Below, piece after piece: positions 1 through 38,880 of a DNA stretch of 38,880 bases (position 1 is the first letter of the stretch; each line of letters opens with the position of its first letter). The notes under the pieces were generated by a model. The model saw nothing but the letters and a program-made list of their open reading frames with translations. It was not told where the DNA came from and made no database searches. A program made the translations under genes and the position numbers. The stretch spans positions 1-38,880 of the IMG/VR virus record IMGVR_UViG_3300031772_003842. One strand, given 5' to 3'. This DNA comes from a virus.

Positions 1-153
1 TTTGTATTAGTAGACGATGAAATAGCCGGCAGACCGGAACCAGAGGAAGAATTTACTTCCGATAAAATGAGCGACGAACAACTAAAAAAGGTCATGCCAT
101 CGTTAGATATTAAAGAGGATATGGACAACTCGTCCATACCCTTAGAAATTTAA
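1..153 (+). CDS. C-terminal end of an unidentified protein (5' truncated by window edge)
   Basis: Frame 1 is open from the first base to a TAA at 151-153, giving 50 residues of a protein that starts outside the window. The visible tail is strongly acidic (runs such as DDE and EPEEEF) and ends in SSIPLEI. An acidic tail with a short hydrophobic tip resembles single-stranded DNA-binding proteins, but the usual DxIPF ending is not present and no OB-fold sequence is visible, so I do not name it. The next gene starts one base after its stop, which suggests the same transcript. Confidence 0.6.
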   Translation, partial: FVLVDDEIAGRPEPEEEFTSDKMSDEQLKKVMPSLDIKEDMDNSSIPLEI

Positions 154-154
154 A

Positions 155-637
155 ATGAAAGGAAATATACGACCAATTACTCACCATCAAGAAGACACTA
201 GAATGAACTCTAAACCATCTACCAACCAGAGTAAGAAATGTAGACTTTGTAGTGAAAAAGCAATTAGGCTATTTGGTTTGTGTATGAAACATTCCTTAGA
301 GTGGGCAGATAAAAGAGCTGACGAAAGTCATTTCCTAGAGTATGGTAACTTACCACCCAAGACTAAAGCAATAAAAACCCCACACGGGCTTACGCATGGT
401 GTGGGTGTTGATAAGAAGATTATAGCACCCAAGACCCAAGAAGGAAAAGAAAGGAAACCGTTTAAGGCTTTAATTAGCAAGAAGATTCACCGTGCTTTCA
501 GAAAGATAGTTGAAAACAAAATGATAGCCGAAGTGGAAACAAAAGAGCGTCTTGCCCTTGAACAACTATCGGAGCGACTTAAAAACGAAGGCGTGACCAT
601 GTGGGAAGGAAATAATTACATACTTAAAATTAAATAA
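155..637 (+). CDS. Hypothetical protein with N-terminal zinc-knuckle-like motif (160 aa)
   Basis: A basic, lysine-rich protein. Near the N terminus C29-x2-C32 and C43-x2-H46 could ligate one zinc ion, as in small phage zinc-finger proteins. The C-terminal half (about residues 85-155) is predicted to be largely helical and charged. An internal ATG at residue 17 (position 203) is an alternative start that keeps the knuckle. It sits one base after the preceding stop and one base before the next gene, so it is part of a compact rightward operon. Base composition is more AT-rich than in the glycosyltransferase genes downstream. I recognise no family. Confidence 0.6.
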   Translation: MKGNIRPITHHQEDTRMNSKPSTNQSKKCRLCSEKAIRLFGLCMKHSLEWADKRADESHFLEYGNLPPKTKAIKTPHGLTHGVGVDKKIIAPKTQEGKERKPFKALISKKIHRAFRKIVENKMIAEVETKERLALEQLSERLKNEGVTMWEGNNYILKIK

Positions 638-638
638 T

Positions 639-1043
639 ATGACTAACTCCCCCCTAAAAGAGAACCATCCCACCAGAAAAGAATGTAAACATGATGTGGT
701 AGAGGTCTGGACTCAATATTTTAGGAATAAACCAGCTCAAGCGATTGAGCGATGGGACAAGAGGTTTGAAAAGTTAATCATCAGTAAGTTGTTCTTAGCT
801 TGGGAGGCAGGAAAGAAACAGCATAAAACACCAACTGAATATACGCTGGATACTGACAAACTCGGCAGACCTATTTTTGACATGGCAATTTCAGAACTCT
901 CACGGGCAAGGGAAGAAGAACGGGAACGAGTGAGGAAGTGGGCTAAACGAGAAATGCCATCAAAAACATTGTTGGATATAGACAAAAGTTATTATCAAGG
1001 ATATGAATCGGCTTTAGAGGATTTACTTACCAAACTCAAATGA
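639..1043 (+). CDS. Hypothetical charged helical protein (134 aa)
   Basis: Starts with ATG one base after the previous stop and overlaps the next gene by 4 bases (ATGA at 1040-1043). The protein is rich in Lys, Glu and Arg. Residues about 85-110 (SRAREEERERVRKW) look like a charged helix or short coiled coil. There is no signal peptide, membrane segment or cysteine motif. Phage early regions often carry small proteins of this type with unknown roles. An opposite-strand reading frame over the same interval has no convincing start and is taken as a shadow. Confidence 0.55.
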   Translation: MTNSPLKENHPTRKECKHDVVEVWTQYFRNKPAQAIERWDKRFEKLIISKLFLAWEAGKKQHKTPTEYTLDTDKLGRPIFDMAISELSRAREEERERVRKWAKREMPSKTLLDIDKSYYQGYESALEDLLTKLK

Positions 1044-1243
1044 CTATGTGTCCAGACTGTAACCAAAGTACATCGGGTCATTGTTGGAAACATCCACTTA
1101 TGACAATTCCTTATATCCCATATTCTCAGCCCTTGTTACATCAAACCTCCTGCGAACATTGTTTTTGTATTGAAGACCAGCGAGATAAGTTTGATAAACC
1201 TCATGTTAAATGCTGTATATGTGGCACAAGGAAACTCAAATAA
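1040..1243 (+). CDS. Small cysteine-rich protein with double CxxC knuckles (67 aa)
   Basis: The start overlaps the stop of the upstream gene as ATGA, suggesting translational coupling. The protein contains C4-x2-C7, C15-x2-H18, C38-x2-C41 and a terminal C58-C59-x-C61 cluster, enough ligands for one or two zinc ions. Its size and cysteine spacing suggest a small zinc-binding phage accessory protein, but no family is recognisable. It is the last gene of the AT-rich left segment. About 70 bases separate it from the glycosyltransferase operon. Confidence 0.6.
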   Translation: MTMCPDCNQSTSGHCWKHPLMTIPYIPYSQPLLHQTSCEHCFCIEDQRDKFDKPHVKCCICGTRKLK

Positions 1244-1312
1244 CTATGGGAAAGAAACAAACAATATGAAAGATTTAATTCCATTCTACATTTTAGGATT
1301 TTTAATTTGGGA

Positions 1313-2089
1313 ATGTCCAACAGTAACATATCAGTCATAATTCCAACCATGACCGGTGGGCTTTCACACCTTGCCGGACTCATGCCAACTCTGGCGCCAG
1401 AGAATTTGGATGTAGTGATAGTTGACAACGGATCCCGGGATGGGACCACTAATTTCCTGTCCCAATATGAATGTACTCTTCGGATCAACAAAACCAATCT
1501 GGGTTTTTCCCGGGCGAATAACCAGGGGGCTAAACTGGCTCAGGGAGAATATCTGTTATTCCTGAATAATGACACCCAAGTTATCCACGGCTTTGCTGAA
1601 GAAATGCGCCGGACGTTCGAATTGGATCCGAGAATAGGAATTGTAGGGTGTTTAATCTATACCATGAACCTTCCCCGGAAGGTGCAGCACGCCGGTATCT
1701 GCTTCACCCAGGACTATGTTCCCTATGAGCTGGGTTTACCAATCCCCTCAGTGGCGCCGGGAATCCTGAACAATGATCCCCGGGTGTCTATGGTCCACGA
1801 AGTTCCGGCGGTCACGGCGGCTTGCATGATGGTGAAGAAATCTGTTTTCGAGGAGTTGGGAGGATTCGATGAAGCCTATATCAACGGCTGGGAAGACACC
1901 GATTTGGTCCTGAAGGCCCGCGAGCGGGGTTACAAAGTCTGGTATACTGGAAAAACATATATTACCCACAAACATTTTGGATCTATGGGCAGAATGAAAT
2001 ATGAAGGACAAAACAGAAACAGGTACGACGAAATTTGGGTCAACTCCGGACGAGCTAAAAAAATATTAGGAGAATTCAGACATGCTTGA
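1313..2089 (+). CDS. GT2 family glycosyltransferase, rhamnosyltransferase-like (258 aa)
   Basis: A GT-A fold family 2 glycosyltransferase, expected to move a sugar from a nucleotide donor to an acceptor glycan in the cytoplasm. Visible marks are an N-terminal IIPT strand, the donor-binding motif VDNGSRDGT, NLGFSRANNQG, a metal-site strand LLFLNNDT (NND in place of the usual DxD), and the acceptor-site block GGFDEAYINGWEDTDL with a later histidine pair in THKHFG. These resemble the WbbL/RfbN rhamnosyltransferase branch. An in-frame TTG at 1307 lies 8 bases after AGGA (1295-1298) and could be the start instead of the ATG at 1313. It overlaps the following methyltransferase by 8 bases. This is the first gene of a coupled sugar-modification operon. 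Confidence 0.9.
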   Translation: MSNSNISVIIPTMTGGLSHLAGLMPTLAPENLDVVIVDNGSRDGTTNFLSQYECTLRINKTNLGFSRANNQGAKLAQGEYLLFLNNDTQVIHGFAEEMRRTFELDPRIGIVGCLIYTMNLPRKVQHAGICFTQDYVPYELGLPIPSVAPGILNNDPRVSMVHEVPAVTAACMMVKKSVFEELGGFDEAYINGWEDTDLVLKARERGYKVWYTGKTYITHKHFGSMGRMKYEGQNRNRYDEIWVNSGRAKKILGEFRHA

Positions 2090-2621
2090 AGCAATAAAAC
2101 CAATTGGAGAAGGCAGGTATTTGGACCTGGGATGCGGGACCAATAAGCGGTCTAATGCCTATACTGGAATTGATATTGATAAATACGACGGAGTAGATAT
2201 TGTAATGGACTTGCGATTCAATCCGATCCCCTACAAAGATGGGCAGGTGGACGGAGCCTTCTCATCCCACTTTCAGGAGCATTTAACTTTCGAAGAAAAC
2301 ATATACCTGTTCAACGAGGTATACCGCGTCCTGAAACCCGGGGCTTTGTTCGAGGTCATAGTTCCGCATGGTTTTTCATACGCCGGCATGGTGGACCTAT
2401 CCCACAAGACATTCTGGACGGAGGATACATTCGGTTACTTCTCCCCGGAGAATAAATACTTCTATTCCTGGTTCTATGAAAGGGAAGGCCAGCGGGTGCC
2501 GGTTATCAACAAGTGGAATGTAGAAAAAAATGACAGTACCCCGCCCTGGGAATACACAAAGGAAGGGTGGTTGACATTGAAACTAAGAGAAATACATGCG
2601 TTTTTGAGGAAACTGCCATGA
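2082..2621 (+). CDS. SAM-dependent class I methyltransferase (179 aa)
   Basis: A Rossmann-fold methyltransferase of the Methyltransf_11 type. Motif I is LDLGCGT (residues 14-20), followed by an acidic residue after strand 2 (GIDID, about 30-33) that should bind the ribose of S-adenosylmethionine, and an EHL motif near residue 66. The LKPGALFEV segment is the usual post-motif strand. AGGAGA lies 8 bases before the ATG. The gene overlaps the glycosyltransferases on both sides, including an ATGA overlap with the next. A sugar O-methyltransferase is the most natural role in this context, but the substrate cannot be read from the sequence. Confidence 0.85.
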   Translation: MLEAIKPIGEGRYLDLGCGTNKRSNAYTGIDIDKYDGVDIVMDLRFNPIPYKDGQVDGAFSSHFQEHLTFEENIYLFNEVYRVLKPGALFEVIVPHGFSYAGMVDLSHKTFWTEDTFGYFSPENKYFYSWFYEREGQRVPVINKWNVEKNDSTPPWEYTKEGWLTLKLREIHAFLRKLP

Positions 2622-3472
2622 TAGCAATTGTTATCCCTACCAGAAACCGGGCAAACAATTTGGATGTAGTCCTCCGGGCTTTGGCAGACCAGTCGGCAAG
2701 TTGGGATAACTACGAAGTAATTGTTAGTGACGATCATTCGAACGATGGGACTTACAATGTTTGGGATAGGTACGCTGCCCAACCTGGAACCCACTTCAAG
2801 TATGTCAACAACAATACCAAGCCGCATAGTTGGAACGCTTCGGTTCCCCGGAATTTGGGAGCTTTCATAGCGGATCCCCAGTGTACCGCTTTCTGGTTTG
2901 TGGACTCGGATATTGTTATGCCGCATCACGCTGTAGCTACTTATATGGAAGACCTGGAAAGGAAACCGGACCGGGTAATTATCGGCTCATATGATTTCTA
3001 CAGAAAAGACAATGAGGTAATTGCTGTTCCGGATGTTCGCAATACCAAGTTCGAATCTGTTGGAGTTGATGAGCTTTTCAGTACCGTCCATGACGGCCTT
3101 GCATGTTTCGGTGGCAACATAGTTATACCGCGTCACATATTCTGGGATGTAAAAGGATTTTCAGTTGATACCCATATTGGTCTGGAAGACGGAGATATGG
3201 GACTGAAGTTGTGGAAAAGGCAAACAAACTTCAGTTACGACAACCGGGTCCGGGGGAAACATCTCTGGCACGAAACACCACCCGACCGCTTCCCGCCGGA
3301 CATGAAGGACCATATTGATAAACTAAATATGAAACACTTCGGAACCAAGGATCCGGACTATGGCATTATCGAGGCCAGCCGGGAAACATATGCCAGTTGG
3401 GGAATCACCGGCTGGAATCCGCCTCCGGAATGGGTTAAAATGGGCTTTGGTATGGAGGTAAATAAGGTATGA
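2618..3472 (+). CDS. GT2 family glycosyltransferase with DSD motif (284 aa)
   Basis: The ATG at 2618 overlaps the previous stop as ATGA and is preceded by GAGGAA at good spacing. An upstream in-frame GTG at 2567 lies inside the methyltransferase gene and is less likely. The protein starts directly with the GT-A strand IAIVIPTRNRANN, then VSDDHSNDGT, then FWFVDSDIV (the DxD metal site), and later an ED block (GLEDGDMGLKLW) that would supply the catalytic base. This gives a complete family 2 glycosyltransferase core. The last bases overlap the epimerase start (ATGA). Confidence 0.88.
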   Translation: MIAIVIPTRNRANNLDVVLRALADQSASWDNYEVIVSDDHSNDGTYNVWDRYAAQPGTHFKYVNNNTKPHSWNASVPRNLGAFIADPQCTAFWFVDSDIVMPHHAVATYMEDLERKPDRVIIGSYDFYRKDNEVIAVPDVRNTKFESVGVDELFSTVHDGLACFGGNIVIPRHIFWDVKGFSVDTHIGLEDGDMGLKLWKRQTNFSYDNRVRGKHLWHETPPDRFPPDMKDHIDKLNMKHFGTKDPDYGIIEASRETYASWGITGWNPPPEWVKMGFGMEVNKV

Positions 3473-4512
3473 AGATTCTGATTACCGGGGGAGCAGGGTT
3501 TCTGGGCAGTAATATCGTATTGAAAGCATTGGAAAGGGGTCATACGCCGGTGGTCATGGACAACTTTGTCAGGAAGGGGTCCGATAATAATGCCAAGATT
3601 TTATCTGAAAAGCATGGAGTCCAGATAGTTCACGGAGAAACCAGGATAGAGGATGACTGGAAACAGTTCAAGGACATTGACGCCATTGTTCACCTGGCCG
3701 GCCAACCCGGAATCCCTAAGTCGATGGAGAACCCCCGCCTGGACTTTTCGGTTAATGCCGGAGGGACACTGAACGCTTTAGAACATGCAAGGTCTTTGGG
3801 AAATATCCCGGTGGTCTATGCTTCAACAAACAAAATTTATTCGGATGCCATAAACGGAATTCCCCTGGTAGAAACGGAAACCCGGTACGACTTGTCTAAT
3901 CTTTCAGGGTTGGGATATTCCCAGAAGGGAATATCTGAAGACTTCCCAATGGATTCTTCCGGAGAACATCCCCACTCACCCTATGGGGTTTCCAAGGCAA
4001 CTGGTGACTTACTTTGCCAGGAGTGGTATCACGCTTTCGGAGTTCCTACAGTAGTTTTCCGGATGAGTTGTATCTATGGCCTATTCCAAAACGGAGTATC
4101 CGAACAGGGATGGACCGACTTCTTCATCCGGCAGCGGATTCTGGGAGACAATAAATTGATTTTCTATGGCAACGGTAAACAGGTCAGGGATTGTCTGTTT
4201 GGGGACGATGCCGCAGATGCCTATATTACCGCCCTGGAAAAGATAAATATTGCCAAGGGTAAGGTGTTCAACCTGGGTGGAGGGAAATTTAACACGTCAC
4301 TGATAGAGTGGGTAAACATTATGAATGAGTACGATGAAGAGAAGGGTAAGATGGAAATATCCTACGCTGACTGGCGGCTGGCGGACCACCGGCTATATAT
4401 ATCAGATACGACTAAGATTGAGAAAATTCTTGGTTGGAAAGCTACTACGGATATCAGAAGTGGAATTGAACGGATAGTTCAAGCGTACAAAAATAATTTC
4501 TATGAGACTTGA
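3469..4512 (+). CDS. NAD-dependent sugar-nucleotide epimerase, CDP-paratose 2-epimerase-like (347 aa)
   Basis: An extended short-chain dehydrogenase. The NAD-binding motif GGAGFLGSN is at residues 7-15, the catalytic serine/threonine lies in YASTNKIYSD (about 117-126), and the YxxxK pair is Y172/K176. The segments RMSCIYG, EQGWTDFF and GKQVRDCLF match the CDP-paratose 2-epimerase (CDP-tyvelose epimerase, RfbE/Tyv) branch better than the UDP-galactose or dTDP-glucose branches. That enzyme interconverts CDP-paratose and CDP-tyvelose through a C2 keto intermediate. No other 3,6-dideoxyhexose gene is in the window, so the substrate would have to come from the host. The exact substrate is an inference. 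Confidence 0.85.
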   Translation: MKILITGGAGFLGSNIVLKALERGHTPVVMDNFVRKGSDNNAKILSEKHGVQIVHGETRIEDDWKQFKDIDAIVHLAGQPGIPKSMENPRLDFSVNAGGTLNALEHARSLGNIPVVYASTNKIYSDAINGIPLVETETRYDLSNLSGLGYSQKGISEDFPMDSSGEHPHSPYGVSKATGDLLCQEWYHAFGVPTVVFRMSCIYGLFQNGVSEQGWTDFFIRQRILGDNKLIFYGNGKQVRDCLFGDDAADAYITALEKINIAKGKVFNLGGGKFNTSLIEWVNIMNEYDEEKGKMEISYADWRLADHRLYISDTTKIEKILGWKATTDIRSGIERIVQAYKNNFYET

Positions 4513-4960
4513 TTTGGGAGGCGGTCTGGCTCCTACCCCAGGCCATGTCAATATTGACATTGTTGGATCAGCCGATATCCATTGGAACCTTAACAAGGGA
4601 CTACCGCGACAAAAGATATTCCAGATGATGAAAGAGGGAGAAGTGGTCGAAGGAATCCGGGCGCTGCACGTCATAGAACACTTGGACTCAATCATTCCCC
4701 TAATGAATCATTGTTATGAAATTATGGCCCCCGGATCTGTCCTGGAAATATCCACGCCATACGCCGGAACCAACCAGTACTGGCAAGATCCCACCCACAA
4801 GCGGGGTTATGTGGAAGAGTCGTTCTTATACTTTTCCAAGGACTCACCCTACAGAAAAGAGCAGGACGAGTATGGTATTTACGCCCGATTCGAAATAGTT
4901 TCCTGTTCACGGGGGACCGGGCCGGATTACTGGCAGTTATTTGTTAATCTGAAAAGATGA
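4502..4960 (+). CDS. Short SAM-dependent methyltransferase with DPTH motif (152 aa)
   Basis: It begins inside the end of the epimerase gene (11-base overlap) and directly at motif I (LDLGGG), so the domain has almost no N-terminal extension. NIDIVGSADI supplies the acidic ribose-binding position, and HVIEHLDSI is the conserved EHL motif. The segment ISTPYAGTNQYWQDPTH is shared closely with the methyltransferase at 29726-30229 on the other strand, so the two are paralogues of one subfamily. The likely role is methylation of a sugar or another small acceptor in the same pathway. It ends in an ATGA overlap with the next small gene. Confidence 0.8.
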   Translation: MRLDLGGGLAPTPGHVNIDIVGSADIHWNLNKGLPRQKIFQMMKEGEVVEGIRALHVIEHLDSIIPLMNHCYEIMAPGSVLEISTPYAGTNQYWQDPTHKRGYVEESFLYFSKDSPYRKEQDEYGIYARFEIVSCSRGTGPDYWQLFVNLKR

Positions 4961-5208
4961 GCGCAATAGTACAACATATTCTACGGCCCCCAGACGGGGA
5001 AGTTTACATCTTACACTTCAAAGACAATGCAGACAAACAAGGGATAAGAATTCATAACAACGGCCAGGAAATGAAAATTACGGATATTATAATGGCCAAG
5101 GTCCGAGGCAAGAATAACTACATAATGGTAGAAATTATCAAAGGAAAAGACGATCAGTTAATAGTTCCCAAGGCGGGGCAGAAGTTACCAGCTTTCAAAC
5201 CAAAATGA
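4957..5208 (+). CDS. Small hypothetical protein in the glycosyltransferase operon (83 aa)
   Basis: ATGA overlaps at both its start (4957-4960) and its end (5205-5208) make it a coupled member of the operon rather than a chance frame. It is a beta-rich, basic protein with no cysteines, signal peptide or membrane segment. Alternating hydrophobic stretches such as EVYILHF and YIMVEII suggest a small beta-barrel or sandwich. No family is recognised and I infer no function beyond association with the sugar pathway. Confidence 0.6.
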   Translation: MSAIVQHILRPPDGEVYILHFKDNADKQGIRIHNNGQEMKITDIIMAKVRGKNNYIMVEIIKGKDDQLIVPKAGQKLPAFKPK

Positions 5209-6056
5209 AAACACTGATTGTCTATAGTGAAGTATCTGGTTTCGCCATTCAGATTAAGAATCATATATTTAGTGCCTTAAAGGAATTATCAGTCGAGACA
5301 AAGGAGTGCTACATAGAACAGGTAAGTCAGGCGTCTGAGGCTTTTCAGCCAACCATGCACCTATTCCTTCACCACGGGCGGAAACTTTATGAACACCTGG
5401 ACCAGATCAAACAACTCAAAGGCCATAAGATGCTCTGGACGATGGAGGATCCATACGAATCAGATGTTACTTTTGACATGCTGCCACACTTCTACTACAT
5501 ATTTACTTCGGATGAAAACACTTCATTCGCTCTGAAAAAGGCGGAACCGGACCATAAAATATTCTTTGTCCCCCATGCCTGTAACCCAAAGGTTCATAAA
5601 CCTATGGACATAACCTACGAATACCGGTCGGATATTTGTTTCATTGGCAATGCTTTTCCTTCCAGGTTAAAGTGGTTCCAGGAGCATGCTAAAGAATATA
5701 AAAATAAGAAGGTAACAATTATTGGAGTGGGATATCGCGGCCTGGACGGTTATCAACACCAAAGGATTATCCACGACCATGTTCACGATCCGGATGCCCA
5801 GAGGTATATTAACGGGGCTACACTGGTTCTTAATCTTCACCGGCAGAATGAAGATTTGGACATGGCCAATAAGCGGAATATTGTGGCCAGCAGTTTTAAT
5901 AATAGGTACTATGAAACATGGGCATGCGGCCGGCCCCAGTTAGTTATTGGAAGAGGAAACCAATTTTATTGGAAAGAGAAGTATCGGACAGCTCACAAGT
6001 TTCATTCATACAAACAGAGGTTAGTTGACTATTACATCCCCCTGCTCAACCTATGA
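5205..6056 (+). CDS. CgeB-like glycosyltransferase (283 aa)
   Basis: Resembles the CgeB/Glyco_trans_1_2 group of GT-B fold proteins. The visible landmarks are LWTMEDPYESD (about 77-87), YIFTSDE, FVPHACNPKVH, the strand DICFIGNAFPSR that opens the C-terminal domain, and the donor-site region NNRYYETWACGRPQL. It differs from the surrounding GT2 enzymes in fold, so the pathway combines two glycosyltransferase architectures. It is somewhat short compared with typical CgeB proteins. ATGA overlaps couple it to both neighbours. Donor and acceptor are unknown. Confidence 0.8.
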   Translation: MKTLIVYSEVSGFAIQIKNHIFSALKELSVETKECYIEQVSQASEAFQPTMHLFLHHGRKLYEHLDQIKQLKGHKMLWTMEDPYESDVTFDMLPHFYYIFTSDENTSFALKKAEPDHKIFFVPHACNPKVHKPMDITYEYRSDICFIGNAFPSRLKWFQEHAKEYKNKKVTIIGVGYRGLDGYQHQRIIHDHVHDPDAQRYINGATLVLNLHRQNEDLDMANKRNIVASSFNNRYYETWACGRPQLVIGRGNQFYWKEKYRTAHKFHSYKQRLVDYYIPLLNL

Positions 6057-6892
6057 AAGTTTCAGTTGTCACTTGTGCCTGGAACCGGGCGATTCAAACC
6101 GGGTATGGCCTCAGGTCGATAATGGTTCAAGATGAACCGCCGGATGAAATTATCCTGGTTGATGATGGGTCAGTTGATGATATCGGACATGTGGCAGTGG
6201 AACTTGACGGGCTGGCAAAGGAAAAAGGAATTACTTTCGACTATATTTATCTTAATCACCCCGAAGCGAGGATCTCTTCGTTTCCCCGGAATGTTGGATT
6301 GAGAAACGCCAAGCATGAAGTAGTTATCTTTACCGAGCCGGAATGTCTTCATGTCGGAAATACCATTAAGCAGATTAAAGATGCGATTGCTAGCAAACCC
6401 GAAGAGGTTCCGCTAGCAACCCAGATATGGACGGTGGGACCGGCAATCTGGAAAGAGACAGCAAGAGACAGGGATGATCTTCTGATTCATCCGGCGGCGC
6501 TTCTCAATCATCCATATGCCCAACTCACCGACGATCACAATATGCAGAATACCAAAGCGCCGGATTCGGATTGGGGAATTACCGGATCCATCAACTGCTA
6601 CGCTGGATGTTTATTCGGAGCCTACAAAAAAGATCTGATGCTGCTTCAGGGATTTGATGAGGAATTCGTCGGTCATGGATTCGATGATTTTGATTTGTTC
6701 GAAAGGTTCAAACTGATTGGACGGCCAATAGTCCCGCACAATGAAATTGTAGTGATTCACCAATGGCATGAGAAAAACTATCCCTACAACATATATGATT
6801 GCGCTAAGATAAACGGTGAACGGTCGGCTGAACGGGTTAAGCAGGGAGAATACCGGGCCAATATAAACAACCCAAACTGGGGGATAAAATGA
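6053..6892 (+). CDS. GT2-like glycosyltransferase with EPE in the metal-site position (279 aa)
   Basis: N-terminal SVVTCAWNRA and ILVDDGSVDD (DDGS at about 37-40) are typical of the GT-A nucleotide site. PRNVGLRNAKHEVVIFTEPE places E95-P96-E97 where DxD normally sits. The C-terminal block GFDEEFVGHGFDDFDLFERF is the usual acceptor/base region. The gene is paralogous to the next one (6889-7707), which also carries EPE. The start overlaps the previous stop (ATGA) and the end overlaps the next start. It may be an active enzyme of an xPE-type GT2 branch, since one acidic metal ligand is retained, but activity is not proven by sequence alone. Confidence 0.85.
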   Translation: MKVSVVTCAWNRAIQTGYGLRSIMVQDEPPDEIILVDDGSVDDIGHVAVELDGLAKEKGITFDYIYLNHPEARISSFPRNVGLRNAKHEVVIFTEPECLHVGNTIKQIKDAIASKPEEVPLATQIWTVGPAIWKETARDRDDLLIHPAALLNHPYAQLTDDHNMQNTKAPDSDWGITGSINCYAGCLFGAYKKDLMLLQGFDEEFVGHGFDDFDLFERFKLIGRPIVPHNEIVVIHQWHEKNYPYNIYDCAKINGERSAERVKQGEYRANINNPNWGIK

Positions 6893-7707
6893 AAACCACA
6901 CTACTACTTACCACCTACAACCGCGGAGCCTTGTTGGGAAATTCCCTGGAAAGATTGACCCGGCTGACTCTTCCGGATGAAGTCCTGGTAGTAGATGATG
7001 GTTCGGAAGATGCCACTGAAGTAGTGGTCAAGAGTTTCGAGGGCCGGCTGCCTATCCGGTATATTTACAATCACAATCCCAGCTGGACTATCTGTTCTAT
7101 GGCCCGGAATATTGGGGTTAAGAATTGTATCGGAGACATTATTATTACCGCTGAACCTGAATTACTTTTTGTCACCGACCTGATCCCACAATTTCTACAG
7201 GACCACAAAGAAAATCCGGACCAGATAATTTCTGCCGGGACAATTTACCACATGCAACCACGCGCCGACTTCCATCCTGGATGGACCACTGATCCGGTAA
7301 CGGCCCTGAAGGATTGTACTGTGGAGGATTACCAGATTGAACCACGCCCTTATAAAATGTCGGGTTTGGTAAAGACGGTTAATATGCAAGCGACTTTCGC
7401 TGCTTTATATCTGAAGAAGTGGATTGAGATGGTCGGCGGATGGGACGAAGAGTTCCCCGGCGCATGGGGATTTGATGATATTGACCTATGCACCAGACTT
7501 CGGATTAAAGGTATTAATCAATTCATAGACGCCAAAGTAGAAGCGATTCATCAATTCCACCCACACCTACCGCCACATGTTCAGGGTCCGCAGATGTTTG
7601 CCAATGAGAAACACATGATTGATAAAAAGTTGAACGACCAGAGTCCGGATAATCCGATGTTAATTGCTAACCAGGGAAGGGAGTGGGGTAAAATAACTCC
7701 CAGATGA
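6889..7707 (+). CDS. GT2-like glycosyltransferase, paralogue with EPE motif (272 aa)
   Basis: It starts in an ATGA overlap with its paralogue. The N terminus has LLLTTYNRGA and VVDDGSEDAT. MARNIGVKNCIGDIIITAEPE carries E89-P90-E91 in the DxD position. GWDEEFPGAWGFDDIDLCTRLRIKG is the acceptor/base block and is followed by HQFHPH. It is similar to 6053-6892 along its full length, which suggests tandem duplication followed by divergence, probably to transfer different sugars or to form successive linkages. It ends one base before the next ATG. Confidence 0.85.
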   Translation: MKTTLLLTTYNRGALLGNSLERLTRLTLPDEVLVVDDGSEDATEVVVKSFEGRLPIRYIYNHNPSWTICSMARNIGVKNCIGDIIITAEPELLFVTDLIPQFLQDHKENPDQIISAGTIYHMQPRADFHPGWTTDPVTALKDCTVEDYQIEPRPYKMSGLVKTVNMQATFAALYLKKWIEMVGGWDEEFPGAWGFDDIDLCTRLRIKGINQFIDAKVEAIHQFHPHLPPHVQGPQMFANEKHMIDKKLNDQSPDNPMLIANQGREWGKITPR

Positions 7708-7708
7708 T

Positions 7709-8335
7709 ATGAATTACAAAGAGATTCAGCAGGAGGAAGCAGCAACTTGGTTAATAGAGGACGAAAAACTTCGAAGGGAAAAGGCTATGCGGGAAAGTAT
7801 TCGGTATCCACTACTGAAGAAACAAATGGGCTTAGACTATCTGGACACTTCAGAAATGGAGGTCTGGGATATCGGCGCCGGACCATTGGGGGGAGTTAGT
7901 TCGGTCTTGAACTGTAAGATAGCTTACAGATTTGACCCCCTTACCCCAGACTACAAAAAGTATTTTCCTTGTATTGGATACCGCGACGATCCGGCAGAAA
8001 AATTAGGAGACAGGTTGGCCACTCCGGATTTGGTTATAGTCACCAATGCTCTTGACCATTTCGAATACCCGGAGAAATTTCTTCAGGATTTGGTGGACTA
8101 CATGAAACCTAGTGGATACTTCGCCCACCTGCATGCAATAGACAATGCCATATCTCACCCGCATCCGGCCCATGTCCACAACGTCAATCCGGAACTATTT
8201 CGCCGTTATCTGGAACCAGTATTTGAAACTTGTTGGTATACCGACTTCCAGCATGACGGTTTAGTCTACGGATGGAAGAGGCAACCGGCGTTCAGTGGGT
8301 TATACAGAAAGGTGACTGGTTATGGAAAAAGATAG
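7709..8335 (+). CDS. SAM-dependent methyltransferase-like protein (208 aa)
   Basis: After a helical N-terminal stretch of about 45 residues comes EVWDIGAGPLGGVS, a divergent motif I. YRFDPLTPDY gives an acidic residue after strand 2, and TNALDHFEYPEKFLQDLVDYMKPSGYF corresponds to the EHL/post-motif region with DH in place of EH. This is the third methyltransferase of the operon. The C terminus (HDGLVYGWKR) looks complete. The last 14 bases overlap the small gene starting at 8322. The substrate is unknown, and a glycan acceptor is likely from context. Confidence 0.75.
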   Translation: MNYKEIQQEEAATWLIEDEKLRREKAMRESIRYPLLKKQMGLDYLDTSEMEVWDIGAGPLGGVSSVLNCKIAYRFDPLTPDYKKYFPCIGYRDDPAEKLGDRLATPDLVIVTNALDHFEYPEKFLQDLVDYMKPSGYFAHLHAIDNAISHPHPAHVHNVNPELFRRYLEPVFETCWYTDFQHDGLVYGWKRQPAFSGLYRKVTGYGKR

Positions 8336-8540
8336 AAAATATAGTTGGTTGATAAGATATCCCGCAAGATTCTTCCAAGATCAAGAACATGTCGAATCTA
8401 CCAGACAACACTGGCAAGGTATTGTGGGATTTGCAATAACCACGATATTTGACCCAGCAGAACAATCGTACAATTTTGTTATTGATGACACCAAACCAGT
8501 CAAAAATGAAACACGCATCAATTTGCCTCCTAGCGTATAA
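8322..8540 (+). CDS. Small hypothetical protein (72 aa)
   Basis: It fills the otherwise empty 170 bases between the methyltransferase and the last glycosyltransferase, with AAAGGTGA a few bases before its ATG. It has no recognisable domain. Aromatic and hydrophobic residues are spread evenly and there is no clear membrane segment. It overlaps the following glycosyltransferase by 35 bases if that gene starts at 8506. I consider it a probable but unproven gene. Confidence 0.45.
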   Translation: MEKDRKYSWLIRYPARFFQDQEHVESTRQHWQGIVGFAITTIFDPAEQSYNFVIDDTKPVKNETRINLPPSV

Positions 8541-9171
8541 GCGCCAGGAAATGCTGAAGGAATGTATTGAAAGCCTGAAGGCCAATACAGACTACCCTCA
8601 TACCATCATCGTCAACCTGGACGGTGGTGATTTATATAATTATCGGTATCTAATTCAACTTCTGGAAGCCAAGCGGATCAGTTCCCTGATTCTGAATGGC
8701 GGACAGAATCGGGGAGTCGGCCGGTCACTTGCCAACTGCATAGGACTTTGTGAGGGAGATTACATATTCAAGGCTGACACTGATTTGGTTTTCAAACCGG
8801 GTTGGTTATCCCAAGCAATAATTGTCCTGGAAAAGAATCCGGATGTCGGAGCCGTTTCGCTTTTCAACTACCGGGACATTGATCCGAATGACACCCGGTT
8901 CAATATCCTCGAGGAAAGAAGTGACTGTCGGATAGTCGATGACTTTGTTTCTTCGGTGTATGGTTTCCGGAAAGAGGATCTGGCGGTTGGCGGCTGGCAA
9001 GAGGACGACGGGTTCCACACAAAACTGAAAGAGAAATATGGAAAACTTGCATTGACGAAAAAAAATACATGTCTTAACCAGGGATTCGGGGTTGATAAGT
9101 CGGTTTATGTCTCCGGAACGATGGATCATCCCTACAAAACCCCCACTTTTGACACTCCATTGGTGTTTTAG
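8506..9171 (+). CDS. GT2 family glycosyltransferase with DTD motif (221 aa)
   Basis: The ATG at 8506 places the first GT-A strand (HASICLLAYKRQEML) at the N terminus. Longer in-frame starts at 8449 (TTG) and 8485 (ATG) add only residues unlike the family. IVNLDGGD is the nucleotide-site strand, GGQNRGVGRSLANCIGLCEGDYIFKADTDLVF contains a canonical DTD, and LAVGGWQEDDGFHTKLKEKYG is the acceptor/base block. It is the last gene of the rightward operon and ends 69 bases before the convergent end of the late operon. No clear terminator hairpin is visible in that gap. Confidence 0.85.
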   Translation: MKHASICLLAYKRQEMLKECIESLKANTDYPHTIIVNLDGGDLYNYRYLIQLLEAKRISSLILNGGQNRGVGRSLANCIGLCEGDYIFKADTDLVFKPGWLSQAIIVLEKNPDVGAVSLFNYRDIDPNDTRFNILEERSDCRIVDDFVSSVYGFRKEDLAVGGWQEDDGFHTKLKEKYGKLALTKKNTCLNQGFGVDKSVYVSGTMDHPYKTPTFDTPLVF

Positions 9172-9240
9172 GACCATTTTTCGAAGCTAAGAACCCACCA
9201 GGGGCGCCAGGACGGCTGTTTTTGAAATGACCAGTGTACT

Positions 9241-10167
9241 CTACCGTCTATCCGGACCAAAAGTATAAAGTCTGGGGTCAAATTGGTAAACATTTTCCCC
9301 ATTGTGCTTTCCGGCGACTATCCAACCCCCAATTGTGGGGTTAAGTCCCAGCCGGTGTTCGAAGTGTCCGGCATCTTTGAAACAGGGGACTTGGATAAAA
9401 TCAATTCCCCGGTATCTCATGTAGTAGGAAGTGTGGAAATGCCCGTAAAGTAAAATGTTTGGCAGATCATCCGGCGCCCGATTGTTGATGTCTCTTTGCG
9501 CGCGGTAGCTCAAAGCATAGGCCACATTGCCAAGTGGATGAACCAACTCCATTGTGATATCCCCGCCCAGCCGCGCTTTGCCAGCATATTGTCCAATGTA
9601 CTTAATGTCTTTTCTGGCCCGGGCGACCTGCACCATCGGATCCACACCACCGTGTTCGTATTGTTTCAGGTCGTGGTTCCCGCCAATACCTACAGTTATA
9701 ATTCCATCACGCTGCGGATAATTCTGAATCGTATAATCTATCTGGTCTTCTTGTCCATAGTGATTAACTTCAAATTCCTGTCCCCGGTATACTCCGACTC
9801 CATCCGTCCAGTCTCCGATGTGAAAGACAACTTTGACTCCCTCCTGTTGAAACTTGTCATACATTCTTTCCAATGTAGGTGTTCTTTCGTGCTTGCTACC
9901 CAGGTGAGTATCAGAAACTAAACCGAAATGCAGTAACCCCCGGTTAAATAGTCGAGAAGCGTCAAAGGAATCATGTTCATGCGCTGTTTTAGATCGGACA
10001 TATCCCTGATCGGTTTTGGCGAATGCATATCCGCTGTCCTGAAGAAAATCCAGAACTTCTATGACCTCATGCTCACTGATATCCCGACTCTCAGCCATTT
10101 CCCGAGGAGAAAAGATCCCCTTCTTTTTTAATATCTCTTCAGATAGGGGTAACTTTTCTTTTGGCAT
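9241..10167 (-). CDS. Metallophosphoesterase with N-terminal winged-helix-like domain (308 aa)
   Basis: Residues about 78-260 carry the full calcineurin-like metal site: D86-x-H88, G118-D119, G163-N164-H165-D166, H210, and G-H243-F-H245. This predicts a two-metal phosphodiesterase or phosphatase. The first about 60 residues (SPREMAESRDISEHEVIEVLDFLQDSGY) resemble a small winged helix-turn-helix, so the protein may be directed to nucleic acid or act as a dimer. It is the last gene of the leftward late operon, just after the lysis genes. Possible roles are nucleotide second-messenger cleavage (anti-defence), DNA or RNA processing, or phosphatase action. The sequence does not decide between them. 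Confidence 0.85.
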   Translation of the reverse strand: MPKEKLPLSEEILKKKGIFSPREMAESRDISEHEVIEVLDFLQDSGYAFAKTDQGYVRSKTAHEHDSFDASRLFNRGLLHFGLVSDTHLGSKHERTPTLERMYDKFQQEGVKVVFHIGDWTDGVGVYRGQEFEVNHYGQEDQIDYTIQNYPQRDGIITVGIGGNHDLKQYEHGGVDPMVQVARARKDIKYIGQYAGKARLGGDITMELVHPLGNVAYALSYRAQRDINNRAPDDLPNILLYGHFHTSYYMRYRGIDFIQVPCFKDAGHFEHRLGLNPTIGGWIVAGKHNGENVYQFDPRLYTFGPDRR

Positions 10168-10176
10168 AATACCAAG

Positions 10177-10398
10177 TTAGAATCCTGTCAGACCTTTAAG
10201 TCCAAATACTCCCTCGTTTTTAACGACGCCCTCTTTGGCTACCTCATGCAACCACTTATCTACAAACCGTAGAACTAAAGTTGCTCCAATGGCCCACTCA
10301 TAAGGCAAGGAGGCGAAATAAGTTATCGCAAAAGGAATTAAAGCTAAAACTAAAAGTCTTAACGGTTCTTTCACTGCTTCAAACAATGCACTTTTCAC
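10177..10398 (-). CDS. Candidate holin, two hydrophobic segments (73 aa)
   Basis: The GTG at 10398 overlaps the endolysin stop as GTGA, the coupling style used elsewhere in this genome. A longer frame begins with ATG at 10440 but would overlap the endolysin by 46 bases. The protein has a hydrophobic stretch LRLLVLALIPFAITYFASL, a second weaker one around WAIGATLVLRFV, and a charged tail. Size, membrane segments and position directly after an amidase fit a holin, which would permeabilise the inner membrane at lysis time. Sequence alone does not place it in a holin class. Confidence 0.65.
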   Translation of the reverse strand: MKSALFEAVKEPLRLLVLALIPFAITYFASLPYEWAIGATLVLRFVDKWLHEVAKEGVVKNEGVFGLKGLTGF

Positions 10399-11177
10399 AC
10401 TACCCCACCCCCCTTCTTCCAGACCCCGAACTTTTTCCACGCCAGACTGAACAACTGCTGCCAGGTGTAGTCTGTCACTGATAATTTCTTGAGTTCCTCA
10501 ATCTGCTTTTTGGCAGTCTCGATCTCGGTCTGCCATTTTAGGTCCGTTTCAGTTATCGCCTTGGCGACTGCCTGGTTTACAAGCTCTTCGCACGTCGGTG
10601 GAGGCGTCAAATCGTACTCTACCCCAAAATGTTTACACACACCCCGCACAATCCCTTCTACGACCTTTTCCCGGTGGTAGGTGAATAGATTATGGTCGTC
10701 GGGTACACGCCACCCCACACCGCACTCTATGATCGTACACGGAGTTGCGGGAGTCAGATATTTCCAGAGATAGTAATACCGGGTATTGGGGTTGGATCTC
10801 TCCGGGTGATATTCGATTCCAGTTGTCTTGAAGTATTCCGAAGCTAAAGTTTTGGCTATAGCTTGGGATTTTACAGTAGCCGCATCAGTCGAGGGTTCCG
10901 GGTAGTCGGTGAATCCGCCGGGTTTGTTATAAACATCGGCATCATAATGAATTGCTAAAAACATATCCCAATCTACCTTAGTCACTTTGGGATCATCATT
11001 AGCATTAGCATCAGTCTGTAAAACTTCGAAACCTCTTTCACGCAAGGCTCCGGAGACTTGACTTGCAACGTCTATGTTGAACTCAACTTCCCCGGGAGCG
11101 CCAGTAGAACCATGAAGAGCGACAATACTATTGTACTTTACATTTTGGTGGCCGGCTGCAATACAGACTTTTGCCAT
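10395..11177 (-). CDS. Endolysin: N-acetylmuramoyl-L-alanine amidase, Amidase_3 type (260 aa)
   Basis: The domain spans residues 1 to about 180. Zinc ligands are readable as H10 (IAAGHQ), an acidic residue at E30 or E32 (GAPGEVEF) and H77 (FLAIHYDAD), with catalytic E151 in TIIECGVG. Enzymes of this family cut the bond between N-acetylmuramic acid and the L-alanine of the stem peptide. The C-terminal about 60 residues form a charged, coiled-coil-like helix (TEIETAKKQIEELKKL) rather than a classical wall-binding repeat. There is no signal peptide, so it should depend on a holin, and candidates lie on both sides. GGGA precedes the ATG at workable spacing. Confidence 0.92.
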   Translation of the reverse strand: MAKVCIAAGHQNVKYNSIVALHGSTGAPGEVEFNIDVASQVSGALRERGFEVLQTDANANDDPKVTKVDWDMFLAIHYDADVYNKPGGFTDYPEPSTDAATVKSQAIAKTLASEYFKTTGIEYHPERSNPNTRYYYLWKYLTPATPCTIIECGVGWRVPDDHNLFTYHREKVVEGIVRGVCKHFGVEYDLTPPPTCEELVNQAVAKAITETDLKWQTEIETAKKQIEELKKLSVTDYTWQQLFSLAWKKFGVWKKGGGVV

Positions 11178-11178
11178 A

Positions 11179-11493
11179 CTATATTCCCAAATGCCTGGCT
11201 AACCGAGAATCTATTACGTCAAGTTGTTTTTCAATCGAATTCAATTTAATATTGTTTTCTTTGACTTGAATTAAAATAATTTCGTCATTTTTAATATCAT
11301 TTTTTAATTCACCGATGGTCGTTTCCGCGGCCTTTACCCTGTTCACTACGGAATCAAGGTCTTTAGCCAAAGGAACAAGTTTACCAGCAAGCCACACATT
11401 AAGAAGAATAACGATAATACCAACAATCTGCAAAGACCAGGCGATAGGTCTACTCCTAAATTCTTGCACAAATATGTCTTTACTATCTCGCAT
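11179..11493 (-). CDS. Membrane-anchored coiled-coil protein, possible lysis accessory (104 aa)
   Basis: One strong transmembrane segment lies at about residues 18-40 (IAWSLQIVGIIVILLNVWLA) after a short charged N terminus. A long charged helix follows, with heptad-like spacing (VVNRVKAAETTIGELKNDI and beyond). One membrane helix plus a coiled coil fits a holin or spanin-like accessory. Between the ejection protein and the endolysin, a lysis role is plausible. It starts a few bases after the stop of the 1,475-residue protein. The assignment rests on topology and position only. Confidence 0.65.
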   Translation of the reverse strand: MRDSKDIFVQEFRSRPIAWSLQIVGIIVILLNVWLAGKLVPLAKDLDSVVNRVKAAETTIGELKNDIKNDEIILIQVKENNIKLNSIEKQLDVIDSRLARHLGI

Positions 11494-11497
11494 ATCA

Positions 11498-14400
11498 TTA
11501 CGCCTTCTTCAAATATAACAGATATCGGCGGGCAATGGAAGCGATGGACCTTCCCTTATTATCCGGATTAACCGGGCGTCGAGCTGCCACGAACATTCCT
11601 TTCTTGGCTAAATCGGCTACCCCGGTTTTCTTGAAGAAGGCTGCCAAAATTTTAGCTGATATAGTTGGATCCAATGCCAATTGCGGATTTTTGTAGAGTT
11701 TATCTCCCATCCCAATCATTTTTCCGATTTCCTTGTAGTTGTAGTCATGGGTCAATTGAATGAACCCACGGCCAAAGTAGTTTTCCCCACCAGAATAACC
11801 AAGTCTTTTGGCTTGCTGTCGGCCGGAGTACTCTTCAATCGGCTCAAAAGTTCCGGCGGTTTCATGTTCTATAGTTGCCAGCGCATAAGCCAGTACTTCC
11901 GGACTATAAATGCCCTGGTCCTTTAGAGCTTGAGCAATTATCGGGATATTCTTAGTTGCCGCTGTCCTGGACCGTGCCGGTGCTGCTGCTGCTGCTTTAA
12001 TAGAACTTTTACGAGTGGAGTCCTCGACTTGAAACTTTGGTTTAAGTTTATCTAATGAAGTAGATTCGGCCGCATAAGCAGTCGGGACAAACTTATCCAG
12101 CAGACTAGTCTTTTTGGGAGATGGTGCGGGAATAGGTTCTTCATTGGTATTGTCAAATAGGCTGGGTTTGATTATTCCCTTTTCGTACCAGTCCATAATC
12201 TTCTTTGTCCTCTCCTGGGGGTCTTTAATTTTATTCAACTCCTCCTTGATCCGAGAAATTTTGGTAGGTTTGTCATTTATATTCCTAATCTCCTTTTCAT
12301 AGTCACTAGTTTTTAACTCAACATCCCGCAAGTAACTTTTGAAAGAACTTAGCTGGGAGGGATTTTTGCTCAACGCTTCCAGCATTTTAGTTTTCTCTTC
12401 CGGAGTAGCAATTTTGAACTGCTGGTACAGTACTTCTGACTTCGACTTCCCGAAGTTCTCATAGTACTGTTTGGCTTTGGGACTGGATGATGGTCCAAAT
12501 AAGACCGTCTTAAAGACCTCCCAGGGGTTCTTTGTGTCTACCTTATAAGCTGGTTCACCGGCCTTAGTTGTTACCCGGCCCTCCTTTAATAGGGTTTGAA
12601 CTCCTGCTGTAGTTTTACGGATTTGTTCTCCCCCGAAAGGTGGTAGTAATTTATGCAGTGGGTCCTGAACCGCCTTGGCAACCAATACTCCACTCCCGTA
12701 CCTTGTGGGATCCTCCCGGCCAAAGAACTCGCGCCGCCCCGGAAGGCTTCCCCGCATCCCGGCAATATCAAACTTTGTTTTGTTCTCTGGCCACATGCCG
12801 GCAATTGTTTGACCTCCGGGAACATTAGACAATACTTCCCCCGCTATTCTTCCGCCAGCCCGGGCCAAACCTGTTTTCTTATCGAGTTCCTCATCATAAG
12901 TTTTGGCTGCATCTATTACTGCTTGAATAGGATCAAAGATAACTCCGGAACCACGGACGGCCTCTGCTCCCCGGTTCATCAGCCAGCCGACCGTAAACAA
13001 CTTGATTAATTTATCAAACTGCTTTTCCCCCAACTGTTCACCCATTACCCACCATAAGTTTGTTACCTCGAGTTGAAACGGCGCTATCATCTGGAAAACT
13101 TTAGCTCTTTGAGCCAGTGGGACTTCTCCAATTCCCCGACCGGCTACTAACTTCCGAGTAGCGTCGTCGGCATATTTCACAGCATTTTCAACTCCCTCTT
13201 TTATTCCTTTGATATATTCCATGTTCCAGATATATTTTGTCCCGACCTCATCTCCGACCTGGGTCATCCAAATACCAAACCTTTTTACATTGTTCAGAAT
13301 TCCCCGGTCAAATTTAGCCAGTGGTTTAGAAAACCGCTCTAATAGAAAGTCAGATTTTTTCATAGCCTCATCTCCGGCAAGAACCCCCTTGACTGTTCTG
13401 GCCAGTCCTTCTCCGGCATTAACAAACCCGGCATCCGCAACTCCCTGGGGAATATTAAACAATTGGGCTAAAGAAACAGAAGCGTTATGTAATATGACAT
13501 TGGCCTTGGTCCGATTGTTAAACCAGTTCAAGACGTTCATTAACTTGTGACCGTCGAACCCTGGAATAATCCCGGCAGCCAGTTTGTCCAGCGGATTTTC
13601 CTTCCCGGCCAGGTGGTCGGCATACTCGTTCAGAAATTCAATAAAACCATTCACCCTGCTGGGATTGGCTGTATCAGCAGCCGTTTCCTGCATTAGTTCA
13701 TTGGCAAGATTTCTGAATTTAGCAATGTGGGGATCTATGTTCTGGGCATAAGAGTGCGCCCGGATATAGTCCAGATACCCGCCCACTGCGTCGTATTCTG
13801 TTTGCATCCCTAATCTTTCTTGGGCAAAAGACAACCACTTCGACTTCGGCCGGGTAAACCGACTTAGAGGAATATCTGATGTATTCTGAAGAATGTTTTT
13901 CAGACCAGACAGGCTTCCGGCATCGGCTAATTCCTGAAAGTGGCGGTAGTAATCCTTTCGGTATTTAATAAGTTTTGTCTCGTCAAATGGGTAAATTTGT
14001 TTCCGGATGACATTAAGTTCGTCAATCAAAGTATTGTATTTACTCCGGAACCACTGGTCTGCCACCATAATATTCTGCGCCTTCTTGGCCCCGAACTGTT
14101 TGATTAAATCTTCTTGGCTAGATAATCCCTCCCCAAACTTTTGAACAGCAGCACTTTCCTTGGAATGAAGTTTAATCCCCAAACCGGTTTCTATTTCATT
14201 GTGCAACTCATCTCCCATTTTTTCCAGGTTCTTCACAAATTGACCCTTGGACTCATCAAATGGGTCAAGTAAAAGTTTTTTTACTTCAGGGAACCTTTTT
14301 CCATATACATCTTTGAAATTGCGGTAAACATCTTTCCACTTCGACTTCCAGGATGGTAAATCTACTAATTCATCAATCTTGTGTGCGGCCGAAGAAACTC

Positions 14401-15925
14401 CCTTCTTAATACTTTTGGCAATATCCGATACCGCCTGTCCAGTTGACTTTACCCCCTCTTGTTCTAACAATTCCCGTTGCCACTCCTTATATTTTTTCAT
14501 TGCAAACATTTCCTGGTCCATCAATTTCTTTTTCTCGATCTTTTCCAGAGTTTCCGGAGTCGCTTCTGCTAATACAGCAGTCGCAGTTTTACCTTTCGGT
14601 ATCTTAATCAGTTCCTTATCCAGGGTATCCTCAGTCTCCCGCATAATCTGGTAGAACTCCGGATCAAGTTTCTTATACATCGGACGCAATTGTTCTGCTT
14701 TTACCTTGAATGATTTAATTGCCTTTATCCTTTTAGCCTCATTTTTCAAAGATATTTTTGTTGATACTTTTGTCGGTCTGGTTGAACTAATAATATTCAG
14801 ATCCTTTGTCAATTCGGACATAAACTCATTCTCACTCTTACCCAGAGATGCTGCTAATTCATCTGAAGACTGACCAAATACCTTCCGGGGAATATGTTCC
14901 CGGAATAGTTCGCCGGTTTTAACCGACTTCTTTTCCCCACTGATTCGAAGAAAGTTCCTCATTTTATTAACAACTGGCTGGTAAACACCATATTTTGAAG
15001 ATGTTTCAACCGCGGCCTCTGCTATTTCTCTACCTTGAGTCTTAGCAACTTCGTCCGCTAGTTCTTCATAGGCCGGAAGTTTAACTGACCAATCAGAATG
15101 TATAGCCCTGGCTGCTGCCTCATCCCCGGAAGCTATGGCTTCTTGAACAGCGTTTTTGCCTTCCCGCACCAAATCATCAATCGAACTCACTAAAGTTTTC
15201 TCAGCCCCTTCTCTGGCAACTTTTTCTGTACCCTCACGAATTACCTTCTCTCCGGCTTCTTTTGCCACCTTTTCCACCGCTTCCCTTCCGACCGCTTTCA
15301 TTCCACCCGAAAACAATAGTCCACCAGGAAGAAAATCTGTAATATCTAATCCCGCCTGAACAGCTGGATTGGAGATAGTTTTTGACAAATAATCGAGACT
15401 TAATTCCGGCTTTGTTTTTGCCAATTCTTTCGCTCCCCCAAAAAGTTCTTTCCTTCCTTTTGGCATAGATAATTTTTCAAAAGTTTGTCCATAATGTCTG
15501 GCCTGTTCTCCTACCATAGAAGACGTAAATTCAGTTATCGCACCCGATTTATTAGACAAATCCCGAAGCAGTTTGGGTATTGGTTTTTTCATTCCCGGGC
15601 CGGTTCCTCTGACTGAAGCATCGGAGTAAATTTCACCACCGGTTTTGGAAGTGGCCACCGGGAAGGGAATTGGTTTTGGTTTTATGGCCGTATTCGGAAA
15701 CTGTTGTAAACTCTTTCCTACTTCCAGAAGTGGGTTTTTCAATGTCTGTTTTGTTGCCGAAGACAGAATCTTCAGGTTCGCTGGCGCATCCCTACCGGTC
15801 TGATACATCCAGCGGGCCAGATTCGACCTAGCCTGGTTTACTTTTTTCTTGAGGATGGATAGATCAATCTTGATTGCCATTTCATTTCTATTCAGTATTC
15901 TCTTCAAGTAATCTCTTTTGCTCAT
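11498..15925 (-). CDS. Very large virion ejection/internal protein with C-terminal GH19 domain (1475 aa)
   Basis: A long, mostly alpha-helical, Lys/Glu-rich protein with many coiled-coil-like stretches, typical of podovirus internal or ejection proteins (the role of T7 gp16). Residues about 1327-1475 form a glycoside hydrolase family 19 lysozyme/chitinase-like domain: TIEHETAGTF (catalytic Glu near 1355) and FGRGFIQLTHDYNY (about 1384-1397). It probably opens peptidoglycan during DNA entry. A linker rich in Ala, Ser, Pro and Lys precedes the domain. The ATG at 15925 has AGGA upstream but overlaps the previous gene by 38 bases. A second ATG at 15880, after that stop, is an alternative. No tape-measure-type hydrophobic repeat is evident. 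Confidence 0.85.
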   Translation of the reverse strand: MSKRDYLKRILNRNEMAIKIDLSILKKKVNQARSNLARWMYQTGRDAPANLKILSSATKQTLKNPLLEVGKSLQQFPNTAIKPKPIPFPVATSKTGGEIYSDASVRGTGPGMKKPIPKLLRDLSNKSGAITEFTSSMVGEQARHYGQTFEKLSMPKGRKELFGGAKELAKTKPELSLDYLSKTISNPAVQAGLDITDFLPGGLLFSGGMKAVGREAVEKVAKEAGEKVIREGTEKVAREGAEKTLVSSIDDLVREGKNAVQEAIASGDEAAARAIHSDWSVKLPAYEELADEVAKTQGREIAEAAVETSSKYGVYQPVVNKMRNFLRISGEKKSVKTGELFREHIPRKVFGQSSDELAASLGKSENEFMSELTKDLNIISSTRPTKVSTKISLKNEAKRIKAIKSFKVKAEQLRPMYKKLDPEFYQIMRETEDTLDKELIKIPKGKTATAVLAEATPETLEKIEKKKLMDQEMFAMKKYKEWQRELLEQEGVKSTGQAVSDIAKSIKKGVSSAAHKIDELVDLPSWKSKWKDVYRNFKDVYGKRFPEVKKLLLDPFDESKGQFVKNLEKMGDELHNEIETGLGIKLHSKESAAVQKFGEGLSSQEDLIKQFGAKKAQNIMVADQWFRSKYNTLIDELNVIRKQIYPFDETKLIKYRKDYYRHFQELADAGSLSGLKNILQNTSDIPLSRFTRPKSKWLSFAQERLGMQTEYDAVGGYLDYIRAHSYAQNIDPHIAKFRNLANELMQETAADTANPSRVNGFIEFLNEYADHLAGKENPLDKLAAGIIPGFDGHKLMNVLNWFNNRTKANVILHNASVSLAQLFNIPQGVADAGFVNAGEGLARTVKGVLAGDEAMKKSDFLLERFSKPLAKFDRGILNNVKRFGIWMTQVGDEVGTKYIWNMEYIKGIKEGVENAVKYADDATRKLVAGRGIGEVPLAQRAKVFQMIAPFQLEVTNLWWVMGEQLGEKQFDKLIKLFTVGWLMNRGAEAVRGSGVIFDPIQAVIDAAKTYDEELDKKTGLARAGGRIAGEVLSNVPGGQTIAGMWPENKTKFDIAGMRGSLPGRREFFGREDPTRYGSGVLVAKAVQDPLHKLLPPFGGEQIRKTTAGVQTLLKEGRVTTKAGEPAYKVDTKNPWEVFKTVLFGPSSSPKAKQYYENFGKSKSEVLYQQFKIATPEEKTKMLEALSKNPSQLSSFKSYLRDVELKTSDYEKEIRNINDKPTKISRIKEELNKIKDPQERTKKIMDWYEKGIIKPSLFDNTNEEPIPAPSPKKTSLLDKFVPTAYAAESTSLDKLKPKFQVEDSTRKSSIKAAAAAPARSRTAATKNIPIIAQALKDQGIYSPEVLAYALATIEHETAGTFEPIEEYSGRQQAKRLGYSGGENYFGRGFIQLTHDYNYKEIGKMIGMGDKLYKNPQLALDPTISAKILAAFFKKTGVADLAKKGMFVAARRPVNPDNKGRSIASIARRYLLYLKKA

Positions 15926-16694
15926 CAGTCAATCCTTCAGGATTCAACTGTTCCATCATTTTAGCCAATTCAAGCGCCTTCTTTTCCTCTGTTGTTTTGG
16001 CTTTCGGTTTGAACTTATCTTGCCAACCCTTCAACCACACCTTTATTTCGTTGTATGTAAAGCCTTTATCTGGTCGTTGTTCTTCCGGCATGGATTCCAA
16101 ATCCCTTATCAGATAATTCTGGAAGTCCACGGGAGAAGTCAAATATAGTTCCAAAGCGTCCGGATCATACTCACCATTAACAACAATACCAGCCTGTTCG
16201 CCAATCGTAATGCCCAATTTCTTTCTTTCCTTTTCGATCTCTTTGGCGTTCTTTTTACCCTCGGCATCGTCACTCTTTTCCTCCCGGAGTTGAACTGTAG
16301 TCAACTGTTTGTAAAGTTGCAAAGCGTCGGAAATTTCACTTTCTATTTCCGTATCATGCTGTTTAATCCTGGACTTAATCGCTGTCGCGGCGTTATACCC
16401 GGTAGTGCTGGCTCCCATCTTAACCTTCTCTCTGGCCAGTGGGTTTTCAATATATAGGTTGGAGGAAGGATCTCCATATACCCCGGCCAGTTTGGCATCC
16501 ATTTGCGCTACTTGCTCTAATTGAGCCATATGTTTGCCCAACATATCTTTTCTGATGGTATCTGACCCGCGGATGGTTCCCCCAATAGCCTGTTCGGCTC
16601 CCGGAAGGGCATTTTGCATGTTTAACCCAGAGTCCATCGGCAGATTAGACTTCTGTAGGGTGCTTAATAATTCTTCTACTGATACATTGGCCAT
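15888..16694 (-). CDS. Helical virion/ejection-associated protein (268 aa)
   Basis: A charged, predominantly helical protein with a Lys/Glu-rich centre (KNAKEIEKERKKLG) and an acidic C terminus. It has no cysteines, signal peptide or transmembrane segments. It lies between another helical structural protein and the giant ejection protein. In podoviruses this is where the smaller internal virion proteins are encoded, so a role in the ejected core is likely, but no sequence family is recognised. It begins just before the stop of the upstream gene, with single-base spacing typical of this operon. Confidence 0.65.
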   Translation of the reverse strand: MANVSVEELLSTLQKSNLPMDSGLNMQNALPGAEQAIGGTIRGSDTIRKDMLGKHMAQLEQVAQMDAKLAGVYGDPSSNLYIENPLAREKVKMGASTTGYNAATAIKSRIKQHDTEIESEISDALQLYKQLTTVQLREEKSDDAEGKKNAKEIEKERKKLGITIGEQAGIVVNGEYDPDALELYLTSPVDFQNYLIRDLESMPEEQRPDKGFTYNEIKVWLKGWQDKFKPKAKTTEEKKALELAKMMEQLNPEGLTDEQKRLLEENTE

Positions 16695-16695
16695 A

Positions 16696-17412
16696 TTAGG
16701 TTAATGATGAACTAAACTTTTGATACGCCTGTTGACCTCGAAGATTAGACATTTCAGCCGCTTCCAACCGACGCTGGCGTTCATAATCGGCTTCTTTTCT
16801 GACTTGGGCTTCTTTAGTATCTACTGTGGTTCTGGACTTGCTGATATCAGCAGCTTCGGTGTACCGGTTAAAAGCTGTATCAATTTGGCCTAATCGGCGG
16901 TCCCGGCCAGTCTGGCCATATGCAAAATCAGATTCCAGTTTAGATTTTTCAGTATCCGGAATTCCCATTCCCTGATCCGGTCCATACGCACTCTTACGGT
17001 ACAATCCCCGGGCCAGCATTCGGTCTACCAGACTGGATTGCTCTCTGGCCTTCAATTCCTCTGCCCGCTGTTGTTCGTTTCCCAGACCTTCCTTAGCAAA
17101 GGCCACGTCCTCTTTTTGGATCCGGAGTCCGCGGTCATAGTCTTCTACCAGTCTGGATAGTACTTTATTCATATCTCCCTGAGATTCCTTGAGTAACCTT
17201 TCATAATATGCCCCCAGTTCGCCATAAGCCTTTGTAGCTTCCGCGGCATAATCAAAGTTAAATGCCGGAACCGACCCTGACGAACCTCCACCACCTCCAC
17301 CAGTAAACTTACCCGATCCGCCAGTGGCATTGAAATCAGCTTCAGCTCCAGCATCACCCCAACCTTGATAGCCTCCATATCCCGCAGTGACTAAATCTTG
17401 TGCGATTCCCAT
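16696..17412 (-). CDS. Probable internal virion protein, Gly-rich N terminus and coiled coil (238 aa)
   Basis: Residues about 30-48 are a Gly/Ser linker, and the remainder is helical and rich in Arg, Glu, Ala and Gln (for example EQQRAEELKAREQ and AQVRKEADYERQRRLEA). GGAGG lies 12 bases before the ATG at 17412. Size, composition and position directly after the tail/adhesin genes and before two other helical virion proteins suggest a small podovirus internal protein. I cannot assign it to a named family. Confidence 0.6.
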   Translation of the reverse strand: MGIAQDLVTAGYGGYQGWGDAGAEADFNATGGSGKFTGGGGGGSSGSVPAFNFDYAAEATKAYGELGAYYERLLKESQGDMNKVLSRLVEDYDRGLRIQKEDVAFAKEGLGNEQQRAEELKAREQSSLVDRMLARGLYRKSAYGPDQGMGIPDTEKSKLESDFAYGQTGRDRRLGQIDTAFNRYTEAADISKSRTTVDTKEAQVRKEADYERQRRLEAAEMSNLRGQQAYQKFSSSLT

Positions 17413-17414
17413 GA

Positions 17415-18617
17415 TTAAAGTATACCTCCATATTCACTGCTTCGTAACGTAGTATCTGACGTATCACCAAAAGTGGGATTGGTTGTCCCTGTAACCGTAC
17501 CAGAATGGTGAATTGCGATTCTCCCCGTTCCCCCATCTCCTCCCGCTCCCCCATATCCCTGCTGAACTCCACCAGTACCACCAGTCGCTGTAATTAGATT
17601 AGAACCCAAAGTTGCAGTCTTACAAATAATTAAAATTGATCCCCCAGCACCGGCACCGGACGAAGCACGATCATTTGCAGAAGACTGATTTGCCCCATTT
17701 TCTCCATTGGCCGTTATTCCGCCAGTTACATTTATATCTTTAGCAAAAATAAGAACAGCTCCCCCTCCATTCCCAGGATTGTTGGGGTTGTTTGTTCCAC
17801 CCTGACTTCTCCCTCCCCAGCCACCAGCTCCACCAAAAGTAAATGTAGTTAAATCTGCTGCACCAGATGTTGCCCCCGCTCCTCCCCCGTTCTGCGCTCC
17901 TTGTGAAGGACTATCATATCCATTTTGATTTACTTGGGTTCCAACTGCCCCATTAGCTCCCCCTCCCCCACCCGAACTGTTTTTGGCGTTTTCAGCAGTT
18001 CCTTCTGCTAATCCACCACCACCGGCATTTCCATTGGCGGTTGTTTGTTGTGCTTCATCTCCTGTACTTCCTTCTCCTGCATAGTTGGTTGAACCAGTAC
18101 CACTTCCTGTTCCTACACCTGATTGTGAAGTTGGTTTATTAAACCCCTTGGAATTTCCTGTTGTGGTTCCTGTAACTGTTACCGTCCCATTAGCCGCAAT
18201 AACAAAAAGTCCACCAACATTTTTATCCCAAGCTGGTATTGTCCAGGTTCCGCTTTGAACGGTTACATTCGTATATTGTGGAATTTTTATGGCTTGAGCC
18301 TGTGAAACCCCAGAATCAGTAAAGGTGTAATTTAGTGCTGTTGATAAGGTTAGTGAAGTTGAGCCACCACCAGAAGCGACCTTGCCAATCTCCCATTGTC
18401 CTACACCTGTTCCCCGTGTTTGGTGAATTAAAAGAATATCTCCATTAGCAAAGGTTGAACCTGCCGTAGTAAGAGTCGTTGAAGAGGCTGTCCCACTGCA
18501 ACTATCCTTAGTTAGAGTCAGTATGGTTGCTGAAGAATATGCACCATCAACTCCCGACCCGAAAGGGCATCCGGGTATTACCCTAGTAAGTTTTTGCCAA
18601 ACATTTAAGTTAGCCAT
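17415..18617 (-). CDS. Glycine-rich tail adhesin-like protein (400 aa)
   Basis: The N-terminal about 150 residues are beta-rich. Residues about 150-370 are dominated by Gly, Asn, Ser and Ala, with polyglycine tracts (GGGGLAEG, SSGGGGGANG, GGAGGWGGRS). Stacked glycine loops of this kind are found in phage adhesins that bind host-surface receptors, such as the Gly-rich tips of T-even gp38. Regularly spaced strands such as GGAVLIFAKDINVTGGITANG and GGSILIICKTATLGSNLITATG look like a beta-solenoid. It is a plausible receptor-binding protein. Its many Ser, Thr and Asn residues also make it a possible glycan acceptor, which is inference. Confidence 0.7.
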   Translation of the reverse strand: MANLNVWQKLTRVIPGCPFGSGVDGAYSSATILTLTKDSCSGTASSTTLTTAGSTFANGDILLIHQTRGTGVGQWEIGKVASGGGSTSLTLSTALNYTFTDSGVSQAQAIKIPQYTNVTVQSGTWTIPAWDKNVGGLFVIAANGTVTVTGTTTGNSKGFNKPTSQSGVGTGSGTGSTNYAGEGSTGDEAQQTTANGNAGGGGLAEGTAENAKNSSGGGGGANGAVGTQVNQNGYDSPSQGAQNGGGAGATSGAADLTTFTFGGAGGWGGRSQGGTNNPNNPGNGGGAVLIFAKDINVTGGITANGENGANQSSANDRASSGAGAGGSILIICKTATLGSNLITATGGTGGVQQGYGGAGGDGGTGRIAIHHSGTVTGTTNPTFGDTSDTTLRSSEYGGIL

Positions 18618-18620
18618 ATT

Positions 18621-19184
18621 TTATGGCTGGCTACATTCAAGGACGACTGTCAGATCAACTCCGGCTATAGTTGACCCAACTTGGTCAATGTCCAGATCTA
18701 AGTAATCACCAGCTGCCAAAGATGTAGTATTAAAAGTTGTGGTCGAGTTACTGGATCCAGAAGCCGCAATTGTTCCCCGATTAGCTTGAGTTGACCAAAT
18801 AGTTGTACCATTTTTATGAATGTCAATATAAATAGCCGCACTTGTTGGAGCTGTCCGAACTCTAAGCCAACATTTAACAATAGTTAATGCTTGGGGTGCA
18901 ATATATCTAACACCAACATTCGTTCCTGTCGATAAAGTTCCGGAGGTAAACCAGACAAAAGCCCGATTAACAGAAATTAGTCTGGAATCAGATCCATTAT
19001 GATAATGACCCGTGGAAGTATTAAATGCCAATTTTGATTCTGCAATAGCCGCCGAAGCTGAAACATTAGCATTGGCGATGGAACCGTTAAACTCAGTATA
19101 GATAGTATCAAAGTCGTTGTTAAACTGTGCCGCCGTGGGTATTGTCCCATCTACAAAAGTTGTTGGTTTAGTTATTGTTCCCAT
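18621..19184 (-). CDS. Tail fibre/structural protein (187 aa)
   Basis: The N terminus (TKPTTFVDGTIPTAAQFNND) and the segment KLAFNTSTGHYHNGSDSRLI are of a kind common in phage tail proteins, where a His/Asp/Gly motif precedes a beta-sandwich. The C-terminal half is beta-rich and Thr-rich, consistent with a small receptor-facing or fibre domain. AGGGGGGTGA lies about 9 bases before the ATG at 19184, fixing the start. It sits between the tail hub and the Gly-rich adhesin, supporting a distal tail role. The exact family is uncertain. Confidence 0.65.
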   Translation of the reverse strand: MGTITKPTTFVDGTIPTAAQFNNDFDTIYTEFNGSIANANVSASAAIAESKLAFNTSTGHYHNGSDSRLISVNRAFVWFTSGTLSTGTNVGVRYIAPQALTIVKCWLRVRTAPTSAAIYIDIHKNGTTIWSTQANRGTIAASGSSNSTTTFNTTSLAAGDYLDLDIDQVGSTIAGVDLTVVLECSQP

Positions 19185-19224
19185 TTATCTACTCACCCCC
19201 CTCATTATAGAGTCTTTTTTTCCA

Positions 19225-20751
19225 TTAACGCAAGCCTAAGACTCTGTAGTGGGATGTAAATTGACGAATTTTAATTTTGGCAGCAGTACTTTCAGCCTCG
19301 AGTTTAACCTGTTGAGTATAACCAGTATCGTTCCCACCAGCATCAGTATACCTTACCTGTTCACTTACAAAACCACTGGAACCCAAAGCGTCAGTTCCTA
19401 GAGTCCAATCAACCCCCAGACGTTTATTTCCGGTCCCGGCTAAACTGATTGTCTTCAAAAGAGTGTAATAATAGCGGTCAATTGAAACATAAAATTTCAT
19501 AGAATAACTACCCAAGGCCGGGGCAAATTGCCAAGCAAACCGCCAGACCTTCAGCCTTTCCGGGGCGCCATGATCGTATACTTTAGTCTCATATTTCGCT
19601 GTTATGGCAATCCCGTTATCCGAAGTTCCGGACCAGTCATAAGTTTGACCATTGCCAGTTCTGGCATCATGCAGATACAACTTTGGTTGAGTCTCATTAA
19701 AAGCTACTGCCCTGGCAATTTTCCATCCGGTAAATTTACTCCATCCACCTTTCCTTTCATTAGCCAGAGTGTCCCAAACCAAAACCAGTGAATTGTAATC
19801 GTCCACTCCATATGGAACAAAAAACATGGCAAACCCGTTATAGTAGACAGCCGCCGATTTTCTGATTGATGATCTATTTAACCCAGAAACGGTATACATA
19901 ATGTCTGATGACTTTATGGTTGAAAATGGATTATCTTCAGTCGTGCGATACATGGCTCTGATATTTCCTTCCAAATCTACACACCAAATATCATTTTCCA
20001 CCTCGATCATTGATTCATGGGAAGCTACTCCATGTTCATAAGTTAAAGGATTAAGTGCAAAATTAGCAGAAGCGGTCCCATTTATATACCAGACAGATCG
20101 CGCTTTTCCTATATAAAGCCTTCCCGTAAGACCGGGAGTTCCTTTCAGTCCCACTCCTGGGGAAGCATCTCCCAAATTGACGTTAATGTAGTCACTTCCA
20201 CCAAAAGTTTCCGGGTCGCTGGCAGAAGAAAAATAGGCTCGATCAGGATAGGCAGATACACCAATCACCCACAAAAAGTTCTTCCACCACTCAATTGCAG
20301 TCCCAATTGGAATTGCTGCTACCGTAGAAATTCCGGTGTTATTAATCTTAACTGGCGTATCATAGCCATTAACACCATACAGGGAATTATTGGCTTGAAC
20401 CATTATCCACTTTGCCCCAGTTGTTTTGCTCCCACCTCCGGAAATATCAGACCAAGTTGAACCATTACTTGACTGTTGAAATTTAGCCGTATTAGCTGCC
20501 CCATCCAATACCCGAATCATTAATGGTGATTGTCCGGCCTGATATAGGACTGCTGCCCCCAGATTAGTCTTACTTGGGCTAGTCCCACGGGCAGTCAATC
20601 CATCCCGCGTTTCCAATTGTCCACGATCCCTTATGATCCAGTTTTCTATATTTTGTGCATGTAAATCGGGAATTACCTGTGGATCATCCTTGTCGATCAT
20701 TGACAGGAAATATCGGTGTTCGAATGTCCGAAGTTGTGGCTGACTTAACAT
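19225..20751 (-). CDS. Podovirus tail hub/nozzle-type protein (508 aa)
   Basis: A beta-rich protein with recurring blade-like units (GAKWIMVQANNSLYGVNGYDTP, WWKNFLWVIGVSAYPDRAYFSS, GRLYIGKARSVWYING) that suggests a beta-propeller-like body. Proteins of about 500 residues with this pattern directly after the head-tail adaptor act as the tail nozzle or stabilisation protein in podoviruses (T7 gp12, P22 gp10 position). A C-terminal sandwich follows (KVWRFAWQFAPALGSYSMKFYVSID). The start shares one base with the previous stop (TAATG). Function is inferred from order and fold pattern. Confidence 0.7.
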   Translation of the reverse strand: MLSQPQLRTFEHRYFLSMIDKDDPQVIPDLHAQNIENWIIRDRGQLETRDGLTARGTSPSKTNLGAAVLYQAGQSPLMIRVLDGAANTAKFQQSSNGSTWSDISGGGSKTTGAKWIMVQANNSLYGVNGYDTPVKINNTGISTVAAIPIGTAIEWWKNFLWVIGVSAYPDRAYFSSASDPETFGGSDYINVNLGDASPGVGLKGTPGLTGRLYIGKARSVWYINGTASANFALNPLTYEHGVASHESMIEVENDIWCVDLEGNIRAMYRTTEDNPFSTIKSSDIMYTVSGLNRSSIRKSAAVYYNGFAMFFVPYGVDDYNSLVLVWDTLANERKGGWSKFTGWKIARAVAFNETQPKLYLHDARTGNGQTYDWSGTSDNGIAITAKYETKVYDHGAPERLKVWRFAWQFAPALGSYSMKFYVSIDRYYYTLLKTISLAGTGNKRLGVDWTLGTDALGSSGFVSEQVRYTDAGGNDTGYTQQVKLEAESTAAKIKIRQFTSHYRVLGLR

Positions 20752-20933
20752 TAATAGTTGGGATAACTTGCCAAGTCGTCTAGTATCTTTTCCTTGTCAA
20801 CTGCCGGACAAGAAACCTGGTCTAACCAAGCAGACACCTGGCTATAAATAACTTCCTGCCCACCAGAGAAGGTTGGGCTAGCCTTAATTTCGGCTATTTT
20901 ATTAATAATTTCTAGCCGGGTGGGTATCGCCAT
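20751..20933 (-). CDS. Small hypothetical structural-operon protein (60 aa)
   Basis: A 60-residue helical protein coupled to the tail hub by a TAATG overlap and placed one base after the adaptor gene. It contains no cysteine pairs or membrane segment. The compact spacing on both sides supports it as a real gene. Similar tiny proteins are common between adaptor and tail-hub genes, but I know of no function to assign. Confidence 0.55.
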   Translation of the reverse strand: MAIPTRLEIINKIAEIKASPTFSGGQEVIYSQVSAWLDQVSCPAVDKEKILDDLASYPNY

Positions 20934-20934
20934 A

Positions 20935-21675
20935 TTATGAAGTTCTTAACGGATTATCATAAATGGGGCTGCTGGCACTATCCTGAATGGCATTGGTATC
21001 ATCGTTTTCATTAGTTTCCCCAGAAGCAGCTAAAGCTATCTGTTCCAGTTCCCTTTCAAATTTAGCTTCAACCTGAGCGGCTGTCGAATAATCTTCGAAC
21101 TTCTTTTCAATGGCTTTAGAATGGACATAGTTAGAGATCGGGTACAAATACCGGTAGGGAATATCAATAACGTCTGCTCCATCAGTGATCTGGAATGATC
21201 CCTGAATATACCAAACTTTCATCTGGGCTTGTGAGGCGTCTGAAGCAGGAGGAGTAGGAATTACCCCTAAGACGTTTTTCAACTGATAGATCATTGCCCG
21301 GGTCTTGGGCCAATCAGAAGTAGTTACATTCGACTGGTCATTCCAATTAGCAAGGGATGCAAGTTTACCCATTATTACCCAGTCATCCCCAGTTCCTCCA
21401 TACAGAATTTCACTCTTAATTAGACTCACAAACCGGGGAATCACCGTAGTAATTGTGTATTCGGCCGTACCATTCGTTAGTGTAAGCAGGGTATAACTGC
21501 CAAATAACCTCTCCTTTACATCCTGACCAACCCCGGTTAATGCGGCATAGACCTTCTGATAGGCATAGGAAATCCAGGGGAGATAGGTTGTGGTTGAGAT
21601 ATTCGGAGTTCCCAACCTAGCTTCCACGTCGGTAATAATCGACGAGGCTGTAATTGATGGATCGTTAGCGCTCAT
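20935..21675 (-). CDS. Head-tail adaptor/connector protein (246 aa)
   Basis: N-terminal helices (SSIITDVEARLG and YLPWISYAYQKVYAAL) followed by a beta region and a C-terminal helix (QVEAKFERELEQIALAA) match the general plan of podovirus adaptor proteins that bind below the portal (T7 gp11 / P22 gp4 position). DVIDIPYRYLYPISNYVHSKAIEKKFED is characteristic of such proteins, with a conserved helix after a beta hairpin. Its order after the coat gene and before the tail hub supports the call. The start overlaps the upstream stop by 4 bases. Confidence 0.7.
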   Translation of the reverse strand: MSANDPSITASSIITDVEARLGTPNISTTTYLPWISYAYQKVYAALTGVGQDVKERLFGSYTLLTLTNGTAEYTITTVIPRFVSLIKSEILYGGTGDDWVIMGKLASLANWNDQSNVTTSDWPKTRAMIYQLKNVLGVIPTPPASDASQAQMKVWYIQGSFQITDGADVIDIPYRYLYPISNYVHSKAIEKKFEDYSTAAQVEAKFERELEQIALAASGETNENDDTNAIQDSASSPIYDNPLRTS

Positions 21676-22046
21676 GATTTCTTGAGAATCAATCTAATTT
21701 CCCTAGACGGGCTTTGATTCACCGGTGACGCTGAAGTTCCAGATCTAATTCTGATAAATCTCAGTGCCCCTAATGCTGCCTTCAGAGCAGTTCCAAGTAC
21801 GGTAATTTTTCCAGCCGCTACAGTTACACTTATTTCAGTCCCGGCATCATCCTGAACGTCGTCCCAGTCTTCATTTGATCCAATCGCCTCATCATTTACA
21901 ACCGCCTTACCTTGAAAAGTAAGAGCTGTTCCGGCCCAACCCTCCGGCATTTCGAAAGCAATCATATTAAAACCTTCCAGGTCAATCATTCCAGATAAAG
22001 CAGTGTTGTTTAATATCTGGGTTCCTTTTACTGCATATTCTTGCAT
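21672..22046 (-). CDS. Small beta-rich minor structural protein (124 aa)
   Basis: The start is fixed by GGGAGGTGA about 10 bases before the ATG at 22046. The protein is beta-rich (FNMIAFEMPEGWAGTALTFQGK and LRFIRIRSGTSASP) and resembles small phage proteins that report on a bound or exposed beta-sandwich, possibly a decoration or neck protein. It is translationally coupled to the adaptor. No named family is recognised. The strong ribosome binding site suggests high expression. Confidence 0.6.
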   Translation of the reverse strand: MQEYAVKGTQILNNTALSGMIDLEGFNMIAFEMPEGWAGTALTFQGKAVVNDEAIGSNEDWDDVQDDAGTEISVTVAAGKITVLGTALKAALGALRFIRIRSGTSASPVNQSPSREIRLILKKS

Positions 22047-22062
22047 CTATGCCTCACCTCCC

Positions 22063-22719
22063 TCAAACTTGTCGTATTTCATGTACTCCGTTATTAACAT
22101 GTTGTTCTCCCATCTGTATAAGCTGGAAATGGTGCGCCCGGTGTTCCGGAAGAACCACTATCCTATATCCTAGTTTACGCACTCTCATAGAAAAGTCAAC
22201 GTCTAAGCCACCATATTGATATATGGATTCGTGTGCTAATGGTTCATACCACTTCACTAATTTCCCCCCCCTGAACTCCCGTAAGTTCTTCCACCGGCGT
22301 TTTATCTCAAAGTAGGGCTTGTCTATCTTTTCGAATATCTCCCGTTTAATAGTAGTGGCTCCCAAACCACACCAGACAACCTCCCCATTGTTATCAAATT
22401 CTATTATTCCATGCGGCCGGCCGTTCTTGTCGTTATACTGCAAAGTTGCCATATCATGTTCACAAGTTGCCAGTTGAACAAAGGCTTCCGGATAGATATA
22501 CATATCCTCTTCAATGAAAAAAATCTTGTCCAGGGCCGGATACCGCTGCAAAGCCTGTTCTACACAAAAATTATGGCCATCGGGAATGGGCAGGTCGTGA
22601 GAAATGAAAAAGTCAGTAGCCACCCCAAGTTTGTTAAGAGCCTGAATTCCCTCAACTACAGACTGCATTGTCTTCGAAAAGACCATGCCCCGGCTTGGTA
22701 AACATACAGCAATCATCAT
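22063..22719 (-). CDS. Glycosyltransferase-like protein inside the structural operon (218 aa)
   Basis: A GT-A-like protein. MIAVCLPSRGMVFSKTMQS is the first strand and helix, a serine/histidine region (DFFISHDLPIPDGHN) follows, then KIFFIEEDMYIYP with E70-E71-D72 at the metal-site position, and later YGGLDVDFSMRVRKLGYRI with a DxD-like acidic group, then AHH near the C terminus. It lies between the coat and adaptor genes, an unusual place for such an enzyme. ATGA overlap couples it to the zinc-ribbon gene. Activity and substrate are unknown, and virion glycosylation is an attractive inference. Confidence 0.75.
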   Translation of the reverse strand: MMIAVCLPSRGMVFSKTMQSVVEGIQALNKLGVATDFFISHDLPIPDGHNFCVEQALQRYPALDKIFFIEEDMYIYPEAFVQLATCEHDMATLQYNDKNGRPHGIIEFDNNGEVVWCGLGATTIKREIFEKIDKPYFEIKRRWKNLREFRGGKLVKWYEPLAHESIYQYGGLDVDFSMRVRKLGYRIVVLPEHRAHHFQLIQMGEQHVNNGVHEIRQV

Positions 22720-23036
22720 GTAGGAATTCCCGGCATTTCTTCAATTAACTTACCCTTATCATCCACCACAACCGTTACTTTTTTACCATTCTTGGTAATA
22801 ATTTTCCTATGCCGAATTTCGTCAAAATGCCGCTTTTCGTCCTGATACCACCGTTCTTTCGAAGCCGAATACGGATCAAGCGATTCTCCTTTTTTATATT
22901 CCCGGTCATACACCACAATCTTGCACATTGGACATTTCTCTACCCGGGAGGGAGTCTTTTTAACAAAAGCAAAACCGCAACTCTGACACTTAAACCGTCT
23001 GGTGACTAGAAGATAGTTGGGAAGAATTATCGACAC
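22716..23036 (-). CDS. Zinc-ribbon protein (106 aa)
   Basis: Four cysteines (C17-x2-C20 in FKCQSCGF and C35-x2-C38 in KCPMCK) form a classic zinc ribbon. The rest is charged, with a basic strand KKVTVVVDDKGKLIEE. The start codon is GTG at 23036, 4 bases after AGGA. It follows a strong terminator hairpin behind the coat gene and an extended -10 box, so it and the coupled glycosyltransferase may form their own transcription start within the late operon. It could act as a nucleic-acid or protein adaptor, but no specific role can be read. Confidence 0.65.
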   Translation of the reverse strand: MSIILPNYLLVTRRFKCQSCGFAFVKKTPSRVEKCPMCKIVVYDREYKKGESLDPYSASKERWYQDEKRHFDEIRHRKIITKNGKKVTVVVDDKGKLIEEMPGIPT

Positions 23037-23044
23037 CGAATCCT

Positions 23045-23053
23045 ATTATACCA
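23045..23053 (-). promoter_or_regulatory. Extended -10 promoter-like element TGGTATAAT
   Basis: On the minus strand TGG-TATAAT matches the extended -10 consensus (TGn-TATAAT). It lies between the coat-gene terminator and the GTG start at 23036, with no good -35 box at 16-18 bases. The same 15-base context, TGGTATAATWGGATT, recurs in front of the terminase small subunit (35777 downward). Transcription from it would start almost at the start codon. AGGA at 23044-23041 could instead be the ribosome binding site for readthrough RNA. Moderate to low confidence. Confidence 0.4.
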
Positions 23054-23056
23054 AAA

Positions 23057-23083
23057 GAAAACCCGCTGATCAGGCGGGTTTCC
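23057..23083 (-). terminator. Rho-independent terminator after the coat protein gene
   Basis: An 8-base perfect stem, AAACCCGC/GCGGGTTT, closes a 7-base loop. On the minus strand it is followed by TTCTTTTGG, a short U-rich tail. It lies 23 bases past the stop of the major capsid gene, a usual position for partial termination that raises coat mRNA over downstream genes. Some readthrough is likely, because the structural operon continues. Confidence 0.75.
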
Positions 23084-23105
23084 TTTAGTAGATTTTACTC
23101 AACGA

Positions 23106-24011
23106 TTAGTCATCATCTGAGCGGTAATCTACGGCGAAAGTATCCCTGAATTCACCGTATCCCCAAATCGCGTCGGTTGTAGCCAGATTACCCAGGTATT
23201 CCTGTTTGTACTGGAATTGCATACGCGGTTTCTGTTGTACTGCTAAAGCAAAGGCTTCCTTTTGGAAGATCAAGTTATGGACAGTATCAGAGGTTCCGGC
23301 TTCTTCGGTTAAGTTGGTAGACATATAGACTTCAAGGCTATATACCACACCCACAAAACCATTGGGACCAATTCTGCGAAGCGCTCCACCCGGCTGTGCT
23401 AACCCGCCCGATACAATCGGAGTCGGAGTCAGGCCAAGCATCTGATATTCAGAGAACTTGGCAATCTGTCTCATATGAGACAAACCGGCCGGTTTCATAA
23501 CAAAGTAACGCTCTGATTGAGGAGCATTAGCATCATCAAGATATTGGATAGCCCGACAGATATTGGCATCAGTGACATCGGTAGTTGAATTACCGACAGA
23601 CTGAGACAGACCGGAATAAAGTTCTGCTAAATCCTGGTCCATCTTTTGAGCAATCGCATACCCGGCTTTACCTGAATACTGATCCAGCAAATTGTACTTT
23701 GCCTGAACCTTCAGCCTATCTTCCACCAAGTATGAAGACTCATAGTGACGATTGATGTTCATTGTGAACTGAGTTTCCGTCGGAGCGTTCAAAGTTACTT
23801 GGGTATTGGCCGATTTAGCATAGGCCGTCAAATTAGAAATGAGCGGTACGCGGAGCAAATCTCCACCGTCTGCCACTTCTGCATCGAATCTCTTAACGAG
23901 ATTGGCCAGTACTAAGGTCGCCTCGGTTGCGCGTTGTGTTTCCCGTGACCAAACTTCGGGAATGAAAACATCCCCTGTGGTTATGGTCATCTGTAAAGTT
24001 CCTAGTGCCAT
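23106..24011 (-). CDS. Major capsid (coat) protein, HK97/P22-type (301 aa)
   Basis: The size and the N-terminal pattern (FIPEVWSRETQRATEATLVLANLVKRFDAEVADGGD split by a loop, then RVPLI) match P22-type or related HK97-fold coat proteins. A central helix region (YSGKAGYAIAQKMDQDLAELY) and the phrase YFVMKPAGLSHMRQI are typical of the P-loop/spine of the fold. It follows the scaffold gene and precedes a strong terminator. GAGGTGA lies 8 bases before the ATG at 24011. The fold is inferred from pattern and position, with no structural proof. Confidence 0.88.
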   Translation of the reverse strand: MALGTLQMTITTGDVFIPEVWSRETQRATEATLVLANLVKRFDAEVADGGDLLRVPLISNLTAYAKSANTQVTLNAPTETQFTMNINRHYESSYLVEDRLKVQAKYNLLDQYSGKAGYAIAQKMDQDLAELYSGLSQSVGNSTTDVTDANICRAIQYLDDANAPQSERYFVMKPAGLSHMRQIAKFSEYQMLGLTPTPIVSGGLAQPGGALRRIGPNGFVGVVYSLEVYMSTNLTEEAGTSDTVHNLIFQKEAFALAVQQKPRMQFQYKQEYLGNLATTDAIWGYGEFRDTFAVDYRSDDD

Positions 24012-24068
24012 GTTTTATTCACCTCATTTCAGACGATAATTTCTTCACAATCCTATCGAAGTCAAGTT

Positions 24069-24746
24069 CTATACAGTCATTGTCCCGGAAGGTTTCAACC
24101 CAGAGAGTATCTTTGCTCTATTCTTTTCATAATCTTCAGGAGACATTGCAGCAATATCTTCAGGAGTAAATTCGCTTCCACCCGGTTTTCCTTTTTCTCC
24201 ACCGGTAGGTGGCTCGGATCCGGGGGGATTTCCGCCAGTTCCTTTTTTGGCTTCAACCTGGACAATTGCATCGAAGTGGAGTTCCCGGTAGGCAATTGAT
24301 AAATCATCAATTCCCCGCCGCTTGGCAAACTCAACTACGTCTTCTTTGACAAATCTGGGATATCCGTCGGTTCCATCATGCTGATCTTCCAACTTGGTAA
24401 TTTGTTGCGCTCTTCGTTCTACTCGTTTGTCAGCTTCTAAATCTTCTTTTTTTACATAACCTTTAGCTTGCATCTGGCGTTCTATCTTCGCCATCGCTTC
24501 TTGCTCTTCTGTTGTTAATTCCTCATTGCCGGTATTTTGCTGTCTGTTCTGGATAGTTTGTTTTAACTCATCCATGTCATTCTGTAATGCCTGAAGATTC
24601 TCCTTGAGTTCGTGGTTTTCCGCTATTACCTGTTTGAATCGCGGATGTTCCGGAGTTAAATTGTCAGAGGGATCTGGCTTTTTCACATCCTGGACTTGAT
24701 CTTGACTTTGATCGGATTGTGAAGGTGCGTCTTTTTTATCGTCCAT
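24069..24746 (-). CDS. Scaffold protein (225 aa)
   Basis: An acidic, Gln/Glu/Lys-rich helical protein immediately upstream of the coat gene. A coiled coil spans about residues 35-90 (ENHELKENLQALQNDMDELK). The C-terminal part is Gly/Pro-rich and ends in a short tail, typical of phage scaffolds that bind coat through the C terminus. The ATG at 24746 is preceded by AGAGGGAT at suitable spacing and is preferred over the GTG at 24818, which would start inside a promoter-like region. No protease motif is present, so the scaffold may leave the prohead by exit rather than cleavage. Confidence 0.82.
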   Translation of the reverse strand: MDDKKDAPSQSDQSQDQVQDVKKPDPSDNLTPEHPRFKQVIAENHELKENLQALQNDMDELKQTIQNRQQNTGNEELTTEEQEAMAKIERQMQAKGYVKKEDLEADKRVERRAQQITKLEDQHDGTDGYPRFVKEDVVEFAKRRGIDDLSIAYRELHFDAIVQVEAKKGTGGNPPGSEPPTGGEKGKPGGSEFTPEDIAAMSPEDYEKNRAKILSGLKPSGTMTV

Positions 24747-24818
24747 AATATCCCTCTGCACTTTTGTTTCGCTATTAACGGTCGCGACCCGCGTTACTTC
24801 GGTAACGGACTTAATCAC

Positions 24819-24847
24819 AAGTTATCACTAATGACAACCTTTGTCAA
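24819..24847 (-). promoter_or_regulatory. Candidate promoter for scaffold and coat genes
   Basis: On the minus strand a perfect -35 box TTGACA (24847-24842) lies in the short gap after the repeat-protein stop. The best -10 (TAACTT after 17 bases, or GATAAC after 15) is weak. Transcription would begin near 24812 and leave about 65 bases of leader before the scaffold ATG at 24746. The location before the most highly needed structural genes makes it reasonable, but the poor -10 keeps confidence low. Confidence 0.3.
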
Positions 24848-24856
24848 GTTTTCTTC

Positions 24857-27265
24857 CTATATTGGCCAACTCCATTGAGAGCAGGACTGTTGTTTGACAG
24901 CGGCAACTGCTCCGCCAACATTAACATTTGAATACTCACTGACTGTGGCATCGTCATACACCCCTATTTTAAGTGGTTTTACCAACACCTGAACTACTGC
25001 ATCAGTGGCCACCGGATCATCAGATACAGTAATTTTCAGCGGTTTAATAACAATATCTACTACCTGATCTGTTACTGTGGGAGAATCATAGACGGTAATT
25101 TTTAGTGGCTTAACTAAGACATTAACCACTACATCGGTAACGGTCGGCAACTCAGAAACATTAATTGAAAGAGGCGCACCACCACCCGTAATAATTACAG
25201 TAGGTGGATCAAGTTCTGTAATAACTGAAGAGTCATAGACACTGATCTGTTTTGGTTTAATAGTTACATCTTGACCATTAGTTACATTATCTGTAACCGT
25301 GGGAGTGTCATAAACTGAATCTATCTTGAGTGGATTTACTTTGACCTGGACTACTACATCCGTAACTGTTGGTGAATCGTAAACCGAATCTATTTTCAAA
25401 GGATTTACTTTCACCTGGACTACCACATCGGTGACAGTGGGAGAATCATATGGAGCGTCTATTTTCAGAGGATTAACTTTTACCTGGACAACTACATCAG
25501 TTACAGTTGGTGAGTCATAAACTTCCGGTCGAAGCGGATTTACCCTGACATCCGTAACTGCATCAGTTACCGTTGGAGAATCATAGACATTAATTTGTGC
25601 CGGACTCACACCGCCGGAAATAGTTACCGTAGGAGGGGTTAATTCTGATACTGTGGGAGAATCATAGACATTAATTTGTGCTGCCGCTGGACCACCACCA
25701 CCGGACACGGTTACAGTCGGAGGATCAAGTTCGCTGACAGTTGCTTGGTCGTAAACACTAATACTCCGGAAAAAAGTGTTGATAGATACTCTGTTTCCTC
25801 CCTCATCTTTATAAACAATAAAAGTAATATCAGCAGAAGAGCCAATTGCAGTCCAATTGCCTAAGTATTGTTGTGCGGAAACACCAGGATGTTCTCCTGG
25901 TGAATCGTCATATTCTACATCTACCAAACCACCGGAAGAACCACTGATAGTATAAACGTCAATTGCTACAAAATAATCAGTCCCATTAACCAGAGTAATT
26001 TTATTTATCCCAGAAAAAATGAAGGTGCTGATTGTCGGACTGCCTCCCACCGTTGATATATCAAAAGCATCGGAAGTCGCTAACAAACTATCGGGTAATC
26101 CAGAAGAATATGAATAAATTTTTGCATAAGCATACCCAGTTGGACTGTCTTCAGTATAAATTTCAAATTGAACCTCTTTTAGTGTTCCACCATCTCCCTT
26201 AAACGATTGGGCATAAGCATTATTTTCAGAAGTGCTAGAACCACCTAATAGTATTGACCCCGTATCTTTGTCAAATCCCCAAGTATCAACAATTTGTTTT
26301 TCTGAAGTATCAGTTACAAATGGATTATCATGGACATCTACCGAAGACTTTCCTGCTAAAGAAACCCCGACAGAATCGCTGACACTCATGTCATCTTCAT
26401 ATCTACCGACTATATCCGTAACCGTAGGCGAATCATAGACATTTATCAGTTTATTTCTAACCGAAACTGTCCGGCTTTCTGTAACCGTGGGAGAATCCCA
26501 TTTTATAAATGCCGGTGGTGTTACTAAACCAGAAACAGATTCAGTTATTGCCGATGAGTCATAAACTTGTATTACTGGACTAGCGGTTGCATCTCTGACT
26601 TCTGCTACAATATGCAATGCACTTATCGTGGTTGCGGTGGTACTTATAGTTTCAGACATTTCGGTAGTACCACCCTTTGTTTCCGGTCCCTCGTGAGTCA
26701 TGTTGATTGCATAACCCAACCAAGTTCCAAAATTATATGTCGAACCAGTATCAACCCTTTCTGTTTGGTCTGCTCCGGGAGTATGAGTTTGTAACCCCTT
26801 ATTTGTCGATGAACTCCATGAATCACCAAGAACGTCAACCACCCAAGATGAGTCGCTTATTGTTACAATACTGTCCGTAATATCTACTGAATTTTCAGTA
26901 TCGCTGGTAGTCGTTGTAAGAAATGGTCTTGTCTGGTCAACTCCTGTAAATGAAACTGCACCAACATTTACAACTCTACACGAACCTTCCCAAGTTACTG
27001 ATACATTATATGAACCACCAGTATCAGGAGCGACTAAATAATAAAAAGCTGTATAAGTATTTCCAGCATTATTCATAGTAGAACCAAACTGGGTCATAGC
27101 AACTCCGTGGTAAGTTATGGCTGTTATCTGATAAGCATTTCCAGTTCCCCAAGAAACACCAACTACAAGAAGACGGTTACTACCAGTGCAAGTTAAAGCG
27201 ACGTCTATTGTCGTCGGAGATGACCCATTTGTCCCTGAGTTTGACGAATCATATGCAATAGCCAT
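24857..27265 (-). CDS. Repeat-rich fibre/decoration-like virion protein (802 aa)
   Basis: The N-terminal about 230 residues form a beta-sandwich of a type common in environmental phage proteins (LLVVGVSWGTGNAYQ, VTYHGVAMTQ-like). Residues about 310-490 look like a jelly-roll or carbohydrate-binding domain (AYAQSFKGDGGTLKEVQF, GYAYAKIYSYSSGLPDS). On both sides lie about sixteen copies of a YDSPTVTD-type unit of about 20-26 residues, with a consensus near YDSPTVTDVVVQVKVNPLKI. Three copies are identical at the protein level. The Ser/Thr/Pro-rich motif and neighbouring glycosyltransferases make it a candidate glycoprotein. No protease, lysozyme or sialidase motif is visible. The exact virion position is unknown. 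Confidence 0.75.
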   Translation of the reverse strand: MAIAYDSSNSGTNGSSPTTIDVALTCTGSNRLLVVGVSWGTGNAYQITAITYHGVAMTQFGSTMNNAGNTYTAFYYLVAPDTGGSYNVSVTWEGSCRVVNVGAVSFTGVDQTRPFLTTTTSDTENSVDITDSIVTISDSSWVVDVLGDSWSSSTNKGLQTHTPGADQTERVDTGSTYNFGTWLGYAINMTHEGPETKGGTTEMSETISTTATTISALHIVAEVRDATASPVIQVYDSSAITESVSGLVTPPAFIKWDSPTVTESRTVSVRNKLINVYDSPTVTDIVGRYEDDMSVSDSVGVSLAGKSSVDVHDNPFVTDTSEKQIVDTWGFDKDTGSILLGGSSTSENNAYAQSFKGDGGTLKEVQFEIYTEDSPTGYAYAKIYSYSSGLPDSLLATSDAFDISTVGGSPTISTFIFSGINKITLVNGTDYFVAIDVYTISGSSGGLVDVEYDDSPGEHPGVSAQQYLGNWTAIGSSADITFIVYKDEGGNRVSINTFFRSISVYDQATVSELDPPTVTVSGGGGPAAAQINVYDSPTVSELTPPTVTISGGVSPAQINVYDSPTVTDAVTDVRVNPLRPEVYDSPTVTDVVVQVKVNPLKIDAPYDSPTVTDVVVQVKVNPLKIDSVYDSPTVTDVVVQVKVNPLKIDSVYDTPTVTDNVTNGQDVTIKPKQISVYDSSVITELDPPTVIITGGGAPLSINVSELPTVTDVVVNVLVKPLKITVYDSPTVTDQVVDIVIKPLKITVSDDPVATDAVVQVLVKPLKIGVYDDATVSEYSNVNVGGAVAAVKQQSCSQWSWPI
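25321..25527 (-). repeat. Three consecutive 69-base repeat units encoding the YDSPTVTD motif
   Basis: Units at 25321-25389, 25390-25458 and 25459-25527 each encode 23 residues with a largely identical protein sequence. The DNA copies differ at several codon third positions, so the repeat is old and kept by selection on the protein rather than a fresh slippage product. Weaker copies continue on both sides through most of the gene. Confidence 0.85.
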
Positions 27266-27267
27266 AA

Positions 27268-28026
27268 TTACCTTACAAGCAACTCATTTTTCCAAGCTGC
27301 TGTGATATTAATTAAATACTTTGGTTGGAAAACATTTAGTGTCGGGTCTGCTTCAGATAATGAAGCGGAATCGTATGTATTAATACTTAATGCTGAAGCA
27401 GCAGTAAAATTATTACTAAACTCAATCCATCCCGGTTGAGTAGTAACGCTGGTACTTCCAGCGGTTAAATCAGTAGAACCAGTATTAGCATAGTTTTGTG
27501 TTGAAGTTCTTCCTGAAGATGAAGTACCAGTTTTTTGCCATCCAAGTTCTACACAAATCCTATCCCCGGCTTCTGCATTAACAGTATTTGACAATGCTAC
27601 ACTTGAATCTCCACGACCAACAGCAGAAGCGGTAAATGCTGTTGCCCCAGTATAACTATCCCGTAAAATACTTTCACGCATACTATCGGAATTACCCTGA
27701 GTGATGAAAATGGCAATCTGTATCTTTCCACCAGTGTTTGTCACGGAACTTACCAATTCACCAAAACACCAGGAAAGAACGTCCGAACCAGAAGTAAATG
27801 TCACCGGACCGACAAGTGGGTCAGAAACCCATCTTCGACTACAGTGGGTCCAAGTACCAGTAACTGCATGAGAAGTGGAAACAACAGTCGTCGCTGTACC
27901 GGCTTTTACACCCAAATTACTGCTACCAATACTGGTTTGGGTATAAGTCCAGGTTCCACGAAAAGTTGAGGGTGTATATCCAGCTGCCGTGGATGAAACA
28001 TATAGGCGTGTAGCCATACCTCCCAT
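27268..28026 (-). CDS. Beta-rich structural protein with one YDSxxxSE motif (252 aa)
   Basis: A Ser/Thr/Gly-rich protein without cysteine pairs of note (three Cys) and no membrane segment. Near the C terminus, INTYDSASLSEADPT matches the repeat unit of the 802-residue neighbour, so the two probably share a fold element or pack together. The pattern of hydrophobic strands (GGKIQIAIFITQG, RICVELGWQKTG) suggests a beta-sandwich receptor-type or decoration domain. An ATG at 28017 is an alternative start. It lies two bases before the repeat-protein gene and is probably cotranslated. Confidence 0.6.
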   Translation of the reverse strand: MGGMATRLYVSSTAAGYTPSTFRGTWTYTQTSIGSSNLGVKAGTATTVVSTSHAVTGTWTHCSRRWVSDPLVGPVTFTSGSDVLSWCFGELVSSVTNTGGKIQIAIFITQGNSDSMRESILRDSYTGATAFTASAVGRGDSSVALSNTVNAEAGDRICVELGWQKTGTSSSGRTSTQNYANTGSTDLTAGSTSVTTQPGWIEFSNNFTAASALSINTYDSASLSEADPTLNVFQPKYLINITAAWKNELLVR

Positions 28027-28047
28027 CTACCACTTCCACACCGAATG

Positions 28048-28236
28048 TCAACCTAAATGTTCGTTTATCTTAATCCCGTCGCCCACCCGGATACCCAATG
28101 AAGCTGGTTGTGGAGGATTAACTTTAACAGTAGGAAATATCTTAATTCCTCCCGGCCAGGGTTTACTGGTTTTAATATTATCCTTAACTTCAATCTCCTC
28201 ACCTGTATTTATTTGGTCCGTTTTTTGATCTTCCAC
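28048..28236 (-). CDS. Small hypothetical protein (62 aa)
   Basis: The start is GTG at 28236, 5 bases after GGAGAA, inside the end of the upstream glycosyltransferase (28-base overlap). It fills the gap between that gene and the following structural gene. It is Lys/Ile/Pro-rich with no cysteines and no membrane segment. The good ribosome binding site and exact fit into the gap support it, but no function is evident. Confidence 0.5.
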   Translation of the reverse strand: MEDQKTDQINTGEEIEVKDNIKTSKPWPGGIKIFPTVKVNPPQPASLGIRVGDGIKINEHLG

Positions 28237-29126
28237 GGCTGGTTCTCCCCTTTGGTATTTAACTTCGGTCTTTTGCCTTTCAGTGGTTCATATTTCTTCG
28301 GAAGAGTAATCGGATATGAAACACCATCCTTACTGATATGCTGAACCATAATGCCAGTATCTACCAAAAATGGATATTGTTTTTTCTGATATTGTGGCCA
28401 GCCTGCTTTTTCAAAAATCTTTTCATCCATAACCCTCTTACACCAATGAAGGTCAGAAGTACCAGCTTCAGTATGTATATTCCCGGTGTTCGGATCATAA
28501 TAAACTTCCGCCGGGGTATGGAATATCCGTCTGGTTAATCGGCCATCAACCTTGTATTCTGCCGATTCATTCCACATCGCCCGCATGATACTCATATGAC
28601 ATAGGAAAGTACCAGTGGGTACACCATCACACCAAACCTTGTCTCCCAACCTGAAATTATCATAATAGCCAGTCCCGGCCCCCCGGTAAATTAATGGTTC
28701 CGGAGGTTCAGATTTTGTAAAATAAAGCCCGGAAATGACAGGAACCTTATTGTCGTGCATATACTCATTCAACCTGATGAAAGTGTCCGGAGGAAGAATA
28801 TTGTCGTCCTCAATAAGAAACAACCATTCTGAATCATTGGCTATGGCCGAGGCTACAATCAAGTTCTGGGCATCTGCCACGGAATACTGAAGCGGAAAAA
28901 TACTGCTCATAAACTCATTGACATAATTCTGGCCCCAGTTAGTCGGAATAGTCTGACCGTACCTGGACATAGCCCACTCAATTCGGACCAGCCCCAAGGT
29001 AGCCGTACCAATACAAATTCTATGCTTCCACTTGGTCTGGCATTTTATCAATTCGCTTCGAACTTCAATCTGTTTACTTTTTGACATAGGCAAATACTTG
29101 GTCGTTTCTAGCGACAACCTTTTCAT
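28209..29126 (-). CDS. GT2-like glycosyltransferase in the structural operon (305 aa)
   Basis: The first strand and nucleotide-site region (RICIGTATLGLVRIEWAMS) are divergent from the GT2 consensus. WLFLIEDDNILPPDTF gives a clear acidic metal-site block (E106-D107-D108), and the later histidines and acids (TSDLHWCKRVMDEKIFEKAGW and MVQHISKDG) match a catalytic/acceptor region. The ATG at 29126 has AGGA 6 bases upstream but overlaps the methyltransferase by 53 bases. An internal ATG at 29087 would reduce this to 14. It is embedded between virion genes with two methyltransferases, so virion or receptor modification is plausible. The donor is unknown. Confidence 0.75.
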   Translation of the reverse strand: MKRLSLETTKYLPMSKSKQIEVRSELIKCQTKWKHRICIGTATLGLVRIEWAMSRYGQTIPTNWGQNYVNEFMSSIFPLQYSVADAQNLIVASAIANDSEWLFLIEDDNILPPDTFIRLNEYMHDNKVPVISGLYFTKSEPPEPLIYRGAGTGYYDNFRLGDKVWCDGVPTGTFLCHMSIMRAMWNESAEYKVDGRLTRRIFHTPAEVYYDPNTGNIHTEAGTSDLHWCKRVMDEKIFEKAGWPQYQKKQYPFLVDTGIMVQHISKDGVSYPITLPKKYEPLKGKRPKLNTKGENQPWKIKKRTK

Positions 29127-29733
29127 TTTCTTTCCTATTCGGATGGCCTATCCCTTCGTATTGAGTAGGGAAAAACTGGCCCTTTTTAATAATCCCCATT
29201 TCACCCTCCCGGAACCCGGCAATTACCAAACAATAATTCAGGAACTTGGGATTGAACCCGGAGTAATGAAACTCTCCCGGCGTCATCTGTCCACCAAAGA
29301 TTCCCTGCATATGAAACATATACCCTTCAATATCGAATCCTCCTTCTGCGTCAACCTGGTTGCCTTCGGAAATCCATTTTATGTAATCCATAAGACACCC
29401 GGTAATTTCATTAGTAAGAACACATAAATGACCACCTTTCTTCAAAACCCGGTAGCACTCTTTCAGGGCCACAAGTACATCCATAAAAGAGAGATGCTCG
29501 ATGCAGTGGGAGAATAGAATGTAGTCGGCATAGTTTTCCGGGAATGGAAGTTTCCTGACATCTGCTCTGACAAACTTCGCTCCCTTTGGAAGCGTTGCTC
29601 CACGGTAATATCCCTTGCCGGAATTCTTTGCTTCGTAGAGATCCTTGAGGTCGAAGAAGTTGTCCACATTGATAAAGTCCTTCATTAACCACTGCCCGGA
29701 TCCGAGATTGATTTTAATTGGTTTTTTACTCAT
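29074..29733 (-). CDS. SAM-dependent methyltransferase (219 aa)
   Basis: Motif I is KINLGSGQW near the N terminus. NVDNFFD is the strand-2 acid, FVRADVRKLPFPENYADYILFSHCIEHL gives the D-x-R motif and EHL, and VLKKGGHLCVLTNE is the post motif. The full core of a class I methyltransferase is present, and the remainder is an insertion- and cap-type region. It is coupled to its neighbours (overlap with both the glycosyltransferase and the next methyltransferase). By context a sugar or modified-glycan methylase is most likely. Confidence 0.82.
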   Translation of the reverse strand: MSKKPIKINLGSGQWLMKDFINVDNFFDLKDLYEAKNSGKGYYRGATLPKGAKFVRADVRKLPFPENYADYILFSHCIEHLSFMDVLVALKECYRVLKKGGHLCVLTNEITGCLMDYIKWISEGNQVDAEGGFDIEGYMFHMQGIFGGQMTPGEFHYSGFNPKFLNYCLVIAGFREGEMGIIKKGQFFPTQYEGIGHPNRKENEKVVARNDQVFAYVKK

Positions 29734-30229
29734 AGCTCTTGTCCATCGGCCGCTTTTCTAACAACACCTCCATATTACCAGACTGAACCCAGGCAGCCTT
29801 AACAATGCGGTAGGGTTTGGGTTTGTATATCCGGTATAAAGCCCCGTCAAATTTCATGGGATCAAAATAGTACCAAGTTGCCTCATTGCATGGGTTACAG
29901 TGGGTTGGATCCTGGAAGTAGGCCGTAGAACCGGCGTAGGGAGTGGCAATAAGGAACTGTCCGTTAATCTTGAGAATCCGCCAGCACTCGTCCATGAACT
30001 TGATAAAACCTTTATTGTGCGGATTCAGGTGTTCGACCAGATCAGGAGCCACCAGCATATCAACAGAATTATCAGGAATTGGATATGGATATTTTTCAAG
30101 GTCATGGCAGATATCTACAGCCGGTCCGGGTTCAGAATTCATTACCACAAAGCCCACTTGCGGTTCCTTCCCCCCCAACCGAATCTGGATCCTGGTCTTT
30201 TCTTTGGCAAGAACTTTTATGTCTTTCAT
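29726..30229 (-). CDS. SAM-dependent methyltransferase with DPTH motif (167 aa)
   Basis: I choose the ATG at 30229, because the alternative GTG at 30295 lies inside an inverted repeat and adds residues unlike the family. RLGGKEPQVGF stands for motif I, HDLEKYPYPIPDNSVDML and LVEHLNPHN give the later motifs, and ATPYAGSTAYFQDPTH is shared with the methyltransferase at 4502-4960. The two proteins are therefore paralogues located in different operons and on opposite strands. No clear ribosome binding site precedes the start. A parallel role in glycan methylation is likely. Confidence 0.78.
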   Translation of the reverse strand: MKDIKVLAKEKTRIQIRLGGKEPQVGFVVMNSEPGPAVDICHDLEKYPYPIPDNSVDMLVAPDLVEHLNPHNKGFIKFMDECWRILKINGQFLIATPYAGSTAYFQDPTHCNPCNEATWYYFDPMKFDGALYRIYKPKPYRIVKAAWVQSGNMEVLLEKRPMDKSYE

Positions 30230-30252
30230 ATAACAAAAATGGGAGTCCGAGC

Positions 30253-30296
30253 AGTGTCGCCACCGTATATCCCGGACCCCCGTTTTTGGCGACACT
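30253..30296. repeat. Perfect 10-base inverted repeat between structural gene and methyltransferase
   Basis: The arms AGTGTCGCCA (30253-30262) and TGGCGACACT (30287-30296) are exact inverted copies around a 24-base loop. It lies in the gap between the end of the gene at 30313 and the start at 30229. There is only a short T-run on the minus strand, so it is not a classic terminator. It could be an intercistronic RNA hairpin that protects or limits the transcript, or a protein-binding site. Confidence 0.7.
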
Positions 30297-30312
30297 TAAC
30301 TTCCCAAACTAA

Positions 30313-30798
30313 TTATGCAAACCGTAGTTCGTACGTCGCATCAACAGTTTGATTAGTTGCAAGGGTGCTGGTTGTGTAAGTATTGCCGGCAATGCAAGAT
30401 CCGGACGTATAGGCCGAAGCTGCAAACAAACCAATATTGGCAATAGCCCTAGTAGCAGTAACGATGTTTGAATTCAATGAACCCACAAACCGTAAAGTTT
30501 TGCTGGACACTGCCGTCGGAGTTAAAGCTGAAATCCGACAATTAGTAGCATCAGTCAATTCACCAGGCAGAGCTGAAGAATTAGATGCAACTACAGTCCC
30601 GGTTCCGAGCGCAAACGCGGTCACGCGAGTTGAACCCGCAATGGCCCCTACCGGACCAACTATTGCAGTTTCGTATCCGTAGTTGGTAATCTGATTTTCA
30701 ATCCAACCGGAGTCTCCTACCACCTTTCCATCTTCCTTGACATTCAAACGGAAAAACCCTTTTACTGCCGATTTATCTGAAATTGTTTTCTTGGACAC
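30313..30798 (-). CDS. Minor structural protein (161 aa)
   Basis: AAGGAGGTGA (30817-30808) lies 9 bases before a GTG at 30798, which fixes the start. The longer frame to 30819 would put the start codon inside the ribosome binding site. The protein has the phage-structural phrase GDSGWIENQITNYGY and a beta-rich Thr/Ala body (VTAFALGTGTVV, TLRFVGSLNS) similar to small decoration or tail proteins of environmental phages. It directly follows another structural protein. Family and precise location in the virion are not known. Confidence 0.65.
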   Translation of the reverse strand: MSKKTISDKSAVKGFFRLNVKEDGKVVGDSGWIENQITNYGYETAIVGPVGAIAGSTRVTAFALGTGTVVASNSSALPGELTDATNCRISALTPTAVSSKTLRFVGSLNSNIVTATRAIANIGLFAASAYTSGSCIAGNTYTTSTLATNQTVDATYELRFA

Positions 30799-30807
30799 TC
30801 TATTCTT

Positions 30808-30817
30808 CACCTCCTTC
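30808..30817 (-). promoter_or_regulatory. Near-perfect Shine-Dalgarno sequence AAGGAGGTGA
   Basis: This minus-strand sequence is complementary to the 3' end of 16S rRNA over ten bases and sits 9 bases before GTG at 30798. It decides the start of the structural gene at 30313-30798. It lies within the end of the preceding gene (30816-31721) and its stop region, showing how tightly the operon is packed. Confidence 0.75.
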
Positions 30818-31721
30818 ACTGAACATAATAGCTCACAATCCCGCCAACTGCAACATTGCCTGACAGATTCAGGACCAAGGCCGTGCTGGCGGAAGTATTA
30901 AATAAATATGACGGCGGAGTAACAGCATTACCACCACCGGCATTGGCGACACCATAGAACAGACCTGTTAAAGCAGCCCCGGACGCACCATCGGTAAACT
31001 TGATATTAACAGCACCATTGTAGGAAATGTTCCAGGCAAAGACGTAAATACTTTTACCTGTTTGGGCGGCAACTATGGTATGGTCGCCCGTAGCCGATTC
31101 AGCAATTGCGACACTTGCGATACTTGCGACACTACCGACACTCGACCCATCCGGATTGACCACCGGAACCGACCGAACTCCACTGGTAGTATGAACGGTC
31201 GGAGATCCCCCGCCGCCGCCAGTGGCATATTGAACAATCTGGTCCAGGGCTTTATAAAACTTCTCACCGTCAGACAGACGGACAGCAATCGGATCTTTGG
31301 CATCTTTCGGCAGATCCAGTTTGGGAAGGGCCACCCGGATCTCTTTCAATAAACCCGGAATAGCATCCAGTTTGGACATATCCGGCACCGGCAGCTCTTT
31401 TAGGTTGGAAACTCGGACTTCCCCGCGGGTGGGAACCTCTTTCAGATTGGAAACAGATATCTCTTTAGGAAAATCAATATAGAAGTCCTTGAATTCTTGC
31501 AAAAGATCGTCCAGAACCTTCAATTTCTTGAGAATTGCATCGGTAGAAGTGGCAATTTCACCGGAAATTCCCTCAACATCCACCGGTTGATCCAGTTTGA
31601 TATCTATTTTGTGGGTTTTTACTACTTGACCAGCCTCAGACCCCTTTTCGACCCCCCTTTTTTGCTCAAGTTGAGTAATTTTATCCTCCAATTCCTGAAT
31701 AATTGTCTTTTTGTCAGCCAT
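30816..31721 (-). CDS. Structural/decoration-type protein with helical N terminus (301 aa)
   Basis: The first about 35 residues form a coiled coil (IIQELEDKITQLEQKRG), the middle (about 40-160) is Lys/Leu/Asp-rich, then a Gly linker (GGGGGS) leads to a beta-rich C-terminal domain ending in VAVGGIVSYYVQ. This last domain resembles small phage decoration domains (FVAAWNISYNGAVNIKF-like strands, ALTGLFYG). GGGAGGATT lies 6 bases before the ATG at 31721. It follows the portal gene with an 8-base overlap. A capsid-associated or neck role is inferred from position. Confidence 0.65.
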   Translation of the reverse strand: MADKKTIIQELEDKITQLEQKRGVEKGSEAGQVVKTHKIDIKLDQPVDVEGISGEIATSTDAILKKLKVLDDLLQEFKDFYIDFPKEISVSNLKEVPTRGEVRVSNLKELPVPDMSKLDAIPGLLKEIRVALPKLDLPKDAKDPIAVRLSDGEKFYKALDQIVQYATGGGGGSPTVHTTSGVRSVPVVNPDGSSVGSVASIASVAIAESATGDHTIVAAQTGKSIYVFAWNISYNGAVNIKFTDGASGAALTGLFYGVANAGGGNAVTPPSYLFNTSASTALVLNLSGNVAVGGIVSYYVQ

Positions 31722-33570
31722 TAAGTAATCCTCCCGCTCTTTGGTTAAGTTGCATTAACTTCATTGTTTCCTCATCCGGTGAGGGCGGAACTCCTGGACC
31801 ACCCGGGGGAGTCAATCCCCCAGTCCCGGGACCAGTTGAAGGCACTTCCCCAGGTGGAGCGGATCCGGGTTGCCCCATTCGTTGAATCATAGTCTCCGCA
31901 ATTGATTCCGAGGCTATCCGCTCGAGAATATCTGACGTGTTCGGAAACTCTAAATGGTCCAGTAACACCTTTAACGGCAGCCCTGCTTCTAAAAGTTTGA
32001 ACAGAAGGTCCATCCGGGCCTCCCGTGTCTCCCCCAATTGCGAAGTGACTGAAACCTTCACCTTGTTGTCCGGCAAAATCGGACAAGTGGCGCAATATGT
32101 CCCATCATCTTCAATGAAATACTTTTCCGGGATAGCCTTTCCGGCCTTCTGATATGCCTGTTCGCCGACCACCGCGAAGCGGTCAGGGTTCTTTTCAGAA
32201 GTTCCGGTGACATCAGTCATAACCACACCCTCATCCTCGAAGAGTGAATACATCTTCAGAACCCAGGTGGCTTCCATTGCCAAAGCGTCCTCGAAATTAT
32301 CCCGCAGATCAGAGATATTATTAGAATCCCCCTGTTGTAATGATTCAATCGCCCTTCCGGAACTTACCCGTTCCGGAGTCGAACCCTGGCTGGCGTCGTG
32401 CTGGCCGCCGATATCCTCAATAGCGGAATCAGCCAAGTTTATCTGCCACTGCATAGAAGGATTCAACGCCGGCGGGTTTAACAGTTCCACCCGCTTGCCG
32501 GGATTGACCTCGATGATCTGGCCCTCTACTGCCCGAATTACTTTGAAGCCGGCGTTCTTCTCTTTGATTATCCGGCCTCGATTTACTATATGGTTATATT
32601 CCAGCATTTGAGCATTAAGCAAGTTGTACAACCTCTGGGGAGCAATGACGTGTTTCAAGTGGCCGTCCGGGATGGACTCATTGGGCAATATTTCGGCAGT
32701 ATAGGGAATAAAGGGATACTCTTCATAGGGTGTTTCCTCGAAAGAGATAACCTCAGTTTTGGTAAATAGACACTTATTGATATACCCGCCGGCCCCGTTT
32801 TTATCAAACAACCTGTACCAGCACTCATACCCCAAAGCGGTCTGCTCTTCCAGCCGCCGGGTATCGGTATTGGATAGGCCGTTTAACTCCATTGACAGTT
32901 TTTTGTAGCGGGAAGCGGCCAACTCATTGTCCGGAACCACATTAGAGTCCGGGTATTTATTCTTCCAGTAACCCACGGTCCGGGTCAGACATTTAATCAA
33001 GTAGGGCGAATCCAGCGGGTTTCCGGACTTCGAACCAACCAGCAAATCATTCGGGTCTATAGTCCAGCGGATAGCGCACTTGCGCTGTTTGTCGTACCCA
33101 ATCTGCCGCCAACCAAGCCCGAAATTGACGCCGTAATACACCCATTCCTTATTCAACTTCCGGGAGTTGTTAATAAAATTATCGCGTTCCAGCAACTTAT
33201 TCGCGCGTCGGGCATAGACTTTGGCTTCATCCGTAGACTCGGTAGTCTCAATCCCCGCAACCGGCTTGTGCCGGGTAACAAATGCCCGGACCGCCCGGGA
33301 AGTGGCATAGATCTTATTAATCGGGAAACTGACCTGCTCGGACCTGCGGCCTACAACAATAGAATTATCCTGGGGATTGCCGCGGATGTTGTGGTTGCCG
33401 CGCAAGAACTGATCTATAACAAAATACTCCCAATGCTTCGGTTCTGCCGCTTCCAGGGAGAAGTTAAGCCAGCCCAACAGGACGTCAAGTTCCATTTTCC
33501 CGCCGGTCTTAGTTCCGACCATTGCCGACTTGCGCGGCGGCGCGTTCTTAAACTTTTTCGGTGCTTTCAT
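31714..33570 (-). CDS. Portal protein (618 aa)
   Basis: Length, order after the terminase, and sequence phrases support a podovirus-type portal: KLNKEWVYYGVNFGLGWRQIG, PYEEYPFIPYTAEILPNESIPDGHL, RLYNLLNAQMLEYNH, and the conserved DASQGSTPERVSSGRAIESLQQ near residue 390. The portal forms the twelve-fold ring through which DNA is packaged and ejected. The C terminus is Pro/Gly-rich (PPGEVPSTGPGTGGLTPP), probably a flexible tail. The start overlaps the preceding gene by 23 bases. Internal ATGs at 33522 and close by are alternatives. Confidence 0.88.
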   Translation of the reverse strand: MKAPKKFKNAPPRKSAMVGTKTGGKMELDVLLGWLNFSLEAAEPKHWEYFVIDQFLRGNHNIRGNPQDNSIVVGRRSEQVSFPINKIYATSRAVRAFVTRHKPVAGIETTESTDEAKVYARRANKLLERDNFINNSRKLNKEWVYYGVNFGLGWRQIGYDKQRKCAIRWTIDPNDLLVGSKSGNPLDSPYLIKCLTRTVGYWKNKYPDSNVVPDNELAASRYKKLSMELNGLSNTDTRRLEEQTALGYECWYRLFDKNGAGGYINKCLFTKTEVISFEETPYEEYPFIPYTAEILPNESIPDGHLKHVIAPQRLYNLLNAQMLEYNHIVNRGRIIKEKNAGFKVIRAVEGQIIEVNPGKRVELLNPPALNPSMQWQINLADSAIEDIGGQHDASQGSTPERVSSGRAIESLQQGDSNNISDLRDNFEDALAMEATWVLKMYSLFEDEGVVMTDVTGTSEKNPDRFAVVGEQAYQKAGKAIPEKYFIEDDGTYCATCPILPDNKVKVSVTSQLGETREARMDLLFKLLEAGLPLKVLLDHLEFPNTSDILERIASESIAETMIQRMGQPGSAPPGEVPSTGPGTGGLTPPGGPGVPPSPDEETMKLMQLNQRAGGLLNG

Positions 33571-33883
33571 CTTCTACCGGAGTTATCCGGTCCTCGTCTT
33601 CATAAACTACCTTTAATGGTTTCTTTACAGCCGGACGAAAATCGTCCAGGGGAACAGTGGTATCAGCAGATTCAGGGGTATAAGTATCCCGGACAGACCC
33701 GGTAAAAGAATAGTTTGGCACTTCACCCGTCGAAGTGCTAGTTGTAGTTATCCCGGGAGCCGGAACCGTAAAATCGACCGGTATTTGGGTAATTCTTTTG
33801 AGTAGGAGATATATGGCAATGAAGAGTCCGAAGGTTGCAACCGTTACCGAAAGTGCCAGAAGTAGTACAGCAATCTCTAACAT
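33548..33883 (-). CDS. Single-pass membrane protein with acidic tail (111 aa)
   Basis: Starting at the ATG of 33883, the protein has one strong transmembrane helix at residues 1-30 (LEIAVLLLALSVTVATFGLF), then a Thr/Ser/Pro-rich region and an acidic end. A TTG at 33916 would add eleven residues. It lies between the terminase and the portal, where phages often carry a small unrelated gene. It could be a lysis timing, superinfection or assembly accessory protein, but the sequence does not say which. Confidence 0.6.
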   Translation of the reverse strand: MLEIAVLLLALSVTVATFGLFIAIYLLLKRITQIPVDFTVPAPGITTTSTSTGEVPNYSFTGSVRDTYTPESADTTVPLDDFRPAVKKPLKVVYEDEDRITPVEDESTEKV

Positions 33884-33924
33884 GTATCTATAGTTTATAA
33901 CTAATCCGCCCGTCAATACAAGTA

Positions 33925-35370
33925 TTACCCCATTATGGACGGAAAGTCCAGCGGGGTTATCTGGTCGGCATCATCGGACGGCTCTTCAATCTTTAACTCA
34001 AACTTTGCCGGGAAGGGTGGCAGTTGGTTTGACTTCTCCTCTTGTGGTGCTGTGGGTTTGGAATAGGCCATATATCGTAAAGCGTCGACTAAATGGTCGT
34101 TAAACTTCCGCGGTTTCTCCGGTTCGTTCTTGACTCCGATCTGCTTTTCTGGTTGATCCAACCACTGGTACTGCATGATCTCATCTATTAACCGTTCATT
34201 AGTCGGGTCTATATGTATCCGGTCCGCTTTGAAAAGTTGCTTGACATAGTTTATCCCGGCGTTCACCTCGTTATTAGCCCGGGCAATGGGTATATTTTCT
34301 TCCAGGTATTCGTCAGCAATCGACCACACCATCGGTATCCCGAGTCGTAGCCCCTGTTGAGTCTTCGACCAGCCGGACGGATCAGCGTATCCTTGCCACT
34401 GATTAAGGGCGCTAAACCGGGTCAATATGATTTTAATTGCGTCCGCGTTATCCTTGGCAGTCCGTCCGGACTCTTTATATTCTGAATTCTCGGGAATATA
34501 TACATGTCCATCAGTCCGGACAAAAGCCGGTAATGCCGCGGTATAACCCCGAACTCCGAAGTCCAGACCAAAAATGCGCTCTATATTGCCACTTTCCGGG
34601 TATTCTACCGGGTGAACATGCCGGGAGACTTCGAACTCCGGGTATATTAAGCCAGTAAAGCGGGTAAATAGGGCCAGATATTCCTGGTTGAAGAACTCAA
34701 GCGTTGATTGACGCTTTGCGCTTTCGATCTCTTCCCGGTCGGTATACATATTGTCGTAACTTGTGGCATAGAATGTCTCAAACTCCGGGTCGTGTATCGC
34801 CGGCTTGTCGTCGATAATGCCGTTATGATCCCCTAATTTGGCCATTCTGTAGAAGTCGTTCCCGTATCCTTTGGGTGTTCCGCCAATCAAACAATATGCC
34901 TTATGTACTTGCAAGTTCGGCCGGATGATCTCCTGCCAGACGTAAGGACGCCATGACGCGTATTCATCAGCACCGACCGCGGCCCAGTCGGACTCGCCCC
35001 GGAGTCCCTCCGCGTTGTCCTGCCCGTCAACGACGAAGGTCGACCCGCTATCGAAGCGGACCGTTAACTCCGAGGCGTTTTGTTTATACCGCAACCCCAC
35101 ACTATTAAATAGTTTTAATATTCTCCCCAGGTGATCGTCCCAGACGATTTTTTTCGCTTGCTTCCTAAATGGCGCTATATAGACGTATTTCAGTCCGCGG
35201 GTATCGCCGGCTGCGTCACCCACTAATTTGTTTACTATAAATGTAGTCTTCCGGGCTTTGCGACCCGCTACAAGCACCTTGAAGCGGGCTTTTGAGTCGC
35301 GCGCCCGGATCTGCCAGGGGAGGATTTGACCCTCGAAGATGTCGAGATATACGGTTTTTGTCGGTTTCAT
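33925..35370 (-). CDS. Terminase large subunit (481 aa)
   Basis: The packaging motor. The ATPase Walker A is a variant, AGRKARKTT (residues 35-43), and Walker B is WAAVGADEYA with D135-E136. The conserved coupling phrase GGTPKGYGNDFY (about 160-172) follows. The RNase H-like nuclease domain has GLDFGVRGYTA (first catalytic Asp) and ends in DHLVDALRYM (last catalytic Asp). It overlaps the small subunit by 4 bases (ATGA). The length is close to that of other podovirus terminases. It makes the cut and drives DNA into the prohead with the small subunit. Confidence 0.95.
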   Translation of the reverse strand: MKPTKTVYLDIFEGQILPWQIRARDSKARFKVLVAGRKARKTTFIVNKLVGDAAGDTRGLKYVYIAPFRKQAKKIVWDDHLGRILKLFNSVGLRYKQNASELTVRFDSGSTFVVDGQDNAEGLRGESDWAAVGADEYASWRPYVWQEIIRPNLQVHKAYCLIGGTPKGYGNDFYRMAKLGDHNGIIDDKPAIHDPEFETFYATSYDNMYTDREEIESAKRQSTLEFFNQEYLALFTRFTGLIYPEFEVSRHVHPVEYPESGNIERIFGLDFGVRGYTAALPAFVRTDGHVYIPENSEYKESGRTAKDNADAIKIILTRFSALNQWQGYADPSGWSKTQQGLRLGIPMVWSIADEYLEENIPIARANNEVNAGINYVKQLFKADRIHIDPTNERLIDEIMQYQWLDQPEKQIGVKNEPEKPRKFNDHLVDALRYMAYSKPTAPQEEKSNQLPPFPAKFELKIEEPSDDADQITPLDFPSIMG

Positions 35371-35762
35371 GGGTTTTTCGGGCCGCTGTGGTCCTCTGTG
35401 GCGCCTTGTTGAATGACCACCGCTACCCTTTCGCCTTGAATACTGATCCCGGACGGCGGGGGGAAGAATAATTGTTCATAAAAGACCTTTGATAGGCCGA
35501 TAAGTTCGCGGGGTTCCAGTTCTGGCATGTCTTTCCCCAGCTTTTGCTCTGCCGCGTGGATCAATTCAATACGTCGCTGGTCAATTATCCGCTTTTGTTG
35601 ATGCATAAACGCCGGAAAATCTTCGTCGTTTATCAATTCCCGGACTGTCGATTCTCCCCGGCCGACTATTTCCCCAATATCCCGGGTGGTCAACTGTGGA
35701 ATCTGAGCCAGCGTTGCAATTTCTATCTTTTCTTTATCCTTCAACCAGGCGCCCTTAGCCAT
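35367..35762 (-). CDS. Terminase small subunit (131 aa)
   Basis: The N-terminal helix-turn-helix (LTTRDIGEIVGRGESTVRELI, about 25-45) matches small terminase DNA-recognition domains. The rest is helical (MHQQKRIIDQRRIELIHAAEQKLG) for oligomer formation. It lies directly before the large subunit, with which it overlaps as ATGA. The start is ATG at 35762, just downstream of an extended -10 box, so its transcript may have almost no leader. It should recognise the packaging site. Confidence 0.85.
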   Translation of the reverse strand: MAKGAWLKDKEKIEIATLAQIPQLTTRDIGEIVGRGESTVRELINDEDFPAFMHQQKRIIDQRRIELIHAAEQKLGKDMPELEPRELIGLSKVFYEQLFFPPPSGISIQGERVAVVIQQGATEDHSGPKNP

Positions 35763-35768
35763 AATCCA

Positions 35769-35777
35769 ATTATACCA
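35769..35777 (-). promoter_or_regulatory. Extended -10 promoter-like element TGGTATAAT before the terminase genes
   Basis: On the minus strand TGGTATAAT lies 6 bases upstream of the terminase small-subunit ATG. TTGTCA is present at a non-ideal spacing (14 bases). The downstream context TGGATT matches the element at 23053-23045. If used, the RNA would begin at or next to the start codon (a leaderless late transcript). It overlaps the -35 box of the divergent rightward promoter by none of its bases but is only a few bases away, so the two could compete. Confidence 0.45.
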
Positions 35778-35807
35778 TTGACAACTATTGACAAGCTATG
35801 ATATACT
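35778..35807 (+). promoter_or_regulatory. Sigma-70-like promoter for the rightward early genes
   Basis: The -35 TTGACA (35778-35783) and -10 TATACT (35802-35807) are 18 bases apart, with TGA before the -10 giving an extended -10. The start of transcription is expected near 35814. ATTGACAA occurs twice in tandem (35777-35784 and 35787-35794), one helical turn apart, and may be a regulator-binding site within the promoter. A strong ribosome binding site and the first early gene follow. Confidence 0.7.
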
Positions 35808-35828
35808 CTTAATCAGATATGATAAGAG

Positions 35829-35838
35829 AGGAGGTGAT
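35829..35838 (+). promoter_or_regulatory. Perfect ribosome binding site AGGAGGTGAT
   Basis: The ten bases are fully complementary to the bacterial anti-Shine-Dalgarno sequence and sit 6 bases before the ATG at 35845. A similar GGGGAGGTGAT (36407-36417) precedes the gene at 36422. Such strong sites suggest heavy translation soon after infection and a bacterial host with a standard 16S rRNA end. Confidence 0.8.
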
Positions 35839-35844
35839 TAATAA

Positions 35845-36150
35845 ATGCTAAATCTTAGAGTTATGAATATGACCAGCCCCAGAACAAACACTCCAGTTGC
35901 TAATCAATTTTCAATCTGGACCAACCAGGGTTGGTTTTTTCAATCTTACAATTCCGTGATTGCTTTTGTACCTCACAAATCATCAGACACGAATATCCCG
36001 GACGAAACAAAAACGGTTCTTGATGAAACCTACTGGGATTATTCCAAGACCACAATGAAATACTTAGCCCGGTTTCTTAGAACCGACGCCAAGACCATCC
36101 GGAAGAATGTCAAAGCCGGTCTATATAAATTGACCGATCTGAACGATTGA
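35845..36150 (+). CDS. Small early phage protein, DUF8033-like (101 aa)
   Basis: TPVANQFSIWTNQGWFFQSYNSVIAFV followed by TYWDYSKTTMKYLARFL and a C-terminal KNVKAGLYKLTDL is a recurrent pattern in small phage proteins of the DUF8033 type. The function of that family is not known to me. It is the first gene after the rightward promoter and has a perfect ribosome binding site, so it should be strongly and early expressed. The position next to the replication and terminase regions fits an early control or host-interaction role, which is inference. Confidence 0.75.
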   Translation: MLNLRVMNMTSPRTNTPVANQFSIWTNQGWFFQSYNSVIAFVPHKSSDTNIPDETKTVLDETYWDYSKTTMKYLARFLRTDAKTIRKNVKAGLYKLTDLND

Positions 36151-36161
36151 TACTCCATCCG

Positions 36162-36183
36162 CCCGGACTAGCAATAGTCCGGG
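36162..36183 (+). repeat. Perfect 9-bp hairpin with GCAA tetraloop between early genes
   Basis: CCCGGACTA (36162-36170), loop GCAA, and TAGTCCGGG (36175-36183) form a perfect stem closed by a GNRA tetraloop, one of the most stable RNA loops. No T-tract follows, so it is not a classic terminator. It ends 10 bases before the next ATG (36194), which lacks a ribosome binding site, so it may control translation of that gene or processing of the transcript. Confidence 0.7.
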
Positions 36184-36193
36184 TCAATGGATT

Positions 36194-36406
36194 ATGAATA
36201 AAATAATAGCATTACCACAATTGCCCGCCGGCGTCCGGTTTGGTTTCCAGACTCGTTACAGCCAGCGATTATGCCAAGATTGCGGCTTCGTCCACTGGTA
36301 TAGATGCCGCGAACTCAGAAAAAACCCGTCCTGGTGCCTTACATGCCCGGAAGTTGAACAGAAAACATTTATTGACGCTCAAATTCAGCAGCTACAATTC
36401 ATTTGA
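36194..36406 (+). CDS. Small zinc-ribbon-like protein (70 aa)
   Basis: C27-x2-C30 with C38, and C48-x2-C51 form a small zinc-binding module (CQDCGFVHWYRC and WCLTCPEV). The rest has no recognisable domain. The ATG lies 10 bases after a stable hairpin and has no convincing ribosome binding site, which suggests weak or regulated translation. It is in the short rightward early operon. Proteins of this size and type often act by binding host proteins or nucleic acid, but nothing specific can be claimed. Confidence 0.6.
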   Translation: MNKIIALPQLPAGVRFGFQTRYSQRLCQDCGFVHWYRCRELRKNPSWCLTCPEVEQKTFIDAQIQQLQFI

Positions 36407-36417
36407 GGGGAGGTGAT
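36407..36417 (+). promoter_or_regulatory. Strong ribosome binding site GGGGAGGTGAT deciding the next start
   Basis: It lies 4 bases before ATG at 36422. A longer open frame begins with GTG at 36413, but that codon is part of this site, so the ATG is the real start. Confidence 0.7.
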
Positions 36418-36421
36418 AACA

Positions 36422-36616
36422 ATGAAAGCATACTATACAGAATATCAAGTACTCGGAAACTATGGCGAGGGATGGGAGGAAGTAATCACCGAAGAAACCC
36501 GGACCGAAGCCCTGGCACGTCTGAAAGAATACCGGGAAAATGAGCCGGAATACGCTCATAAGCTAAAAGTTGTCAGATTTTACCGGACAATTGACATGAT
36601 CCGGGCCAATGCTTAA
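36422..36616 (+). CDS. Small hypothetical early protein (64 aa)
   Basis: A small acidic protein (YYTEYQVLGNYGEGWEEV, then a helix TRTEALARLKEYRENEPEY, then a beta strand HKLKVVRFYR). This beta-alpha-beta-like order resembles small ferredoxin-like or phage regulatory proteins. It is the last rightward gene. A 27-base tandem duplication begins at its stop codon. Function is unknown. Confidence 0.6.
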   Translation: MKAYYTEYQVLGNYGEGWEEVITEETRTEALARLKEYRENEPEYAHKLKVVRFYRTIDMIRANA

Positions 36617-36664
36617 ACGGTGGCCGACGGTTTGGGTGCTTAAACAGTGGCCGGCGGTTTGGGT
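36611..36664. repeat. Tandem 27-base direct repeat at the end of the early operon
   Basis: Two copies (36611-36637 and 36638-36664) differ at two bases. Each begins GCTTAAAC and ends GGTTTGGGT, and each contains a TAA in the frame of the upstream gene. The first copy includes the real stop codon. It fills the gap between convergent genes. It may be a recent duplication, a protein-binding site, or a weak bidirectional terminator, although no clear hairpin is visible. Confidence 0.75.
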
Positions 36665-36665
36665 G

Positions 36666-36842
36666 CTAAATTTCCTCACCCGCTGTGCTGATACAGTCAT
36701 TACATAACACCTTGTCGCCTTGTATAGACAACTCATTCAGTGACCGCCACTGCCCACATGCTTCACACTTCGACTGTCTGTACTCAACATCAATACCAGC
36801 CTTCCCCCTCACCCATCCCTGAATTCCGCCATGTTTTTGCAT
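36666..36842 (-). CDS. Very small zinc-finger protein (58 aa)
   Basis: A 58-codon frame with ATG at 36842, preceded by AGGGAG. It has C26-x2-C29 (KCEACGQW) and C47-x2-C50 (LCNDC), a CxxC-x17-CxxC zinc finger, and ends with TAG at 36666. Its start is about 20 bases after the stop of the upstream gene, so it completes the leftward replication operon. The regular cysteine spacing and upstream ribosome binding site support it as a real gene despite its size. It could bind DNA or a partner protein. Confidence 0.6.
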   Translation of the reverse strand: MQKHGGIQGWVRGKAGIDVEYRQSKCEACGQWRSLNELSIQGDKVLCNDCISTAGEEI

Positions 36843-36861
36843 TATCTCCCTAGCATCAATG

Positions 36862-37137
36862 TCAGCCTGTGTCTTTATGTTCGTCCTCCCAGCTTCTCAT
36901 TGCCTGTAAATAATCAATGCCAAATGCAAATAATGCCATACTGAATTCCCTCCACCCTCCCAGCTTCTCTAGCTCATTATATATATCTTCAAGATAAGGC
37001 AGCAAGTATCCGTTCCAGCGCTCCGGGTGCTTTTCCTGCGGGTGCGCTTCCGCCCAGACATGCGCGTTATACAGCTTAACGAACAGCACCTTGATAGACG
37101 GTAGATTTTTATTATCCATATCCTTAGAAGAAATCAT
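36862..37137 (-). CDS. Hypothetical protein following the iteron region (91 aa)
   Basis: A helical, aromatic-rich protein (VKLYNAHVWAEAHPQEKHPERWNGYLLPYLEDIYNELEKLGGW) without cysteine pairs. The frame continues upstream to 37194 through the iteron-like block, but starts there would translate repeat DNA. ATG at 37137 or 37119 is more likely, though neither has a good ribosome binding site. It is downstream of the replication gene and next to the candidate origin, so a replication role is possible. No family is recognised. Confidence 0.5.
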   Translation of the reverse strand: MISSKDMDNKNLPSIKVLFVKLYNAHVWAEAHPQEKHPERWNGYLLPYLEDIYNELEKLGGWREFSMALFAFGIDYLQAMRSWEDEHKDTG

Positions 37138-37149
37138 ATCCCATAATAA

Positions 37150-37308
37150 CAGTTGCAAAACAACAGTTGCAATATATACATATTGCAATTGCAACTGTTG
37201 TTAGCCTACTAGTTATGGCGATGGTTGCAATCATTGCAACTGTCAATAACAAACATGGATATATAGCCATTTCCCAATAGTTGCAATTTGCAACTGTCAT
37301 TGCAACTG
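37150..37308. repeat. Iteron-like block: nine TTGCAA sites, six with full TTGCAACTG (candidate origin or operator)
   Basis: Full 9-base copies of TTGCAACTG (either strand) start at 37150, 37164, 37189, 37234, 37288 and 37300. Shorter TTGCAA cores occur near 37183, 37225 and 37281. The block is AT-rich, lies between the Toprim/RecA ATPase gene and the next gene, and has copies in both orientations. Such repeated sites are typical of replication origins bound by an initiator, or of arrays for a repressor or transcription factor. The spacing is not constant, which leaves both readings open. Confidence 0.7.
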
Positions 37309-37313
37309 TTATT

Positions 37314-38880
37314 TTACTCGTCATTTTCGTTATTTTTGGCTGTCTGTCCCATAGTAATCGCTGCATAATACTTTTCTCTGCCCTTTTTAATCTCTTCAAT
37401 CATACCGTCTTCTGCCATTCTTTGAATTGTGGTTATAAACGTCCGCTCCGATATCCCGGCATTGGTGGCGGCGGTCAGTAACTCTTGCCGGCTGGCTGCC
37501 GGGACATCCGCCAGGATATTGTTAATTATCTCCTGGACCTCTTCTTTCTTTGTCTGATCTTCCCCGGCCACAATGCCTACATATTCGAAGCCTGTTACCT
37601 TTGTGGTGGTGTCCGGGAGGGTTTCTACTTTCATTCTAATCATAAACTTATCAAGCCTCTGGGCGTCCCGGGCCTTTGTCTGCTTCAATGTCATTTCTGT
37701 TTTACTCTTGGCTACAACTTCCAGTCTGAATTGAGTGTTGGTCTGGGCGTTTATATTCGATGATCCTCTCATTCGCTGACTGTCGGTTCTGTACGCCCCC
37801 TGGATCGGCTTATTCTCATGGTGGAGGACCAGGATGGCCTTCTGGGGGAAGAGGTTTCTTACCGCATCGAAGAAAGCCTGGGTATCCTCGGCTTTGTTTT
37901 CTGTGCCGACCATCAGGTCCACAAATGAATCAATGATTATCAGGCTGATATCTTCGGCAGATACTATAGATGATAGCGAATTGGCAAATTGGCTCATTTC
38001 GCCCCGGGAGTCGACCAATTGCAACTTCTCCGGATACTTCAGCCAGAAGATATTCGGGCTGGTGATTGATAGCCCCAGGAGGCGCTTTGCGGTCATGGAT
38101 TCCGGGTTCTCCTTGTCTATGAACAGCACCTTGGCCGCCTTTGGGACTTTGAACTGCCCCAGCCAGGGTTCTCCGCGGGCTACGGCGTCAGCGATACTTA
38201 ATGTTATGAAACTCTTCCCGGTCCCTTCACTGCCGTATATAAAACAAAATCCTTCTGAATAGATTATCTTTTCCATGATCCAGGGTTCTTCGGTGAATTT
38301 CTTTTGTGATAGCTCTTCGGCGGATATCAGGCTGAACTCTTCCGGGAGATAGTGCTGTTCCCATTCGGTTTTGGTCATGGCGGATTTTAGCAGATCAATG
38401 AATTGCTTCTTGTCATGGCCGTGGTAGAAGTAGTCACACACGTCTTTAATGCCTTCGGGCCAGATAACCGCCCGGGCCTCAGGCATCAATTCTAATAGTT
38501 TAATCGTGCCTGACCTACCAGCAGAATCGTTGTCATATGCAATAAAAATCGTTTTGCCTTCCAGGAGTTCTGCCCATTCTTTCATAAATGTCTTGGATCC
38601 ACCTGTAGAGGAAGCGGAAGGCACTCCCTCCTGATTTAACTTCATGCAGTCCACTTCGCCTTCCGAAATTACCATGTAGGACTTCTCCTTAACTGCTGGG
38701 TAGTTAAACAGGGTGGCATGCGCGCCGCTGTCATAGCGGTATTTTTGTGATTCCGGGTTCTCCGGATCGTACTTCAGGTTTCTGTGTTTGGCGAATACAG
38801 CCTTGCCCCGCTCGTCCAGGACCGGAATGTGGAGTTCGTTTTCGTCCCATGATAGCTTGAATTTATCAATCGAAAACGAA
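37314..38880 (-). CDS. Toprim primase/RecA-type ATPase replication protein (partial, 521 aa visible)
   Basis: The reading frame stays open from a stop at 37314 to the right edge, so the gene is truncated at its 5' end. A Met at 38675 is internal, because it lies inside the Toprim motif. The visible domains are a pre-Toprim region, a Toprim core (ISEGEVDC at about 71-78 with E73/E75, and AYDNDSAG at about 114-121), an AAA/RecA-type ATPase (Walker A GSEGTGKS at about 216-223, Walker B LIIIDSF), and a C-terminal winged-helix-like region. This is the plan of fused primase/helicase-type phage replication proteins. It is probably the main replication enzyme, and a zinc-finger or primase head may lie outside the window. 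Confidence 0.88.
   Translation of the reverse strand, partial: SFSIDKFKLSWDENELHIPVLDERGKAVFAKHRNLKYDPENPESQKYRYDSGAHATLFNYPAVKEKSYMVISEGEVDCMKLNQEGVPSASSTGGSKTFMKEWAELLEGKTIFIAYDNDSAGRSGTIKLLELMPEARAVIWPEGIKDVCDYFYHGHDKKQFIDLLKSAMTKTEWEQHYLPEEFSLISAEELSQKKFTEEPWIMEKIIYSEGFCFIYGSEGTGKSFITLSIADAVARGEPWLGQFKVPKAAKVLFIDKENPESMTAKRLLGLSITSPNIFWLKYPEKLQLVDSRGEMSQFANSLSSIVSAEDISLIIIDSFVDLMVGTENKAEDTQAFFDAVRNLFPQKAILVLHHENKPIQGAYRTDSQRMRGSSNINAQTNTQFRLEVVAKSKTEMTLKQTKARDAQRLDKFMIRMKVETLPDTTTKVTGFEYVGIVAGEDQTKKEEVQEIINNILADVPAASRQELLTAATNAGISERTFITTIQRMAEDGMIEEIKKGREKYYAAITMGQTAKNNENDE

Follow-up and report, generated by a model that had tools for sequence, protein, structure and literature searches.

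A repeat array after a Toprim-AAA_25 primase-helicase gene as a candidate replication origin of a tailed phage

Described systems and the locus compared

In the SaPI Rep and SCCmec Cch2 systems, the helicase gene is directly followed by short repeats, and the C-terminal domain of Cch2, taken alone, binds the repeats downstream of its gene; for SaPI Rep, opening at the repeats by a self-loading initiator-helicase was reported, and for SCCmec Cch2 it was proposed (PMC7581432). The P4 alpha protein unites a Toprim primase, a helicase and an origin-repeat-binding winged helix, while RSF1010 has an iteron origin with priming stem-loops on which a RepA-type helicase acts, where RepA, RepB' and RepC are separate proteins and RepC reads the iterons (PMC4234260). 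For pRN1 ORF904 and phage BIP-1, a stem-loop was described right after the gene of the primase/SF3/winged-helix protein, with no iterons and with specific binding not detected (PMC4234260). For mycobacteriophages with a different RepA, the cis sequences were presumed to be within repA or next to it (PMC7157519). Downstream iterons are already described for SaPI/SCC elements and a downstream stem-loop for pRN1/BIP-1; no description of the downstream-iteron layout for AAA_25 phage helicases was found among the open-licence papers searched.

The locus studied here belongs to the IMG/VR virus record IMGVR_UViG_3300031772_003842, which was analysed in full (38,880 bases, hereafter the window). As in SaPI and SCC elements, short repeats directly follow a helicase gene. 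The SaPI/SCC helicases carry a C-terminal DNA-binding domain; the tail of the window helicase gave weak winged-helix matches under the curated cut-offs. The SaPI/SCC helicases are of the DUF927 or D5/Primase_Cterm type, unlike the window protein with its AAA_25 and Toprim_2 domains. A Toprim primase within the helicase protein (Toprim_2, 5e-10) is shared with P4 alpha. The helicase of P4 alpha belongs to SF3, in contrast to the RecA-fold AAA_25 of the window. A RepA-type AAA_25 helicase (1.1e-28) is shared with RSF1010, but the three separate proteins there correspond to a single one here, comprising primase, helicase and a putative reading tail. A long stem-loop directly after the replication gene (15-bp arms, DNA z -9.0) resembles pRN1 and BIP-1, whose protein has an archaeo-eukaryotic primase and an SF3 helicase in place of the Toprim_2 and AAA_25 domains of the window protein. 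The window probably holds a variant of the SaPI/SCC scheme in which the self-loading initiator is an AAA_25 helicase.

The array and its surroundings

Each end of the record falls within a gene, and no terminal repeat was found in the 38,880 bases. Circularity was rejected because of the missing terminal repeat and because the frame created by joining the ends resembles the antisense of a + strand gene; the record is a fragment of a virus genome. The virus is a tailed phage, with the terminase large subunit, the portal and further structural genes on the - strand. Positions 1307-9171 hold + strand genes for glycosyltransferases, methyltransferases and a nucleotide-sugar epimerase, a long block for a phage record of ~39 kb. 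A tandem pair (93% alike) of the 27-bp unit TGCTTAAACGGTGGCCGACGGTTTGGG was observed at 36610-36663, where convergent genes meet.

The features of the array and its two flanking genes are as follows.

36862..37119, - strand, small gene with no assigned function (ATG at 37119; alternative in-frame ATG 18 bases upstream)
37143..37172, - strand, promoter-like TTGCAA-N18-TATTAT (9/12, second hexamer preceded by TG); overlaps sites 1 and 2
37145..37313, no strand, whole array, candidate iteron origin; its ends form a perfect 14-bp inverted repeat (37145-37158/37300-37313)
37149..37158, + strand, ACAGTTGCAA site 1
37159..37202, no strand, hairpin from sites 2 and 3 (perfect 15-bp arms, 37159-37173/37188-37202)
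37163..37172, + strand, ACAGTTGCAA site 2
37183..37188, no strand, palindromic TTGCAA core only
37189..37198, - strand, ACAGTTGCAA site 3
37225..37230, no strand, palindromic TTGCAA core only
37234..37243, - strand, ACAGTTGCAA site 4
37277..37286, + strand, ATAGTTGCAA, degenerate site with one mismatch
37288..37297, - strand, ACAGTTGCAA site 5
37300..37309, - strand, ACAGTTGCAA site 6
37314..38879, - strand, Toprim-AAA_25 primase-helicase gene, proposed initiator; 5' end cut by the record end
37362..37493, - strand, helicase C-terminal tail, proposed array reader, weakly matched by winged-helix profiles

Profile searches matched the helicase to Toprim_2 (5e-10) and to AAA_25 (1.1e-28; RepA-type, RecA-fold). 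Its tail matched the winged-helix profiles PaaX (7e-5) and Penicillinase_R (1e-3) weakly, under the curated cut-offs, and structure predictions for the helicase and its tail were of low confidence, too poor for use. Family searches gave no match for the small gene at 36862-37119; the neighbouring small genes had no match to an initiator family, in a record that is cut beside the helicase gene.

The earlier note had claimed six 9-base copies and three cores, in both orientations, at 37150-37308, and the count over the whole record confirmed this: the six copies of TTGCAACTG (two on the - strand, four on the +) all fall inside that interval, against 0.27 expected, and none of 100 shuffles reached six. 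TTGCAA occurs nine times there; the sequence is palindromic, so no orientation can be assigned to the three extra cores. The true repeat unit is the 10-base ACAGTTGCAA, which a loose AAYR precedes; it occurs six times in the array and nowhere else in the record, while the reversed control of this 10-mer has no copy in the record. One of the three cores, at 37277-37286 (ATAGTTGCAA), counts as a seventh site that departs from the unit at one base. The array naturally extends over 37145-37313 (169 bp), bounded by the perfect terminal 14-bp inverted repeat AATAACAGTTGCAA/TTGCAACTGTTATT, and its right end adjoins the helicase stop codon (37314). The placement between the Toprim/RecA ATPase gene and a small gene was likewise borne out (37314-38879 and 36862-37119).

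A scan of the whole record ranked the array as its strongest repeat cluster. None of 500 dinucleotide shuffles of the 194-bp gap matched its best 6- to 9-mer counts, and its AT content of 66% is among the top 0.9% of record windows. Compared with shuffles, the array folds strongly (RNA z -6.1; single-stranded DNA z -9.0), largely because sites occur in both orientations. Observed directly in the window are the array, its absence from the rest of the record, its place beside the helicase gene and the arrangement of its inverted repeats.

GC skew, proposed earlier as a check, lends the origin no support: skew follows the gene strand in a record that is a fragment, and it is uninformative for the window for these two reasons. 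Among complete relatives (see below), phages 1N2-2 and CGphi29 have their skew minimum no more than about 2.5 kb from the array, which does not hold for CRP-811.

Arrays after related helicase genes

Single-protein searches of viral contigs with the helicase, the small gene and the terminase found no close relatives of the window phage, and the origin idea was therefore tested on more distant phages. A terminase-alignment search returned distant phages only; ten of these records were searched whole, and one of them carries a primase-helicase, of T7-like type, with the next gene following immediately and no array. A DNA pattern scan gave 88 viral matches, mostly chance occurrences within coding sequence. 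Two of the viral records, L039 (whose helicase is an AAA_25 protein) and L083, had TTGCAACTG-like arrays just past the helicase stop codon; as they were found by the motif, its likeness is no proof, and later selection was made by protein. Scans with the inverted pattern yielded 0 and 5 matches in viruses, and about 80 isolated palindromes in genomes.

Eighteen annotated phages were selected by one criterion, resemblance of their helicase to that of the window or of L039. In eight, the gap that immediately follows the helicase gene holds a significant cluster of short repeats, of seven motif types in all:

Roseobacter CRP-811, CTACAAA
Rhizobium 16-3 and RHph_X2_25, GCGTGACA
Idiomarinaceae 1N2-2, CGGTACA
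Salicola CGphi29, GGGGACA
Vibrio/Shewanella 1.076, CGGACA
MT836267, AGGGACG
Faecalibacterium FP_Lugh, AAAATAGC

The cluster of BcepGomr was marginal, and none was found in this gap in 9 of the 18 (GB2A, Dove, Mae-JY30, HippoPololi, MakoManhole, Lauer, Dulem virus 35, ctfpg957 and ct76p945). All 11 genomic copies of CTACAAA in CRP-811 lie inside the gap. The MT836267 protein matches the window helicase over 69% of its length (9e-14), and its repeats begin a few bases from the helicase stop. In Rhizobium phage 16-3 (L338:2569-3003, after p101), 14 CGTGACA copies in both orientations, unannotated in the record, occupy the gap following a RecA-family ATPase gene. The Toprim-AAA_25 phage ct76p945 (MW202475.1, L095:13004-13160) has, without iterons, a long inverted repeat GGCTATAATC...GATTATAGCC directly after its helicase gene, a layout that recalls pRN1/BIP-1.

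A larger set was obtained by a protein search of IMG/VR (AAA_25), which gave 61 relatives of the L039 helicase (loci L270-L330), the L039 family. With an array defined as at least four copies within 1 kb after the gene, 52 of the 55 loci with enough downstream sequence had one. Six motifs were found (TGCAACA, TGGATCA, TGCTTCA, TGCTTCC, TGCACCA and TGCCACA), and the region after the helicase gene was the best repeat window of the locus in 48 of 50.

Across 35 non-redundant proteins of this family, the motif was coupled to the helicase tail. Of the 20 columns most associated with the motif, 18 lie in the last 75 residues, which hold just 64 of the 560 variable columns; as columns and sequences are non-independent, the association figures of this paragraph rank positions and are not exact probabilities. 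Tail distance was correlated with motif difference when the core was controlled (partial r 0.79; 0 of 2000 permutations as high), core distance was not when the tail was controlled (partial r -0.04), and the gene beyond the array gave -0.13 with core and tail both controlled. Nine loci have an extra gene between helicase and array, and their motif is still the one typical of their tail class. The coupling is not supported as an effect of mere physical linkage: the gene beyond the array does not track the motif, so that adjacency alone is no explanation, and the extra-gene loci also disfavour it. These sequence comparisons are most simply read as binding of the array by the helicase tail. Between L289 and L280, helicase identity is 95% in the core and 31% in the tail, and the downstream motifs differ; here, tail and array appear to have been exchanged together.

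The window tail falls outside all six tail classes and is no closer to tails of the TGCAACA class than to others, so that the motif letters shared with that class are probably a coincidence.

In 44 of 50 array-bearing L039-family loci, the array is followed by a GC-rich palindrome (loop TTTA or CTTTAG), which frequently stands between inverted copies of the motif; in the window, the 15-bp hairpin formed from two sites is seen instead. Similar GC-rich palindromes were seen in the gaps of CRP-811, RHph_X2_25, 1N2-2, CGphi29, 1.076 and BcepGomr. The recurrent palindrome lies toward the far end of the array, with a TTTA, CTTTAG or TATATA loop and no T-tract.

Probable origin and rival explanations

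We consider it likely that the repeats of the window array are origin iterons which the adjacent helicase recognises through its putative winged-helix tail. A candidate origin bound by this tail, as the earlier note had suggested, is the best-supported reading, and the support comes from other phages, through arrays at the same position after AAA_25 genes in unrelated phages and through the motif-tail coupling of the L039 family. The window record itself is a fragment, its helicase tail is weakly matched to winged-helix profiles and the protein searches found no close relatives. Half of the annotated relatives compared have no array following the helicase gene, which counts against the origin. 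The alternative binders named earlier, the small proteins at 36666 and 36862, are indicated by no result.

For the window phage we infer tail binding, origin activity, loading and priming. The C-terminal winged-helix tail of the primase-helicase would bind the ACAGTTGCAA sites beside its own gene, and the protein would assemble on sites of both orientations, open the AT-rich, hairpin-prone stretch and load itself as the replicative helicase, while its Toprim domain would prime. Repeat binding beside its own gene, combined with helicase and primase in one protein, is best explained as origin opening. Binding to the sites may additionally control the small downstream gene (36862-37119).

The main rival is an operator cluster, in which a phage regulator, or the helicase as a pure autoregulator, controls 36862-37119 and no origin function exists. 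The gap does separate two same-strand genes, and the promoter-like sequence just ahead of the small gene overlaps sites 1 and 2, so that an operator role could coexist with an origin. This promoter match is not above the number expected by chance in the region, though, and nine sites in 169 bp are long for a single operator. In the L039 family, moreover, the motif tracks the helicase tail and not the gene beyond the array, and the array sits after an extra gene in the nine loci described above. We regard a pure operator as unlikely. Less probable still, in our estimate, is that the inverted repeats act as a structured RNA or single-stranded DNA hairpin (a priming signal, an attenuator or a 3' end) and not as protein-binding words. 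The z-scores for folding, the stem-loop that pRN1 requires after its replication gene (PMC4234260) and the GC-rich palindrome accompanying most L039-family arrays are in its favour, but foldability is a consequence of sites in both orientations, the motif copies of the relatives are mostly direct repeats spaced by about 10 bp, no Rfam match was obtained and terminator calling found none in the gap.

A miniature palindromic mobile element, inserted by chance after the helicase gene, would account for a 169-bp unit with perfect 14-bp terminal inverted repeats. No sequence similar to the array was found in phage or plasmid records, the pattern matches in genomes are isolated palindromes without additional sites, and no target duplication was recognised, which together leave this explanation highly improbable.

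Returning to the origin with tail-read iterons, we judge a wider generalisation to be slightly favoured: that many phage AAA_25 primase-helicases are one-protein initiators with tail-read downstream iterons, that tail and array are exchanged as a cassette, and that the window is the Toprim version. The motif-tail coupling and the apparent cassette exchange are a more interesting result than the window array itself. If arrays directly after RepA-type helicase genes are origins, many origins of environmental phages could be read from sequence alone. The six motifs coupled to tails would supply a data set on how winged helices choose a DNA word. If the cassette reading is true, near-identical helicases acquire different origin specificities by exchanging tail and array, and this would hint at how separate origins are maintained in related phages.

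Two further repeats were noted among the searched sequences. A AAACAGTTGCAAGAACGTTCTTGCAACTGTTT-like palindrome occurs repeatedly near contig ends of Flavobacterium sp. ov086 and F. collinsii (L191, L192, L197, L200, L203 and L208 among others), which suggests a repeated element there. In another phage group, four 15-bp tandem repeats containing CAACAGTTGCAAAAATA lie between small genes (L046, about 4564-4640; also L087 and L021).
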